64,000 nucleotides of DNA from Arthrobacter globiformis (lineage in GTDB: Bacteria > Actinomycetota > Actinomycetes > Actinomycetales > Micrococcaceae). Below the pieces are notes generated by a model that saw nothing but the letters and a program-made list of their open reading frames with translations, did not search any database and was not told where the DNA came from. The stretch spans positions 310,001-374,000 of the forward strand of contig NZ_QLNP01000098.1 of NCBI RefSeq assembly GCF_003261175.1, read 5' to 3'. Numbering within the stretch: position 1 is the stretch's first letter; each line of letters opens with the position of its first letter. Below are positions 1 to 64,000 of the stretch, piece after piece. The translations under genes were made by a program, and so were the position numbers.

Positions 1-1733
1 GGATCCGATGGCAGTGCTGATTCCGTGCCGTTGAACGCGTCGGGGCCGTCGACGCCGTCCGGTGCGTCATAAGCTTCCGGGCATTCGCGACCTTCGAAAC
101 CGGCGAGACCGTAGTCATCGTCGAACCTTTCGAACTCCTCCGGCCCGTCTGGTTGGTCCATCGGTTCGGGCCAGCCGGCCGGTTCTGGCCAGCCCAGGGG
201 CTCTAGCCAGGCCTGGATTTGTCGTGGCCATTCGGGTGGTTCCCAGTCCTGATGTTCGCTGGGGTAGGAACGTCCCGACGGTGAGATCCAGCCGGGCGAT
301 TCGTGGGCGGTAGCGCCGACCGGTCTCCACGCAGTGGCGTGCTTCAGTCGGTGGTGTTTGGGGCAGGGTTGGCCGAGGTTGGTGACGCCGGTGCCGCCGC
401 CGCCGGCCCAGGCGAGGATGTGGTCGGCGTCGTTGTCCAGTGAGTGGTTGTTACAGCTCGGGAATGTGCAGCTGGCGTCCCGGAGCCGTAGCCATTGGCG
501 CATCGGTTTCGTTAGGCGGTAGCTGGTGCGTCCGATTTCCAGCGGCGCACCGTCGCGGGGGTCGGTGAGCACCCTAAGGAATGACGTCGCGCCGTCGGCG
601 GCGAGGCGGCGCGCCATGCTGGCGGGGATGGGCCCGTACCCGTCCAGCGTGGCCGGTTCCTCGGACAGGCCGAGCAGCGAGAACACCGGAACTGTGACCA
701 GCACCTGCGCCCGCGGGGACGGCACACCACCAACCGGCACCTGACCGACCGGCACAAGACCGGACGGCGCATCACCTACGGGGACAGAACCTGCGGGCGT
801 TGAACCGGCCGGCACGGCGTCTGCGGGGACCTTTTCTGCGGGCGGGTCCTCAGCCGTGCCGCCGACTCCCGGCGCCGGGCTGAGGAGCCACGTGGCGAAG
901 GCGTCGACGCGGAGCTGGGTCAGGGTCCGGGATTCGGTGGGGCCCTGCAGGGCGCGGGCGGCGACGGTGGTGCGGTTCCAGATCCCGGCCGCCTGGTCCG
1001 CGGGCAGATACGTCGAGAACCAGGCCATGCCGTCCCGGTCCGGGACGTACTCCAGCCGCCGGTCCTTCACGCTCTTGCAATGGCGTTTTTCGATGCTGAC
1101 CGGGTGGTGCCGTTCCCGCCAATAGCGCGCCTTCGCCCGAAACCTCGCCGGCGTCAGCTCCCCCGCGGCACAGCCCCGCGCCGCGTTGGGCGCGTCCGGG
1201 TCCAGGAAATGCGCCTCAAACGCCGCGGCCGCTTCCGGATCCAGCCCGTCCGTTTCATCACACAAGATGCGCACGTGCTGCCACGAGATTGTTCCCGCCC
1301 CGAGCGCGGCCAGCGTCAACGGCAGATCCCCGCTCAGCCTCGCCGATTCCTCCAGAAACCGTGCCGCCGACCCCTCACTCACAGTCAGCGCACCCGCCAC
1401 CTCCGCCGTCACGGACATCCGCCGTACGGTGCGGTCCTGCGCAGACGCGCCAGGCGGAGTCATGGCCTCCTCCGCTGCGGAGTAACCTGCTGCGAGATGC
1501 ACCTTCACGGCCGCCAGCCGCGCCTCCATCCTGGCCGCACCAGCCAGACCGTCCAGGCACGCATCCGCCTGATCCCCGAGCGGATCCGCCTCATCCTGCG
1601 GCGATTCCGCCGTATCCGGCAGCAAATCCGCGCCGGTCGGACCCGGATCAGCTGCCCCACGGAGCTCAGCAGCCAGCGAAAGCGCGGAGGGACTGATAGC
1701 CTCCAAAGCATCCGCAGCCGCACTGTTATCCAT
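1..1733 (-). CDS. DUF222/13E12-family HNH endonuclease-like protein (C-terminus cut by window edge)
   Basis: Open frame from ATG at 1733 down to the left edge with no stop, so the C-terminus is missing (at least 577 residues). The N-terminal and middle parts look like a DUF222 (13E12 repeat) domain. The HNH nuclease core lies at about 320-440: a CxFPSCNNHS zinc-type motif, then DADHILAWAGGG, TNLGQPCPKHH and RLKH, which carry the Cys, His and Asn residues expected for an HNH fold. Between the domains is a low-complexity linker with a repeating VPxG/PAG pattern. Such genes are multicopy in Arthrobacter and mycobacteria and often associated with mobile DNA, but no element ends are seen here. Nuclease activity is inferred from the motif; the natural target is unknown. 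Confidence 0.85.
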   Translation of the reverse strand, partial: MDNSAAADALEAISPSALSLAAELRGAADPGPTGADLLPDTAESPQDEADPLGDQADACLDGLAGAARMEARLAAVKVHLAAGYSAAEEAMTPPGASAQDRTVRRMSVTAEVAGALTVSEGSAARFLEESARLSGDLPLTLAALGAGTISWQHVRILCDETDGLDPEAAAAFEAHFLDPDAPNAARGCAAGELTPARFRAKARYWRERHHPVSIEKRHCKSVKDRRLEYVPDRDGMAWFSTYLPADQAAGIWNRTTVAARALQGPTESRTLTQLRVDAFATWLLSPAPGVGGTAEDPPAEKVPADAVPAGSTPAGSVPVGDAPSGLVPVGQVPVGGVPSPRAQVLVTVPVFSLLGLSEEPATLDGYGPIPASMARRLAADGATSFLRVLTDPRDGAPLEIGRTSYRLTKPMRQWLRLRDASCTFPSCNNHSLDNDADHILAWAGGGGTGVTNLGQPCPKHHRLKHATAWRPVGATAHESPGWISPSGRSYPSEHQDWEPPEWPRQIQAWLEPLGWPEPAGWPEPMDQPDGPEEFERFDDDYGLAGFEGRECPEAYDAPDGVDGPDAFNGTESALPSD

Positions 1734-1815
1734 ACCCAAAGCCTGCCATCGGCCGATGACAAAAACGACGTTGCCCTGGGGCTATGTGGATAACCGGACC
1801 TGGCCTAAAACCGCG

Positions 1816-3483
1816 TCAGGACTCGCGAATCGCCTCAGCCGGCAGCGTGAGGGTGAAGGTGGTGCCAGCCCCGGGTTTGCTCTGGCAAGAGATGTTCCCA
1901 CCGTGCCGCTCCACAATGGTCTTGGTGATGGACAGACCCAGTCCCACCCCGGGAATGGCGGCCTGGCGCGCCGCTTGGGTGCGGAAGAACCGCGTGAAGA
2001 TACGCGAGGTTTCCTCTTCGCTGATACCCATGCCCGTGTCCTGGACCTTCAGCTGCACCCACGATTCGCTACGCCGGGCACTCACGGTGACTTTGCCGCC
2101 GTCGGGAGAGTATTTGATGGCATTGGACACCAAGTTGTCCAGAGCTTGACCGATGCGGAGCGGGTCAGCATGCGCCCACAGCGGCGCCGGGACGTCGGTG
2201 GCAAGGGCGACGTGGCTGGCGTCGGCCTGCGCCTGGACCGAGCCGATGCTGTTCTCGATGAGGCCCGCCAGATCGGTCCGCCGGGGATGCACGGCCAGGA
2301 CGGCGGACGCCGACACCAACAACTCGGAGACCAGGGAGAGCAGCCGTTCGGCATTGCGTTGCACCACTTCCAGCCGGTGCACGGAGTCAGGGGACAGGCC
2401 GTCCGCTTCATCAAGGACCAGGTCAACATTGCCCAGGACCGACATCAGCGGACTGCGGAATTCGTGGGAGACGTTGGAGATCAGCTCTTCCTTGGCGGAG
2501 AGGGCTTCCACAAGACCTGTGACGTCTGTGTAGACGACGACCGCCCCGCTGAACCCGCCGTCGTCGTTCTTGATGATGCGCGCGGCGGTGGAGACGGCCT
2601 TTTGCGAGGGTCCCTCGCCCAGCCACACCAGGTAATCAGCGAAGGTCTCGCCGGCAACGGCACGGTGGATCGGGCGCTTGTCCAATGGAAGCGGAGTTAC
2701 CCGGTCCTGCCCGAACATGAGCTGCTGGGCTTCCAGCGGTTGCTCGGTGCCGGCGGGGGCCGCTGCCTGCCGGAAGGTTTGTTGTTGGTTGTTGACCAAA
2801 ACCTTCTGGCCGTCCGCATCCACGGCCACAATCCCAACGTCGGTGGTGTCCAGGATGGTCTTGAGCAGCCGTTCGCGGTTCCTGCTTTCCACGAGAAGTT
2901 CGCGGAGTTCAGCGTCCTTCTTCTCCAGCCTCTGGCGCTGCAGGCGGACGTTGGCGCTGGCAAACCTGATTGCCAGCGACACAGCCAGCATCATTAGCGG
3001 CAGCAGAATTGCAGTGGCCATGTCCGAAGGTGAAATTTTGGGAAACTTTTGCACCAGCGTTGGAATGCCGATGAGGAGGGTGCCGAAAAAGCTCAGGAAT
3101 ATGGTGGTACGCGGGAAGTTGTCGGAGCTGGAAAGCCAGATCACCGGGAATATCGCCAGAACTCCAAGTCCGGCAACGGCGGGAACCGCGCCGTTGCGGG
3201 CGAGTCCGATGATCACCATGTCGAGTATCGGAATAACCAGGTAGGCGTTGGGCGGTAGCCGTTCCCAGGGAACCAGAAAGCAGGCGAGAAACGTCGTCAC
3301 CATCATGACGATGGCAGCAATAAATACTGGGCTCTCGATCAGTGTGGGCCACACTGCGGGCGCGGCGATCGCCAGCGCGGCGAGGATGACTGTTACCGGG
3401 AGCTGGCAGAGCGCCACCTGGACGCGGGGCTGCAGGCGGCGGAAGAAGCGGTCCGTGTCGCGGACCAGCACGTGCTCACCCAA
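1816..3483 (-). CDS. Membrane-bound sensor histidine kinase with PAS-like domain
   Basis: 555 residues from a TTG start; a GTG at 3471 is an equally plausible start. About six hydrophobic segments fill residues 25-175, followed by a short coiled coil (about 178-205), a PAS-like domain (205-320) and a HisKA/HATPase core. The H-box SNVSHEFRSPL places the phosphoacceptor at His340; the N box is DNLVSNAIKYSP (about 449-460), G1 is DTGMGI (482-487) and G2 is GVGLGLS (512-518). All catalytic boxes look intact, so it should autophosphorylate. It is divergent from the response regulator at 3732, its likely partner. The signal is unknown; the membrane domain has no recognisable sensor fold. Proximity to the Tad loci suggests, but does not prove, control of pili. 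Confidence 0.9.
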   Translation of the reverse strand: MGEHVLVRDTDRFFRRLQPRVQVALCQLPVTVILAALAIAAPAVWPTLIESPVFIAAIVMMVTTFLACFLVPWERLPPNAYLVIPILDMVIIGLARNGAVPAVAGLGVLAIFPVIWLSSSDNFPRTTIFLSFFGTLLIGIPTLVQKFPKISPSDMATAILLPLMMLAVSLAIRFASANVRLQRQRLEKKDAELRELLVESRNRERLLKTILDTTDVGIVAVDADGQKVLVNNQQQTFRQAAAPAGTEQPLEAQQLMFGQDRVTPLPLDKRPIHRAVAGETFADYLVWLGEGPSQKAVSTAARIIKNDDGGFSGAVVVYTDVTGLVEALSAKEELISNVSHEFRSPLMSVLGNVDLVLDEADGLSPDSVHRLEVVQRNAERLLSLVSELLVSASAVLAVHPRRTDLAGLIENSIGSVQAQADASHVALATDVPAPLWAHADPLRIGQALDNLVSNAIKYSPDGGKVTVSARRSESWVQLKVQDTGMGISEEETSRIFTRFFRTQAARQAAIPGVGLGLSITKTIVERHGGNISCQSKPGAGTTFTLTLPAEAIRES

Positions 3484-3667
3484 GGCGGCTGCGCCCGGTA
3501 CTGGCCTGCTCTTCCGAATTCGGAGACCGCCCGTGTTTGTGCGATGACATGATGCCCATTATGCACGCCTATTCTTCGGCATTTGGAGGGGGCGGCGCCG
3601 GTGCCCGGTGTACGTCCAAAAGATATGGGCAATTTTCGCTCATTGGGCCCCTCTACGTTGTAGCGTA

Positions 3668-3688
3668 GGTAATCTGGTAACGCTTACC
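3668..3688. promoter_or_regulatory. Candidate operator: three GGTAA half-sites with 8-bp period
   Basis: GGTAA at 3668-3672 and 3676-3680, then the inverted copy TTACC at 3684-3688. The second and third form a perfect dyad GGTAA-CGC-TTACC. It lies 44 bp before the response regulator start in the divergent kinase/regulator gap, a usual place for an OmpR-type autoregulatory site. Function is inferred. The rest of the 248-bp gap (3484-3731) shows no other clear signal. Confidence 0.4.
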
Positions 3689-3731
3689 GCATTGCGCTGG
3701 GCTGTGCGGTGGTTTTGCCTGGATAGAGGTA

Positions 3732-4517
3732 GTGGTGGGTGATCTTGGTGTTGCCGTGGTCATCGAGGATGATGTTGACGTTCGGAATCTCCTTGACGCG
3801 GTTTTGCAGCAGGCTGGTTTTGAGGTGCACTCGGCAGGGACCGGGCGTGACGGGGTTGATGTTGCCAGGCAGCGCCAGGCGAACGTAATAACCCTCGACG
3901 TCGGTCTTCCGGACATTGACGGCTTTGAAGTCCTTCGGCGCATCCGGCAGTTCAGCGACGCCTACATTGTGATGCTGACCGGCCGGGATGAGGAGCTGGA
4001 CACCATCACGGCACTCCAGGGCGGAGCGGACGACTACATCGTCAAGCCCTTCCGGCCTCGGGAACTGCGGGCCCGGATAACGGCGATGCTGCGCAGGCCC
4101 CGGGTTTCTTCTGGCGATGATGCTCCGTCTTCTGCGGAGTCCGGGCCGGCTGGCTCCGCCGCGCCCTCCGGTTCGCGCCGGGGCACCGTGCTGCAGCACA
4201 ACGGGCTGGCACTCGACACCGAAACCCGGACCGTCGCCCTGGGCGGCACGCCTCTGGGGCTGACCCGTAGCGAATTCGACCTGCTGCACGAGCTGCTGAA
4301 GGGAACGGGCGCGGTGCGCACCCGGGCCGATCTGGTGCGAGTGGTGCGGGGCGAGTATTACGGCGAGGACACCTACATCAGCGAGGCCGACGAGCGGGCC
4401 GTCGAGGTCCACATCGGTAACCTGCGCCGGAAACTCCGGGAGGACCCGCAGGATCCCCGTTGGCTCGTTACCGTGCGGGGCGTGGGCTACCGGCTGGCGC
4501 CGAAGAGGGCGGAGTAG
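3732..4517 (+). CDS. OmpR/PhoB-family response regulator
   Basis: 261 residues. Receiver domain (about 7-122) has the acidic pair in IEDD (Asp13/Asp14), phosphoacceptor Asp56 in ITLDVGLPD, Thr83 in MLTGRD and Lys105 in IVKPF, so it is fully equipped for phosphorylation. A Ser/Ala/Gly-rich linker (about 124-148) leads to a winged-helix DNA-binding domain (about 158-258) ending RWLVTVRGVGYRL, typical of Trans_Reg_C. GTG at 3732 or 3735 is the start; a GAGG lies just upstream. It is divergent from the kinase at 1816-3483 and convergent with the Hpt-like gene 17 bp downstream. The three together look like one signalling unit next to the Tad loci. Confidence 0.92.
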   Translation: MVGDLGVAVVIEDDVDVRNLLDAVLQQAGFEVHSAGTGRDGVDVARQRQANVITLDVGLPDIDGFEVLRRIRQFSDAYIVMLTGRDEELDTITALQGGADDYIVKPFRPRELRARITAMLRRPRVSSGDDAPSSAESGPAGSAAPSGSRRGTVLQHNGLALDTETRTVALGGTPLGLTRSEFDLLHELLKGTGAVRTRADLVRVVRGEYYGEDTYISEADERAVEVHIGNLRRKLREDPQDPRWLVTVRGVGYRLAPKRAE

Positions 4518-4534
4518 GCGCCTTACCTAGGCTC

Positions 4535-4996
4535 CTAGGCCTCCGGCGGGAGGTAACCGTGCTGGAGGCCGCACACGGTTTGGTCGCCGGTAAGCACCAC
4601 GAAGGGCAGCAGCCGGCGGACAGCGGATAGGTCTCCGCTCTTGACGAGGCGTTCCAGGTTTACCGCCAGCTGGGCCAGTCGTGAGGCACCCACCATCATG
4701 GCCGAGTTCTTCAGGCTGAGCACGGCGTCCATGGCTGCATCCGCGTCGTCGTTTTCGACCGACGCTTCGAGGTAGGTCCGGCGCTTGTCCCAGATCTTGA
4801 TGTAGTCTCTGGCGAAGTTGTGCGCCACGCCGGTGTTGCCCATGTCTTCTTCCAAATCGTGAAGGACATCCAAGTTTAAGACGGGCAAGGTGGCACTCTC
4901 CGATTCGTGGTGAAGCATGCCATCGTCGCTCGCAGGCGCCGGAAGGCAGACGCCGTTGGCGTTGCTCTCGGCTGCTCCGGAACCTGAAATGGACAT
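4535..4996 (-). CDS. Hpt-like domain protein lacking the phosphoacceptor histidine
   Basis: 153 residues. An N-terminal tail of about 40 residues is followed by an all-helical Hpt-like domain (about 41-135). The motif normally reading H-x-L-K-G-S is present as LSLKNSAMMVGASRLAQL: Leu93 stands where histidine should be, while the following L-K-x-S and the downstream GA..L pattern are kept. Family knowledge: without that histidine the domain cannot relay phosphate by the usual route; such pseudo-Hpt proteins can act as docking or inhibitory partners. It lies 106 bp downstream of tadC of pilus locus A on the same strand and may be co-transcribed with it. No strong ribosome binding site is seen. 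Confidence 0.7.
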   Translation of the reverse strand: MSISGSGAAESNANGVCLPAPASDDGMLHHESESATLPVLNLDVLHDLEEDMGNTGVAHNFARDYIKIWDKRRTYLEASVENDDADAAMDAVLSLKNSAMMVGASRLAQLAVNLERLVKSGDLSAVRRLLPFVVLTGDQTVCGLQHGYLPPEA

Positions 4997-5102
4997 GACT
5001 TAAGGCTACTTTCTGAGGTTGGGAAAACCCTGATTGAGCTTGGATCCTGTGGAAACCCTGCGGGTACCTTGTGGTGGGGGTAGGCCTGCGGAACCAACAA
5101 CC

Positions 5103-5990
5103 TTACTGGTTTGAGAACGTCTCGATCGTGTTGATGACGGCCGGGCCCAGGATGGCGATAAAGAGGACCGGGAAGATGAAGAACAGCAGCGGAAACAGGA
5201 TCATCACCGGCAGCTTCATCGCCTTTTCCTCGGCACGCTGGCGGCGCTTGACGCGCATCACCTTGGCCTGAACGCGCAGGACGCGGCTGATGGCAATGCC
5301 GTACATGTCTGCCTGCACCACAGCCTGCACGAAGCTGCGCAGTTCCGGGATGTTTGTGCGCTCGGCCAGTGCGAGATAGGACTCACGGCGGCTCCGGCCC
5401 ACCTGCATGTCCTGGAGCGTGCGGACTAGTTCCTCCGAGAGAGGGCCCTTGCCGTTCTCGCCGGCGCGCGCCATGGCGCCCTCGAAACCCAGGCCTGCCT
5501 CAACGGAAATCAGCATCTGGTCCAGGGTGTTGGCGAGTTCCAGTTGCATGGCCTTCTGCCGCTCCTGTCCCTTGCTGTAGAGCATCAGGTCCGGGATGAA
5601 GTAGCCCAGGAACAGGATGAAGATGCCAACGAGCTTCATGATCGGCGTCGTCCCGATGGAGCTGAGCCACAGTCCAACGAGGCCGCCCACCAGACCCAGG
5701 GCGGGTTTGGCCGCGAGCACGCGGCCAAGCGGAAGGTTTGCCGGGCGGCCAGCGAGGGAGAGCAGGTGGTCGAGCTTCTGCACGTAGCTGGCAGGAGTGA
5801 GCCGGCGGCCAATTTGTTCAAGCCGGCCAGTGCTGGTTTTCTTCTCCACTTCGGACCGGTGGCTGGCGCCCCTCGAAAGAATGTCGCGGGCAACCGCTTG
5901 GCCTTTTTTGTCTGCGGAGAGCAGGGACCAGACAAGGTAGCCGAGCGGCAGACAGATCAGGAGGAGGGAAAGGAGAATTAAGGGATCCAT
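5103..5990 (-). CDS. tadC: TadC-like type II secretion F-domain protein (pilus locus A)
   Basis: 295 residues with a hydrophobic N-terminus, two central membrane helices (about 105-150) and a C-terminal helix near 265-290, flanking a cytoplasmic T2SSF domain (about 155-255). The E-A-G-L-G-F-E-x-A segment and the Arg/Lys-rich stretch KVMRVKRRQRAEEKA are typical of TadC. It is the inner-membrane platform partner of TadB and works with the TadA ATPase in pilus assembly. ATG at 5990 is preceded by GAGG. It is the last assembly gene of locus A, 7 bp after tadB; paralogue at 12417-13295. Confidence 0.9.
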   Translation of the reverse strand: MDPLILLSLLLICLPLGYLVWSLLSADKKGQAVARDILSRGASHRSEVEKKTSTGRLEQIGRRLTPASYVQKLDHLLSLAGRPANLPLGRVLAAKPALGLVGGLVGLWLSSIGTTPIMKLVGIFILFLGYFIPDLMLYSKGQERQKAMQLELANTLDQMLISVEAGLGFEGAMARAGENGKGPLSEELVRTLQDMQVGRSRRESYLALAERTNIPELRSFVQAVVQADMYGIAISRVLRVQAKVMRVKRRQRAEEKAMKLPVMILFPLLFFIFPVLFIAILGPAVINTIETFSNQ

Positions 5991-5997
5991 GGCTGCC

Positions 5998-6930
5998 TCA
6001 GAACTTCAGATCGATGATCTTGCGCATCCAGAGACCACCGATGGTCATCAGGATGATCGAGGCAACGATCATGATCCAGCCCAGAACGGTGGAAACCATC
6101 TTATCCATGTAACCCGGGCTGACCACCATGAGCATGGCTGCGATGCCGATAGGGAGCGCCATAAGGATGTAAGCGGAGAATTTCCCTTCTGCGGCGAGGG
6201 ACTTGATATGGCCCTTGATCTCGTTGCGCTCGCGGATCGTCTCGTTGACCTGGTCCAGGACTTCAGCCAAGTTGCCGCCCACTTCACGGTTGATCTGGAT
6301 GGCTTGGGAGATCCAAACAAAGTCCTCGTTCTGCATGCGCTCCGCAGTGTCGTTGAGCGACACGAGCAGGTCCCGGCCGAGGCTGGTCTCCGAGACGACC
6401 CGGCGCATTTCCTCGGAGGTCGGCGCCTGCGATTCGTTGGCCGCTGCATCGATGGCCCGCAGGATACTGTGCCCCGCACGGAGGCTGCCGGACAGCAATT
6501 GTAGGGTGTCGCCGAGCTGGTCTCCGAACTTGGTATGCCGCTTGCCCGTCAGGACGCCCAACACAAGATGTCCGATGAACGGCGCCGCGATGACAAGGAG
6601 AATGGCCAGCAAAGGCCCTGCCACCACGAGCCCCACCATTGCGCCTACAAAGGCGCCGATCAGGACCAAGAGCAGGAAGTCTGCCTGACTGAGTCGGAGG
6701 CCCGCGTTTTCAAGGGCGTCACGGTTGAAGAACCGGATGTTCCGCTTCGCAAGGAAGCGCTCTATTCCCTGGACGGCTGAACCGGCAAAGCGGGTCAGTT
6801 GGGAATCTGATTCGGTCCGGAACGGGCGACGGCGGTCGAGCGGCACAGCAGGAGTGCGGGGAATCATCACTGCGACCCCCGCGAGGGCGATGGCGGCAAT
6901 CACGAGGATGATTCCTAAAGTCAGGACCAT
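5998..6930 (-). CDS. tadB: TadB-like type II secretion F-domain protein (pilus locus A)
   Basis: 310 residues. An N-terminal helix (about 5-24), a paired hydrophobic region (about 95-135), the T2SSF domain (about 150-270, with GSLRAGHSILRAIDAAA and NREVGGNLAEVLDQV) and a pair of C-terminal helices. GGNLAEVLD is the usual signature of the F domain in TadB. It forms the membrane platform with TadC. It follows tadA by 5 bp and precedes tadC by 7 bp, so the three are almost certainly one transcript. The paralogue at 13312-14256 shares the same architecture and the motif REVGGDLAEVLD. Confidence 0.9.
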   Translation of the reverse strand: MVLTLGIILVIAAIALAGVAVMIPRTPAVPLDRRRPFRTESDSQLTRFAGSAVQGIERFLAKRNIRFFNRDALENAGLRLSQADFLLLVLIGAFVGAMVGLVVAGPLLAILLVIAAPFIGHLVLGVLTGKRHTKFGDQLGDTLQLLSGSLRAGHSILRAIDAAANESQAPTSEEMRRVVSETSLGRDLLVSLNDTAERMQNEDFVWISQAIQINREVGGNLAEVLDQVNETIRERNEIKGHIKSLAAEGKFSAYILMALPIGIAAMLMVVSPGYMDKMVSTVLGWIMIVASIILMTIGGLWMRKIIDLKF

Positions 6931-6935
6931 GGACG

Positions 6936-8513
6936 TCAGTGCTTTCCGTTAGAGGCTGAAGAGGCGCCGAAGACACCTGCCGAAACGTGGATGCCCATGT
7001 CTTCAAAGCGGTCGATGAAGCGCGGACGGATACCCGTCGGAATCGGCGAACCCAGGAACCGTCCGTGCTGGTCCACGCCCGCGGAATAGTCGAAGACGAA
7101 GGCATCCTGGAGAGTGACGATGTCGCCCTCCATCCCCTGGACCTCGGTCACGTGCGTAATCCGCCGGGTGCCGTCCCGCAGCCTGGAAATCTGGATGATG
7201 AGGTTGACCGCCGAGGCGATCTGCTCGCGGATGGCCCGTAGCGGCAAGTCCATTCCCGCCATGAGAACCAGGGTCTCCAGACGCGCCACGGCGTCGCGGG
7301 GGGAGTTGGAGTGGACGGTGGAGAGCGAGCCGTCGTGCCCCGTGTTCATCGCTTGGAGCATGTCGAGCGATTCCCCGCCGCGAACTTCGCCCACCACGAT
7401 GCGATCAGGTCGCATACGGAGCGAGTTCCGGAGCAGTTCGCGGATGGTGACTTCGCCCTTGCCCTCAGTGTTGGGCGGCCTGCTCTCCAAGCGCACCACG
7501 TGCTCCTGCTGGATCTGGAGCTCCACGGCATCCTCGATGGTAACGATGCGCTCATTACCGGGGAGGAACGATGAAAGGACGTTGAGCAGTGTTGTTTTGC
7601 CCGTGCCGGTACCGCCGGAGACGATGATGTTCAGTTTGGCCTTGACGCAGGCGTTAAGCAGCTCCGCCATCTCGGGTGTGAGAGTCCCGAAGTTGATCAG
7701 GTTCTGGACGGTCAGTGGAACCTTGCTGAATTTTCGGATTGTCAGCGACGAACCCCCGACGGCGAGCGGAGGAATAACGGCGTTCACACGGGAGCCGTCT
7801 TCGAGTCGCGCGTCAACCAGCGGCGAAGATTCATCAATGCGCCGGCCCACTTTGGAAACAATGCGCTCGATGACCTTGCGCAGATGGTCCTCTGAGCTGA
7901 ACCGGGATTCGGTCAGAGTCAGCTGGCCCTTGCGCTCCACATAAATCTGGTCCATCCGGTTCACCATGATCTCGGTAACCGCCGAATCGTCCAGGAGTCG
8001 CTGCAGCGGCCCGTAGCCCAGCACGTCGTCGGCCACGTCCGCCACCAGACGAGTGCGCTCCTCTGCTGTCAGCGGCACCTGTTCGGCGTCGATGATGCGG
8101 ATCAGCTCTTCCCGCGCAGTGCTCCGAAGCTCCTGTTCGGTAATGGCGGAATCATTGAACCTGGCCCCCATTTTTTCGAACAGGGCGGTTGCCGCGCGCT
8201 GTTTGAGAGCTGCAAAGACGTCTACCGGTTGCTGAGGCTTCGGCTTGAACACCTCGCTCTTGGCTGCAGATGGCTGCGGGAGCTTCGGTGCCAACTCCTG
8301 CCGCACTGGTTTTGGCGCGATGGGTTCATGACGTGACGAAGATGCAGCCGGGCCTGCTTGAGAGCGCGCCGGGGAGGCTTTTCCCACTGTCCCTGGCTGG
8401 GTCGCCGGCGGAGCCTCGACCGACGAGGAAGGCGCAACGGCAGCCGCCGTGGCCGGGGCGACCCCATGCTGGGACTTGGCCTGGGCCACCTGAATTCGTT
8501 CAGACAGCTTCAT
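6936..8513 (-). CDS. tadA: TadA/CpaF-family pilus assembly ATPase (pilus locus A)
   Basis: 525 residues. A disordered Pro/Ala-rich N-terminus (about 15-95) precedes the secretion ATPase core. Walker [10 protein letters not shown] is at about 300-308, Walker B with the basic patch is [14 protein letters not shown] (about 366-380), and the Asp and His boxes ([22 protein letters not shown]) are intact. It powers Flp pilin assembly as a cytoplasmic hexamer on the TadB/TadC platform. The start ATG directly abuts the stop of cpaE with no gap. The core is very similar to the paralogue at 14259-15743; the N-terminal linkers differ. Confidence 0.94.
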   Translation of the reverse strand: MKLSERIQVAQAKSQHGVAPATAAAVAPSSSVEAPPATQPGTVGKASPARSQAGPAASSSRHEPIAPKPVRQELAPKLPQPSAAKSEVFKPKPQQPVDVFAALKQRAATALFEKMGARFNDSAITEQELRSTAREELIRIIDAEQVPLTAEERTRLVADVADDVLGYGPLQRLLDDSAVTEIMVNRMDQIYVERKGQLTLTESRFSSEDHLRKVIERIVSKVGRRIDESSPLVDARLEDGSRVNAVIPPLAVGGSSLTIRKFSKVPLTVQNLINFGTLTPEMAELLNACVKAKLNIIVSGGTGTGKTTLLNVLSSFLPGNERIVTIEDAVELQIQQEHVVRLESRPPNTEGKGEVTIRELLRNSLRMRPDRIVVGEVRGGESLDMLQAMNTGHDGSLSTVHSNSPRDAVARLETLVLMAGMDLPLRAIREQIASAVNLIIQISRLRDGTRRITHVTEVQGMEGDIVTLQDAFVFDYSAGVDQHGRFLGSPIPTGIRPRFIDRFEDMGIHVSAGVFGASSASNGKH

Positions 8514-9707
8514 CTAGACCACCACCCGCCGGTGGCTTCGCCGCTGGCCCTTGGCCTGGTCATGCGGGCTGAATCGCTCCACCAGCTGATTTAGTCCCTT
8601 GACCGCCGGATCCCTTTTTGCTTCCTGCAGTACCGGCACCCCGCGGTTGGTAGAGAATGCCACGGCACGGGAACGCGGAACGCTGACATCGACCGGAGCG
8701 CCGATGGTGGATTCAATGTCCTGGACAGAGAGCCCGCATTTGGCGTCCGCCATGTTCAGGACCACGTGTTTTCCTTCAGGCAGAATGTTGAGCTGGCGGA
8801 GGATATTCAAGCCGGAGCGCAAGCCACGGACGCTGGGAATGTCCATTGCGCTGACCCAAACCACGTCAGTGCAGGCCTCCATTGCTGCCAGTCCTATCTC
8901 CGGCAAACCCGGCGCGGTGTCTACAACGACGTACTGGAATTCTTCCGCCAACTGCTCAAGCAAGCGGGTGACCTGCTCAGGCGCAATGTGATCGGCATCG
9001 ACAGGGTTGTCGGGTGCGCAAAGGGCATAAATACTCGAAGGGTGAACCGTGAGGAACGCCTTGAGCACCAGGGTGTCCTGGCTTGCGGCGGGGGAGACTG
9101 CATCCGTAACGGTGTGCTCGGGGCTGAGGTAAAGGCCAGAGGCCACGTCGCCGAACTGCAGATCAAGGTCCACCAACACCACGCTCATCGGAGCGACTTT
9201 GCCCAAGCCTATCGCGAGATTTGTGGCGATGGTCGTCTTACCTACTCCGCCCTTCGGAGAGAAGACGCCGATTACTCGCCCCTTGCTGCTGTGAGCCTGT
9301 TGTGGTTGTTCCAGCCGGTGACGACTCGCGAACGACTGGCATGCGCGCTCCAGTAGCACCCGCATCTGGGCGGGGTCGGCGGATGGGCTGAGGATATCGC
9401 GGACGCCTGCACGCATGGCCTGCAGGATGAGCTCGGGATCAGGTTCGCTGACGAGGAGAACTGTAAGGTCCGGCACTTGGACGTCGAGCACCGTGGCCAG
9501 GCGCAGGGCCTCGTCGATGGGCACATCGGGACCGAGAATGAGGACTTCTGGCTGGTTCTGGTTGAGCTGCGCGAACAGATCGTATGGGCCTGCAGGCAGG
9601 AGGTTGGTGAGGAACGTCTGGACATCGCCCTGCAGCCCGCCGGTCACTGCCTGCCGCAATCGGCTGTCGAAGTCAGCGTTCGGGGTGATCAGGACAAAGC
9701 GGCTCAC
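8514..9707 (-). CDS. cpaE: CpaE/TadZ-family ATPase, pilus localisation protein (pilus locus A)
   Basis: 397 residues from a GTG at 9707 that overlaps the cpaB stop by 4 bp (GTGA); the same junction and N-terminus (MSRFVLITPNADF) occur in locus B, which fixes the start. Residues 1-115 form a receiver-like domain without a clear phosphoacceptor set, then a MinD/ParA-type ATPase with deviant Walker A PKGGVGKTT (151-159). CpaE/TadZ proteins place the Tad machinery in the cell. The extreme C-terminus is basic, a possible membrane contact (inference). Confidence 0.92.
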   Translation of the reverse strand: MSRFVLITPNADFDSRLRQAVTGGLQGDVQTFLTNLLPAGPYDLFAQLNQNQPEVLILGPDVPIDEALRLATVLDVQVPDLTVLLVSEPDPELILQAMRAGVRDILSPSADPAQMRVLLERACQSFASRHRLEQPQQAHSSKGRVIGVFSPKGGVGKTTIATNLAIGLGKVAPMSVVLVDLDLQFGDVASGLYLSPEHTVTDAVSPAASQDTLVLKAFLTVHPSSIYALCAPDNPVDADHIAPEQVTRLLEQLAEEFQYVVVDTAPGLPEIGLAAMEACTDVVWVSAMDIPSVRGLRSGLNILRQLNILPEGKHVVLNMADAKCGLSVQDIESTIGAPVDVSVPRSRAVAFSTNRGVPVLQEAKRDPAVKGLNQLVERFSPHDQAKGQRRSHRRVVV

Positions 9708-10480
9708 TTGTACACCTCGGTGCGCTGGATGATACGGGGACCACTGTCCTTGGCATTGGTGGGCTCCTTGCTGAGCCACATCTTGGCGTATTCCGCAGCG
9801 AAGACGATCTTTGCGGCGTCAACGTCGCTAACGGCGACGGTCAGCATGAGGTTGCCCATAGGGAGGGCCGTGTCCTGCGGGTCAGCGGCGTTGGAGTCAG
9901 CACTCGCAGTAGGTGCGGGCTGGGTGGTGGCTGCTGGCTCGGGCGCGCGCTGTACTGCCGTTACCAGAGCCTTGCGGACCGTCAGCTTGGTGGCTTCGGC
10001 GTCGGGCTTGCCGTCCAGTCCGCCTTTATCCAAGTTGACGAAGACCCCTACGTGGTCGCCCGGAGCCAGCCTGCCGCCCACAACACGGTCCGGCTCAAGC
10101 TGGAAGGAGACTTCCTGCAGTCCCGCCGGAACTTCCACTGACCCCTGGGTCTTGAGCTCTTCAGGAGCGACCAGGCGTTCGGCTACTAGCTGTTCCCCGG
10201 GAACCAGATCGACGGCGGCCACCTCGCCCTTGGATTCGTTAAGGGACTTAAGGGAGGAGCCAGTCACGGCGGCTGCCGGTAGTTGCTCCGTGGTCAGCGA
10301 GGCCGTCATGGATTCCACCGGAGTGCCGGCAGGAATCGCAGTCTTCACGACCAGCACCGCCACGGGCTCGAGGTTCTTGACAGCCCGCTGATCAGCACCC
10401 TGGGCATAGAAAATAACCAACATCCCGCCGATGATGGCGAGGACTAGGGCCGCGATTCCGGCTACTAGGCGTGACTTCAC
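9704..10480 (-). CDS. cpaB: CpaB/RcpC-like SAF-domain pilus protein (pilus locus A)
   Basis: 258 residues from GTG at 10480. GGAG lies 9 nt upstream and the N-terminus (KSRLVAGIAALVLAIIGG) matches that of the locus B paralogue; a TTG at 10495 is less likely. One N-terminal membrane helix (about 5-25) is followed by a SAF-type domain with AIPAGTPVE and LVPGEQLVAERLV, and a CpaB-type C-terminal domain (about 115-245) with a Pro/Ala/Thr-rich insertion. CpaB lies outside the membrane and may bind peptidoglycan; in Gram-negatives it is linked with the secretin, which is absent here. It starts 1 bp after the tadG stop and overlaps cpaE by 4 bp. Confidence 0.87.
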   Translation of the reverse strand: MKSRLVAGIAALVLAIIGGMLVIFYAQGADQRAVKNLEPVAVLVVKTAIPAGTPVESMTASLTTEQLPAAAVTGSSLKSLNESKGEVAAVDLVPGEQLVAERLVAPEELKTQGSVEVPAGLQEVSFQLEPDRVVGGRLAPGDHVGVFVNLDKGGLDGKPDAEATKLTVRKALVTAVQRAPEPAATTQPAPTASADSNAADPQDTALPMGNLMLTVAVSDVDAAKIVFAAEYAKMWLSKEPTNAKDSGPRIIQRTEVYK

Positions 10481-10481
10481 G

Positions 10482-11459
10482 TCAGGGTTCTCCAATTGTG
10501 AGACGGACGACAGACGTGCCGTAATCAGGTGCGTTGCCGAGCTCGAGGGCTTGGGAAAGCGAGACGTACTTCACGAAATGTCCGCGAATGCATTTGTTGC
10601 AAATTTGGTTGCCAGATATTTGCCAACTTGCACTAGCAAAGCGGTAGGCGGTTACGTGAAACGCAGCGAAGCCCTTGATGTAGTAGGCGCCTCCGGAGCC
10701 AGTCCCTGCCGCGACGGCGTAGAGGGGGAGGAGCACTGTTTGATTGTTCATTTTACTTAGGTCGGCCGTGGTGCACTCGGAAGGCATACTGGCACCGGTA
10801 TCGCTGTATACCCAAGTTCCTTGATGGTCAGCAGGCCCGGCGGTCACAGTGATGCCGCATGTGCTGTCCGTTGGGTCCTTCAGCCAACCGAATCCGCCAG
10901 GAATTCCGCCGCAGCCGTTGACTGCCAGTTCAAGCACTTGCTCACTTCCCACGCCGGCTGCGGAATCCAGGTTGAACTTGCATTCCGCTATTGCAAGCGG
11001 CAGGATCATGCCGCCTTTTGACGGCGTCCCCCACTGAACGCTTGATGTAGCTGTCACTTCCGAGGTACTGGAGCCAATAATGCGGGCGAAAAAAAGGGAG
11101 ACAGAATTAGGGGTGGTTCCTGATTCCTTTGCCCCTACTGTCACTTGGACCGTGTGGTTAGGTTTGTCGAGGTGGATGGACTTCACGTTGCTTAGGCCAT
11201 CCACGGCATTGTTATTGGCCAGGTCAGTCGCCATTGGAGCCGTTGCGGAGCAGTTGATATCTGTCTCGTCCTTGGCGCATTTATGGGCAACCATCAGGGC
11301 AGCTGAATCCGAGCCATTCTGCAGTTGGGCGCGTTCAGAGTAGAGCATCGCAACGTCAATGGAGACGGCGGCGAAGCCGAGGAGCACTACCATGAGAATG
11401 GCGACTATGACGGCGATTCCGCCCCGTTCCCTATCAGCCCGGGATGCTAGCCGCCGCAC
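10482..11459 (-). CDS. tadG: TadG-like pilus-associated protein (pilus locus A)
   Basis: 325 residues from GTG at 11459. The N-terminus carries the pseudopilin-like pattern RGGIAVIVAILMVVLLGF, then YSERAQLQNGSDSAAL, the hallmark of TadG-type N-terminal domains. The rest is an exported domain with about ten cysteines, including CNKC near the C-terminus, so disulfides are likely. It shares the motif IPGGFGWL with the locus B TadG although the surrounding sequence has diverged. It overlaps tadE by 13 bp, exactly as in locus B. No von Willebrand domain is visible. A role as minor pilus or cell-wall component is inferred. Confidence 0.85.
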   Translation of the reverse strand: MRRLASRADRERGGIAVIVAILMVVLLGFAAVSIDVAMLYSERAQLQNGSDSAALMVAHKCAKDETDINCSATAPMATDLANNNAVDGLSNVKSIHLDKPNHTVQVTVGAKESGTTPNSVSLFFARIIGSSTSEVTATSSVQWGTPSKGGMILPLAIAECKFNLDSAAGVGSEQVLELAVNGCGGIPGGFGWLKDPTDSTCGITVTAGPADHQGTWVYSDTGASMPSECTTADLSKMNNQTVLLPLYAVAAGTGSGGAYYIKGFAAFHVTAYRFASASWQISGNQICNKCIRGHFVKYVSLSQALELGNAPDYGTSVVRLTIGEP

Positions 11460-11821
11460 AGCATGGTTCCTCTCCCTGTCATAGCGAACGGACCGGCGAT
11501 GCCGGTCATCGTGCTGAGTGAGTAGCTGACAGTCACCGTCATCTGGACCCCGACGGCGCAGTTAGCGCCACTGAAGGCGATGTCGGCATCCGCCAGAGCC
11601 GGGCTTAATTGCGTTGCAGCATTTTTAGCCGCCGTCCGAGCGGTGGCTTGGCTGCCGTTGATCGCCATGTTGCGGACACCTTCGCGGGCGGCATTGGTAA
11701 GTGACACTTGGACGTTGTAGGCCCGGCCGAATTCCATGATGCCTAGGAGCAACAGGATTAGTACGGGCGCAAGAAGTGCGAACTCAACTGCGACAGCACC
11801 ACGCTCTAATGACTTCGACAC
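11447..11821 (-). CDS. tadE: TadE-like pseudopilin (pilus locus A)
   Basis: 124 residues from GTG at 11821, with GGAAGG upstream. Short basic leader, then RGAVAVEFALLAPVLILLLL: a prepilin-peptidase-like site (G before AVAVEF) with the conserved Glu in the hydrophobic helix, and GIMEFGRAYN after it, a standard TadE signature. The C-terminal part has two cysteines (SGANCAVG and TMLCGG), a possible disulfide. Processed by the prepilin peptidase and needed for pilus assembly in known Tad systems. Overlaps tadG by 13 bp. Confidence 0.9.
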   Translation of the reverse strand: MSKSLERGAVAVEFALLAPVLILLLLGIMEFGRAYNVQVSLTNAAREGVRNMAINGSQATARTAAKNAATQLSPALADADIAFSGANCAVGVQMTVTVSYSLSTMTGIAGPFAMTGRGTMLCGG

Positions 11822-11856
11822 TTGGCGGCCTTCCAGATATGCCGATAGTCGTATTT

Positions 11857-11894
11857 TCGAGGTGGTGGCGAGCTGAGGGCCACCACCACCTCGA
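11857..11894 (-). other. Intercistronic stem-loop between flp and tadE (locus A)
   Basis: Perfect 12-bp stem (11857-11868 with 11883-11894) around a 14-nt loop, in the 113-bp gap after the pilin gene. No U-run follows on the minus strand, so it looks like a processing, stabilising or partial-termination hairpin that would keep pilin mRNA more abundant than assembly mRNA. A different stem-loop sits at the same place in locus B. Confidence 0.6.
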
Positions 11895-11934
11895 GAGGGT
11901 CAGGAGGTGGGCTAAGTGCCGCTATATCTGCGCC

Positions 11935-12168
11935 TTAGGCGCAGGTTGCGGTTCCAGCGGCGGCACCGGCGGCAACGGGAGTGAACGTCTTGTGATTGAT
12001 AGAGCACTGCACCTGCGTGAAGGTGTCTTTCATGCCCCCGCCCAAGAGAGTGACTGCGGCAATAAGCACAACAGCGATGAGAGCGACCATGATGCCGTAT
12101 TCAACGGCGGTGGCGCCCTTTTCGTCACGGCGGACACGGGCAGCAGCGTTAGAGAAGAAAGCAAGCAT
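11935..12168 (-). CDS. flp: Flp-type pilin, locus A
   Basis: 77 residues. Leader with basic residues ending EKG, cleavage expected after Gly18, then ATAVEYGIMVALIAVVLIAA, the Flp hydrophobic helix with the conserved Glu-Tyr pair (23-24). The mature pilin would be 59 residues. Two cysteines (Cys55 and Cys76) bracket the C-terminal tail, which could form a disulfide loop; the locus B pilin has none. SD-like AGGAG lies 6-8 nt upstream of ATG. First gene of locus A. Confidence 0.93.
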   Translation of the reverse strand: MLAFFSNAAARVRRDEKGATAVEYGIMVALIAVVLIAAVTLLGGGMKDTFTQVQCSINHKTFTPVAAGAAAGTATCA

Positions 12169-12194
12169 TTTTTACTCCTGAGCGAGTGTTGGGA

Positions 12195-12213
12195 AGCTGG
12201 TCCATCACCAGCT
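12195..12213 (-). promoter_or_regulatory. Dyad in flp (locus A) leader
   Basis: Inverted repeat AGCTGGT-5-ACCAGCT, 27 bp upstream of the flp start. It may be a 5' UTR hairpin or an operator. The rest of the gap (12214-12365) must hold the promoter of locus A; a TTGAGC box near 12238-12243 is a weak -35 candidate. Confidence 0.4.
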
Positions 12214-12365
12214 CTGTAAAAAAGTTAGCAAGGCAATTCGCTCAAGAATATGGAACTTGCAGCTTCCTGTGCCAAGCCTTGCCAAGGAGGGCTGTTACTG
12301 CGTTTACTGCACAAATCCTGCGATTTTCATGCGGATACAGTGCGCCCCGGCTGAAGGTGAAAATA

Positions 12366-12403
12366 CGAAAAAAGGGCCCTTCGGTCCACGAACCGAAGGG
12401 CCC
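12366..12403 (-). terminator. Rho-independent terminator at the end of pilus locus B
   Basis: Stem GGGCCCTTCGGT/ACCGAAGGGCCC around a short loop, followed on the minus strand by TTTTTT. It lies 13 bp after the tadC stop of locus B and should insulate the two tandem pilus operons from each other. Confidence 0.9.
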
Positions 12404-12416
12404 TGCAAACGAAAAC

Positions 12417-13295
12417 CTACCCCGCAAACATCGAAATGATGCTCATCACCGTCGGCCCGAGAACCACGATGAACAGGGTGGGCAGAATGAAGAAGATGAG
12501 CGGGAACAGCATCTTCACCGGCATCTTCATGGCGTGCTCCTCGGCGCGCTGCTTCCGCTTGATCCGCATGTCTTCGGCCTGGGTTTTGAGGACGCCGGCG
12601 ATGGCAACGCCGTACGCGTCAGCCTGGATCACGGCCCGGATGAAGCTGCGAACGTCCGGCACATCCACGCGCTCCGCCATCGCGAGGTAGGCGTCTTTCC
12701 GCGACCGGCCCACCTGGATGTCCTGGAGCGTGCGGACCAGTTCCTCCGCCATTGGGCCGTTGCCGCTGGTACCGGCGCGTCCCATTGCCGCTTCGAACCC
12801 GAGGCCGGCCTGGACCGAGATCAGCATGTGGTCCAGAGCGACCGGCAGTTCCAGGCGGATGGCCTCCCGCCGCTTCTGTGCCCGGTTGCGCACCAGCAGA
12901 TCTGGGGTGAAGTAGCAGAGGGCAGTCACACCCGACAGGATCAGGAACCGCTGGGCTGACGGGCTGCCGGCAAAGAACAGGTACCCGGGGACGGCGCCCG
13001 CGAAGGCAAGCAGCGGTTTGACCATGATGAGCCGGGCCAGCGGCCAGTCCTTGGGCCGGCCCGCGCCCGCGAGTTGCCGGTCCAGCCAGGCGGCGTATCC
13101 CTTCGGCATGATGCGCTGGCTGGCCAGCTTCAGTTTCTCGGTGAAGCTGAGTGCAGGACCCTTGGCTTTGGACACACGGCCAAGGTTTTCCTGGATGTTG
13201 CGGAGTCCCGCTCGGTCGCCGGTGAAGACAAACCACGTCATGACAGTCACGGGTGCGATAACTGCCAGAATCGCCGCATAAGCCACAGGCTGCAT
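12417..13295 (-). CDS. tadC: TadC-like type II secretion F-domain protein (pilus locus B)
   Basis: 292 residues from ATG at 13295, which has AAGGTGG about 5 nt upstream; a GTG at 13304 would add three residues. Same layout as the locus A TadC: N-terminal helix, central hydrophobic pair, T2SSF domain with ISVQAGLGFEAAMGRAG and the basic stretch MRIKRKQRAEEHA, and a C-terminal helix with LGPTVMSIISMF. Membrane platform component. Last gene of locus B, followed by a strong terminator. Confidence 0.9.
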   Translation of the reverse strand: MQPVAYAAILAVIAPVTVMTWFVFTGDRAGLRNIQENLGRVSKAKGPALSFTEKLKLASQRIMPKGYAAWLDRQLAGAGRPKDWPLARLIMVKPLLAFAGAVPGYLFFAGSPSAQRFLILSGVTALCYFTPDLLVRNRAQKRREAIRLELPVALDHMLISVQAGLGFEAAMGRAGTSGNGPMAEELVRTLQDIQVGRSRKDAYLAMAERVDVPDVRSFIRAVIQADAYGVAIAGVLKTQAEDMRIKRKQRAEEHAMKMPVKMLFPLIFFILPTLFIVVLGPTVMSIISMFAG

Positions 13296-13311
13296 GATGA
13301 CCACCTTCTTT

Positions 13312-14256
13312 CTAGAACTTGGGTTTGATGATCCGGCTCAGCCAGAAGCCGCCGACGGTGAGCAGCACGACTGCCGCGGCGATCATGAGGTAGCCGGGCA
13401 GGGTGGCGGTGAAGGTGCGGGAGTACATCTCGTTGAACAGCGTCAGCCCGATGAACATCACCACGGGCAGGGCCATGAGGACGATCGCCGACATCCGGCC
13501 CTCAGCACTCAGCGCTCGGATCTGGCCGCGGACCTGGTTGCGGTCACGGACCGTATCGCCCAGGTGGTCCAGCACTTCCGCCAGGTCTCCGCCCACCTCC
13601 CGGTGGATCTCGATGGCCTGCGCGATGGAGAGAAAATCCTCGCTCTGGGTCCGCTTAGCCACATCCGCCAGCGATTCGCCGAGGTCGCGTCCAATCCTGG
13701 TCTCATTGACGATCCGGCCCAGTTCCTCCGACATCGGTGGCTGGCTTTCCTGCCCGGCCGCGTCCACAGCCCGAAGCAGACTGTGCCCGGCCCTCAGGCC
13801 GCCGGAGAACATCTGGAGCGTGTCTCTCACCTGCTGGTCAAACTGCCGACGGCGGCGCCCCGCCAAGGCGTTCAGCATCAGGTGCAGTCCAAGCGGGGTC
13901 AGCAGAGTCAGGAGGATAGCGGCGAAAACACCGCCTAGGAACAACCCGACAACTGCGTCGGTCAGGGTTATGACGCCTGCCATGATCAGGTAGTCGCCCG
14001 GTTCCTTCTTGAGACCGCACTCATCCAGCCGCTCCTGTGTGAGCAGGCCCGGCCCGCGCTTCCTGAGTCCCTTGTTCAGCACTCCCACGGCATGGTCGGT
14101 CAGTCTGGTCAGTGATGAGGTCTGGGTTGGGACGTCGGGCTGGCGGCGGGACAGCGGAATACCCGAATTTGGCTTGAGGGCAACGCCGAAGACCAGGAAG
14201 ATCGAGAGGTAGAGCAGTACCAGCGCCACCACGAAAACGCCGGAGTCCCCCGGCAT
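13312..14256 (-). CDS. tadB: TadB-like type II secretion F-domain protein (pilus locus B)
   Basis: 314 residues. N-terminal helix (about 8-26), hydrophobic pair (about 92-130), T2SSF domain with GGLRAGHSLLRAVDAAG and HREVGGDLAEVLDHL, and two C-terminal helices ending in a basic IIKPKF tail. The locus A paralogue has IIDLKF at the same place. Starts 2 bp after the tadA stop. Confidence 0.9.
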   Translation of the reverse strand: MPGDSGVFVVALVLLYLSIFLVFGVALKPNSGIPLSRRQPDVPTQTSSLTRLTDHAVGVLNKGLRKRGPGLLTQERLDECGLKKEPGDYLIMAGVITLTDAVVGLFLGGVFAAILLTLLTPLGLHLMLNALAGRRRRQFDQQVRDTLQMFSGGLRAGHSLLRAVDAAGQESQPPMSEELGRIVNETRIGRDLGESLADVAKRTQSEDFLSIAQAIEIHREVGGDLAEVLDHLGDTVRDRNQVRGQIRALSAEGRMSAIVLMALPVVMFIGLTLFNEMYSRTFTATLPGYLMIAAAVVLLTVGGFWLSRIIKPKF

Positions 14257-14258
14257 AG

Positions 14259-15743
14259 TTACCGCCCCCTTGCCGGCGCAATGCCGGGGAGGATTGCTCC
14301 GAACACGGCCGGCGAGATCTCGATGCCGAGCTCGGCGAAACGCTCCGTGAACCGTGGCCGGACGCCCGTCGGCACCGGCTTCCCCACGAAGCGGCCGTTG
14401 GCGTCTATGCCCGCCGAATAGTCGAACACGAAGGCGTCCTGGAGGGTGACGATGTCCCCCTCCATGCCCTGCACCTCGGTGACATGGGTGACGCGGCGGG
14501 AGCCGTCACGCATCCTGGTGATGTGGACGATCAGGTTGACCGCGGAGGCCAGCTGTTCGCGCACGGCCCGGAGCGGAAGGTCCATTCCTGCCATCAGCAC
14601 CAGCGTTTCAAGACGGGCGATGGCGTCCCGCGGCGAGTTGGCGTGCACGGTGGAGATGGAACCGTCGTGGCCGGTGTTCATCGCCTGAAGCATGTCGAGG
14701 CATTCGCCGCCGCGGACCTCACCCACCACAATCCTGTCCGGCCGCATACGCAGCGAGTTCCGGACCAGGTCCCTAATGGACACCTCACCTTTGCCCTCGA
14801 TGTTCTGCGGGCGGCTTTCGAGGCGGATGACGTGGTCCTGCTGGAGTTGAAGTTCGACGGCGTCCTCGATGGTCACGATCCGGTCGTCCGGCGGTATGAA
14901 TCCGGACAGCACATTCAAAAGCGTGGTCTTGCCCGTGCCGGTGCCGCCGGAAACGATGATGTTTAGCCGAGCCTTGACGCAGGCGTTCAGGAGCTCCGCC
15001 ATCTCGGGGGAGAGGCTGCCCAGGGAAACGAGGTCGTGGACCGTCAGCGCCTCCCGGCCGAATTTCCGGATGGTTAGGGCAGGACCGTTGACGGCCAGCG
15101 GGGGAATGATGGCGTTGACGCGCGATCCGTCCGCAAGCCGGGCGTCCACTAGGGGGGAGGACTCGTCGATGCGGCGGCCCACCTTGGACACGATCCGGTC
15201 GATTACCCGCCGTAATGCGTCCTCGGAGCTGAACTTTGTGTCCGTGGGGAGGATGCGGCCCTGGCGTTCCACGTAGACCTGGTCATGGCGGTTCACCATG
15301 ACCTCCGTAATGGAAGGGTCATCGAGGAAGCGCTGGATGGGGCCGTGGCCCAGGACATCGTCGATGATGTCCCGGATAAGCCGCTGCCGCTCGGGCCCCG
15401 ACAACGGAACCTGCTCTTCGTCCACAACGGTCTTCAGTTCATCCCGGACGAACTGGTGCAGTTCCTCGTCCTCGAGGGCGGAATCGGTGAGCCGCGAACC
15501 CAGCCGCTCAAAAAGTGCCTGGGTAGCCCGTTCCTTCAGGGCGTTCAGGGCTTCGCTGGCTACGGAAGCAACGGCTGGCATCTCCAAGGCTGCGGTGGCT
15601 GCCGAGCCTGCAGCCTGCTCCTCATGCTTCCTGCCGAGCGTGGTGGCAGCCGGCTTGGGCTTGAAGACGTCGGTAGGCTGTGACTTTTCGGGGCCCGGCT
15701 TGGACTCGCCCCGCAGGTTCTGGAACCGGTCTGTGAGGTTCAC
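14259..15743 (-). CDS. tadA: TadA/CpaF-family pilus assembly ATPase (pilus locus B)
   Basis: 494 residues from GTG at 15743, overlapping the cpaE stop by 4 bp; its N-terminus NLTDRFQNL is like KLSERIQVA of the locus A copy, which supports this start over an upstream in-frame codon. Low-complexity linker (about 12-70), then the ATPase core with Walker [33 protein letters not shown] and [13 protein letters not shown]. All catalytic motifs are intact, so this is a functional second motor, not a decayed copy. Confidence 0.94.
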
Positions 15744-16945
15744 TGGACTACCGCCCTTCGGTGCAGCTTCTTGTGAGGTCTTTCTTCCCAATTCGGTTTG
15801 AAGCGCTCCACCAGCTGGCGGAGGCCTTTGCCGGCCGAGTCCCGGCTTCCGTCCTGCAGGACGGGCACTCCCTTGTTCGTGGAGTAGGGCAGGGTTTTGG
15901 AGCGGGGGAGCGCAACGTCAACAGGTGAGCCAATGGTGGCTTCGATGTCCTGCAGCGTGAGGCCCGCCCTGCGGTCCGTCATGTTCAGCACCACGTGCCG
16001 TTTCTCCGGGACGAGGCCGAGCTCAGCGAGGATCTGGAACCCCGTCCTGAGGCCCCGAATGCTGGGAATATCCATTCCGCAAATCCAGACAGCATCCGTG
16101 GCCTGCTCCAGTGTTGCAAGGACGTGCTCACCCAGGCCCGGTGCCGTGTCCACCACGATGTAGTGGAACTCGTCGCGCAGCTGGTTCAGGAGCCGGCTGA
16201 CCTGTTCGCCGGAGATCCTGTCCATTTCGATCGGGTTTCTCGGCGCACAGAGGGCGTATATCCCCGCGGGGTGGACGGTGAGGTACGCCTTCAGGACCAT
16301 GGAGTCCTGGCTTGCGGCGCCCACCACGGCGTCGGTGATGGTGTGTTCCGGGTCCAACATCAGCCCGCTGGCGACATCGCCGAACTGCAGGTCCAGGTCC
16401 ACGATCACCACGCTCATCGGCGCGCTTTTGCCAAGGCCGACGGCGAGATTCGTGGCCACCGTGGTCTTGCCAACCCCGCCTTTGGGGGACATGACCGCGA
16501 TGACCCGGCCGCCCTCGCCGTGGTCGGCGTGCTCGGCCGCCCCCGGGGCCAAACCCCGACGGCGGCCCGCGGCCGCGAGGCTCGCCCGCTCCAGCAGGAC
16601 GCGGATGGCGTCCGGGTCCGCGGCTGGGTCCAGCAGGTCACGAACCCCGGAACGCATTGCCTGGAGGACTACTTCCTTGGTTTCAGGCACCACCAGTACA
16701 ACGCTGATTTCGGGGTACTGCAGATCCATGACCGACGCCAGCTTTAAGGAGCCGTCGACCGGCAGGCCTGGTCCGAGGATCAGCACCTCCGGCGGCTCAC
16801 CTACGAGCTGCCGGAGGAAATCCTGCGGGCTCTCGGGAAGGTAGTCCGCCTGGAACACCCGCAGCGAACCGTGCATGCCGGACACTGCCAGCTGGATGCG
16901 GCGCTCAAAGTCGGCGTTCGGAGTGATGAGGACAAAGCGGCTCAT
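15740..16945 (-). CDS. cpaE: CpaE/TadZ-family ATPase (pilus locus B)
   Basis: 401 residues from ATG at 16945 (ATGA overlap with cpaB). Receiver-like N-terminal domain (1-115) with LILGPGLPVD and LVVPETKE, then ParA/MinD ATPase with SPKGGVGKTTVATNLAVGL and VDLDLQFGDV. Nearly colinear with the locus A protein, including MSRFVLITPNADF and the basic C-terminal tail. Expected to position the pilus machinery. Confidence 0.92.
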   Translation of the reverse strand: MSRFVLITPNADFERRIQLAVSGMHGSLRVFQADYLPESPQDFLRQLVGEPPEVLILGPGLPVDGSLKLASVMDLQYPEISVVLVVPETKEVVLQAMRSGVRDLLDPAADPDAIRVLLERASLAAAGRRRGLAPGAAEHADHGEGGRVIAVMSPKGGVGKTTVATNLAVGLGKSAPMSVVIVDLDLQFGDVASGLMLDPEHTITDAVVGAASQDSMVLKAYLTVHPAGIYALCAPRNPIEMDRISGEQVSRLLNQLRDEFHYIVVDTAPGLGEHVLATLEQATDAVWICGMDIPSIRGLRTGFQILAELGLVPEKRHVVLNMTDRRAGLTLQDIEATIGSPVDVALPRSKTLPYSTNKGVPVLQDGSRDSAGKGLRQLVERFKPNWEERPHKKLHRRAVVQ

Positions 16946-17709
16946 CGGAACAACCTTCCGGTGTTCACAACTCCCGACGTGCCCTCCACCGCGGTCGCCG
17001 GCTCCTTGGAGAGGTAGACGCTTCCGAATTCTGTGGTGAAGATGATCTTTTCGGCGTCCGCGGAGCTACGGGCCAGGGTGATGAGATAGGTGTCATTGGA
17101 TGAGGCAGATTTCTTCGAGTTGAGTGCGCTACTGGATGCATCCTCCTTGGCCTCGGCCTCTTGGGACGTGGCTGTGCTGCCGTTGCTGAACTGCGCCGCC
17201 GTGACCAGCACCTTGTGGAAGGTCAGCTGCGTTCCGCCGGACCTCGTCGCAGAGTCATCAACGGAGAGGAATACGCCCACGGTGTCCCCGGCCGTCAGGG
17301 TGCCGCCCACCACCCGTTCGATCGGCAGCTTGAGGGTGATCTCCTGCATGCCCGCAGGGACCTGGACGCGGGCGGGCCCGAGGATGGAATCAGCATCAAC
17401 CATGCGGGTGGCGAGGAGCTGCTCGCCGGGCATCAGGTCCACGGCAGCGACCTTCTGGCCAATCTGGTTGAGATCGGTCACCGCTCCGGAGGCCACGGCC
17501 AGTTTCGGTACTTCTTTCCGGACGACGGCGCCGGCAGCCTTATCGATTCCCGAGCCGGCCGCAATGGTTTTCTCCACTACATACACGGATTCGGTTTCGG
17601 TGTCCGCCAGTGCGCGCCTATCCGCATTCTGCACATAATTGACCAAAAGAACCGTACCAATAATTGCCACCAACAGGGCGGCAATGCCTCCAATTAGGCG
17701 AGCTTTCAT
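16942..17709 (-). CDS. cpaB: CpaB/RcpC-like SAF-domain pilus protein (pilus locus B)
   Basis: 255 residues. N-terminal helix (about 5-24), SAF-type segment with TIAAGSGIDKAAGA and LMPGEQLLATRMV, then a CpaB C-terminal domain with VPAGMQEITLKLPIERVVGG. A Ser/Ala/Lys-rich insertion (about 175-205) replaces the Pro/Ala one of locus A. Overlaps cpaE by 4 bp; lies 20 bp after tadG. Confidence 0.87.
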   Translation of the reverse strand: MKARLIGGIAALLVAIIGTVLLVNYVQNADRRALADTETESVYVVEKTIAAGSGIDKAAGAVVRKEVPKLAVASGAVTDLNQIGQKVAAVDLMPGEQLLATRMVDADSILGPARVQVPAGMQEITLKLPIERVVGGTLTAGDTVGVFLSVDDSATRSGGTQLTFHKVLVTAAQFSNGSTATSQEAEAKEDASSSALNSKKSASSNDTYLITLARSSADAEKIIFTTEFGSVYLSKEPATAVEGTSGVVNTGRLFR

Positions 17710-17729
17710 TTTATCCCCCTAGCTAGTTA

Positions 17730-18746
17730 TTAGTTGACGAGGCGAATGTAGACGGTTCCAAGGTCGTCTCCGGTGCCTGTGTTTCCTTCGAATGCATCAA
17801 TGGACTCGAATTTCTTGAATTTGCCGATGATGCTCCGGCAAGGATCCACGCAGGCGGTAGCCGGAGTGGGAGAATTGTTGTAAGTACGGGGTCCGCTCGA
17901 ACCGCCGCCGAACTTCCAGCCAACCATTTGAAAAGTGGCATAACCGCGGATATGGAACCAGCCGTTACCCTTGCCCTTGCCAGCATTGTCGTATACCGGA
18001 AAGACGCCGAGTACTTCGTCGCCGGCCTGGATGGTGTTGATCCAGCCTTGAAGCACGGAATCGCAGTTTTCGCCCGGCTTGTTGGGGTAATCTGCGCCGG
18101 GATCGTAGGCGGCGTTGTCCTCCGCGTCTGTGGTCGCCCTGCATTGCCCACCGTTCTGGTTCAGCCAGCCGAACCCGCCGGGAATGGCATGTCCGGACGT
18201 CGACGTGCAGGTCCCCATTCCAGGCTTGTAGCGGATCTGCTGGAGGATGCCGGTTGCGACGGCGTCTGTGAGGTCGTACTGGCATTCGGACAGGGCGAGC
18301 GGGAAGCCCCCTCCTGATCCCGGAACCTCAATGGATGCTGTGGCGTGTGCACCCACGCTCACCGCGGGGGCATTCAGTACGCTGGCGAAAAGCTTGGCGA
18401 GTACGCTGCTGCTGCCGTTCTTGGTGGTGGTTCGGACCGTGACCTGGTCCGGTACGGAAAGGTCTACCTCGGAGACGTTCGCGTCGCCATCGTTTGTATT
18501 GCTATTGGCCAATGGATCGGCGAATGCCTGGGCCTCTGCCTGGGTGCAGCCCGTCTTATGGCAGGCCTGGGCGACGCCCAGGGCGCCCGCGTCAGCGCCG
18601 TTCTGGAGCTGTGCCCGTTCGGAGTAGATCTGCCCGACGTCCACGGCCAGTGCACCGGCACCTATGAGCACCAGCATCATGACCGCCACTAGGACTCCAG
18701 CGGCTCCGCGCTCGCCATCCTGTTGCCCAGGCTTTAGCCTTCGCAT
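17730..18746 (-). CDS. tadG: TadG-like pilus-associated protein (pilus locus B)
   Basis: 338 residues from ATG at 18746; the choice is supported by the 13-bp overlap with tadE, identical to locus A, and by the match of MRRL to the locus A start. Pseudopilin-like helix RGAAGVLVAVMMLVLIGAGA, then YSERAQLQNGADAGAL. The exported part has about nine cysteines, including ACHKTGC, and the shared motif AIPGGFGWL. Larger than the locus A protein, with a Gly/Asn-rich C-terminal half. Confidence 0.85.
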   Translation of the reverse strand: MRRLKPGQQDGERGAAGVLVAVMMLVLIGAGALAVDVGQIYSERAQLQNGADAGALGVAQACHKTGCTQAEAQAFADPLANSNTNDGDANVSEVDLSVPDQVTVRTTTKNGSSSVLAKLFASVLNAPAVSVGAHATASIEVPGSGGGFPLALSECQYDLTDAVATGILQQIRYKPGMGTCTSTSGHAIPGGFGWLNQNGGQCRATTDAEDNAAYDPGADYPNKPGENCDSVLQGWINTIQAGDEVLGVFPVYDNAGKGKGNGWFHIRGYATFQMVGWKFGGGSSGPRTYNNSPTPATACVDPCRSIIGKFKKFESIDAFEGNTGTGDDLGTVYIRLVN

Positions 18747-19123
18747 CGCATGGCTCCTGTCCCGGTGACCGTCACGGTGCTGCCGAAGATGCCCGTCAGT
18801 GTTGGAGCGGGGTAGGTGATGGTGACGGTCATGTTCTCGCCGGCCGTGCAAGACCCGGGGGAGAAGGCGTACTCAAAATCCGCACCGTTCAGGCCGGGCG
18901 CGCCGGCGGATGCGGCAACGGCTGCTGCGCTCTGGTCGTCCTCGATGGCCATCTCCCTGGCAGCCTCCCTGGCAGCTTGAGTGACGGAAATCTGCAGGTT
19001 GTAGGCGTGAGAAAACTCCACAATGCCGGCCACAAGGGCCAGGAGGATGGGCGCAACCAGGGCAAACTCGACGGCAGCCGCGCCGCTTTGGTGCCCTTTT
19101 GCTCGGAAGTTGCTGCGGTTCAC
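18734..19123 (-). CDS. tadE: TadE-like pseudopilin (pilus locus B)
   Basis: 129 residues from GTG at 19123 with a GGGGGA box upstream. Basic leader, then SGAAAVEFALVAPILLALVA with the conserved Glu and GIVEFSHAYN, the TadE signature. Two cysteines (PGSCTAG and AMRCEG) lie at the positions seen in the locus A TadE. Overlaps tadG by 13 bp. Confidence 0.9.
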   Translation of the reverse strand: MNRSNFRAKGHQSGAAAVEFALVAPILLALVAGIVEFSHAYNLQISVTQAAREAAREMAIEDDQSAAAVAASAGAPGLNGADFEYAFSPGSCTAGENMTVTITYPAPTLTGIFGSTVTVTGTGAMRCEG

Positions 19124-19158
19124 TGGATCCCCCGTGAGTAGTTACAGCCGATTAGGGT

Positions 19159-19188
19159 GGTGTGCCGCGTCCGTGGACGCGGCACACC
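19159..19188 (-). other. Intercistronic stem-loop between flp and tadE (locus B)
   Basis: Perfect 14-bp stem (19159-19172 with 19175-19188) and minimal loop in the 127-bp gap after the pilin gene. No U-run follows. Same position as the stem-loop of locus A but unrelated in sequence, which argues for conserved function rather than shared ancestry alone. Confidence 0.65.
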
Positions 19189-19250
19189 GATTGTTGCTGC
19201 GACCGGGCCCCACGCATTTGTTGGCTGGCGGCAGCGGGCGGAACGTCGAG

Positions 19251-19460
19251 CTAGGGAACTGTCCAGCCGCCAACCTCTAGGGCGAGATTCCGGAACCAGG
19301 TGTCGAGTGCGCCGCCGAAGACACCGACGCCACCAATGATCAGGAACGCGATGAATGCCACGAGCAGTGAGTATTCGGTCGCGGTGGCGCCTTTTTCTGA
19401 TTCCAGCCGGCCCTTGATTCCGGAAACGAAGGCAAGAACGGAGACCATGAAAGTAGACAT
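19251..19460 (-). CDS. flp: Flp-type pilin, locus B
   Basis: 69 residues. Leader ends SEKG, with cleavage expected after Gly24, then ATATEYSLLVAFIAFLIIGG with Glu-Tyr at 29-30. The mature pilin would be about 45 residues, shorter than the locus A pilin, without cysteines and with a C-terminus WFRNLALEVGGWTVP. SD-like AAGGA lies about 7 nt upstream. First gene of locus B. Confidence 0.93.
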   Translation of the reverse strand: MSTFMVSVLAFVSGIKGRLESEKGATATEYSLLVAFIAFLIIGGVGVFGGALDTWFRNLALEVGGWTVP

Positions 19461-19594
19461 TGTTTTTCCTTAAGTTCGATGGAATAAATGCTTTCGAATT
19501 CCAGCCTCCCCCGTACCGCGAAAGGGCTGGTGCTTCGATAGCTAAAGAATCCACCGGAAAGCAGTCCGGCAACAATGCGTAGTTCTACCCGTCT

Positions 19595-19624
19595 TTCCCC
19601 CCAGGGAAATAAGTATTCCCCCCA
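19595..19624. promoter_or_regulatory. Direct repeat TTCCCCCCA with 21-bp period upstream of flp (locus B)
   Basis: TTCCCCCCA at 19595-19603 and 19616-19624, exactly 21 bp apart (two helical turns), in the 271-bp gap between flp of locus B and the prepilin peptidase gene. Suggests a binding site for a dimeric or two-site regulator. The regulator is unknown. No equivalent is seen before flp of locus A. Confidence 0.4.
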
Positions 19625-19731
19625 AGCGGGTACTCATACTAGGAAAACTGCAAGCACGGGGCTACTCGGAAACTCAAGAAATCATCAAGATTGTTGTAGG
19701 TAATTCGACGTTTCACCAGAAATGCCGGTAT

Positions 19732-20397
19732 TTAGGATGCCAGTAAAACAGTCCCTAGGGCGGCGGCGAGCATCGAGGGGCCAAAGGCGACTTCCGATCT
19801 GAAATTGGCGCGCTTCAGCCTAATCAAAACGACGGATAAGATACCGCCCAAAACAAAGCCGAGTGCTCCGCCATAGAACAGGTGGCTCCACCCCAAGTAG
19901 CCCAAGTACAGGCCCACGGGGGCGGCAAGCTTGACATCGCCCATGCCGATGCCGTTTGGCGAAATCAGGGCCAGAATCAGGAAAATGACGAACAGGATGG
20001 CCGCCCCGGCGCCCGCTCGGAGCAGTTCGGCCCACTCTGCCGTGGCTGAACTGCCCAGAACCAGGAGCGCCAGGCCGGCCACCAGTAGCGTGAGCACGAG
20101 GGGGTTCGGCAGCAGATGATGGGCCACATCAATGCGGGCCAGCTGCACGCCGACGACCGCAAGCAGGAGAAAAGCAGGCAGGGACCAGTCCGATCCCAGT
20201 CGCAGCGCAAGGGCGGCGCAGAGGGCTCCGGTAACTGCCGCCGTCGTAATTCTTGTCCGCGCGCCCGGCAGCCCGCCGAGGCGGGGGAGGGTGCGGGCGA
20301 TGACGTATTCAGCAAGCAGGCTCAGTAAAATACCAATGAGTCCCATGACCAAGGCGAAGAGCGGCCCGGCGCTGGCGGCGATACCTGCTGAAGTCAC
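19732..20397 (-). CDS. Type IV prepilin peptidase (A24 family)
   Basis: 221 residues from GTG at 20397, which has AGGAG 5 nt upstream; further in-frame starts exist upstream. Polytopic, with about seven hydrophobic segments. The two catalytic aspartates are in QLARIDVAHHLLPN (Asp90) and GMGDVKL (Asp154), as required for A24 aspartic peptidases. It lacks the N-terminal methyltransferase domain of larger PilD enzymes. It should cut Flp, TadE and perhaps TadG-type leaders of both loci, since neither locus has its own peptidase. Transcribed in the same direction, 271 bp before flp of locus B. Confidence 0.92.
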   Translation of the reverse strand: MTSAGIAASAGPLFALVMGLIGILLSLLAEYVIARTLPRLGGLPGARTRITTAAVTGALCAALALRLGSDWSLPAFLLLAVVGVQLARIDVAHHLLPNPLVLTLLVAGLALLVLGSSATAEWAELLRAGAGAAILFVIFLILALISPNGIGMGDVKLAAPVGLYLGYLGWSHLFYGGALGFVLGGILSVVLIRLKRANFRSEVAFGPSMLAAALGTVLLAS

Positions 20398-20702
20398 GTG
20401 CACTCCTGGGTGGAAGGGCCCGGCGCTGGCGCAGGACTCCACGACCCCCGCCACCGGATACCCCATTTTGACCCGGGCCGCCGGTTGGCGCTATTCTTGG
20501 TAGTCGTTGTGCGTGTCCTTTCTCGATGATGCGTGCCCGCTTGGGGATCCAGTTGCAGGATCACTACCCGACGGGCATTTTCGGGACTAGGGGATAACTG
20601 GTCCATAGAGCCCTCACCTCTGTTCCGGTCGCGCATAGATAGTAGGCGCACCCCGTGTGACGCCTAAAACAAGAACGCCAGAACAAGAACGAGGCAAACA
20701 CC
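20398..20702. other. Intergenic region between prepilin peptidase and rplM
   Basis: 305 bp of non-coding DNA between divergent genes. It should hold the promoter for rplM-rpsI and that of the peptidase. The one clear structure is the hairpin at 20643-20666. No RNA gene was recognised. Confidence 0.6.
20643..20666 (+). promoter_or_regulatory. Hairpin in the rplM leader
   Basis: TAGGCG-CAC paired with GTG-a-CGCCTA around a 5-nt loop, 36 bp upstream of the rplM GTG. A candidate leader element for autoregulation by L13 or for mRNA stability. Not matched to any named leader family. Confidence 0.35.
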
Positions 20703-21146
20703 GTGCGTACGTACACCCCGAAGCCCGGCGATATCAACCGCCAGTGGCACGTCATTGACGCCACCGACGTTGTCCTGGGTCGTCTTGCCAGCCAGACCGC
20801 AACACTGCTGCGCGGAAAGCACAAGCCGACCTTTGCGTCCCACATGGACATGGGCGACTTCGTCATCATCATCAACGCTGAAAAGGTTGCCCTCACCGGC
20901 GCCAAGCTGGAGCAGAAGCGCGCATACCGCCACTCCGGTTACCCGGGCGGCCTGACCTCCGTCAACTACGCGGAACTCCTGGAGTCCAACCCGGTCCGGG
21001 CCGTTGAGAAGGCCATCAAGGGCATGCTCCCGAAGAACTCCCTCGCTGCCCAGCAGCTGAGCAAGCTGAAGGTCTACCGTGGCGCCGAGCACCCCCACGC
21101 AGCCCAGCAGCCCAAGACTTTCGAAATCACCCAGGTCGCCCAGTAG
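20703..21146 (+). CDS. rplM: 50S ribosomal protein L13
   Basis: 147 residues from GTG, with GAGG 8 nt upstream. Typical start [20 protein letters not shown] and the conserved [16 protein letters not shown] and VRGMLP-like (IKGMLPKN) blocks. Early assembly protein of the large subunit. Followed 36 bp later by rpsI, the universal pairing. Length normal for actinobacteria. Confidence 0.98.
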
Positions 21147-21182
21147 TCCTGGCCACCAACACTTTTATCTACAAGGAGAACC

Positions 21183-21689
21183 GTGGCTCAGAACGATGAA
21201 CTGACCACCGAAGCCGTTGAGGCTGAGGAAAACCTGACCAGCTACACCTCGGAAAGCGGCGCTACCGAAGCCGCCCCGAAGAAGGAGCGCCCGGCACTGA
21301 CCGTTGCCGGCGCAGCTGTTGGCCGCCGCAAGGAAGCCGTTGCACGCGTTCGCGTTGTGCCGGGCTCTGGCAAGTGGACCATCAACGGCCGCGAGCTGGA
21401 TAACTACTTCCCGAACAAGCTGCACCAGCAGGACGTCAACGAGCCCTTCAAGATCCTGGATCTCGAAGGCGCCTACGACGTCATTGCCCGCATCCACGGC
21501 GGTGGCCCCTCCGGCCAGGCCGGTGCACTGCGCCTCGGCATCGCCCGTTCGCTGAACGAGATCGACGTCGAGAACAACCGCGCCACCCTGAAGAAGGCCG
21601 GCTACCTCACCCGTGACGCCCGCGTCATCGAGCGTAAGAAGGCCGGTCTCAAGAAGGCACGCAAGGCTCAGCAGTACTCCAAGCGCTAA
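21183..21689 (+). CDS. rpsI: 30S ribosomal protein S9
   Basis: 168 residues from GTG with AAGGAG 5 nt upstream. An acidic N-terminal extension of about 38 residues, usual in actinobacteria, precedes the S9 core ([44 protein letters not shown]) and the C-terminal basic tail ending QQYSKR that reaches the ribosomal P site. Co-transcribed with rplM. Confidence 0.98.
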
Positions 21690-21720
21690 ATCCGCTTGCC
21701 GGGGCGTTACGCCTCGATCA

Positions 21721-21792
21721 GAAGCCCGTTCCGCCATGTGGCGGGGCGGGCTTCTGCCGTTAAGTCGTTGCGGGGCGGGCTTCTGCCGTTAA
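21721..21792 (+). terminator. Hairpin after rpsI with a duplicated right arm
   Basis: 15-bp stem (21721-21735 with 21740-21754) and 4-nt loop, 31 bp after the rpsI stop. The right arm plus its tail (21741-21763) is repeated exactly at 21770-21792, so the left arm could pair with either copy. No strong U-run. Probably a terminator that suffered a local duplication. Confidence 0.6.
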
Positions 21793-21898
21793 CCACCGTT
21801 ACGGAACATGGTCCCCGGTGAGCAGGGAAAACGTCCCCGGCGCCGCCAGATGACGCCGTCCAGACCGGGTCCAAGGCAGGAGCGGGCACCTCAATCGT

Positions 21899-21904
21899 CT
21901 AAAC
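21899..21904 (+). promoter_or_regulatory. -10 box for glmM
   Basis: TAAACT, 9 nt before the glmM ATG. Implies a transcript starting at or within a few nt of the start codon. Confidence 0.45.
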
Positions 21905-21913
21905 TTGGACGCG

Positions 21914-23275
21914 ATGTCTACATTATTTGGAACAGACGGTGTCCGTGGCCTGGCGAATGGCCTGCTGACAGCCGAGCTCGCATTGCAGCTGGCCCAGGCC
22001 GCCGCCGTCGTGCTTGGCCATGAACGCACCAGCGAAGGTGCACGCCCGCGAGCCGTAGTGGCGAGGGACCCCCGTGCAAGCGGCGAGTTCATCGCCGCGG
22101 CCGTTGAGGCCGGGCTTTCCAGCTCCGGCATCGACGTCTACGACGCCGGTGTCCTGCCCACTCCCGCGGCCGCCTACCTTGTGGCAGACCTGAAGGCCGA
22201 CTTCGGCGTCATGATCTCCGCCTCGCACAATCCGGCTCCCGACAACGGGATCAAGTTCTTCGCCCGCGGCGGCCAGAAGCTCCCCGACGAGGTGGAGGAC
22301 GCCATTGAGGCCCAGATGGGCAAGGAGCCTTTCCGCCCCGTGGGCGGTGAGGTGGGCCGCATCCAGAGGTTCTCCGACGCAGAGGACCGGTACATCGTCC
22401 ACCTCCTGGGAACCCTCCCGCATAATCTCGATGGCATCAGAGTGGTCCTGGACTGCGCGCACGGTGCCGCCAGCGGCTGTTCCCCCCAGGTGTTCAAGGA
22501 TGCCGGTGCTGACGTGATTGTGATTGGCGCCGAACCGGACGGCCTGAACATCAACGAAGGCGTAGGTTCCACGCACCTCGGCCCGCTCAAGGCGGCCGTG
22601 GTGGAGCACGGCGCCGACCTCGGCATCGCCCACGACGGCGACGCCGACCGTTGCCTGGCCGTGGACCACGAGGGTAACGAGGTGGACGGCGACCAGATCA
22701 TGGCCATCATCGCCGTTGCGCTGAAGAAGGCCGGCAAGCTCAAGGACGACGTCCTCGTGGCCACGGTGATGAGCAACCTCGGGCTCAAGATCGCCCTCCG
22801 CGACGCCGGCATCGCCATCCGGGAAACGGGCGTGGGGGACAGGTACGTGCTGGAGGAAATGCGCGACGGCGGCTACAACCTGGGCGGCGAACAGTCCGGG
22901 CACGTGATCCTCGCTGACTACGCCACCACGGGCGACGGCGTGCTGACCGGCCTGCAGTTGGCCGCGCAGGTGGCCCTGACCGGCCGCTCGCTCAAGGAAC
23001 TCGCGACGGTCATGACCAAACTGCCCCAGGTCCTCATCAACGTGAAGGACGTGGACCGGACCCGGGTCAGCGGTGACGCAACCCTGGCTGCAGCCGTGGC
23101 GGCGGCCGAAGCCGAGCTGGGCGACGCCGGCCGGGTGCTCCTGCGCCCCTCCGGCACCGAGCCCGTGGTGCGCGTCATGGTGGAGGCAGGCGATCAGCAG
23201 ACCGCCCAGGTCATCGCCGAGCGCCTCGCCCAGGTTGTGAAGACCCAGCTGGCCCTCGAACTCGTCGGCGACTAG
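21914..23275 (+). CDS. glmM: Phosphoglucosamine mutase
   Basis: 453 residues from ATG at 21914. Catalyses glucosamine-6-P to glucosamine-1-P for UDP-GlcNAc. N-terminal FGTDGVRG, active-site loop [16 protein letters not shown] with the phosphoserine, metal-binding DGDADRC, sugar-binding GEQSGHV and C-terminal [14 protein letters not shown] are all present. Follows rplM-rpsI, as in most actinobacteria. Probably its own leaderless transcript. Confidence 0.97.
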
Positions 23276-23308
23276 GTTTCGACTCGCCCCGTAAAGCGCC
23301 CCAAAGGG

Positions 23309-23349
23309 AAAAAGCAGCCCGCCTCCGTAACGGAGGCGGGCTGCTTTTC
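23309..23349. terminator. Bidirectional terminator between glmM and mscL
   Basis: Long GC-rich stem (AGCAGCCCGCCTCCG with its complement, 3-nt loop) flanked by A-run on the left and TTTT on the right. It serves the converging glmM and mscL genes. Confidence 0.9.
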
Positions 23350-23371
23350 TTGTTGCGCTTCGGCGTCGGCG

Positions 23372-23773
23372 CTACTTCGCGGCCTGGTTCTGGGTCTGCA
23401 GCGCGTCGCGGATCTCCTTCAGCAGGGCGATCTGCGGATCCTCGGCAGCTTCCTTCTTGGCGTCCTGCCCGATTCCCAGCTTGCGGTTGCGGTGCTCGAT
23501 CAGCCGGTTCATCGGGGCGACGATGACGAAGTAGAGCGCGGAGGCAACCAGCAGGAAGTTGACCACCGCGGTGAGCAGCACGCCGAACCGCACATCGCCG
23601 AACGCCAGGAATTCGTCAAAGTTCGGCTCACCAACCAGCATTGAGATCAGCGGCATCAGCACGCTCTTGACCAGCGCATCCACCACGGCGCTGAACGCCG
23701 ATCCGATGACCACCGCCACCGCCAGGTCGATGACGTTTCCCTTGAGAATGAACTTCTTAAATCCAGTAAGCAT
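23372..23773 (-). CDS. mscL: Large-conductance mechanosensitive channel
   Basis: 133 residues from ATG at 23773. Typical start MLTGFKKFILKGNVIDLAVAVVIG, a first membrane helix to about residue 40, a periplasmic-type loop, a second helix (about 66-90, VNFLLVASALYFVIV) and a C-terminal cytoplasmic helix with DPQIALLKEIRDAL. Releases solutes on osmotic downshock. The box TAATTT lies 7 nt before the ATG, suggesting a leaderless transcript. Confidence 0.96.
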   Translation of the reverse strand: MLTGFKKFILKGNVIDLAVAVVIGSAFSAVVDALVKSVLMPLISMLVGEPNFDEFLAFGDVRFGVLLTAVVNFLLVASALYFVIVAPMNRLIEHRNRKLGIGQDAKKEAAEDPQIALLKEIRDALQTQNQAAK

Positions 23774-23780
23774 GCCAACC

Positions 23781-23786
23781 AAATTA
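23781..23786 (-). promoter_or_regulatory. -10 box for mscL
   Basis: TAATTT on the minus strand, 7 nt before the ATG; places the transcript start at the start codon. Confidence 0.5.
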
Positions 23787-23846
23787 CCGCACCGGCTTGA
23801 CGGGACGCTTACCGGCCCATGAAGCGCAGGTGGCGGTGCGATGGCG

Positions 23847-24854
23847 TCAGCGGTAGCCGGGGGCAGCGTCCAAGCCGAAATACTGCTCCAGGGTGGCGAT
23901 GCCGCGTTTGCGCATGTCCGTGGCCGCCTCCACACCGACGTACCGCAGGTGCCACGATTCGTAGAAGTACCCGGTGGTGGTGTGCTGCATAAACGGGTAG
24001 CGCACCACGAAGCCGAAGCGGTGCGCGTTGGCCTTGGCCCAGGCGGCGGCCGGTTGCTCGGCGAAGCACGGCTGGAAGCTGCAGGCGCCGCCGCCGTCGC
24101 CGATGTCGAACGACCAGCCCGTTTGGTGTTCGGAAAAGCCCGGGCGCGCAGAGGCGGTGTCCGCCGCGGCCCGTCCCTGGGAGCTTACCCAGCCGTTGTA
24201 AGTGACGGTCTGCGTCGCATAGGAGCGGTAGCCGCTCGCCAGCGTCATGGTGACGCCGGCCGCCGCCGCGGCGGCGAACATCCGTTCTGCGGCAGCCGCC
24301 GTCGTACGGTTCAGCTGGGCTGCCTCCCCGGTGACGGCGAGGGCCACGCGTGGCTGGACCAGATCGGCCGGAACGTAGTTGGCCGGCTTGAGCGGGCGGT
24401 GCTTGTTGACGATCACCCAGGGGCTGCTGGGCGCGGTGAGCGAGTACTGCTTGGGCAGGCGGGACGCGGCCGACGGCGGGGCTGCCGCCGCCGTCGTGGT
24501 TGGTGCGGTTGTGGACGGCGACGAGGCGGATGAGCTGGCCGGCGACGCAGCGGACGCGGGGGCAGCGGGGGAGGCCGCGCCGCTGGTCGTTGCAGGGGAG
24601 CCGCTGGAGGCGGATCCGGACCCCGACGGGACCGGAGAGGCCGCACCGGAAGCGGCCGGGGACGCCGTGCCCGAAGCCTCCGAAGTGGTTCCCGATGCCT
24701 CCGGCGCAGGGCCAGGGGTGCAGGCCGCCAGGGCAGACAGGCCGGCACCCGCCATCAGCAGCCGTGCCACCGCGCGGCGGCTGGGCCGATCCCCGGGTCG
24801 GGCGACGGCGGGCCGGGCCTCGGCGGAGGGCTCGGAAGAGCAGTTGTAGCACAT
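23847..24854 (-). CDS. VanY-like D-alanyl-D-alanine carboxypeptidase lipoprotein
   Basis: 335 residues. N-terminal RR-containing leader, hydrophobic LLMAGAGLSALAAC with a lipobox Cys (about residue 45), then a long Ser/Ala/Pro/Thr-rich wall-spanning linker (about 50-130). The peptidase domain follows: SGYRSYATQ, SEHQTGWSFDIGDG (zinc His and Asp) and ESWHLRYVG (zinc His), the M15B/VanY set. Likely trims peptidoglycan stem peptides outside the cell. Starts 5 bp after the coaA stop, so the two share a transcript. Confidence 0.88.
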   Translation of the reverse strand: MCYNCSSEPSAEARPAVARPGDRPSRRAVARLLMAGAGLSALAACTPGPAPEASGTTSEASGTASPAASGAASPVPSGSGSASSGSPATTSGAASPAAPASAASPASSSASSPSTTAPTTTAAAAPPSAASRLPKQYSLTAPSSPWVIVNKHRPLKPANYVPADLVQPRVALAVTGEAAQLNRTTAAAAERMFAAAAAAGVTMTLASGYRSYATQTVTYNGWVSSQGRAAADTASARPGFSEHQTGWSFDIGDGGGACSFQPCFAEQPAAAWAKANAHRFGFVVRYPFMQHTTTGYFYESWHLRYVGVEAATDMRKRGIATLEQYFGLDAAPGYR

Positions 24855-24859
24855 GCGTG

Positions 24860-25825
24860 CTAGACCTTTCTCAACAGCATCCGGCGGACGGAATGGTCCG
24901 CTTCCTTGGTGAGCACCAGCTGGGCCCGCCCACGGGTGGGCAGCACATTCTCTTCAAGGTTCGGTTCGTTGATGCGCTTCCAGATGTCGCGGGCCGTCTC
25001 TTCGGCCTCGGAGTCGGAAAGCGTCGCGTAACGGTGGAAGTACGACTCCGGCTGCGCGAAGGCGGTGGAACGTAGTTTCCGGAACCGGTCCACGTACCAT
25101 TCCTCGATGTACGACGTCTTGGCGTCCACATAGATGGAGAAGTCGAAGAAGTCACTCAGCGCCAGCCCCTGGCGGCCGTCGTGCCGGGGACGGGCGGGTG
25201 CCAGCACGTTCAGGCCCTCGACAATGAGGACGTCCGGACGCCGGACCACCACTTCCTTGCCGGGGACGATGTCATAGGTGACGTGCGAGTACCAGGGTGC
25301 CCGCACTTCCTCGGCGCCGCCCTTGATTTCGCTCACGAAGCGCAGCAGCGACCGGCGGTCATAGGACTCCGGGAAACCTTTGCGGTCGAGCAGCTGCCGG
25401 CGCTTGAGTTCGGCCAGCGGATAAAGGAAGCCGTCAGTGGTAATGAGCTCGACGTTCGGCGTGCCCGGCCACCGCCGCAGCATCTCGCGGAGGACACGCG
25501 CGATGGTGGACTTGCCCACAGCAACGGATCCGGCGACGCCGATAACGAACGGGGTGCGCTCGGTCTTCTCGCCGAGGAACGTGGTGGTGGCCGCATGCAG
25601 CTGCCCGGCGGCTTCCACGTACAGATGCAACAGCCGGGACAGCGGGAGGTAGACCTCACGGACCTCGCTGATGTCCAAGGGGTCACCGAGGCCGCGGAGG
25701 CGCAGCACGTCCTCTTCATTAAGGGGCTGCTCCATCTGGGCCGAAAGCCGGGACCAGGTCTGCCGGTCCAGCTCCACGAACGGGGAAACACCCTCTCCGT
25801 TCGCTTCGTTGCGTTGCAAAGTCAC
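24860..25825 (-). CDS. coaA: Pantothenate kinase type I
   Basis: 321 residues from GTG at 25825, supported by a CAGAAT box 7 nt upstream and by normal length. P-loop [17 protein letters not shown], then [11 protein letters not shown], the acidic region [23 protein letters not shown] and IVEGLNVL, characteristic of type I CoaA. Commits pantothenate to coenzyme A. Divergent from glmS. Confidence 0.95.
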
Positions 25826-25832
25826 CCTAGAG

Positions 25833-25838
25833 ATTCTG
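25833..25838 (-). promoter_or_regulatory. -10 box for coaA
   Basis: CAGAAT on the minus strand, 7 nt before the GTG start; consistent with a leaderless transcript. Confidence 0.4.
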
Positions 25839-25993
25839 CCCCGCCCGGCGCCGAGAGCGAAATGCGGCCTGCCGTAAAGTCCCTGATGAAGGGCCTTCCG
25901 GGGCCATTGAGACGGTGTGGGCAGGGCCAGAACGTCGTTTTGCCGGAGCGTTCCCTGAGATGTCATCCGACGTTGGTTACCCGCAAAGCCGGT

Positions 25994-25999
25994 TAGGCT
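25994..25999 (+). promoter_or_regulatory. -10 box for glmS
   Basis: TAGGCT, 7 nt before the ATG. There is no glmS-type ribozyme: the 181-bp gap to coaA shows no such fold and the transcript probably begins at the ATG. Confidence 0.5.
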
Positions 26000-26006
26000 T
26001 ATACCC

Positions 26007-27899
<1,893 letters not shown>

Positions 27900-27903
27900 G
27901 CCC

Positions 27904-28251
27904 ATGATTGTTGGCATCGGCGTAGACGTAGTGGACATCGAGCGCTTCGGACGGCAGTTGGAGCGCACCCCCGGACTCCGGGACCGGCTGTTCGTGCCTG
28001 CCGAACGGGAACTGAACACCCGCTCCCTGGCGGCGCGCTTCGCCGCCAAGGAGGCCGTGGCCAAGGTCCTTGGCGCGCCCGCCGGCATGAACTGGCAGGA
28101 CTGCTGGATCGGGCTGGACCAGAACGGGCCCACTGTCCAGGTCAAGGGAACGGTGCTCGCCGTGGCCGAAGCCAAGGGCGTCAAACGGTGGCACCTGTCC
28201 ATGAGCCACGACGGCGGCATCGCCACGGCCACCGTCCTGGCCGAGGGCTGA
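27904..28251 (+). CDS. acpS: Holo-[acyl-carrier-protein] synthase
   Basis: 115 residues. [14 protein letters not shown] supplies the metal-binding Asp, and [13 protein letters not shown] the Glu and Lys of the AcpS fold. Transfers phosphopantetheine from CoA to ACP. Tightly linked between glmS and the NAD(P)HX repair gene, as in many actinobacteria; coaA for the CoA pathway lies nearby. Confidence 0.96.
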
Positions 28252-28272
28252 CCCCCGGACCGACTGACCAAG

Positions 28273-29802
28273 ATGATCAGCGCCTATACCGGAACCCAGA
28301 TCAGGGAGGCCGAAAAGCCCCTGCTGGATTCAGGTATGGGCGCTGTTCTCATGCAGCGGGCGGCCCGCGGGATGGCCGGCGCCGCCATCGCGGAGCTGCG
28401 CAGCCGCGGACGCCGCCTGTACGGCTCCAGCGTTGTTGTCCTGGCCGGCAAGGGCAACAACGGCGGGGACGGCCTCTTCGCCGCCGCGCACCTTGCCGGA
28501 CGGGGAATGCGGACGACGGCGGTGCTCGCCTCCGCCACTGCGCATCCGGACGGCCTGGCGGCCTTTCGGCGCGCCGGCGGGCGGGTGCTGACGCTCACTG
28601 ACACGAACGCCGGCGAGCTCGCAGCGCTGGCCGGCAGGGCCGACGTCGTGATTGACGCGCTGTTCGGAACCGGCGCCCAGGGCGGACTCCGGGGAGCTAC
28701 GGCGGAGCTAGTGTCGCAGCTTGCCGCCGGCGCACGCGGCCTCGTGGTGGCGTGCGACGTGCCCAGCGGCGTGGATGCGGACACGGGAGAGGCCGCTGGA
28801 CCCGTGCTGCCCGCGGACCTCACCGTCGCGTTCGGCGGGGCCAAGGCAGGGCTGCTGGCGGACCCAGGAGCGGACTTTGCCGGCCGGGTGGAAGTGGTCC
28901 GGATCGGGATCGAGGATTCGCTCCCGTGGCCCGCCCTGCGCCGCCTGGAAGCCGCCGACCTGGCCGTCCTGCTTCCTCGCCCGGCAAGGCGGGCCCACAA
29001 GTATTCGCGCGGTGTCCTCGGGGTGGTGGCCGGATCCCCGGCCTACCCCGGCGCCGCCGTGCTCGCCTGCCGCGGGGCGCTTGCCGCGGGCGTCGGGATG
29101 GTCCGCTACGTCGGGCCGCCGGAGGTCGCGGACCTCATCCGCCACAGCTGCCCCGAGGTGGTCTGCAGTACAGGCACCGTGGCAGAAACGCACGTCCAGG
29201 CGTGGCTGGTCGGCTCCGGGATGGACGGCAAGGACGAGGAAGAGATGCAGCGCGTCCGCGACGCCGTCGACTCCGGCCTGCCCACCGTGGCCGACGCCGG
29301 CGCCCTGCCCGTGCTGCCCGACGTGCTGGCACCGCAGGTGGTGCTGACGCCGCACGCCGGGGAGCTGGCCACCCTGCTGCAGCGCCTCGGCGCCGACCTG
29401 GACCGCGAGGCCGTCGAGGCCTCCACCCTCGCTTCCGTGCGCCGCGCCGCCGGCCTGACCGAGGCCACCGTGCTCCTGAAGGGCGCCAGCACGCTGGTGG
29501 CGTCGCCGTACCAGGATTTCTACAGCCAGTCCGAAGGAACGCCCTGGCTGGCCACCGCCGGAAGCGGTGATGTGCTGGCCGGAATCATTGGTGCGCTGCT
29601 CGCCCAGGTGGGGTCCGACGTCGGACGCTTCCGGGGGATGGGCATCGATCCGGACGAACGCTGGGCGGCCATTGCCGCCATGGGGGCGAGCCTGCACGGC
29701 CTGGCCGGAGCGTCGGCTGCAGCCGGCGGCCCGCTGACGGCGGGGCGGATTGGCGACGCGCTACCTGAAATATGGGGTAAAGTCAGCACGCTTAGTAATT
29801 AA
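28273..29802 (+). CDS. nnr: Bifunctional NAD(P)HX epimerase/dehydratase
   Basis: 509 residues. N-terminal YjeF_N epimerase domain (about 1-215) with LAGKGNNGGDGLFAA and DALFGTG; C-terminal ADP-dependent dehydratase domain (about 230-500) with VLTPHAGELATLL and the phosphate-binding LATAGSGDVLAGIIGALL. Repairs hydrated NADH and NADPH. 21 bp after acpS, so part of the glmS-acpS-nnr operon. Confidence 0.95.
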   Translation: MISAYTGTQIREAEKPLLDSGMGAVLMQRAARGMAGAAIAELRSRGRRLYGSSVVVLAGKGNNGGDGLFAAAHLAGRGMRTTAVLASATAHPDGLAAFRRAGGRVLTLTDTNAGELAALAGRADVVIDALFGTGAQGGLRGATAELVSQLAAGARGLVVACDVPSGVDADTGEAAGPVLPADLTVAFGGAKAGLLADPGADFAGRVEVVRIGIEDSLPWPALRRLEAADLAVLLPRPARRAHKYSRGVLGVVAGSPAYPGAAVLACRGALAAGVGMVRYVGPPEVADLIRHSCPEVVCSTGTVAETHVQAWLVGSGMDGKDEEEMQRVRDAVDSGLPTVADAGALPVLPDVLAPQVVLTPHAGELATLLQRLGADLDREAVEASTLASVRRAAGLTEATVLLKGASTLVASPYQDFYSQSEGTPWLATAGSGDVLAGIIGALLAQVGSDVGRFRGMGIDPDERWAAIAAMGASLHGLAGASAAAGGPLTAGRIGDALPEIWGKVSTLSN

Positions 29803-29912
29803 CGGTGGGTCACGTAATAGTCATACCCACCGGCTACGGTAAGACCAAGTTCCGTGCAGGTGGTGCGTGAAGACCTGCCGGACGCAGTGTTGGACGAGGT
29901 ATAGGAGCACGA

Positions 29913-32303
29913 ATGGAAATCTGGCCCGGATCGGCTTACCCGCTGGGAGCCACGTTTGACGGCACCGGAACCAACTTCGCATTGTTCAGCGAGCACGCGG
30001 AAAAGGTGGAACTCTGCCTCTTCGACGACGAGGGGACCGAAACCCGCGTCACCCTCCGCGAAGTCGACGGCTATGTGTGGCACTGCTACCTGCCGCAGAT
30101 CCAGCCCGGGCAGAAGTACGGCTACCGCGTCCACGGTCCTTACGACCCGGACAATGGCCAGCGCTTCAACGCCAACAAGCTGCTTCTTGACCCCTACGCC
30201 AAGGCAGTCGCTGGCCAGATCGACTGGGATCCCGCCCTGTTCTCGTACAACATGGGCGACCCCTCATCCAAGAACGACGCGGACTCCGCGCCGCACATGA
30301 TGATGGGCGTGGTCATCAACCCGTTCTTCGACTGGGACAACGACCAGAACCTGCGCATCCCGTACCACAAGTCGGTCATCTACGAGGCGCACGTCCGGGG
30401 GCTCACCGAGCTGCACCCGGAGATTCCCGAGGAGCAGCGCGGCACTTACGCTGGCGTGGCACACCCGGCCGTGATTTCCCACCTGCAGAAGCTGGGCGTT
30501 ACCGCGATCGAGCTCATGCCCGTGCACCAGTTCGTCAACGACGGCACGCTGCAGGAGAAGGGCCTGAGTAACTACTGGGGCTACAACACCATCGGCTTCT
30601 TCGCGCCCCAGAACACCTACAGCTCCACCGGGGACACCGGCCAGCAGGTCCAGGACTTCAAGGCAATGGTCCGTTCGCTGCACCGGGCAGGCATCGAGGT
30701 CATCCTCGACGTGGTCTACAACCACACCGCCGAAGGCAACCACCTTGGGCCCACGCTGAGCTTCAAGGGCATCGACAACGAGGCCTACTACCGCCTGGTG
30801 GAGGATGATAAGCAGTACTACATGGACTACACGGGCACCGGCAACACGCTGAACGTCCGCCAGCCGCACTCCCTGCAGCTGCTCATGGACTCGCTGCGGT
30901 ACTGGGTTACCGAGATGCACGTTGACGGGTTCCGCTTTGACCTCGCCGCCGCTCTGGCCCGTGAATTTTACGACGTTGACCGGCTCTCCACGTTCTTCGA
31001 ACTCATCCAGCAGGATCCCGTGGTGTCCCAGGTCAAGCTCATCGCCGAGCCGTGGGACGTCGGGCCCGGCGGGTACCAGGTGGGCAACTTCCCGCCACAG
31101 TGGACGGAGTGGAACGGCAAGTACCGCGACACCGTGCGCGACTTCTGGCGCGGCGAACCGGCCACCCTCGGCGAGTTTGCCTCGCGCATCACCGGCTCGG
31201 CGGATCTCTACGAGCACTCCGGCCGCCGCCCGGTGGCGTCCATCAACTTCGTCACCGCGCACGACGGCTTCACGCTGCGTGACCTGGTGTCTTACAACGA
31301 GAAGCACAACGACGCCAACGGCGAGGACAACAAGGACGGCGAGTCGCACAACCGCTCCTGGAACTGTGGAGTGGAGGGCCCGTCGGACGATCCCAAGGTC
31401 CTGGCGCTGAGGGCGCGGCAACAGCGCAACTTCATCGCCACCATGCTCCTCTCGCAGGGCGTGCCCATGATCCTGCACGGCGACGAGATGGGCCGTACCC
31501 AGCAGGGCAACAACAACGGGTACTGCCAGGACTCCGAGCTGACCTGGGTCAACTGGGACAGTGTGGACCAGCCGCTCATCGAATTCACCGCGGCCGTCAA
31601 CTCGCTGCGCGCCAAGCACCCCACCTTCCGGCGCAGCCGCTTCTTCGACGGCCGGCCCGTCCGGCGAGGCGAGGGCGAGCGGCTGCCGGACATCGTATGG
31701 CTCGACCCCGACGGTAACGTCATGTCCCCGGAGGACTGGGACAGCGGCTTCGGCCGGTCGGTGGGCATGTTCCTCAACGGCGACGGCATCCAGGGCCACG
31801 ATGACCGCGGCCGCCGGATCACGGACGTGAACTTCCTGCTGTACTTCAACGCCCACGACGGCGACGTTGAATTCACGCTGCCGCCGGACGAATACGCACC
31901 GGCCTGGGACGTCATCATCGACACCGCGGGTGAAGGCGCCGACTCCAAGCCGGCCAACGCGGGCAGCCTGCTGTCCGTCGCCGCCAAGTCCCTCGTGGTA
32001 CTCCGCGCCCACAGTGCGCCTGAAGAGGAACCCGACCACTCCGTGGCGGCCTCGCTGGCAGCACTGACGCAGACAGCCACCGCTGAGACGGCAGCGCTCA
32101 CCGCGCCCGCGGTCCCGGATCCGGCCAAGACGAAGCAGCCGGCTGATCAGGCTACAGAGTCCGCGCCTGAACCGGCCGCGGAGCCTGCTGCTGAACCTGC
32201 CGTGGAGCCTGCGAAGGCCACGCAGGAGCAGCCGGCGCAAAAGCCTGCCGGGCGGCGGAATAACCACTTGAAGGCGGTCAAGCCCGAAGGGGAGGACGCA
32301 TGA
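29913..32303 (+). CDS. treX: Glycogen debranching enzyme (TreX/GlgX type) with long C-terminal tail
   Basis: 796 residues. CBM48-type N-terminal domain (about 10-110), GH13 barrel with [10 protein letters not shown], nucleophile in [10 protein letters not shown], acid in [12 protein letters not shown] and VTAHDGF, then a beta domain. The enzyme proper ends near residue 700; the last 90 residues are a Pro/Ala/Glu-rich tail closing with a basic segment. First gene of the treX-treY-treZ operon; cuts alpha-1,6 branches to give maltodextrins for TreY. AGGAG lies about 8 nt upstream of the start. Confidence 0.95.
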
Positions 32304-34639
32304 GAACGCCAGTCTCCACGTACCGGCTGCAGATCAGGCAGGGCTTCACACTGTTCGACGCCGCCGAAACCGTGCCGTACCTGCACTCGCTTGGGGTCGA
32401 CTGGGTCTACCTCTCTCCGGTCCTGACCGCCGAGCAGGGCTCCGACCACGGGTACGACGTCACGGACCCCTCCGCCGTCGACCCCGAACGGGGCGGCCCG
32501 GAGGGCCTGGCCGCCGTTTCCAAGGCGGCCCGCGCCGCCGGTATGGGCGTGCTGATCGACATCGTGCCCAACCACGTTGGCGTCGCCACACCGGTGCAGA
32601 ACCCCTGGTGGTGGTCGCTGCTCAAGGAGGGGCGCCAGTCCCGGTACGCGGAAGCGTTCGACGTCGACTGGGACCTTGGCGGGGGACGTATCCGGCTCCC
32701 GATCCTCGGCAGCGACGATGACCTGGACCAGCTCGAAATCAAGGACGGGGAGCTCCGGTACTACGACCACCGCTTCCCGCTGGCCGACGGCAGCTACACC
32801 GAAGGCGACTCCCCGCGCGACGTCCACGCCCGGCAGCACTACGAACTGATGGGCTGGCGGCGCGCGGACAACGAGCTGAACTACCGCCGCTTCTTCGCAG
32901 TGAACACGCTCGCCGGTGTCCGCGTGGAGATCCCCGCTGTCTTCGACGAGGCACACCAGGAGGTGGTGCGCTGGTTCCGTGAGGGGCTCGCGGACGGTCT
33001 GCGGATCGACCACCCGGACGGCCTCGCCGACCCCGAGGGGTACCTGAAGCGGCTCCGGGAAGCCACCGGCGGCGCCTACCTGCTGGTCGAAAAGATCCTC
33101 GAGCCGGGGGAGCAGCTGCCCACCAGCTTCGAATGCGAGGGCACCACCGGCTACGACGCCCTCGCCGACGTCGACCGGGTTCTCGTGGACCCTCGCGGCC
33201 AGGAAGCTCTGGACCGGCTGGACGCCTCGCTGCGCGGCGGCGAGCCTGCCGACTACGAGGACATGATCCGGGGAACCAAGCGCCGGATCACCGACGGCAT
33301 CCTCCACTCCGAGATCCTGCGTCTGGCCCGGCTGGTTCCGGGCGACGCCGGACTGTCCGCCGACGCCACGGCCGACGCGATCGCCGAAATCATCGCCGCC
33401 TTCCCGGTCTACCGCACGTACCTGCCGGAGGGTGCGGAAGTCCTCAAGGAAGCGTGCGAGCTTGCTGCGCGCAGGCGGCCGGACCTCGACCAGGCCGTCC
33501 AGGTTCTGCAGCCGCTGCTGCTGGACACCGACCTGGAACTTGCCAGGCGCTTCCAGCAGACCTCGGGAATGGTCATGGCCAAGGGCGTGGAGGACACCGC
33601 GTTCTTCCGCTACAACCGTCTGGGCACCCTCACGGAAGTGGGCGCCGACCCCACCGAGTTCGCCGTGGAGCCCGACGAGTTCCACGCGAGGATGGCCCGC
33701 CGGCAGGCCGAGCTGCCGCTGTCCATGACCACGCTCAGCACGCACGACACCAAACGCAGCGAGGACACCCGGGCGCGGATCTCGGTCATCTCCGAGGTTG
33801 CCGGTGAATGGGAGAAGGCCCTGAACCGGTTGCGCGACCTGGCCCCACTGCCGGACGGCCCGCTGTCCGCGCTGCTGTGGCAGGCCATCGCCGGCGCCTG
33901 GCCCGCCAGCCGGGAGCGCCTGCAGTACTACGCGCTGAAGGCCGCCCGCGAAGCCGGAAACTCGACCAACTGGACCGATCCCGATCCATCCTTCGAGGAG
34001 AAGCTGGCCGCCGCCGTCGACGCCGCGTTCGACAACCCTGCGGTCCGGGCTGAAGTCGAGTCGCTGGTGGAACTCCTGGAGCCGCACGGCGCCTCGAATT
34101 CCCTCTCCGCCAAGCTTGTGCAGCTCACCATGCCCGGTGTCCCGGACGTGTACCGGGGCACGGAGTTCTGGGACCGGTCGCTGACGGACCCGGACAACCG
34201 GCGCCCGTTCAGCTTCGATGACCGGCGTGCAGCGCTGGAGCAGCTTGATGCCGGCGACTTGCCCCCGTCATTTACTGATGAGCGGACCAAGCTGTTGGTG
34301 ACCTCGCGGGCGCTGCGTCTGCGCCGGGACCGGCCCGAGCTGTTCACCGGCTACCGCCCGGTCCAGGCCAACGGCCCGGCTGCCGGGCACCTGCTCGCGT
34401 TCCACCGCGGCACCCCGGGAGCGCCGGGTGTGGTGACCCTCGCAACCCGGCTGCCCTACGGACTGGAACGTGACGGCGGCTGGCGGGACACCGCCGTCGA
34501 ACTTGAGACCGCCATGAAGGACGAACTGACCGGCACGGGCTTCGGACCTGGGACCGTGAAGATCGCTGAGATCTTCGGGACCTACCCCGTTGCGCTGCTG
34601 GTGCCCCATACAGATGTGACGCAGACGGGAGAAGAGTGA
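32300..34639 (+). CDS. treY: Maltooligosyl trehalose synthase
   Basis: 779 residues, ATGA overlap with tre[22 protein letters not shown] at the N-terminus, then DIVPNHVGV, a catalytic nucleophile in [14 protein letters not shown], acid in YLLVEKIL and [18 protein letters not shown], all typical of the GH13 TreY family. It turns the reducing end of maltodextrins into a trehalose unit. Full length for the family. Confidence 0.96.
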
Positions 34640-36447
34640 TGAGGCAGACAGGCCAGGCAACATACCCCCGCGAAGCCGCGAAGCCCGTGCAGGGCCCGGA
34701 ACGCTTCGACGTCTGGGCCCCTGATGCCGGATCCGTGACGCTGCTGGCCGGCGGGGAGCGCTACGCCATGCAGCGCCGGCCCGGCACCCGACCCGAGAAC
34801 GAGGGCTGGTGGACCGCCGCCGGCGCACCCGCTGACGGCGACGTCGACTACGGGTACCTTCTGGACGGCGACGAAACACCGCTGCCTGACCCCAGGACCC
34901 GCCGCCAGCCCGACGGCGTCCACGCCCTGTCCCGCACCTTCGACCCCGCCGCGCACACCTGGCAGGAGGACGGCTGGCAGGGTAGGGAACTGCAGGGGGC
35001 GGTCATCTACGAGCTGCACCTCGGAACATTCACGCCCGAAGGGACGCTGGATGCGGCCGCCGGCAAGCTGGACTACCTGGCCGGCCTGGGCGTGGACTTC
35101 ATCGAACTGCTGCCCGTGAACGCGTTCAACGGCACGCACAACTGGGGCTACGACGGCGTGCAGTGGTTTGCCGTCCACGAGGCGTACGGCGGACCGGAAG
35201 CGTACCAACGGTTCGTCGACGCTGCCCACTCGGCAGGCCTTGGTGTGATCCAGGACGTGGTCTACAACCACCTCGGCCCCAGCGGGAACTACCTCCCGCG
35301 TTTCGGGCCCTACCTCAAGCAGGGCGAGGGCAACACGTGGGGCGACTCCGTGAACCTGGACGGGCCCGGCTCCGACCATGTGCGCCGCTTCATCCTGGAC
35401 AACTTGGCCATGTGGCTTCGCGACTACCGCGTGGACGGCCTGCGGCTCGACGCAGTCCACGCCCTGAAGGACGAGCGCGCGGTCCACATCCTCGAGGACT
35501 TCGGGGCGCTGGCTGATCAGATCTCCGCCGAGGTGGGACGGCCGCTGACGCTCATTGCCGAATCCGACCTCAACAACCCACGGCTGCTGTATCCGCGCGA
35601 CGTCAACGGCTACGGGCTGGAGGGGCAGTGGAGCGACGACTTCCACCACGCCGTCCACGTCAACGTCACCGGCGAAACCACCGGCTACTACAGCGACTTC
35701 GACTCGCTCGGAGCCCTCGCGAAAGTGCTCCGGGACGGTTTCTTCCACGACGGCAGCTACTCCAGCTTCCGGGAACGCCACCACGGCAGGCCGATCAATT
35801 TCAGCGCCGTCCATCCGGCCGCCCTGGTGGTCTGCTCGCAGAACCACGACCAGATCGGCAACCGCGCCACCGGGGACCGGCTTTCGCAGACGCTGCCGTA
35901 CGGGAGCCTGGCGCTCGCCGCGGTGCTGACTCTGACCGGGCCCTTCACGCCCATGCTGTTCATGGGCGAGGAGTACGGGGCCAGCACGCCGTGGCAGTTC
36001 TTCACCTCCCACCCGGAGCCGGACCTCGGCAAGGCCACCGCGGAAGGCCGGATCAAGGAGTTCGAGCGCATGGGGTGGGATCCCGCCGTCGTGCCCGATC
36101 CCCAGGATCCCGAGACTTTCCGCCGGTCCAAGCTGGACTGGGCGGAGGCCGCCCACGGCGACCACGGCCGGCTGCTGGAGTTGTACCGTTCGCTCACCGC
36201 GCTGCGCCGCTCAACGCCGGACCTCACCAAGCTGGGCTTTGAGGACACGCAGGTGGAGTTCGACGACGACGCCCGCTGGCTCCGGTTCCGGCGCGGCGGC
36301 GTGCAGGTGCTGCTCAACTTCTCGGAGCAGCCGGTAAGTCTGGAAGGTGCGGGGACGGCCCTGCTGTTGGCCACCGACGACTCCGTCCGGCTGGAGGGTG
36401 AGCGCGCGGAACTCGGCCCGCTGAGCGCCGCCGTCGTCAGTGACTGA
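34639..36447 (+). CDS. treZ: Maltooligosyl trehalose trehalohydrolase
   Basis: 602 residues from ATG at 34639, sharing one base with the treY stop. N-terminal E-set domain (about 20-105) and GH13 barrel with [15 protein letters not shown], nucleophile in [12 protein letters not shown], acid in LIAESDLN and [10 protein letters not shown]. Releases trehalose from the TreY product. Last gene of the operon; a strong hairpin follows. Confidence 0.96.
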
Positions 36448-36456
36448 GTGAATTTG

Positions 36457-36505
36457 CTGGGGCGGCGTCCACCGCCGGTGACCGGATGGTGGACGCCAGC
36501 CCCGC
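36457..36505 (+). terminator. Stem-loop after treZ
   Basis: GGCGTCCACC (36464-36473) pairs with GGTGGACGCC (36488-36497), extended by a GGGGC/GCCCC arm with one bulge. No U-run. Probably a terminator or 3'-end stabiliser for the tre operon. Confidence 0.55.
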
Positions 36506-36535
36506 AGCCCTGGTGGGGCTGGCAGGATGGAACGT

Positions 36536-37576
36536 ATGACTTATGTGGCCTCGGACACCCGCTATGACACCATGCCGTACCGCCGCGTTGGACGCAGCGG
36601 CCTGAAACTGCCAGCCATCTCGCTGGGCCTGTGGCACAACTTCGGTGACGACAAGCGCTTCGACGAACAGCGCGCCATCCTGCGCCGCGCCTTCGACCTC
36701 GGCGTCAACCACTTCGACCTCGCCAACAACTACGGCCCCCCGGACGGCTCCGCGGAGACCAACTTCGGCCGGCATCTGCAGGACGACTTCAAGCCTTACC
36801 GCGACGAGCTGGTCATCTCCACCAAGGCCGGTTACTTCATGTGGCCCGGGCCGTACGGCGAATGGGGCTCCCGGAAGTACCTGATCTCCAGCCTGGACCA
36901 GTCGCTGCAGCGGATGGGCCTGGACTACGTGGACATCTTCTACAGCCACCGTCCGGACCCGGAGACGCCGCTGGAAGAGACCATGGGCGCGCTGGACTAC
37001 GCCGTGCGCTCCGGCAAAGCGTTGTACGCGGGCATCTCGTCCTACACCCCGGAGCAGACGCTCGAGGCTGCGCGCATCCTGAAGGAGCTCGGTACCCCGC
37101 TGCTCATCCACCAGCCCAGCTACTCCATGCTGAACCGCTGGACCGAGAACGGCTCGCCCAACCTGTACGAGGCGCTGGAGCAGGTGGGCGCCGGCTCCAT
37201 CGCGTTCTCCCCTCTGGCCCAGGGCATGCTGACCGACCGCTACCTCGACGGCGTCCCGGCTGACTCCCGCGCCGCCAAGGCCAGGTTCCTGTCCGAATCC
37301 TCGTTGACGGAGGACAAACTGGACCGGGTGCGCGGGCTCAACGCCATCGCTGCCGGCCGCGGACAATCGCTGGCGCAGATGGCCATCGCCTGGATCCTGC
37401 GCGACCAGCCCAAGGGCTCCCCGGTAACCTCCGCTCTCGTCGGGGCGTCCAGCGTCCGGCAGCTCGAGGACACCTTGGCCGCCATCAACAACCTTGAGTT
37501 CAGCAGCGACGAGCTGACCGCGATCGACGAGTTCGCCGTCGAATCCGACATCAACCTCTGGGCGCAGAGGGTCTGA
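36536..37576 (+). CDS. Aldo-keto reductase, YghZ/Kv-beta-like
   Basis: 346 residues from the ATG at 36536, chosen over 36527 because a CAGGAT box lies 7 nt upstream. AKR tetrad: Asp and Tyr in FDLANNYGPP, Lys in STKAGYFMWPGPYG, His in YSHRPDPETPLEETM. The GPYGEWGSRKYL insert is typical of the YghZ (L-glyceraldehyde-3-phosphate/methylglyoxal reductase) branch. NADPH-binding end with VGASSVRQLEDTL. The natural substrate cannot be read from sequence; detoxification of aldehydes is a reasonable guess. Confidence 0.92.
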   Translation: MTYVASDTRYDTMPYRRVGRSGLKLPAISLGLWHNFGDDKRFDEQRAILRRAFDLGVNHFDLANNYGPPDGSAETNFGRHLQDDFKPYRDELVISTKAGYFMWPGPYGEWGSRKYLISSLDQSLQRMGLDYVDIFYSHRPDPETPLEETMGALDYAVRSGKALYAGISSYTPEQTLEAARILKELGTPLLIHQPSYSMLNRWTENGSPNLYEALEQVGAGSIAFSPLAQGMLTDRYLDGVPADSRAAKARFLSESSLTEDKLDRVRGLNAIAAGRGQSLAQMAIAWILRDQPKGSPVTSALVGASSVRQLEDTLAAINNLEFSSDELTAIDEFAVESDINLWAQRV

Positions 37577-37695
37577 ACCGGCACGACAAAAAGCGGCGTA
37601 ACCAAGCGGCCGGGGCCGGCGGGAACAAAGCGGGTCCCGGCGGCGTTTGGTTACACTGATAAGCGCGCCGCGTGGCGCGGTGCCCGTCAGACGCC

Positions 37696-37705
37696 GTTGT
37701 ACAAC
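37696..37705. promoter_or_regulatory. Perfect palindrome GTTGTACAAC upstream of ino1
   Basis: 10-bp palindrome within a wider CGTTGT-ACA-ACAACG dyad, 49 bp before the ino1 start. A TACACT box at 37652-37657 is a possible -10, which would place the dyad in a roughly 90-nt leader. Candidate operator; regulator unknown. Confidence 0.35.
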
Positions 37706-37753
37706 AACGTACGGACGCGCAGGGCACTTGAAGTTTGTTCTCAAAGGAGTTCC

Positions 37754-38839
37754 GTGTCTTCAAATCCGATTCGTGTAGCTATCGTCGGCGTGGGTAACTG
37801 TGCCGCTTCGCTGGTCCAGGGTGTCCATTACTACCGGGATGCCGACCCCCAGGCCACGATTCCGGGTCTGATGCACGTGGAGTTCGGCAAGTACCACGTC
37901 AACGATGTGCAGTTCGTGGCCGCGTTTGATGTTGACGGCAAGAAGGTCGGTCATGACCTGGCCGATGCGATCCTGGCCAGCGAGAACAACACGATCAAGC
38001 TCGCCGAGGTCCCGCCGAGCGGTGTGACGGTGCAGCGCGGGCCCACCCTGGATGGTCTGGGCCGGTATTACCTGGAGACCATCGAGCAGTCCACCGAGGA
38101 GCCGGTCGACGTCGTCCAGGCCCTGAAGGACGCCCAGGCCGATGTCATGGTCTGCTACCTGCCGGTCGGGTCCCAGGAGGCCGCGGAGTTCTATGCGCAG
38201 GCCGCGATCGACGCGGGTGTGGCGTTCGTCAACGCGCTGCCGGTGTTCATCGCCGGCACCAAGGAGTGGGCTGATAAGTTCACCGCAGCGGGTGTGCCGA
38301 TCGTGGGCGATGACATCAAGAGCCAGATCGGTGCCACCATCACGCACCGTGTGATGGCGAAGCTGTTCGAGGACCGCGGTGTGACGCTGGACCGCACGTA
38401 CCAGCTGAACGTGGGCGGCAACATGGACTTCAAGAACATGCTGGAGCGGGACCGGCTGGAATCGAAGAAGATCTCCAAGACCCAGGCCGTGACCTCCAAT
38501 GTTGAGGCCGAGCTGGCGGCGAAGGACGTCCACATTGGCCCGTCCGATTACGTGCAGTGGCTCGATGACCGCAAGTGGGCGTTTGTCCGCCTGGAGGGCC
38601 GGAACTTCGGTGACGCGCCGGTGTCTTTGGAGTACAAGCTGGAGGTCTGGGACTCGCCGAACTCCGCGGGTGTGATCATCGATGCGATCCGTGCGGCGAA
38701 GATCGGCCTGGACCGGGGCGTCGGCGGTCCGCTGGTCTCGGCGTCGAGCTACTTCATGAAGTCCCCGCCGGAGCAGTTCAACGACGACCTTGCCCGCGAA
38801 AAGGTCGAGGCCTTCATCCGCGGCGACCTCGACCGCTAA
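37754..38839 (+). CDS. ino1: Inositol-3-phosphate synthase
   Basis: 361 residues from GTG at 37754 with AAAGGAG 4 nt upstream. NAD-binding start [18 protein letters not shown], then [42 protein letters not shown] and the C-terminal [15 protein letters not shown], diagnostic of the actinobacterial Ino1 family. Converts glucose-6-P to inositol-3-P for mycothiol and inositol lipids. Codon use is strongly biased, suggesting high expression. mshA, a user of its product, is 5 kb away. Confidence 0.96.
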
Positions 38840-38852
38840 ACACTCCCGGACG

Positions 38853-38948
38853 CTCTATCACTTCCTGCAGGTTTTCCCCGGACGCGTCCTCAGGTCCTGC
38901 AGGTTTTCCCGCGATGCTCTCTCACCTTCGGGTGGGGGAGCATCGCCG
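38853..38948 (+). repeat. 32-bp-period intergenic repeat, copy 1 (three units)
   Basis: Units begin at 38853, 38885 and 38917, exactly 32 bp apart. Unit 1 reads CTCTATCACTTCCTGCAGGT then TTTCCCCGGACG; unit 2 keeps the TCCTGCAGGTTTTCCC part; unit 3 keeps only CTCTCTCACCTT. The array starts 14 bp after the ino1 stop with the leader GGACG, in sense orientation, in the convergent ino1/MerR gap. Confidence 0.7.
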
Positions 38949-38949
38949 C

Positions 38950-39573
38950 TTAAGCGTGCGTTTCGTAGCGCCGAATGGCGTGGCTCGTATGCGCGAGTGC
39001 CAGCAGCTTCAGGACGAGCTGGCCATGCAGATGCATGCCGACGGCTGCTGTCATGATCAGCTGATTGACGTCATCTGGCGCGGTTGTGGCAGAAATATTC
39101 GCTGCGGCAATCGTGTCCACCGCCTGGCTGTACGCGTTGAGCAGGTCATCGGTCACCGGCACGCCGAGACTTTCCATTAGGGCCAAGTGGGCATTGAGGG
39201 AGTTTCTGGCGTCGCTCGGTACATCCGGCCAGTTCCGGAAGCGTACGACGGCGTCGCCCGCCGGTGTGCGCAGGTCGCCGTGCTCCGTGCTCACGTCGTC
39301 GAGGCCCAGCACTGTGCGCTGGACCGCGGCCAACAGATCAAGGCGGGGTGTGCCGCCGTCGGCCATCCTGAGCAGGGATCCGATCTGGGCGATATTCAAC
39401 CCGACCACGCGCCGCAGCGACTGGATCAGTTCCAGCCGGCTCACGTGATGCTCTGAATACTCCGCCCGGGTGGAGTGGACGGAGCGGCCCGCGGGCAACA
39501 GGCCCTCGCGGAGGTAGAACTTGATGCTGGCAGGGGAGACTCCCGTCCGCTCGCTGAGCTCCTTCAGCTGCAT
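38950..39573 (-). CDS. MerR-family transcriptional regulator
   Basis: 207 residues. N-terminal MerR DNA-binding domain (about 1-72) with LKELSERTGVSPASIKFYLREGLL. The C-terminal part is mostly helical, lacks conserved metal-binding cysteines and ends in a hydrophobic helix region, so it is not a metal sensor of the known type. GAGG...GGAG ribosome binding sequence upstream. Divergent from the DUF2306-type membrane protein gene, whose promoter has a typical MerR dyad between -35 and -10; it probably controls that gene and itself. Inducer unknown. Confidence 0.9.
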   Translation of the reverse strand: MQLKELSERTGVSPASIKFYLREGLLPAGRSVHSTRAEYSEHHVSRLELIQSLRRVVGLNIAQIGSLLRMADGGTPRLDLLAAVQRTVLGLDDVSTEHGDLRTPAGDAVVRFRNWPDVPSDARNSLNAHLALMESLGVPVTDDLLNAYSQAVDTIAAANISATTAPDDVNQLIMTAAVGMHLHGQLVLKLLALAHTSHAIRRYETHA

Positions 39574-39606
39574 GCCCGCTCCTTCCTCGGCGGATGGCAG
39601 CCTCTT

Positions 39607-39666
39607 GGATAGCTGCCGGGCCGCTGGCTATCTTGATTTACACCCTCTGGATAGTGGCTCTATCCT
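39607..39666 (+). promoter_or_regulatory. Divergent promoter with four GGATAG half-sites (MerR target)
   Basis: Half-sites GGATAG/CTATC(C) begin at 39607, 39628, 39649 and 39660: spacings of 21, 21 and 11 bp, all on one face of the helix. For the plus-strand gene, -35 TTTACA (39637-39642), an 18-bp spacer and -10 TATCCT (39661-39666) fit; the dyad GGATAG-5-CTATCC sits in that spacer and enters the -10, as in MerR-type promoters. On the minus strand TATCCA inside the first half-site could be the -10 of the regulator gene. Confidence 0.6.
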
Positions 39667-39672
39667 ATTCGC

Positions 39673-40221
39673 ATGGAGCCTTGGAATGTACTGCTTGCCA
39701 GCCACGTCATTGCCGCCCTTTTTGTCCTTGCCATTGGCCCGGTGCAGATCCTCCGGCGCCACCGGGACCGCATCCACCGGACCATGGGACACCTGTGGGT
39801 CGCGGCAATGTACTACGTCTGCTTCAGTAGCTTCTGGATCGTCACCGACGGGCATTTCAGCTGGCTTCACGGACTCTCGGCGTTCACGATCGTGACGGTC
39901 ACCCTTGGGCTGATCAGCGCGGTGCGCCGGAACATCCCGGCGCATAGGGGAAACATGATCGGCAGCTACATCGGCATCGCTGTGGCGTTCGGCTTCGCCG
40001 TCTCTGTGCCCGGTCGTGGCATTCCGCGCCTCCTGGCCGAGGACTTGCCGACGGCTATGTTCGTTGCCGCGCTTGTGGCGCTCACCGTCGGCGTCGTCTT
40101 CATTTCGCTCCGGCGCGGAGGCCGTTCTCTGAACCGGTCCGAATCGAAGGGTCCAGCAGCGTCGCTCGCCGAGCGAGACGCCGGGCATGCGGCCGAGGCC
40201 GCTGCCAAGGTGGACGGGTAG
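39673..40221 (+). CDS. DUF2306-type four-helix membrane protein
   Basis: 182 residues. Hydrophobic segments near 5-25, 43-62, 67-88, 98-116 and 128-148; conserved-looking His and Arg residues in ILRRHRDRIHRTMGHLW and FSWLHGLSAF resemble DUF2306 proteins of unknown function. The tail (about 150-182) is polar, Ala-rich and probably cytoplasmic. ATG lies 6 nt after the TATCCT box, so the transcript is probably leaderless. Likely the target of the divergent MerR regulator. No enzymatic role can be assigned. Confidence 0.75.
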   Translation: MEPWNVLLASHVIAALFVLAIGPVQILRRHRDRIHRTMGHLWVAAMYYVCFSSFWIVTDGHFSWLHGLSAFTIVTVTLGLISAVRRNIPAHRGNMIGSYIGIAVAFGFAVSVPGRGIPRLLAEDLPTAMFVAALVALTVGVVFISLRRGGRSLNRSESKGPAASLAERDAGHAAEAAAKVDG

Positions 40222-40255
40222 CTGCCTGTTAGTCGCACGGCTCCCGCGCCGGACG

Positions 40256-40330
40256 CTCTATCACTTTCTGCAACGTGCGGTGCGATCCTCTATCACTTTC
40301 GGCAGCTGTCACGGCCACGCTCACTCACCA
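40256..40330 (+). repeat. 32-bp-period intergenic repeat, copy 2 (three units)
   Basis: CTCTATCACTTTC units begin at 40256 and 40288, and a degenerate CTCACTCACC at 40320, again 32 bp apart. The leader GGACG precedes unit 1, 30 bp after the stop of the DUF2306-type gene, in sense orientation. The third unit overlaps the 3' end of the converging DUF559 pseudogene. Confidence 0.7.
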
Positions 40331-41300
40331 GCGTCCGCAAAGCCCGAAGCATAAGGGTGATCCAACTGGGCCCTTCGCCTTGCTTGTTTGATACGGATGA
40401 CTGTTCCACGAAAACCCTCGTCGAGGTCATCCTTTCTTACGGTGAGGACGGTCCATCCTGCAGCTTCGAAGGCCTTGTCTCGCCGTTTGTCGCTGAAGAT
40501 CTGAGCCTCGACTAGGTGATGGCCGCCGTCGTATTGAATGGCCAGCCGCTGGGCGCGGTATCCGAGATCGGCCGACGGCGAGAAGGGGTCGCCGCTTCTT
40601 AGCGTGATTTGGAGTTCGGGTTCAGGGAGTCCGGAGTCCACCATCGCCAAGCGCAGCATTGATTCCGGCGCCGAGTCTGCGCCCACCCGCATCAGGTCCA
40701 GGGCTTCCCTGGCGCGGACAACGCCCTGCAGATTGGGGTGCCGCAGAACGAGGGAACGCAGCCCGGCTGGGGTATCGAAGGGCTGTGTCCGGCCCTCAAA
40801 TCCATTCGAGGGATACGGATTATCTGGTCACCCAAGCACACCAAGTCCCTAAGCGGCAGCCTTCGCGCCAAATCCAGCCATGTCCTTGAACGGGTACTGA
40901 TTCGGATGCCATCAACCGTTTCAATCTCGTCTTCTTCGGCCAGCAGCGTATGGCCAAACACCCCCTTGCGACGAGCCGAGGGCAGTCTTTTTGGCTTGCT
41001 CAAATGTAGTTCCGTAGAGTCCGCCAACCATGATGGCAGCACCTGGCATCGAAGACGCGCGGCAGTGACATGCGAGATCCAGGCACTAGGCGAAACTTCA
41101 GACAGCGCCCGCGCCGCCGCCTCCAGGTCAAAGTTCCAGTCCCACGGGCGGTAGAGTCCGCGCCCCACATGGATCACGTCCCGACGTCGCAGCCGCGACG
41201 CGGGAATGCCTTCGGTTCGGGCCAAATCGAAGGTGAACGGAGCTGATGCCAAACGGGGAGGTAAGCCGGCGCGCGTTTCCATGCAGGCATTGTGACCCAT
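40321..41300 (-). pseudogene. DUF559 endonuclease-domain protein, frameshifted
   Basis: Two open frames together make one normal gene of about 325 codons. The first (ATG 41300 or 41282) runs in frame to about 40797, ending the family-like sequence at IIRIPRMDL; then the reading continues in another frame (EGRTQPFDTPAGLRSLVLRH, EALDLMRVGADSAPESMLRL) to the stop at 40321. Adding one G at about 40796 restores the frame. The second part has IQYDGGHHLVEAQIFSDKRR and FEAAGWTVLTVRKDDL, a PD-(D/E)xK-like DUF559 domain; the first resembles the N-terminal wing of AbiEi-like proteins. True decay or a sequencing error are both possible. Confidence 0.75.
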
Positions 41301-41333
41301 ATTGAGGAGGTGCCGCAGAAGTTATCCACAGGG

Positions 41334-41512
41334 GGTAGGTGGCGAGAGAGGGTGCCGGGAAAACCGGTAGGTAGTGAGAGAGGGTCGCGGGCAAACAGGT
41401 AGGTAGTGAGAGAGGGTGCCAAGAAAACCGGTAGGTAGTGAGAGAGGGCCGCCGGCAAACAGGTAGGTAGTGAGAGAGGGTCCCGGGAAAACCGGTAGGT
41501 AGTGAGAGGGCG
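41334..41512 (-). repeat. 32-bp-period intergenic repeat, copy 3 (six units, alternating types)
   Basis: GGTAGGT anchors on the plus strand at 41334, 41366, 41398, 41430, 41462 and 41494, an exact 32-bp ladder. The unit core is GGTAGGTAGTGAGAGAGGG. Between cores two types alternate: GGGAAAACC-like (A) and GGCAAACA-like (B), giving a 64-bp higher-order period. On the minus strand it starts directly after the fhs stop with GGACGCCCTCTCACT, matching copies 1 and 2. Confidence 0.85.
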
Positions 41513-41514
41513 TC

Positions 41515-43227
41515 CTAGAACAGGCCGATCGGGTTGCCGTCGCGGTCCACGTCCATGCGCATGGCCGCCGGAACGGCCGGAAGGCCCGGCATGGTCATCA
41601 CCGCTCCGGTCAGGGCCACGATGAAGCCGGCACCGGTCTTGGGGATGAGGTCGCGGACGTGGATGGTGAAGCCCTTGGGTGCTCCCAGCCGCGAGGCGTC
41701 GTCCGTGAACGAGTACTGCGTCTTTGCCATGCAGACCGGCAGCCCGGACCAGCCGTTCTTCTCGATGTCCGCCAGGCGGCGCAGGGCAGGTACCGAAAAG
41801 TCCACACCATCGGCGCCGTAGATTTCCTGGACGATGGTGCGGATCTTGTCCTCCACGGACATGTCCAGCGGGTAGAGATGCCGGAACGACGACGGCCCGT
41901 TCACCGCGGCGGCGACCTTGGCAGCCAGTTCATCGCCGCCGTCGCCGCCCCCGCCCTTTCCCCAGATGTCAGCCACCGCGGCCTGGATGCCCTCGCCCGC
42001 GCACCACCCGAGCAGCCAGTTGAGCTCCTCCAGGCTATCCGCGGGGAACTTGTTGATCGCCACCACCGGCGTCACGCCGAACCGCTCCACATTCCGGACA
42101 TGCCGGCGCAGGTTCACCACGCCCGCGGCCAGGGCCTCGACATTCGGCTCCTTCAGCCGGTCCTTGCGCACCCCGCCTTGCATCTTGAGTGCGCGAACGG
42201 TCGCAACCACCACGACGGCGGCCGGCGCCACATCAGCGATCCGCGCCTTGATGTCCATGAACTTTTCCGCGCCGAGGTCAGCCCCGAACCCCGCCTCCGT
42301 CACTACGATGTCGGCAAGCCGGCGGGCGGTCTGCGTGGCGATCAGCGAGTTGCAGCCATGGGCAATGTTCGCGAACGGCCCGCCATGGACCAGTGCGGGA
42401 GTGCCCGCGATGGTCTGGACGAGGTTCGGCTTGATCGCATCCTTCAGCAGCAGGGTCAGCGCGCCCTGCACGCCCAGGTCCGCCACGGTGACCGGCGTCC
42501 GGTCATAGGTGTAGCCGAAGGTGATGCGGCCCAGCCGGTCCCGGAGATCGGCCACGTCGGTGGCGAGGCAAAAGACCGCCATGATTTCGGATGCGACGGT
42601 GATGTCGAAGCCGTCCTGGCGGGGGACACCCTGTGAAGGCCCGCCGAGGCCAATGACCACCTCGCGCAGGGAACGGTCGTTCATGTCCAGGACCCGCTTG
42701 AAAGTCATCCGGCGCGGGTCGATGTTCAGTTCGTTGCCTTGGTAGATGTGGTTGTCCACGAGGGCCATGAGGGCATTGTTGGCGGACGTGACGGCATGGA
42801 AGTCGCCGGTGAAGTGCAGATTGATCTCGTCCATGGGCAGCACCTGGGAGAGCCCGCCGCCGGTGGCCCCGCCCTTCATGCCGAGGATCGGCCCGAGCGA
42901 GGGCTCACGCAGCGCGACCATCACCTTGTGGCCCGCCCGCGCGAGCGAATCCGCGAGCCCCACCGTCGTGGTCGATTTTCCTTCTCCGGCGGGTGTTGGC
43001 GACATCGCGGAAACCAGGACCACTTTGCCGGCGGGCGCCGGGGCAGACAGCTTCGCGGGGTCGATCTTGGCTTTGAAGCGGCCGTAGAGCTCCACGGCCC
43101 CGGCATCGATGCCGGCGGCCGCGGCGATCTCCTCGATCGGCCGGAGCACTGCCCTGCGGGCAATGTCCAGGTCGCTCAGGGGAGTCTTGCTCTGGCCGGT
43201 ATCGCTCAGGGGAGTGTTGTCAGACAT
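41515..43227 (-). CDS. fhs: Formate-tetrahydrofolate ligase
   Basis: 570 residues. P-loop [15 protein letters not shown], then [34 protein letters not shown] and [17 protein letters not shown], all conserved in the family. Makes 10-formyl-THF from formate and ATP, feeding purine synthesis and one-carbon metabolism. AAAGGA lies 7 nt upstream. 21 bp downstream of mshA on the same strand, so probably co-transcribed. Normal length. Confidence 0.97.
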
Positions 43228-43248
43228 CGTCGTCCTTTCCGAAGGTGT

Positions 43249-44526
43249 TTAGCCGGTGAGCCGAGACCCGTAGACGGCGGCCAGGGGGTGGCTGGAGGCA
43301 TATTCGTCGACGGCGGCGTGGTAGCTGTCGAGGGTGATGGCGGCGGTGCGTTGCCAGCCGGAGTTTGCCGCGTGGATGGCGGCGGCGGTGCCCATGTGCT
43401 GGCGGGTGGCGGGGTCGTCGTGGAGGGCTTCGAGGGCGTCGGCCCAGTCTGATGCCCGGTGGCCGTCCACCAAAAGCCCGGTGCGGCCGTGGCTGACCGC
43501 GCGGGCGAGTCCGCCGACGCGGGTGGCAACCACGGGGGTGCCGCAGGCCTGGGCTTCCAGCGCCACGAGGCCGAAGGATTCGCTGTAGGAGGGCATAACG
43601 ACGACGTCGGCCGAGCGGTACCAGGAGGCCAGTTCCGGTGCGCCGACCGGCGGGTGGTGGGTGACGGCGTCGTCCAGTCCGGCGGCGCTGATGAGGGTTT
43701 TGAGGTTGAAATCCTTGGCGCCGCTGAGCGCGCCAAGGATGGTGAGTTTGAGGTCGACGTCGGGGCGGCGCTGGCGGAGCAGGGCGGCGGCCTTGAGCAG
43801 GATCTGCGGGCCTTTCAGCCGCTGGATGCGGCCGGCGAAGAGCAGGTGGAAGGTGCCGGGTGCGATGCCGTGTTCGGTCCGGGACCGGGTCCGGAACGCG
43901 GGGGTGAAGACGGAGAGGTCGACGCCGGGGGGTGCGATGTCGATGTGGTCGAAGTCGGCGCCATAGTGGGAGACGAGTTCCGCGGCTTCGGCGCTGGTGT
44001 TGGCGATCAGGCGGGTGGCGCCGTCGACGATGCGGTGTTCGCCGTCTTCGCGGCGGCGGGGTTCGGGTTGTTCGCCGGAGTTCAGGAGGAGGTTCTTGAC
44101 TTTGGCCATGGTGTGCATGGTGTGCACGAGCGGGACGTTCCACAGGCCGGAGAGCTCGAGGCCGGCGACTCCGGAAACCCAATAATGGGAGTGGATGAGG
44201 TCGTAGCGGCCATGGGGCTGCTGGGCGCGGACGCGTTCGATTTCGGCGACCATGCTGTGCAGCAGTTCGGGGAGTTCTTCTTTGGGGAGCTTGCGGGGCG
44301 GTCCGGCGAGGACGTTGTGGACGCAGACGCCGGGGTCGGGATGTTCGACGGCGGGCTGCCCGGCGGCGGTGGAGCGGGTGAAGATTTCCACTTCGATGCC
44401 GGTTTCGGCCAGGGCGGAGGCGAGGCCGCGGATGTAGACGTTCATGCCGCCCGCGTCCCCTGAACCGGGCTGTTCCATGGGGGAGGTGTGCAGCGACAGG
44501 AGAGCCACGCGCTTGATCGCAGACAT
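43249..44526 (-). CDS. mshA: D-inositol-3-phosphate glycosyltransferase (mycothiol)
   Basis: 425 residues from ATG at 44526 with GGAGG 3 nt upstream. GT4 glycosyltransferase with LSLHTSPMEQPGSGDAGGMNVYI at the acceptor/donor site, HSHYWVSG, and the nucleotide-sugar segment PSYSESFGLVALEAQACGTPVVA. Joins GlcNAc from UDP-GlcNAc to inositol-3-P, the first mycothiol step. The window also holds the makers of both substrates (ino1; glmS and glmM). Confidence 0.95.
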   Translation of the reverse strand: MSAIKRVALLSLHTSPMEQPGSGDAGGMNVYIRGLASALAETGIEVEIFTRSTAAGQPAVEHPDPGVCVHNVLAGPPRKLPKEELPELLHSMVAEIERVRAQQPHGRYDLIHSHYWVSGVAGLELSGLWNVPLVHTMHTMAKVKNLLLNSGEQPEPRRREDGEHRIVDGATRLIANTSAEAAELVSHYGADFDHIDIAPPGVDLSVFTPAFRTRSRTEHGIAPGTFHLLFAGRIQRLKGPQILLKAAALLRQRRPDVDLKLTILGALSGAKDFNLKTLISAAGLDDAVTHHPPVGAPELASWYRSADVVVMPSYSESFGLVALEAQACGTPVVATRVGGLARAVSHGRTGLLVDGHRASDWADALEALHDDPATRQHMGTAAAIHAANSGWQRTAAITLDSYHAAVDEYASSHPLAAVYGSRLTG

Positions 44527-44715
44527 GAGCCTCCGTCCTCTCCGTACTGCTGGAACTGCATCGGATAAAACACTACTCCTGAACCGTCCCGGCAACGGTG
44601 GCGGTTCAAGTGCCCCGGACGTGGTGTACCACACGCCAACCGGGGCGGTCAGCGGATGTAGCACGATCCTGCCAAAACCGGTCCCGTCCCTCAACGCCGC
44701 ACGGCTGGGGCACGT

Positions 44716-46200
44716 TCAGCGGCGCCACAACCGGGGCAAATCCGGAAACGCGCCTTCGTAGCCGGTGAGCAGCGCGTTGGCCAGCGCCGCCGAGCCGACC
44801 AGCGGATGTTCGGCGAAGGCTTCCAGCGCTGCATCGCGGTCGCCAGCAGTGGCCGCACGCACAGTAAGCAGCTCCACCTTCTTAACCTGCTGCAGAAGGC
44901 CGAGTTGCGGTGCGGCGGGCCGAGCCTGCGGAATGGGCAACGCCCCCTCGGCTGTGACCGTGCAGGGAACTTCGACGACGGCGTCCGCCGGCAGCCCGGG
45001 AATCGCGGCCCGGGCGCCGCCCGCCAAGGCAAGGGACTGTCCAGCAGAGTTGGGTGTATTGAGGATCAGCTCCGTGGCGCCAGCCCCCGCCCCGTCTACG
45101 CGGGCATGCCCGTCTACGCCGGCATCCCCGTCTGCGCCGGCATCCCCGGCCAGCGCCCGCATCACCGCCAGCGCCACCTGCTCGTAACCGCCGCCGGCAA
45201 GGTCCTCGGGGTGCCGCGCCTCGCCGCCGGCTCTGGCCTCGGCCAGGTACCCCTCCTCGCGGGACCGCCTCGCGTCCTCCCACAAGGCGTACGCTTCGTC
45301 GCCGGCGGTGGCAAGCCGCGGATACAGCTCCGCCTGCTGGCCGTGGATGGACTCGCCGCGGGTCCTGGCCATGGCCCGCATGCCCGCCGCCGCGCGCGCC
45401 GCCTCGTAGTAGTAGAACAGGTACTCGTTCGGCAGTAGTCCCAGGTCGCGCAGGAACGGCTGCGGAAACAGCCTGCCCTCCTCGAAGCCGGCGAGGGCAT
45501 CCGCGTCGGCCAGCAGGCCGGGGAGGAGATCCCGGCCGCCGCTCTCCAGCCGGTACAGCCAGCCGAGATGGTTCAGCCCGTAGTAGCCCACGCCGTCGAG
45601 CCTTCCCGCCGGCAGCGGCACCCCGGCCGCCCGGGCGGCACGGTGCACCAGCGCACTGGCGGAATCGCAGATACCGATCACCTTCCGGCCCAGTACGGGA
45701 ACCAGCGCCTGGGTGACCATCCCGGCCGGGTTGGTGAAATTGATCAGCCAGGCGTCCGGGCAGTGCGTCCGCATGCTGCCGGCCAGCTCCAGCATGGCAG
45801 GGATGGACCGCAGCGCGTAGGAGATGCCGCCCGCCCCGGTGGTTTCCTGGCCCAGCAGCCCGAGATTCTGGGCGACCCGTTCGTCGGCGACACGCCCGGC
45901 CGTTCCGCCCGGGCGGATGGCGGCGAACACCATGTCCGTCCCGTCGAGGGCTCCGGGGAGGGACGTCGTGGACGTGACCGCGGGCGGACGCCAGGAACGC
46001 CCGACGGCGGAACCTCCGTCCGGAGCGCCGCTCACCTCCGAAGACATGGACCGAAGCACAGCCTCGATGGCGGCCAGCCGGCCGCCGTCGACGTCGAACA
46101 GGACCACCTCGCTGACCAGGCCCGAATAAGGCCCGGAACACAGGGCACGGTAAACGAGGGGAACCCGGAATCCGCCGCCGCCGGCGATCATGAGCCGCAT
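44716..46200 (-). CDS. Glycoside hydrolase family 4 (6-phospho-glycosidase type)
   Basis: 494 residues. Rossmann start MIAGGGGFRVPLVYRAL, then QETTGAGGISYALRSIP, INFTNPAGMVTQAL, GICDSASALVHR (metal-ligand Cys) and YYGLNHLGW (metal-ligand His), the NAD- and metal-dependent GH4 set. Best fit is a 6-phospho-beta-glucosidase (LicH/CelF type). An Asp/Gly/Ala-rich insertion near residue 353-370 is coded by a short tandem repeat. A TAGACT box lies 6 nt before the ATG. Divergent from a PfkB kinase. Confidence 0.9.
   Translation of the reverse strand: MRLMIAGGGGFRVPLVYRALCSGPYSGLVSEVVLFDVDGGRLAAIEAVLRSMSSEVSGAPDGGSAVGRSWRPPAVTSTTSLPGALDGTDMVFAAIRPGGTAGRVADERVAQNLGLLGQETTGAGGISYALRSIPAMLELAGSMRTHCPDAWLINFTNPAGMVTQALVPVLGRKVIGICDSASALVHRAARAAGVPLPAGRLDGVGYYGLNHLGWLYRLESGGRDLLPGLLADADALAGFEEGRLFPQPFLRDLGLLPNEYLFYYYEAARAAAGMRAMARTRGESIHGQQAELYPRLATAGDEAYALWEDARRSREEGYLAEARAGGEARHPEDLAGGGYEQVALAVMRALAGDAGADGDAGVDGHARVDGAGAGATELILNTPNSAGQSLALAGGARAAIPGLPADAVVEVPCTVTAEGALPIPQARPAAPQLGLLQQVKKVELLTVRAATAGDRDAALEAFAEHPLVGSAALANALLTGYEGAFPDLPRLWRR
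45091..45144. repeat. 18-bp tandem repeat inside the GH4 gene
   Basis: Three near-identical 18-bp units (45091, 45109, 45127) coding six-residue units of the DAGADG/DAGVDG/HARVDG type. In frame, so copy-number change would alter only a surface loop length. Confidence 0.8.
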
Positions 46201-46206
46201 GGCAGG

Positions 46207-46212
46207 AGTCTA
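46207..46212 (-). promoter_or_regulatory. -10 box for the GH4 gene
   Basis: TAGACT on the minus strand, 6 nt before the ATG; suggests a leaderless transcript. Confidence 0.45.
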
Positions 46213-46290
46213 TGCGGCTCAGCCGACAACATGGCCTGAACTGCGGCGACGCAGCCACGCCGTCCCTTCCCAACCCCCACATCGCGGGGT

Positions 46291-46318
46291 TTCAACGCCA
46301 AGGTACACGGCGTAATGT
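46291..46318 (+). promoter_or_regulatory. Promoter of the PfkB-family kinase gene
   Basis: TTCAAC (46291-46296), 16-bp spacer, TAATGT (46313-46318), 7 nt before the ATG. Consistent with a leaderless transcript. Confidence 0.45.
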
Positions 46319-46325
46319 GCCGAAC

Positions 46326-47417
46326 ATGGAGGCGAATCCAGCACGCCGTTTCGACCCGCTCTCGGCCGTCCGTACCCAGGCGGTCGGCGAGTTCGACCTG
46401 CTGCTTGCCGGGACCGTTTTCCAGGACATCATCTTCACCGGCCTGCCGCACGCGCCCGAGCCCGGAACGGAAATCTGGAGCGAAGGAATGGGCAGCTGCC
46501 CCGGCGGCGTGGCCAACCAGGCCATCGCGGCCGCGCGCCTTGGCTTGCGGACCGGGCTGGCGGCCGCCTTCGGCGACGACGGCTACGGCGACTACAACTG
46601 GAAAATCCTGGACCGGCAGGAGCACGTGGACCTGTCCCTGTCCCGCCGGATCCCTGGCTGGCACTCGCCGGTGACCGTATCCCTCAGCGTGGACCACGAC
46701 CGCTCGATGGTCACGCACGGGCACCCGGCGCCGGTGACCTCCTCCGAGCTGATCGGGGATCCGCCCCGCGCGCTGGCAGCCGTGGCGGACCTCGGCCATG
46801 AACTGGAGCCGTGGGCGCTCGCGGCGCACAAGGAGGGAGTGAAGCTGTTCGGCGACGTCGGCTGGGACCCCACGGGCGAGTGGGCCCATGCCCGGCTGGC
46901 GAACCTGCAGTACTTCCACGCCTTCATGCCCAACCAGCGCGAGGCCATGGCCTTCACCGGCAAGGACGATGCCTGGGCGGCGCTGTACTCCCTGGCGGAC
47001 CGGGTGCCGGTGGCGGTGGTGACCCTGGGGGCGCAGGGGGCCGTGGCCGTGGATTCGGAAACCGGCGAGGAGGAGTGGGTGCCCTCCCTGCCGGTGGCCG
47101 CCTATGATCCCACCGGTGCCGGGGACTGCTTTGGGGCCGCATTCATCGTCGGCAGCCTGGCAGGGTGGCCCCTCAGCGACCGGCTGCGGTTCGCCAACCT
47201 CTGCGCCGCGCTGGCAGTCCAGGAGGTGGGCGGGTCCCTCGCGGCGCCGGGCTGGGGCGACATCGCCGACTGGTGGAAGCGCGCCAACGCCCGGCCGGAA
47301 CGCCGCGGCAGCCAGTGGCTGCGCCGCTACTCCTTCCTCGCCGACATCGTCCGGGACGTTCCCCTTCAGGCGCAGCGGCGCGCCGCCGCCACCATCGCGC
47401 ACCTCTCGGACGCCTGA
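46326..47417 (+). CDS. PfkB-family carbohydrate kinase
   Basis: 363 residues from ATG at 46326, chosen for the promoter spacing and because the upstream in-frame codons lie outside the conserved domain. GGVANQAIAAARLG at the sugar-binding site and DPTGAGDCFGAAF with the catalytic Asp are the two PfkB signatures. Ribokinase-like fold; substrate unknown. Divergent from the GH4 gene, so it may phosphorylate the sugar released or imported with it (inference). Confidence 0.9.
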   Translation: MEANPARRFDPLSAVRTQAVGEFDLLLAGTVFQDIIFTGLPHAPEPGTEIWSEGMGSCPGGVANQAIAAARLGLRTGLAAAFGDDGYGDYNWKILDRQEHVDLSLSRRIPGWHSPVTVSLSVDHDRSMVTHGHPAPVTSSELIGDPPRALAAVADLGHELEPWALAAHKEGVKLFGDVGWDPTGEWAHARLANLQYFHAFMPNQREAMAFTGKDDAWAALYSLADRVPVAVVTLGAQGAVAVDSETGEEEWVPSLPVAAYDPTGAGDCFGAAFIVGSLAGWPLSDRLRFANLCAALAVQEVGGSLAAPGWGDIADWWKRANARPERRGSQWLRRYSFLADIVRDVPLQAQRRAAATIAHLSDA

Positions 47418-47467
47418 GTCCCGGAGCGCCACCGGCCCGGCAATTATTCGGCCCGAAGCGCCAGCAC

Positions 47468-47473
47468 TAGAAT
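47468..47473 (+). promoter_or_regulatory. -10 box for alr
   Basis: TAGAAT, 7 nt before the GTG start; near-consensus box, so alr is probably leaderless. Confidence 0.6.
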
Positions 47474-47480
47474 CAATAGC

Positions 47481-48764
47481 GTGATTTATCCAGCAGCAAC
47501 AGGAGACCGCCCGGCAGTAACGGGCCAGGCCGGGACGTCCCACGGTTTCAACCGGACGGCCCACGAACGCTCCGCCGTAATCGACCTCGAGGCCATCCGG
47601 CACAACGTCCGCAGGCTCGCCGCGGCCGCCGAACCGGCGAAGGTCATGGCAGTCGTCAAGGCCGACGCCTACGGCCACGGCGCGGTGCCGGTGGCGCGGG
47701 CGGCCCTCGAAGCCGGCGCCAGCTGGCTGGGCGTGGCACACATCTCCGAAGCGCTGGCGCTGCGCGCGGCAGGCATCGAAGCCCCGCTGCTCGCCTGGCT
47801 GCACACCCCGGACAGCAACTTCGGCGCCGCGGTGGCCGCCGGCGTCGACATCGGGTGTTCCGGCTGGGAGCTGGAACAGATCGTGGCCGCGGCCCGGGAA
47901 CAGGAACGGCCGGCGCGCGTCCACCTGAAGGTGGACACCGGACTGGGCCGCAACGGGGCCACCGTCGAGGTGTGGGACCGGCTGGTGGGCGAAGCCGTGG
48001 AGTATCAGGACCAGGGGCTGCTGCGCGTGGTGGGCATCTTCTCCCATCTTGCCGTGGCCGACGAACCCGAACGCCCGGAAACCGATGACCAGCTCGCCGC
48101 GTTCCGCGAGGTTCTGGCCATCGCCGAAGACGCCGGGGTGGACCCCGAAGTCCGCCACCTGGCCAACACCCCGGCCACGCTTTCCCGGCCGGACACGCAC
48201 TTCGACCTGGTGCGCGCGGGGCTCGGAATCTACGGCCTCTCGCCATTCGAGGGGCAGACTTCCGAGGAACTCGGCCTCCGCCCCGCGATGACCCTGCGCA
48301 CCGTCGTGTCCCATTGCAAGGACGTGCACTCCGGCCAGGGCGTCTCCTACGGCTTCAACTACCGCACCTCCGGCGCGAGCACGCTGGGGCTCATTCCGCT
48401 CGGATATGCCGACGGCGTTCCCCGCGTCGCCACCGGCGGCCCCGTCCGGGTGGAGGGCGTCACCTACCCCGTGGTGGGACGGATCGCCATGGACCAGATG
48501 GTGATTGACCTCGGCCCGCTGAACGTTTCCCGGGGCGGCCACAGCGTTCTCGGGGCAGAGGCCGTCCTCTTCGGCGACGGTGCCGACGGCGGCCCGACGG
48601 CCGATGACTGGGCCCGAGCCGCCGGCACCAACAACTACGAGATCGTCACCCGCATCAGCCCCCGCGTGCCCCGCACCTACATCAACGAATCGCCCAGGGG
48701 CCAAGGGCCGGCCGCCGAGTCGCCCGCCGGCGAATCGACCGCAACCGGAACGCCGGCGCCGTGA
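47481..48764 (+). CDS. alr: Alanine racemase
   Basis: 427 residues from GTG. PLP lysine Lys60 in VVKADAYGHG, substrate-side VSYGFNYRTSG, and C-terminal GRIAMDQMVIDL. A 28-residue N-terminal extension and a Pro/Glu/Ala-rich C-terminal tail flank the normal enzyme. Supplies D-alanine for peptidoglycan. Overlaps tsaE by 4 bp, heading the alr-tsaE-tsaB-rimI-tsaD operon. Confidence 0.96.
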   Translation: MIYPAATGDRPAVTGQAGTSHGFNRTAHERSAVIDLEAIRHNVRRLAAAAEPAKVMAVVKADAYGHGAVPVARAALEAGASWLGVAHISEALALRAAGIEAPLLAWLHTPDSNFGAAVAAGVDIGCSGWELEQIVAAAREQERPARVHLKVDTGLGRNGATVEVWDRLVGEAVEYQDQGLLRVVGIFSHLAVADEPERPETDDQLAAFREVLAIAEDAGVDPEVRHLANTPATLSRPDTHFDLVRAGLGIYGLSPFEGQTSEELGLRPAMTLRTVVSHCKDVHSGQGVSYGFNYRTSGASTLGLIPLGYADGVPRVATGGPVRVEGVTYPVVGRIAMDQMVIDLGPLNVSRGGHSVLGAEAVLFGDGADGGPTADDWARAAGTNNYEIVTRISPRVPRTYINESPRGQGPAAESPAGESTATGTPAP

Positions 48765-49363
48765 GCATCCCGGACACCGGCGGCATCCCGGAAACCGGCA
48801 ACGCTCCGCTGTGGGTCCAGACCCTGACGGTCACGACGGCGGACCAGACCCACGCACTCGGCGCGGCTCTGGCAGAGGTGCTCCGGGCGGGGGACCTCCT
48901 GGTGCTCACGGGCGAACTGGGCGCCGGCAAGACGACCTTCACGCAGGGCCTCGGCGAGGGCCTGGGCGTCCGCGAGGGCATCATTTCCCCGACGTTCGTG
49001 CTGGTGCGCATTCACCCCAACCTGCCCGACGGGTCGCGCCCGGGCGGGCCGGACCTGGTGCACGTGGACGCCTACCGGCTGGGATCGGCGTCGGAAATCG
49101 ACGACATCGACCTGGAGAACACGCTGGACTCCGCCGTGACCGTGGTGGAGTGGGGCCGCGACCGCGTGGAGCACCTGTCCGAGAGCCGGCTCGAGGTGGA
49201 GCTGCACCGCCAGCTGGGCGGCGCCACCGCGGCCCACCACACCGGGAACGGCGCCCTGGACTTCGAGTCCGAGGACGACGACGAACCCCGCACCATCATC
49301 ATCCGCGGCTTCGGGCCGCGCTGGGCCGAACAGCCCGTTCTCGCCGCGGAAGGAACCTCCTGA
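48761..49363 (+). CDS. tsaE: tRNA t6A synthesis ATPase TsaE
   Basis: 200 residues from GTG (GTGA overlap with alr). P-loop GELGAGKTTF (51-60), switch region SPTFVLVR, and VHVDAYRLGS and VEWGRDRVEHL. Energises the TsaB-TsaD complex. The C-terminal half is longer than in E. coli, with an acidic ESEDDDEP stretch, as often seen in actinobacteria. Shares one base with tsaB. Confidence 0.95.
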   Translation: MSIPDTGGIPETGNAPLWVQTLTVTTADQTHALGAALAEVLRAGDLLVLTGELGAGKTTFTQGLGEGLGVREGIISPTFVLVRIHPNLPDGSRPGGPDLVHVDAYRLGSASEIDDIDLENTLDSAVTVVEWGRDRVEHLSESRLEVELHRQLGGATAAHHTGNGALDFESEDDDEPRTIIIRGFGPRWAEQPVLAAEGTS

Positions 49364-50034
49364 TGCTCATTCTTGCCATTGACACCTCAGCCGTGGCCAG
49401 CGCAGCGCTGGTGTCGGACGACGCCCTGGAAGGCGTGGTGGGCAGCTTTTCCACCGAGGACACGAGGAGCCACGCCGAGGTCCTTGCGCCCGGAATCGAG
49501 CGGCTGCTGGCAGACGCCGAGGTGACCGGCGCGGACATCGACGCGATCGTTGTGGGCGTTGGCCCCGGCCCCTTCACCGGGCTCCGGTCCGGCATAGCGA
49601 CGGCGCGTACCCTGGCCTTTGTTTGGAATACACCACTGCACGGCATGATGAGCCTCGACGCCGTCGCCCTCGAGGTGGCCGAGTCCACCGATGCGCCGGC
49701 CGAGTTCCTCGTGGCCACGGACGCCCGGCGCAAAGAGGTCTACTGGGCGCGCTACACCCTGGCCGCCGGCCAGCTGCCAAAGCTCACGGACGGTCCGCAC
49801 GTGGGCTTCGCCGCAGACCTTCCCGACCTCCCGGCTTTCGGCGCGGGCGCAGGGCTCTACCCCGATGCCCTCCGTGCGGATCCCGACTTCAGCACTGAAC
49901 AGCCGGATGCGCTGTACCTGGGCCAGTTTGCGTTGGCGAGACTTGAAGCGGGCGAGGAGCTCCTGGACTCCACGCCGCTCTACCTCCGTGAATCCGACGC
50001 GCAGGTCCCCGGCCCCCGGAAGCGTGCCCTGTGA
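49363..50034 (+). CDS. tsaB: tRNA t6A synthesis protein TsaB
   Basis: 223 residues from ATG at 49363, within the tsaE stop (TGATG). LILAIDTSAVASAAL, VGVGPGPFTGLRSGIATARTL and DARRKEVYWARY are the TsaB (YeaZ) signatures of an ASKHA fold without a complete active site. Dimer scaffold for TsaD. Confidence 0.95.
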   Translation: MLILAIDTSAVASAALVSDDALEGVVGSFSTEDTRSHAEVLAPGIERLLADAEVTGADIDAIVVGVGPGPFTGLRSGIATARTLAFVWNTPLHGMMSLDAVALEVAESTDAPAEFLVATDARRKEVYWARYTLAAGQLPKLTDGPHVGFAADLPDLPAFGAGAGLYPDALRADPDFSTEQPDALYLGQFALARLEAGEELLDSTPLYLRESDAQVPGPRKRAL

Positions 50035-50630
50035 ACCGGCTGCCCCGCCAGCTGGACTCGGGCGTGACCATCCGCGACATGCTTCCTGCGGACATCCCTG
50101 CCGTCCACGAGCTGGAGGTCCGGCTGTTCCCGGTGGACGCATGGCCGCTGCAGATGTTCTGGGACGAACTGGTGCAGCCCGAAACCCGCCGGTACTTCGT
50201 GGCCGAGGCTGCGGACGGCATCGTCGGCTATGCGGGACTGATGTGCGTGGAGCCGATCGCCGACGTCCAGACCATCGCCGTGGTTCCCGAATATGAGGGC
50301 AGGGGAATCGGCACGGCGCTCCTCACCGACCTGATCGCCGAGGGGCGGCGCCGCGGCGCAGCCGACATCCTGCTCGAGGTCCGGGCCGACAACCCGCGCG
50401 CCCAGCAGCTGTACATCCGCTTCGGCTTCGAACAGATCCACGTGCGGAAAAGGTACTACCGCGACGGCGTCGATGCCCTGATCATGCGGCTTCAGCTGGA
50501 GGACGTGCTCGCTGTGCACCAGGACATCGTGCACCGGGACACCGTCCACGAAGCCGGACCCCAGCCTGTGCAGACTGACGAAGCCGGCCCCGCCGGCGAG
50601 ACCGCTCCCATGGAGGAAGACCAGAAATGA
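50031..50630 (+). CDS. rimI: Ribosomal-protein-S18-alanine N-acetyltransferase
   Basis: 199 residues from GTG (GTGA overlap with tsaB). GNAT fold with acetyl-CoA loop [14 protein letters not shown], and [27 protein letters not shown], the RimI signature. About 40 extra C-terminal residues, rich in Glu, His and Pro, extend beyond the family. Overlaps tsaD by 4 bp. Confidence 0.93.
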
Positions 50631-51799
50631 ACCGCTCGCAGCCGTTGGTACTCGGCATTGAGTCATCGTGCGACGAAACGGGCGTAGGCATCGTCCGCGG
50701 CGCCGACCTCCTGACCAACACGGTGTCCTCATCGATGGAGGAGCATGTCCGCTTTGGCGGCGTCATCCCCGAAATTGCCTCGCGCGCCCACCTGGACGCC
50801 TTCGTTCCAGCCCTGCAGGCCGCCCTGACCGAAGCGGACGTGACGCTGGACGAGATCGACGCCATCGCCGTGACGTCCGGTCCGGGGCTGGCGGGCGCCC
50901 TGATGGTCGGGGTGTGCGCCGCCAAGGCGCTCGCCCTGGCCACGGGCAAGCCGCTCTACGCCATCAACCACCTCGTCGCCCATGTGGGGGTCGGCCTGCT
51001 CAACGCGCGGCCCGGCGCCGCCAACACAGGCAACACCGGCGGCGACACTGAAAGGCCGGTACTTCCCGAGAACCTCGGCGCCCTGCTGGTTTCCGGCGGG
51101 CACACCGAGATTTTGCGCATCCGCAGCATCACTGACGACGTCGAGCTGCTCGGTTCAACCATCGACGACGCCGCCGGCGAGGCGTACGACAAGGTCGCCA
51201 GGATCCTCGGCCTGGGCTACCCCGGCGGCCCGGCCATTGACCGGCTGGCCCGCGAGGGCAACGCCAAGGCCATCCGGTTCCCGCGCGGACTGACGCAGCC
51301 GAAATACATGGGCACCGCGGAAGACCCCGGCAAGCACCGCTACGACTGGTCCTTCAGTGGACTGAAGACCGCGGTGGCCCGCTGCGTGGAGCAGTTCGAA
51401 GCCGCGGGCGATCCCGTGCCGGTGGCGGACATCGCGGCCGCATTCCAGGAAGCCGTGGTGGACGTCATCACATCCAAGGCGGTTCTGGCCTGCCGGGAGC
51501 GTGGCATCACGGACGTGCTGCTGGGCGGGGGAGTGGCCGCCAATTCGCGGCTCCGGCAGCTGACCGAACAGCGCTGCTCTGCCGCCGGCATCACGCTGCA
51601 CGTTCCGCCGCTGGACCTGTGCACGGACAACGGCGCGATGGTGGCGGCGCTCGGGGCGCAGCTGGTCATGGCCGGCATTGAACCCAGCGGCATCAATTTC
51701 GCGCCGGACTCGTCCATGCCGGTGACCACGGTGTCAGCGCCAAGTGAGTCGCAGATCAGGGCGTTCTCGGCGCTGGGAACGCCCTCAACTGCTACTTAG
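50627..51799 (+). CDS. tsaD: tRNA N6-adenosine threonylcarbamoyltransferase TsaD
   Basis: 390 residues. [28 protein letters not shown], metal ligands His115 and His119 in [17 protein letters not shown], and [12 protein letters not shown]. Transfers the threonylcarbamoyl group to A37 of ANN-decoding tRNAs. Last gene of the operon and convergent, 5 bp apart, with the next gene; no room for a terminator between them. Confidence 0.97.
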
Positions 51800-51804
51800 T
51801 CGGG

Positions 51805-52956
51805 TTACGCGGTGGGCCCGTTCCGCATCTGCTTCACGAGGTCGAGGACCACGGCCTGGAGGTTGCCGCCGCTTTCGGCGGCCACCCGCCGCTGGCGCTG
51901 GTATCCGGCGCCGCGGCTGATGATCTTTTCGACGTCGGCCAGCTCATCCGGGCAGCCCAGCTTCGCGGCGATCGGTTCGAGCCGGTTGAGCGTCTCCAGC
52001 AGGTGGTCGGTGACGAGCCGCTCGTTGCCCTCGGCGTCGAGGATGATGATCGCATCCATGCCGTAGCGGGCGGCCCGCCATTTGTTTTCCTGGACGTGCC
52101 AGGGCGGCATGGTGGGGATGCTGCCGCCGGCGTCGAGGATGCTGGAGAATTCGTGGACCAGGCACTGCGTCAGGGCCGCCACGGCGCCCACTTCCTCGAG
52201 CGTGGCCAGGCCGTCGCAGATGCGCATTTCAATAGTTCCGAGGGCCGGCACCGGGCGGATGTCCCAGCGGATCTCCGAGATGGTGTCGATCACGCCGGTG
52301 GTAAACATGTCCTGGACGTAGGACTCGTACTCTTCCCAGCTGGCGAACTGGAAGGGCAGACCCGCCGTCGGCAGCTGCTGGAACATGAGGGCGCGGTGCG
52401 AGGCGTAGCCGGTGTCCTCGCCGCCCCAGAACGGGCTGGACGCGGACAGGGCCTGGAAATGCGGGAAGTAGTTGACCAGGCCGTCCAACACGGGCAAGAC
52501 TTTGTCGCGCCGGTCCAGGCCGACGTGAACGTGTACCCCGTAGATCACCATCTGCCGGCCCCACCACTGTGTGCGGTCGATCAGCTTGGCGTAGCGTTCC
52601 TTATCCGTGACCGGCTGCAGCTGCGGCGGGCTGAACGGGTGGCTTCCAGCGCAGAACACTTCCACGCCCATCGGGTCCGTGACTTCGCGAAGGGCAGCCA
52701 GGGAGCGGGCGAGGTCTTCCTTCGCTTCCGCGGCGGTCTCGCAGATGCCGGTAACCAGCTCCACGGTATTAAGGAGCAGCTCCTGCTTGATGTGGGGGTG
52801 CTCGTCATCCTCGTTCAGCTCGGGGTGCCGTGCCACGACCCCGCGCAGGACCTCGTTGGCCACCGACGACAGTTCACCGGTCTGCGCATCCACCAGCGCG
52901 AGTTCCCATTCCACACCAAGAGTTGATTGCCTGGATGAAGCGAAATCAATCTTCAT
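51805..52956 (-). CDS. YbdK-like carboxylate-amine ligase (GCS2 family)
   Basis: 383 residues from ATG at 52956 with GAGGAA upstream. STLGVEWELALVD, KQELLLNTVELVTG, YGVHVHVGL and RPVPALGTIEMRICD are typical of glutamate-cysteine ligase family 2. Family members in actinobacteria include weak glutamate-cysteine ligases and EgtA-like proteins. In a mycothiol producer the true substrate is open; the ATP-dependent amide ligation is the safe part. Confidence 0.9.
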   Translation of the reverse strand: MKIDFASSRQSTLGVEWELALVDAQTGELSSVANEVLRGVVARHPELNEDDEHPHIKQELLLNTVELVTGICETAAEAKEDLARSLAALREVTDPMGVEVFCAGSHPFSPPQLQPVTDKERYAKLIDRTQWWGRQMVIYGVHVHVGLDRRDKVLPVLDGLVNYFPHFQALSASSPFWGGEDTGYASHRALMFQQLPTAGLPFQFASWEEYESYVQDMFTTGVIDTISEIRWDIRPVPALGTIEMRICDGLATLEEVGAVAALTQCLVHEFSSILDAGGSIPTMPPWHVQENKWRAARYGMDAIIILDAEGNERLVTDHLLETLNRLEPIAAKLGCPDELADVEKIISRGAGYQRQRRVAAESGGNLQAVVLDLVKQMRNGPTA

Positions 52957-53058
52957 GTGTTCCTCGCTGTGTGCTGGCCTAATGACGTCGGGTCCGGTCG
53001 CCGTCCGTTCCTGGCGAACGGCTGGCAGGGGAACGGTCATCCAAGTCTAGTGCAGGGG

Positions 53059-53064
53059 TAGCAT
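53059..53064 (+). promoter_or_regulatory. -10 box for the GH3 lipoprotein gene
   Basis: TAGCAT, 7 nt before the ATG at 53072; supports this start over the ATG at 53147. Confidence 0.45.
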
Positions 53065-53071
53065 CGAGGTG

Positions 53072-54883
53072 ATGGCTTGGCTACACAGGGCGCGTGAGAG
53101 TGTTCACACCACGAGCCGCCCCAAATCCCCCAGGAAACGTCCCGGCATGGCACCTGCGCGCAACGCACCGGCGGCGTCTGCGGCAGCGCTCGCCGCGCTG
53201 TTCGCCGTTGCGTCGTGCACGCCGGCAGCACCCGAACCAGGAGAGGGTGCGACGACGGCCCCCGCGGCTTCCGCTTCCGGCTCACCGCAGGCGGCAGAGA
53301 GTTCTTCACCGCGCTCCGGTGCACCCCAGACAACTACACAGAGTCCGGCCCCGTTCACGGCGGCGCCCGCACCCAAGGACAGGGCGGCGCTCGGCTGGGG
53401 CCCGCAGCAGCGGGACGCCGACGCCGCCGCCGCGGCCGTGGCCAAAATGACCCTGGAGGAGAAGGCCGGGCAGGTGCTCCTGCCCTTCTACACCGGCCTT
53501 GACCATGAAGCCCAGGCTGCAGCGGTGGAACGGCTCCACTTTGCCGGCTCCATGATCATGGCCGACAACGTGCCCGGAACAGCCACCGGCCTGGTGGACG
53601 TCCCGGCGCTGGCCGGTGTGACGCGCCGGCTGGACGAGGCGTCCCGTTCCGGCGGCCGCACCTGGCCCGGCCTGATTGGCGTTGACCAGGAAGGCGGAGC
53701 GGTGAGCCGCGTCGGCGCCCCGCTGACCCGCTGGCCTACTCCCATGAGCTACGGCGCGGCCGGCAGCGTGCCCCTCGCCGCCGAGGCCGGCGCCGGGCTG
53801 GCGGCGGAACTCGCGCCGCTTGGCTTCACCGTGGACTTCGCGCCCGCGGCGGACGTCACGATGGGCCCCGCCGATCCCACCATCGGCGCGCGCTCCATGT
53901 CCGCTGACGCCCGTGCCGCGGCATCGCTGAGTGCCGGCTTCGCCACAGGCATGCTGGCCGGCGGAGTGCTGCCGACAGTCAAGCATTTTCCCGGGCACGG
54001 TTCGGTGACCACCGATTCCCACAAGGATCTCCCCGTCCAGAACGCCACCCTCGCGCAGCTCAAGGCGCGGGACTGGAAGCCGTTCCAGTCCGCGGTGAAG
54101 GCAGGAGCGCCGATGGTCATGACCGGCCACATCGCCGTGCGTGCCCTTGACCCGGGCGTGCCCGCGTCCCTCTCGAAGGCGACCTATTCGGCGCTCCGCG
54201 GCCTGGGCTTCAAGGGCGTGGCGGTCACCGACGGGCTGAACATGGGCGCGGTGGCAGACCGCTACCCCCACGGTTCCGCAGCGCCGGCCGCGCTGGCAGC
54301 CGGGGCGGACCTGCTGCTGATGCCCGCGGACGCCGCTGCCGCGCATGCCGCCGTCGTCCGGGCGGTTAGCGGGGGGAAGCTCCCGGTGTCACGCCTCGAG
54401 GAGGCCGCCCGCCGGGTGGTCACCATGATGATTTGGCGCGGACGGACCGCGCAGCCGAAGCCCACGGCGGGACCGGGCGCCGGGGAGGCGCTTTCGGCGA
54501 AGATCTCTGCCCGGGCCATCACCGTGGTCTCGGGGAAATGCAGGGGTGCGTCCGTGGCCGGCCACGTGCGGGTGGCGGGCGGCACGGCGGTGGACCGGGC
54601 CCGCTTCGCCGCCGCAGCCAAGGACTCAGGGATCGCGCTCGGAACGGGGCCGCTGGTTACCCTGATCGGCTACGGCGGCGCCCCCGCGAAAGGCGACATT
54701 GCGGTGGCCCTGGATGCCCCGTGGCCCCTGGCGCAGTCCGTCGCGCCCACGAAGATCGCCCTCTACGGCCGCACGCCCGGGGCGTACAAGGCGCTGCTGG
54801 CCGTCCTGGCGGGGAAGGCCACCGCCCCCGGAAAGCTGCCGGCCGCCGTCGGGCCCTACCGGGCCGGCACGGGCTGCAGGTGA
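53072..54883 (+). CDS. Family 3 glycoside hydrolase lipoprotein (NagZ-like)
   Basis: 603 residues. Basic N-terminus, hydrophobic AALAALFAVASC with a lipobox Cys near 50, then a Ser/Ala/Thr-rich linker (about 51-110). GH3 domain with GVDQEGGAVSRVG, PTVKHFPGHGSVTTDSH (the His-Asp type acid/base loop of NagZ-like enzymes) and nucleophile Asp in VAVTDGLNMGAV. Likely beta-N-acetylglucosaminidase acting on cell-wall fragments outside the membrane. A C-terminal domain of about 120 residues beyond the barrel is not recognised. Confidence 0.88.
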   Translation: MAWLHRARESVHTTSRPKSPRKRPGMAPARNAPAASAAALAALFAVASCTPAAPEPGEGATTAPAASASGSPQAAESSSPRSGAPQTTTQSPAPFTAAPAPKDRAALGWGPQQRDADAAAAAVAKMTLEEKAGQVLLPFYTGLDHEAQAAAVERLHFAGSMIMADNVPGTATGLVDVPALAGVTRRLDEASRSGGRTWPGLIGVDQEGGAVSRVGAPLTRWPTPMSYGAAGSVPLAAEAGAGLAAELAPLGFTVDFAPAADVTMGPADPTIGARSMSADARAAASLSAGFATGMLAGGVLPTVKHFPGHGSVTTDSHKDLPVQNATLAQLKARDWKPFQSAVKAGAPMVMTGHIAVRALDPGVPASLSKATYSALRGLGFKGVAVTDGLNMGAVADRYPHGSAAPAALAAGADLLLMPADAAAAHAAVVRAVSGGKLPVSRLEEAARRVVTMMIWRGRTAQPKPTAGPGAGEALSAKISARAITVVSGKCRGASVAGHVRVAGGTAVDRARFAAAAKDSGIALGTGPLVTLIGYGGAPAKGDIAVALDAPWPLAQSVAPTKIALYGRTPGAYKALLAVLAGKATAPGKLPAAVGPYRAGTGCR

Positions 54884-54925
54884 CAGCTGCCGGTAATAAA
54901 GCCAGCCCCGCCGTTTAATGGAGGG

Positions 54926-55753
54926 GTGCCGATTCTCAATAAAGACATGACCCTGTGCATTTCCCTCTCGGCCCGGCCGAGCAACAACGGGACCCGCTTC
55001 CACAACCACCTGTACGACCAGTTGGGCCTGAACTGGATCTACAAGGCCTTCGCGCCCACCGACCTGGCCCAGGCGATCGCGGGCGTCCGCGGCCTGGGGA
55101 TCCGGGGCTGCGCCGTCTCCATGCCCTACAAGGAGGACGTGATCGCCCTGGTGGACGCCATGGACCCGTCCGCCAAGGCCATCGATTCCGTCAACACCAT
55201 CGTCAATGACGGCGGGCACCTGACCGCGTACAACACGGACTACACGGCGATCGAGCAGCTGCTGCAGCGCAACGCCGTGCCTTCGGAGTCCTCGGTGCTG
55301 CTCAAGGGCGCCGGCGGCATGGCCAAGGCCACGGCCGCGGCCCTGCGCGACGCGGGGTTCAAGGACGTGACCATCATCGCCCGCAACGAAGCGACCGGCC
55401 GGGCGCTCGCCGAGCTCTACGGCTTTGCCTGGCGCGCGGAGCTGGGCACGGGCGCGGAGGCAACGGCGGACATGGTCATCAACGTCACGCCCGTGGGGAT
55501 GGCCGGGGGACCGGAGGCGGACGCGCTGTCTTTCCCCACCGAAACCATCGAAGCCGCCAAGATCGTCTTCGACGTCGTGGCACTGCCCGCGGAAACGCCG
55601 CTCATCAAGGCGGCGCGGGCGGCCGGCAAGCAGGTCATCACCGGTGCCGAGGTTGCCACGATCCAGGCGCTGGAGCAGTTTGTGCTGTACACGGGAATCC
55701 GCCCCACCGAGCAGCAGGTCCGGGACGCCGAGGCGTTCGTCCGCGCCCAGTAG
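54926..55753 (+). CDS. Shikimate 5-dehydrogenase-like protein
   Basis: 275 residues from GTG; GGAGG overlaps the start region and TTTAAT lies 7 nt before it. LSLSARPSNNGTRFHNHLY, CAVSMPYKEDVI (the catalytic Lys), NTDYTAIEQLL and GAGGMAKATAAAL for NADP binding. The SARPSN start fits the HI0607/SdhL branch rather than true AroE, so a role in the main shikimate pathway is uncertain. Confidence 0.85.
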   Translation: MPILNKDMTLCISLSARPSNNGTRFHNHLYDQLGLNWIYKAFAPTDLAQAIAGVRGLGIRGCAVSMPYKEDVIALVDAMDPSAKAIDSVNTIVNDGGHLTAYNTDYTAIEQLLQRNAVPSESSVLLKGAGGMAKATAAALRDAGFKDVTIIARNEATGRALAELYGFAWRAELGTGAEATADMVINVTPVGMAGGPEADALSFPTETIEAAKIVFDVVALPAETPLIKAARAAGKQVITGAEVATIQALEQFVLYTGIRPTEQQVRDAEAFVRAQ

Positions 55754-55776
55754 GTCCTGTACCAGTAGGTCCTGTA
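55747..55776. repeat. 15-bp tandem duplication over the stop of the shikimate dehydrogenase-like gene
   Basis: CCAGTAGGTCCTGTA twice, back to back. The first copy carries the TAG stop. Only the first copy affects the protein end. Confidence 0.8.
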
Positions 55777-55788
55777 ACAGCCAGAGGG

Positions 55789-57030
55789 TTACAAGGGCTC
55801 CACGGAGACAGCCACTCTTTCCTCCCCGATCCGGGTGAGGACCAGGGTGGCTGTCTTTTTGCCCGCGGCCTTGCCGCCCGCTTTACCCGCCCCCTTGCCT
55901 GCCGGCAGTAGCTGCTTGCGCAGCTCCTCCGGGGTGACGGACGTGCCGCGCTTCTTGATGTCCAAAACGCCGACGCCGTTCTGCCGGACCCAGGCCTTGA
56001 GCGCCTTGACGTTGAACGGCATGACCTCCAGGACCCGGTAGGCCCGGGCGTACGGAGTTTCCACCAGCTCGGGGGCGCAGATGTAGGCGATGTGCTCGTC
56101 CACGAGATGGCCGCCCAGACCGATGGCGAGGTCGGCCACGAGCCCGGCACGGATGACAGCGCCGTCCGGCTCATAGAGGAAACCCTCCACCGGGCCCACG
56201 GGGGCCACGGGTCCGGCGTCGAACTCCTCCCCGCTAGTGAGTTCGGCGGCGCCGTCCGGACCGATGACCAGGGCGGCCCGGCGGATTCCCGGGCGGGCCA
56301 CGGCGTTGAACCACAGCGCCACTTCAGTGACGTCGCCGCCCACCGAGACCCACTGCGCCTCGCAGCCGGCAGGCACCGACTCGTGCGGCATGCCGGGGCC
56401 CATTTTGACGCCAACGGCGCGCCCCGCGGCGGCCAGCGACTCCACGAAGGACAGCGGCGGCGAGAATGCTTCGGGGTCCCAGATCCGCTTGGTGCCGGAC
56501 GTGGTGGTGGTGCGCCGGGCGGGGTCCAGCCAGACGCCGGCCCCGGCCTCCAGCTCCACCGACGTTGCGTCCGAATGGACCACCGTGGCGTGTGGAAAGG
56601 GAATGAGGTTGATCGTGGCGCAGGCGGCCGTGGTCTCGTCGACCTCGACGGCGGTCACGGCGATGTCCAGCGATGCCAGGGCCATGGCATCCGCGCCGAG
56701 GCCGCAGCCCAGATCGGCAACGTGGCGCACGCCGGCCTGGGCAAAGCGCTGGGCGTGCCGGGCAGCGACGTTGAGCCGGGTGGCCTGCTCCAGTCCGGCC
56801 TGGGTGAAGAGCATCTGCCGGGCAAACTCGCCGAACTTGGCCTCGGCCCTGGTCCGGAGCCGTGACTGCGTCAGGACAGCGGACACGAGTTCGGGGGAGT
56901 GGCCGGCCTTGCGGAGGCTTGAATTGAGGCTGAAGGAGTCGTCTTCCCGGTAGGGTCCGAGCGAGGCCAGCAGCTCCCATCCTTCTTCTGTGAGGAGCGG
57001 GGCGATCTGGTCCTGCGGTGCTTCAGACAT
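55789..57030 (-). CDS. Class I SAM-dependent methyltransferase with THUMP-like domain
   Basis: 413 residues. SAM-binding VADLGCGLGADAMAL, acidic VTAVEVDE, and a WLDPARR motif where N-methyltransferases have a D/N-P-P-Y-type catalytic motif. The C-terminal part is THUMP-like (ICAPELVETPYARAYRVLEV), suggesting an RNA substrate, with a Lys/Gly/Ala-rich insert (KGAGKAGGKAAGKK). TAGGCT lies 7 nt before the ATG. Substrate unknown. Confidence 0.85.
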   Translation of the reverse strand: MSEAPQDQIAPLLTEEGWELLASLGPYREDDSFSLNSSLRKAGHSPELVSAVLTQSRLRTRAEAKFGEFARQMLFTQAGLEQATRLNVAARHAQRFAQAGVRHVADLGCGLGADAMALASLDIAVTAVEVDETTAACATINLIPFPHATVVHSDATSVELEAGAGVWLDPARRTTTTSGTKRIWDPEAFSPPLSFVESLAAAGRAVGVKMGPGMPHESVPAGCEAQWVSVGGDVTEVALWFNAVARPGIRRAALVIGPDGAAELTSGEEFDAGPVAPVGPVEGFLYEPDGAVIRAGLVADLAIGLGGHLVDEHIAYICAPELVETPYARAYRVLEVMPFNVKALKAWVRQNGVGVLDIKKRGTSVTPEELRKQLLPAGKGAGKAGGKAAGKKTATLVLTRIGEERVAVSVEPL

Positions 57031-57037
57031 GGGATCA

Positions 57038-57043
57038 AGCCTA
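57038..57043 (-). promoter_or_regulatory. -10 box for the methyltransferase gene
   Basis: TAGGCT on the minus strand, 7 nt before the ATG; leaderless style. Confidence 0.5.
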
Positions 57044-57072
57044 GTGGAGCCGCTGCCCCAAGCTCTTCCCGA

Positions 57073-57078
57073 TAGGGT
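57073..57078 (+). promoter_or_regulatory. -10 box for the small membrane protein gene
   Basis: TAGGGT, 7 nt before the ATG at 57086; divergent partner of the box at 57038. Confidence 0.5.
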
Positions 57079-57085
57079 GGTCTGA

Positions 57086-57502
57086 ATGGAATCCAGCGAA
57101 ACGCCAACCCCAGGTCAGTCCGACTCAGGTCAGCCCGAAAGCACCAGCCCCGGTCCGGCGCAGCATAGCCGCCTGGTCCGGTACGCACGCCCGGTGCTGA
57201 TCGCCGGAGCCGTTGTCGCCGTCGTCTGTCTTGTCCTGCTGGTGATCATCTTCCTGCTGGACTCCTTCAATGCCACCGTCTACTCGGTGGGCGGCAAGAA
57301 CATCGGCGACGCCACCGAGGAAGCCGGGCAGATCCGGGACCTGTACCTGGGGGCGCGTGTTGGCGGCATCGCGGTGCTCATCGTGTCGGTGCTGACCGCG
57401 GCGGCGGCGGCCGCCGTGCTTGTCCGCGAACAGCGTAAAGCGGGGGACGAAGACGCCGACGGCGGCGAGGACCTGGGGTTCGACGACCTCGCCGGGCGCT
57501 GA
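57086..57502 (+). CDS. Small two-helix membrane protein of unknown function
   Basis: 138 residues. Ser/Pro/Gly-rich N-terminus (1-28), a helix (about 36-58), a 40-residue outside loop with VGGKNIGDATEEAGQIRDLY, a second helix (about 92-112) and an acidic cytoplasmic tail. Not recognised. Divergent from the methyltransferase gene and upstream of groES on the same strand, but separated from it by the CIRCE-controlled promoter. Confidence 0.75.
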   Translation: MESSETPTPGQSDSGQPESTSPGPAQHSRLVRYARPVLIAGAVVAVVCLVLLVIIFLLDSFNATVYSVGGKNIGDATEEAGQIRDLYLGARVGGIAVLIVSVLTAAAAAAVLVREQRKAGDEDADGGEDLGFDDLAGR

Positions 57503-57537
57503 ACGAGAGGTCCGCGCGGGTTACGTGAGATGAAATT

Positions 57538-57564
57538 CTGGCACTCGCCTTGACCGAGTGCTAA
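57538..57564 (+). promoter_or_regulatory. CIRCE operator 1 upstream of groES
   Basis: Left arm CTGGCACTC (7 of 9 matches to TTAGCACTC), 9-bp spacer, right arm GAGTGCTAA (perfect). The spacer contains TTGACC, a good -35 box, so HrcA binding here would block RNA polymerase. Confidence 0.85.
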
Positions 57565-57584
57565 CCCCTTACATAGAGTCATCA

Positions 57585-57611
57585 TTAGCACTCTCCCTAG
57601 GAGGGTGCTAA
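57585..57611 (+). promoter_or_regulatory. CIRCE operator 2 upstream of groES
   Basis: TTAGCACTC, 9-bp spacer, GGGTGCTAA (one mismatch). It starts 47 bp after operator 1, near the expected transcript start. Confidence 0.92.
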
Positions 57612-57720
57612 CACACGAAGAGCTGCCAGCCTGGCTGCTGCCGGCACCGCGACGACGGTCTGCCGCCACGGCGCAACAGTTTTTACTGTCCATGAATTTT
57701 GACGAAAAGGAGAGGTCCGA

Positions 57721-58014
57721 GTGTCGGTCTCTATTAAGCCTCTTGAGGATCGTATTGTTGTCCGCCCGCTCGAAGCCGAGCAGACCACGGCTTCCGGCCT
57801 GGTCATCCCGGACTCCGCCCAGGAGAAGCCGCAGGAAGGCGAAGTTGTCGCAGTAGGCCCCGGCCGCTTCGAAGACGGCAACCGCGTACCGGTCGACGTA
57901 GCCGTTGGCGACGTCGTCATCTACTCGAAGTACGGCGGAACCGAAGTTAAGACCGGCGGCACGGAGTACCTCGTGCTCTCCGCCCGCGACGTTCTGGCGA
58001 TCGTCGTTAAGTAA
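57721..58014 (+). CDS. groES: Co-chaperonin GroES
   Basis: 97 residues from GTG with AGGAG upstream. [17 protein letters not shown], mobile loop [15 protein letters not shown] and [15 protein letters not shown] are standard. Caps GroEL. Controlled by the two CIRCE sites; the leader from the second CIRCE is about 110 nt. Confidence 0.98.
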
Positions 58015-58088
58015 CTCTTTGGATCCCCGTGCCGCTGCCCGCGTCTGATTTCATTCTGACCGGGCGGCGGCGCGGGGTTCTGTCTTGA

Positions 58089-59711
<1,623 letters not shown>

Positions 59712-59737
59712 GCTGCAGCCCGCTCTCGCGGCTTCAC

Positions 59738-59776
59738 AAGAAGGCCCGTCCAGCAACCGCTGGCCGGGCCTTCTTT
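59738..59776 (+). terminator. Rho-independent terminator after groEL
   Basis: AAGAAGGCCCG pairs with CGGGCCTTCTT, with an inner CCAGC/GCTGG stem and AACC loop. Short T-run follows. 26 bp after the groEL stop. Confidence 0.88.
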
Positions 59777-59895
59777 GCATTTACGGTGGCGTTTTCCCAG
59801 TTGAGACGCGGATCACATCCAGCGCGCTTGATTTGGTCTGAAAAATCACGAAACGGTAACGTGGTTACTTTGTGCTGCCGTTTGAGGGGTTATCT

Positions 59896-61956
59896 GTGCC
59901 AGAAACCAAGGAACACACCCAAGAGCCGCGGGCTGCCCGGCTGAAGGCCAAACCGGGCTACCGCCCCGAGGTCCAGGGCCTTCGTGCCCTCGCGGTGCTC
60001 ATGGTGGTCACTTACCACGTGTGGCTTGGCCGGGTTTCCGGCGGCGTGGATATTTTCCTCCTCATCTCGGCGTTCCTGCTGACCATGTCCTTCGTCCGCA
60101 AGGTGGAAAAGGGCACGCCGCTGCGCCTCGTGAGCCACTGGCTGCACCTCTTCAAGCGGCTGATCCCGGCCGCCGTCGTCGTGATCCTGGGCGTGCTGGC
60201 AGGAACCTGGCTGGTGCTGCCGCAGAGCCGCTGGCCCGACGTCCTCAGCGAGGCGTGGGCGTCCCTCCTCTACGGGCAGAACTGGCTGCTGGCCAACACG
60301 GCAGTGGATTACTACGCGCAGGACCACTCCGGAGCCAGCCCGCTCCAGCACTTCTGGTCGCTGTCCATCCAGGGCCAGGTCTTCATTCTCTGGCCCCTCA
60401 TCTTCGCCGGCTCCGCCCTGGTGTGGCAGCTGCTGCGGGCCCGCCGGGATGTCAGCTACCGGACCGTCCTGATGTTTGCCTTCGGCGGCATCTTCATCGC
60501 CTCCCTGGCGTACTCCATCGACCAGACGGCCAGCAACCAGGCCTACGCCTACTTCGATACCCGGACCCGGCTGTGGGAGTTCGCACTGGGATCGCTGCTG
60601 GCACTGGTGCTGCCCCACCTGAAACCGGGCAAGGCGCTGCGCGTTGTGCTCGGCTGGGCCGGGCTCGCCGCCATGATCTCCTGCGGCCTGCTGCTCACCG
60701 TTGACCGGTCCTTCCCGGGCCTCATCGCGCTGTGGCCCACCCTGGCGGCGGCCGCCATCATCGTGGCAGGGCACAGCGGCAGCCGGTTCGGCGTGGACAG
60801 GCTCCTGACCGTAAAGCCGCTGGTCGCGCTGGGGGACAACTCCTACGCCCTGTACCTCTGGCACTGGCCGGTCCTGGTCCTGTCACTGGCGGCCACCGGG
60901 ATCGAAAAGCCCAACCTGATCCAGGGTCTCGCCATTGTGGCCGGTTCCGTGGTGCTGGCCGTGCTCACCACCCGCTTCGTGGAAAAGCCCCTGCGCGAAT
61001 GGCACTGGCCGCAACTGCGGGCCTGGCGCACCGCCGTCGTCATTGTTGCCTGCGGCGCCCTGCTGGCCGGGCCGGTCGCCGTGTGGCAGACCAAGCTGAC
61101 CGCCGAAGAGGCGGCAGCAGCCGCGCAGCCGCGCGAACTGACCCCCGGTGCCGCCGCGCTGGCACCGGAGAACGCCGGCAAGGCGACGCCGGAAGCCACC
61201 GTGATCCCGGCACCTGCCGCCATGAAAAACGAGTGGGCGGACATCGACGGGCTGTGCACCGACGAAAACGTCCCCAGTGACCCCCTGCTCAACGGCTGCC
61301 TGCAGAACAGCAAGCCGGACAAGATCACCAAGCGGATCGTGGTGCTTGGCGATTCGCACGCGCAGCAGTACATGGCCGCGCTCGGCCCCATCGCCAGGGA
61401 CCACGGCTGGGAGGTAGTCACCCTCCTGAAGGGCAACTGCCGGTTCGGTGCCGAATCCCCGGAGCGCGACGCCGACTGCAACGCCTTCAACAAGGCCAGC
61501 GCCGCGTACGTCATGGAACACAAGCCGGACGCGGTGTTCACCGTGGCCTCCCTCACGCACAAGGAGGCGCCCTTTGAAACGGAGGTGCCCGGCTACCTGG
61601 AGGGGATCAAGCCGTTCACCGACGCGGGCATCGGTGTGGTGGGCGTCCGGGACAACCCCCGCTTCGCCATCAACATGCCCGAATGCGTCCAGAAGTACGG
61701 CACCGACGCTCCCGAGTGCAACCCGCCGCTGGGCGAATCCCTCGCCGCCAAGTCGCCGCTGGAGGCGTACCGTGGCAAGGTGGACGGGCTGCACCTGATG
61801 GACATGAGCGATTTCATCTGCGCGGGCGGCATCTGCCCGGCGGTGGTGGGCAACGTCTACGTCTACAAGGACGACAACCACCTCACCAAGACCTACGTCC
61901 AGTCCATGATTCCGATGTTCGAGAAGCGACTGCTGAAGGCGACCGGCTGGAAATAG
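59896..61956 (+). CDS. OafA/YrhL-type acyltransferase with C-terminal SGNH domain
   Basis: 686 residues from GTG at 59896, with GAGGGG 7 nt upstream. Acyltransferase-3 membrane domain of about ten helices (residues 30-390) with EVQGLRALAVLMVVTYHVW (the His) and SGGVDIFLLISAFLLT. After a linker, an exported SGNH esterase-like domain: VVLGDSHAQQYMAAL with the Ser and KDDNHLTKTYV with the Asp/His. Family role: O-acylation of cell-wall or surface glycans. Monocistronic by position. Confidence 0.92.
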   Translation: MPETKEHTQEPRAARLKAKPGYRPEVQGLRALAVLMVVTYHVWLGRVSGGVDIFLLISAFLLTMSFVRKVEKGTPLRLVSHWLHLFKRLIPAAVVVILGVLAGTWLVLPQSRWPDVLSEAWASLLYGQNWLLANTAVDYYAQDHSGASPLQHFWSLSIQGQVFILWPLIFAGSALVWQLLRARRDVSYRTVLMFAFGGIFIASLAYSIDQTASNQAYAYFDTRTRLWEFALGSLLALVLPHLKPGKALRVVLGWAGLAAMISCGLLLTVDRSFPGLIALWPTLAAAAIIVAGHSGSRFGVDRLLTVKPLVALGDNSYALYLWHWPVLVLSLAATGIEKPNLIQGLAIVAGSVVLAVLTTRFVEKPLREWHWPQLRAWRTAVVIVACGALLAGPVAVWQTKLTAEEAAAAAQPRELTPGAAALAPENAGKATPEATVIPAPAAMKNEWADIDGLCTDENVPSDPLLNGCLQNSKPDKITKRIVVLGDSHAQQYMAALGPIARDHGWEVVTLLKGNCRFGAESPERDADCNAFNKASAAYVMEHKPDAVFTVASLTHKEAPFETEVPGYLEGIKPFTDAGIGVVGVRDNPRFAINMPECVQKYGTDAPECNPPLGESLAAKSPLEAYRGKVDGLHLMDMSDFICAGGICPAVVGNVYVYKDDNHLTKTYVQSMIPMFEKRLLKATGWK

Positions 61957-62044
61957 CGCCTCGGCCGTGCCTTTGCTCACAAAGCCGTCCCGGAATATGG
62001 GGATCGCCGTAGAGGTTCTAGAATTTATTCAATACTTCTGCACA

Positions 62045-62071
62045 GGCCAGTCCCGTAATGACGGGCTGGTC
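62045..62071 (+). promoter_or_regulatory. guaB leader hairpin and -10 box
   Basis: GGCCAG-t-CCCGT pairs with ACGGG-CTGGTC around AATG. A TAGAAT box at 62019-62024 could be the guaB -10, placing this hairpin in its 5' leader. It may instead be the 3' hairpin of the acyltransferase gene. Low confidence. Confidence 0.35.
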
Positions 62072-62103
62072 ATCGGCTGCAACCCCTACCCGTGAACCTG
62101 TAA

Positions 62104-63636
<1,533 letters not shown>

Positions 63637-63642
63637 CCGGTT

Positions 63643-63692
63643 CCGCTGGTTGGGCCTGTCGAAACCCAGGCTTCGACAGGCCCAACCAGCGG
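63643..63692 (+). terminator. Perfect 21-bp stem-loop after guaB
   Basis: Arms 63643-63663 and 63672-63692 are fully complementary around an 8-nt loop, 6 bp after the guaB stop. No U-run. The arm has TCGACAGGCCCAACCAGC, like dispersed intergenic palindromes known in Arthrobacter. May act as terminator for guaB. Confidence 0.75.
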
Positions 63693-63704
63693 TTCCCCCG
63701 GGAC

Positions 63705-63710
63705 TAGGCT
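63705..63710 (+). promoter_or_regulatory. -10 box for the ABC exporter gene
   Basis: TAGGCT, 6 nt before the ATG at 63717; leaderless style. Confidence 0.45.
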
Positions 63711-63716
63711 GGAGCC

Positions 63717-64000
63717 ATGTCCCAACCGAGCCATCCCGCCGAACTGAACCCGAAAAGGGAACCCCAGCGGCGGCTGGCACTGAAGCCCTACGCCCGTGCC
63801 GTGGCCCAGGTGCTCCGCGTCAGTTTCCGCGCGTCGCCCGGTGCCGTGCTCATGAAGGTGGCCGGATCGCTGATCTCGGCGGTGCTGCCGCTGGTCACCA
63901 CGTACTTCGCCGGCCTGACCACCACCGCGCTGGCCGCAGCCTACAGCGGGGATGCCGCCGCCGGGCAGCAGGCCATCGTGTACGTCATCATCACTGCCGC
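63717..64000 (+). CDS. ABC transporter membrane-ATPase protein, N-terminus only
   Basis: Open to the right edge (94 residues visible). Polar N-terminus of about 30 residues, then a first membrane helix with VAGSLISAVLPLVTTYFAGL, typical of the exporter-type transmembrane domain fused to an ATPase, and a second helix starting at AIVYVIITA. The ATPase lies outside the window, so the assignment rests on the N-terminal pattern only. Confidence 0.5.
   Translation, partial: MSQPSHPAELNPKREPQRRLALKPYARAVAQVLRVSFRASPGAVLMKVAGSLISAVLPLVTTYFAGLTTTALAAAYSGDAAAGQQAIVYVIITA

What the first reader, a model, noticed from the sequence alone, without database searches (positions are those of the whole stretch)
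38853..41512. Family of intergenic repeats with an exact 32-bp period at three loci, all just after stop codons
Seen: arrays at 38853-38948, 40256-40330 and 41334-41512. Unit starts are exactly 32 bp apart in all three. The consensus reads CTCTMTCACTWCCTRCMGGT followed by TTTCCCSGGACS. Each array opens with a GGACGC-like leader and reads in the sense of the gene just ended (ino1, the DUF2306-type gene, fhs). The period is kept even where the units have decayed, so the spacing itself may matter. Possible roles: 3' UTR elements, protein-binding ladders (three helical turns per unit), or a non-autonomous mobile repeat that targets gene ends. I know no named family that fits.
Basis: seen in the sequence. 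Interest (0 to 1): 0.75.

Follow-up and report, generated by a model that had tools for sequence, protein, structure and literature searches.

The report
Gene-end DNA ladders in Arthrobacter
Soil bacteria of the Arthrobacter group carry, right after many genes, ladders of a short directional DNA word repeated every 32 letters, laid out as if a still unknown protein sits there to mark or block the end of transcription.

Summary
Three ladders of a 32-bp unit (consensus GACGCTCTCTCACTTCCTGCnGGTTTTCCCC) start 9, 30 and 0 nt after the stops of ino1, a DUF2306 gene and fhs. They belong to a genus-wide family, found also in at least one genome of another genus. A two-core ladder pattern has 700 matches in 22 of 25 genomes, none in the reversed control. 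Of 451 neighbouring cores 415 are exactly 32 bp apart although spacers differ by 49%; indels per substitution are roughly 20-fold fewer than in ordinary intergenic DNA. Elements prefer convergent gaps (GTDB stretches: 44 of 76 convergent, 55 of 172 tandem, 16 of 101 divergent). Two-sided elements face each other (93 to 1). Facing cores sit at preferred lengths about 10 bp apart. In six of seven genomes cores share a dialect more than spacers do. Single units are not palindromes, unlike REPs.

Best reading: sites for an unidentified sequence-specific DNA-binding protein, on one face of the helix, acting as a polar transcription roadblock or insulator at gene ends. Binding and termination are inferred, not shown. 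Rho loading, hairpin or REP-like roles and mobility remain rivals. Eight literature searches found no description.

The parts
38849..38944 (+). Ladder A after ino1: units at 38849, 38881 and 38913, 32 bp apart, first unit 9 nt after the TAA
   Evidence: sequence, unit scan
38911..38946 (+). Terminal hairpin of ladder A (GCGATGCTCTCTCACC-TTCG-GGTGGGGGAGCATCGC); its 5' arm is the third unit
   Evidence: fold of the tail 38840-38950, z -3.34; similar hairpins at the ino1 end of several relatives
40252..40347 (+). Ladder B after the DUF2306 gene: units at 40252, 40284 and 40316 (third weak), 30 nt after the stop
   Evidence: fold z -0.38
41323..41514 (-). Ladder C after fhs: six units on the minus strand, first base directly after the TAG; alternating unit variants (64-bp super-period)
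   Evidence: fold z +1.36, C 0.45 and G 0.15
37697..38839 (+). ino1, inositol-1-phosphate synthase, host gene of ladder A (called here from the TTG at 37697; start not settled)
   Evidence: Pfam PF01658 3.6e-36
39673..40221 (+). DUF2306 membrane protein gene, host of ladder B
   Evidence: Pfam PF10067 3.1e-14
41515..43227 (-). fhs, formate-tetrahydrofolate ligase, host of ladder C
   Evidence: Pfam PF01268 3.6e-250

Best explanation
The ladders are arrays of oriented double-stranded DNA sites for one sequence-specific DNA-binding protein per genome, not yet identified. Each site is the 13- to 20-bp core RACGCYCNNTCAS(NTCCTGC) in the first part of a 32-bp unit. Direct copies lie three helical turns apart, so neighbouring molecules would sit on one face; facing copies lie at steps of about one turn. 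Sites mostly point in the direction of transcription from just after the stop codon; where two genes converge, the two ladders point at each other and often share a central palindrome. The bound row most likely acts as a polar roadblock or insulator that halts RNA polymerase at the gene end, with release by factors such as Mfd or Rho. Shown: the arrays, their period, orientation, placement, facing rule, spacing classes and dialects. Inferred: a protein reader, the DNA level of reading, and the roadblock function.
For: Period: 415 of 451 neighbouring cores at 32 bp (341 of 369 without the pattern-selected G167 loci), missing units leaving 64 or 96. The period is constrained: 36 off-32 spacings among 451 pairs that differ by about 9.3 substitutions each, against 0.19 indels per substitution in 88 array-free orthologous gaps. 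Another genus: G128 has ladders with its own dialect, 43 of 43 at 32 bp, though these loci were picked with a model that itself holds a 32-bp step. Facing rule: '><' 93, '<>' 1. Spacing of facing cores: scores, reversed control 0; 58 palindromes in 11 of 13 genomes, backwards-pattern control 5: 27 at 27-32, 21 at 35-37, 10 at 46-49, none at 25-26, 33-34, 38-45, 50-52; 62 of 71 genomes, control 0; of 405 matches by my sum 75 are listed, from 10 genomes; 70 of the 75 are 27-30, 36-37 or 47-48 bp. In each of G150, G156, G179, G198, G199, G205 and G212 two or three of these classes occur in that genome's own core dialect. A long palindrome class is exactly 59 in 38 of 40. Middles that are not self-complementary keep the classes: up to 52 bp, 13 of 14 are 37 or 46-49. 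Dialect: positions 6-9 alike 1.00 between loci within G167 and 0.84 to other genomes, spacers 0.36 and 0.38; the same direction in six of seven genomes. Gene ends: GTDB stretches 44 of 76 convergent, 55 of 172 tandem, 16 of 101 divergent gaps; contiguous stretches 10 of 88, 10 of 378, 0 of 133; one-way ladders in tandem gaps 31 sense, 8 antisense; in G000 10 of 11 sense arrays start within 30 nt of the stop. No U-tract terminator at the three window arrays.
Against: No reader protein was found and no binding or RNA-end data exist here. The spacing classes may be a few inherited palindrome types, so Rayleigh values overstate independence; peaks at 57-61 and 68-69 are partly a class plus 32. Five of the 75 listed are off-peak (34, 35, 45, 45, 52), and G128 has one at 44. 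Some ino1-end hairpins of relatives, whose right arm lacks the TCA, have lengths between the classes. The contiguous stretches contain the ino1-fhs region; without those ends 13 loci remain (4 convergent, 9 tandem, 0 divergent; convergent against divergent p 0.02, any gene end against divergent p 0.08). Elements also lie in divergent gaps (16 of 115 GTDB loci with a known gap; 3 of 27 in G167). G000 itself shows no dialect by the measure (0.60 within, 0.71 to others). Two-sided elements fold strongly as RNA (mean z -7.4, n 39) and one-way ladders are C-rich and unremarkable in fold, which Rho would like.
Confidence: 0.4

Rival explanations
1. Rho-dependent terminators: the C-rich, G-poor sense RNA right after the stop codon is a Rho loading site, and the unit is a tandem rut element; terminal hairpins act as pause sites or protect the 3' end.
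For: Mostly in sense just after the stop; 76 one-way ladders of three or more units are C 0.416 and G 0.209; no U-tracts at the window arrays.
Against: Rut sites need no exact 32-nt period or near-invariant TCA core (recalled); one relative's ladder has more G than C (G165 at ino1, GACGCTCCCTCAGGTTTGGCTGTTTGGGTTGT); facing arms at about 10-bp steps and genome dialects have no role in this model; Rho would not be expected to change dialect between species (inference).
Confidence: 0.22
2. REP/BIME-like extragenic repeats: an interspersed family kept at gene ends for mRNA 3' protection, or as gyrase or nucleoid-protein sites that absorb supercoils between converging genes.
For: Gene-end and convergent-gap preference and facing pairs resemble REPs as described in PMC3733652 (abstract and passages); two-sided elements fold into strong RNA hairpins (mean z -7.4 in the first 39 folded).
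Against: Single units are not palindromes: stem of 8 or more in 0 of 650; head-to-tail rows are the rule here but absent, under-represented or negligible in those families; CGTC repeats were reported there from five phyla that do not include Actinobacteria.
Confidence: 0.16
3. A non-autonomous mobile repeat that inserts at gene ends and then grows by unit duplication.
For: Unit number differs between G000 and G009 at one gap (two more sense units in G009 by eye; the script scored 5 against 2) and one site occupied in G000 is empty in G009; G167 cores are nearly uniform.
Against: Spacers of different loci in one genome are little or no more alike than between genomes (0.36-0.49 against 0.38-0.42; higher by 0.05-0.09 in G009, G137 and G063), so little sign of recent copying of whole units; the ino1 and fhs ends are occupied by a ladder or a core-bearing hairpin in most of the genomes examined; no match of ladder C in plasmid or phage records and one odd 16-bp-period hit in IMG/VR. 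A linked transposase was not searched for.
Confidence: 0.11
4. DNA uptake signals that double as terminators, as in Neisseria and Pasteurellaceae.
For: Facing copies between convergent genes resemble paired uptake signals (PMC1852404, passages); species dialects of uptake signals are recalled.
Against: Single copies are not above control in 400 kb (29 single hits against 27 units in the reversed sequence) and the model finds 77 matches in the genome, whereas uptake signals generally have at least 1,000 copies and same-direction neighbours within 10 nt are rare.
Confidence: 0.03

Closest known systems
REP / BIME repeats, especially CGTC-tagged REPs (PMC3733652)
   Same: Interspersed, mostly downstream of genes, enriched between convergent genes, often as facing pairs; a GACGC/GCGTC edge resembles the CGTC tag
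   Different: Here the unit is not a palindrome, head-to-tail ladders with a 32-bp period are the rule, facing cores sit at about 10-bp steps, and the family lies in Actinobacteria
BOX elements of pneumococcus (PMC3049150)
   Same: Modular element with a variable number of tandem modules and parts that can fold
   Different: BOX has distinct boxA and boxC ends around boxB modules; here one and the same oriented core makes rows and arms, and it favours gene ends
Neisseria/Haemophilus uptake signals in terminators (PMC1852404)
   Same: Facing copies of one short motif, most often between convergent genes
   Different: Copy number here far lower, single copies not above control, tandem same-direction rows common, no U-tail at the window arrays
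Roadblock terminators: Reb1 in yeast, TTF-I sites after rRNA genes (PMC10310618 passages and reference list; the tandem Sal-box arrangement is recalled)
   Same: Protein sites that stop polymerase, in the case of Rap1 depending on orientation
   Different: No such genome-wide array system is known to me in bacteria; no protein has been identified here

Membership tests
CGTC-tagged REP | each unit is itself a palindrome with an 8-9 bp stem | tested here: not met
   stem of 8 or more in 0 of 650 units (last unit of each array left out); shuffles 1; definition from PMC3733652
CGTC-tagged REP | dimers head-to-head; head-to-tail negligible | tested here: not met
   head-to-tail rows at 32 bp are the main form; facing pairs are also present
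REP with RAYT transposase (GTAG) | GTAG tag and a flanking tyrosine transposase gene | not tested
   the unit consensus has no GTAG at its edges; a transposase search was not made
BOX | distinct boxA and boxC end modules around tandem boxB | tested here: not met
   the same core type in rows and arms of the loci read; definition from PMC3049150 passages
DNA uptake signal | about 1,000 or more copies, mostly single | tested here: not met
   77 model matches in the own genome; singles at control level in 400 kb
Intrinsic (U-tract) terminator | hairpin followed by a run of T | tested here: not met
   4 terminator-like sites in 36000-44000 against 4.7 in shuffles, none at the three arrays; tested on the window only
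Rho-dependent terminator | C-rich, G-poor, unstructured RNA upstream of the RNA end | tested here: inconclusive
   C 0.416, G 0.209 in 76 one-way ladders; fold z -1.23 sense and -1.20 antisense in the first 40 of them; Rho dependence cannot be tested
Array of sites for a DNA-binding protein | conserved core with spacing in whole helical turns | tested here: met
   32-bp direct period and facing distances at about 10-bp steps, with the reservation that the classes may be inherited
Array of sites for a DNA-binding protein | a protein that binds it | not testable with these tools
   no binding data
Rfam RNA families | match to a described RNA family | tested here: not met
   0 matches up to E 1 in window 38000-42500

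The most novel reading that the evidence does not exclude
Arthrobacter and at least one relative in another genus use a genome-wide protein-based punctuation of genes: a fast-evolving sequence-specific DNA-binding protein, with its own site dialect in each species, polymerises or clamps along rows of oriented sites three helical turns apart just behind stop codons and between converging genes, and acts as a polar barrier that ends transcription, a bacterial counterpart of Reb1/TTF-I roadblock termination.
Probability: 0.26. Interest if true: 0.92.

Novelty: new variant of a known kind. Interest (0 to 1): 0.72.

Why it matters
If the ladders are bound and block polymerase, bacteria have a third, protein-based way to end transcription besides hairpins and Rho, in a phylum where U-tract terminators are scarce (recalled). 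The species dialects would give a natural series for following how a DNA-binding protein and its many sites change together. Even if the function is different, a 32-bp oriented ladder kept across two genera with facing arms at about helical steps is an unexplained rule of bacterial gene ends, testable with one binding assay.

Tried and rejected
A genome-wide switch between ladder and long-hairpin states was considered after (the two states agree at ino1 and fhs; 6 changes on the 24-row tree) and dropped: ino1 and fhs are near neighbours in G000, G149, G151 and others, so one transfer can move both, and genomes with hairpins there (G150, G171, G172, G173) have ladders elsewhere. A resemblance of the unit to lambda boxA came to mind (recalled) and was not pursued, because dialects change the shared letters while NusB-S10 would not be expected to follow. 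Model-free lag analysis of gaps: lag 32 is the top lag in convergent gaps of G000 and G159 and third in G163; in tandem gaps it is second in G159 and not among the top five in G000 or G163; in divergent gaps it is fifth in G000 and not listed in the others. It is weak because few gaps carry ladders. An iterated unit scan drifted into chance single hits; array-based scoring replaced it. The Oribacterium MAG hit (L122) is another repeat. Not used: seven further scans of viral contigs, structure prediction and fold search (no protein candidate), phrogs, ncbifam and padloc. Literature: eight answered searches in the open PMC library listed no paper that describes this family; subscription papers were not searched, and I read only passages of five papers (the abstract too for PMC3733652). 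PMC12306157 lists Arthrobacter livingstonensis in a table of predicted REP counts (passage), so part of this family may already sit unnamed in that prediction.
Full report
What is there. The unit is 32 bp, GACGCTCTCTCACTTCCTGCnGGTTTTCCCC; positions 2, 5, 10, 11 and 12 (A, C, T, C, A) are among the most constant, 21-32 the least. Ladder A follows ino1 by 9 nt and ends in a hairpin whose 5' arm is its third unit; ladder B follows a DUF2306 gene by 30 nt; ladder C starts on the base after the fhs stop and has six units. No Rfam family matches in 38000-42500.

The family. In the own genome (G000) a two-unit sequence model finds 77 matches at E up to 1, about 40 loci by my count of that list. Among 149 genomes of the family 22 match at E up to 0.01. 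Of the 8 own-genus genomes that the call names, 7 match with 13-42 hits each; 107 genomes without a match are not named. Of the 15 matching genomes of other genera 13 have one marginal hit, G024 has 3 and G128 has 26. A pattern of two neighbouring cores has 700 matches (both directions, summed by me) in 22 of 25 genomes and 0 with the pattern read backwards. G128, in another genus, has its own dialect, GACGCTCGCTCACTCCACGTCGG, in the four loci read, three of them just behind a called stop; 43 of 43 neighbouring cores in 20 loci are 32 bp apart, but those loci were picked with a model that itself contains a 32-bp step. G024, of the same genus, shows 32-bp steps too in the two loci printed.

The spacing is under constraint. 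Scoring only the first 20 positions, so that spacing does not enter the score, 415 of 451 neighbours 24-40 bp apart are exactly 32 and 33 are 31 or 33; when a unit is missing the next mostly lies at 64 or 96. In the GTDB set the pairs that the pattern had selected were left out; the G167 loci were selected with a pattern that allows 31-33, and without them it is 341 of 369. Neighbouring units differ in 17% of core and 49% of spacer positions. In 88 orthologous array-free gaps between G000 and G009 there are 0.19 indels per substitution; the ladders have about 0.009. The two numbers come from different kinds of comparison, so the ratio is rough.

Placement. Contiguous stretches (G000 400 kb, G163 200 kb, G159 200 kb, G009 341 kb) hold 20 element loci, in 10 of 88 convergent, 10 of 378 tandem and 0 of 133 divergent gaps of 60 bp or more (reversed control 0). 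These stretches were not chosen blindly: each holds the ino1 region. Without the ino1, DUF2306 and fhs ends 13 loci remain, 4 convergent, 9 tandem, 0 divergent; convergent against divergent gives p 0.02, any gene end against divergent p 0.08. The larger sets, selected by the repeat but not by gene context, are clearer: in the GTDB stretches 44 of 76 convergent, 55 of 172 tandem and 16 of 101 divergent gaps (40 loci at an edge; p 8e-9 convergent against divergent, 0.004 tandem against divergent), in G167 12 of 19, 12 of 35 and 3 of 26. Genes were called by my own codon-usage script. In the 400 kb of G000 one search lists 14 arrays: 11 behind a sense gene, 10 of them within 30 nt of the stop, 2 others, 1 inside a gene; the reversed control gave 2. 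In the GTDB stretches 238 arrays (reversed control 0) divide into 100 that start -25 to 60 nt from a sense stop, median 7, 33 farther behind a sense gene, 78 with an antisense gene upstream, 24 at an edge and 3 over a called gene. One-way ladders in tandem gaps run 31 in sense to 8 in antisense.

Two-sided elements. When both directions occur close together the rows face each other: 93 '><', 1 '<>' (G159), 1 complex, 108 one-way. The length between the innermost cores, from ACGC to GCGT, is not free. In one search (reversed control 0) it piles up at 27-29, 37, 47-48, 57-59 and 68; (58 palindromes in 11 of 13 genomes, 5 with the backwards pattern) at 27-32, 35-37 and 46-49; (62 of 71 genomes, control 0) 70 of the 75 listed are 27-30, 36-37 or 47-48, the others 34, 35, 45, 45 and 52. 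The 75 come from 10 genomes and are 75 of 405 by my sum. A separate long palindrome class, TTGCYCTATCAS...STGATAGRGCAA, is exactly 59 in 38 of 40, although 52-82 was allowed (12 of 25 genomes); some of these are orthologous copies. After removal of middles at least 65% alike, 76 distances still fit a 10.1-bp period, and 26 with middles that are not self-complementary fit 10.8 bp with no equal in 5,000 uniform draws. The reservations are important: 57-61 and 68-69 also arise as a short class plus one 32-bp step, as one search shows plainly, and a class may be inherited, so these values overstate the case. What carries weight is that two or three classes about 10 bp apart recur at different loci of genomes with different core dialects (G150, G156, G179, G198, G199, G205, G212), and that middles which cannot pair keep them (13 of 14 up to 52 bp). 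In G128 eight of ten distances are 26-29 or 59, two are 44 and 86.

Dialects. Between loci of one genome, positions 6-9 of the core agree at 1.00 in G167, G137 and G163, 0.95 in G063, 0.75 in G009, 0.70 in G159 and only 0.60 in G000, against 0.84, 0.88, 0.90, 0.86, 0.54, 0.51 and 0.71 to other genomes; spacers agree 0.36-0.49 within and 0.38-0.42 between genomes, with an excess of 0.05-0.09 in G009, G137 and G063. So a dialect shows in six of seven genomes, not in G000, and three samples have only 5 arrays each. Cores are matched across a genome more than spacers are, which points to a shared reader more than to copying of whole units.

Evolution at one site. Behind ino1 and fhs, in 27 genomes each, the end mostly carries either a ladder (an array of at least two scored units: 15 of 27 at ino1, 14 of 27 at fhs) or a long hairpin whose arm bears a similar core (about ten at ino1); G152 has neither at fhs and G155 has a stem without the core at ino1 (counted by me). 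G000 and G009 have 99% identical Fhs, yet quite different units there. Of three array gaps that could be compared between G000 and G009, one has two more sense units in G009 by eye, one is alike and one is empty in G009; five array gaps found no orthologue in the part fetched. In the other genera read, the fhs end shows ordinary stems or nothing I recognise as a ladder.

How it most likely works. Shown: an oriented, strictly spaced array that favours gene ends, with facing pairs at preferred lengths and genome dialects. The DNA level is favoured because the spacing classes persist when the middle cannot pair, because a 32-bp period is three turns, and because the same core appears in unpaired rows and in stems. 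A roadblock is favoured because of the orientation, the position close behind stops, the excess between convergent genes and the lack of U-tracts in the window. Roadblocks that depend on orientation are known, for instance Rap1 in yeast (PMC10310618, passages). Against this stand the C-rich RNA of one-way ladders and the strong RNA fold of two-sided ones, the copies in divergent gaps, and the absence of a candidate protein.

Comparison with known kinds. REPs share placement and facing pairs, but their unit is a palindrome and head-to-tail pairs are absent, rare or negligible (PMC3733652, abstract and passages); here 0 of 650 units hold a stem of 8 bp. BOX elements share a variable number of tandem modules but have distinct end modules (PMC3049150, passages). 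Uptake signals in terminators share facing copies between convergent genes but are far more numerous (PMC1852404, passages). As a family of repeats this is new to me and was not found in the eight searches made; as a kind it is closest to gene-end repeats or to site arrays, hence the label of a new variant, with a categorically new mechanism as the bold reading.

Noticed in passing
window 40321-41300 (-): An open frame between the DUF2306 gene and fhs is split over two frames (202 and 123 aa); it recalls a DUF559/AbiEi-type gene (recalled; no Pfam hit for the 202-aa part; the other part was not searched) and seems broken; ladder B runs into its 3' end.
   Followed up: no
L245 (G009, second ino1 copy): G009 and G150 have two ino1 copies; the second copy of G009 also carries a ladder.
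   Followed up: no
L393 1097-1140 (-): A viral contig (IMG/VR) has ACGCCCCATCACC cores at about half the period, 16 bp, three copies; possibly a related use of the core.
   Followed up: no
L177 5895-6726: A one-way ladder of 26 units, all 32 bp apart, with two further ladders just upstream; the largest array seen in those stretches.
   Followed up: no
window 41323-41514: Ladder C shows a 64-bp super-period: units alternate between two variants, which suggests duplication of unit pairs.
   Followed up: partly
L341-L352 (genomes G150 to G157): A separate 59-bp palindrome family TTGCYCTATCAS...STGATAGRGCAA, 0-6 per genome in 12 of 25 genomes, shares the TCAS core; seen at ino1 and fhs ends, other positions not examined.
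   Followed up: partly
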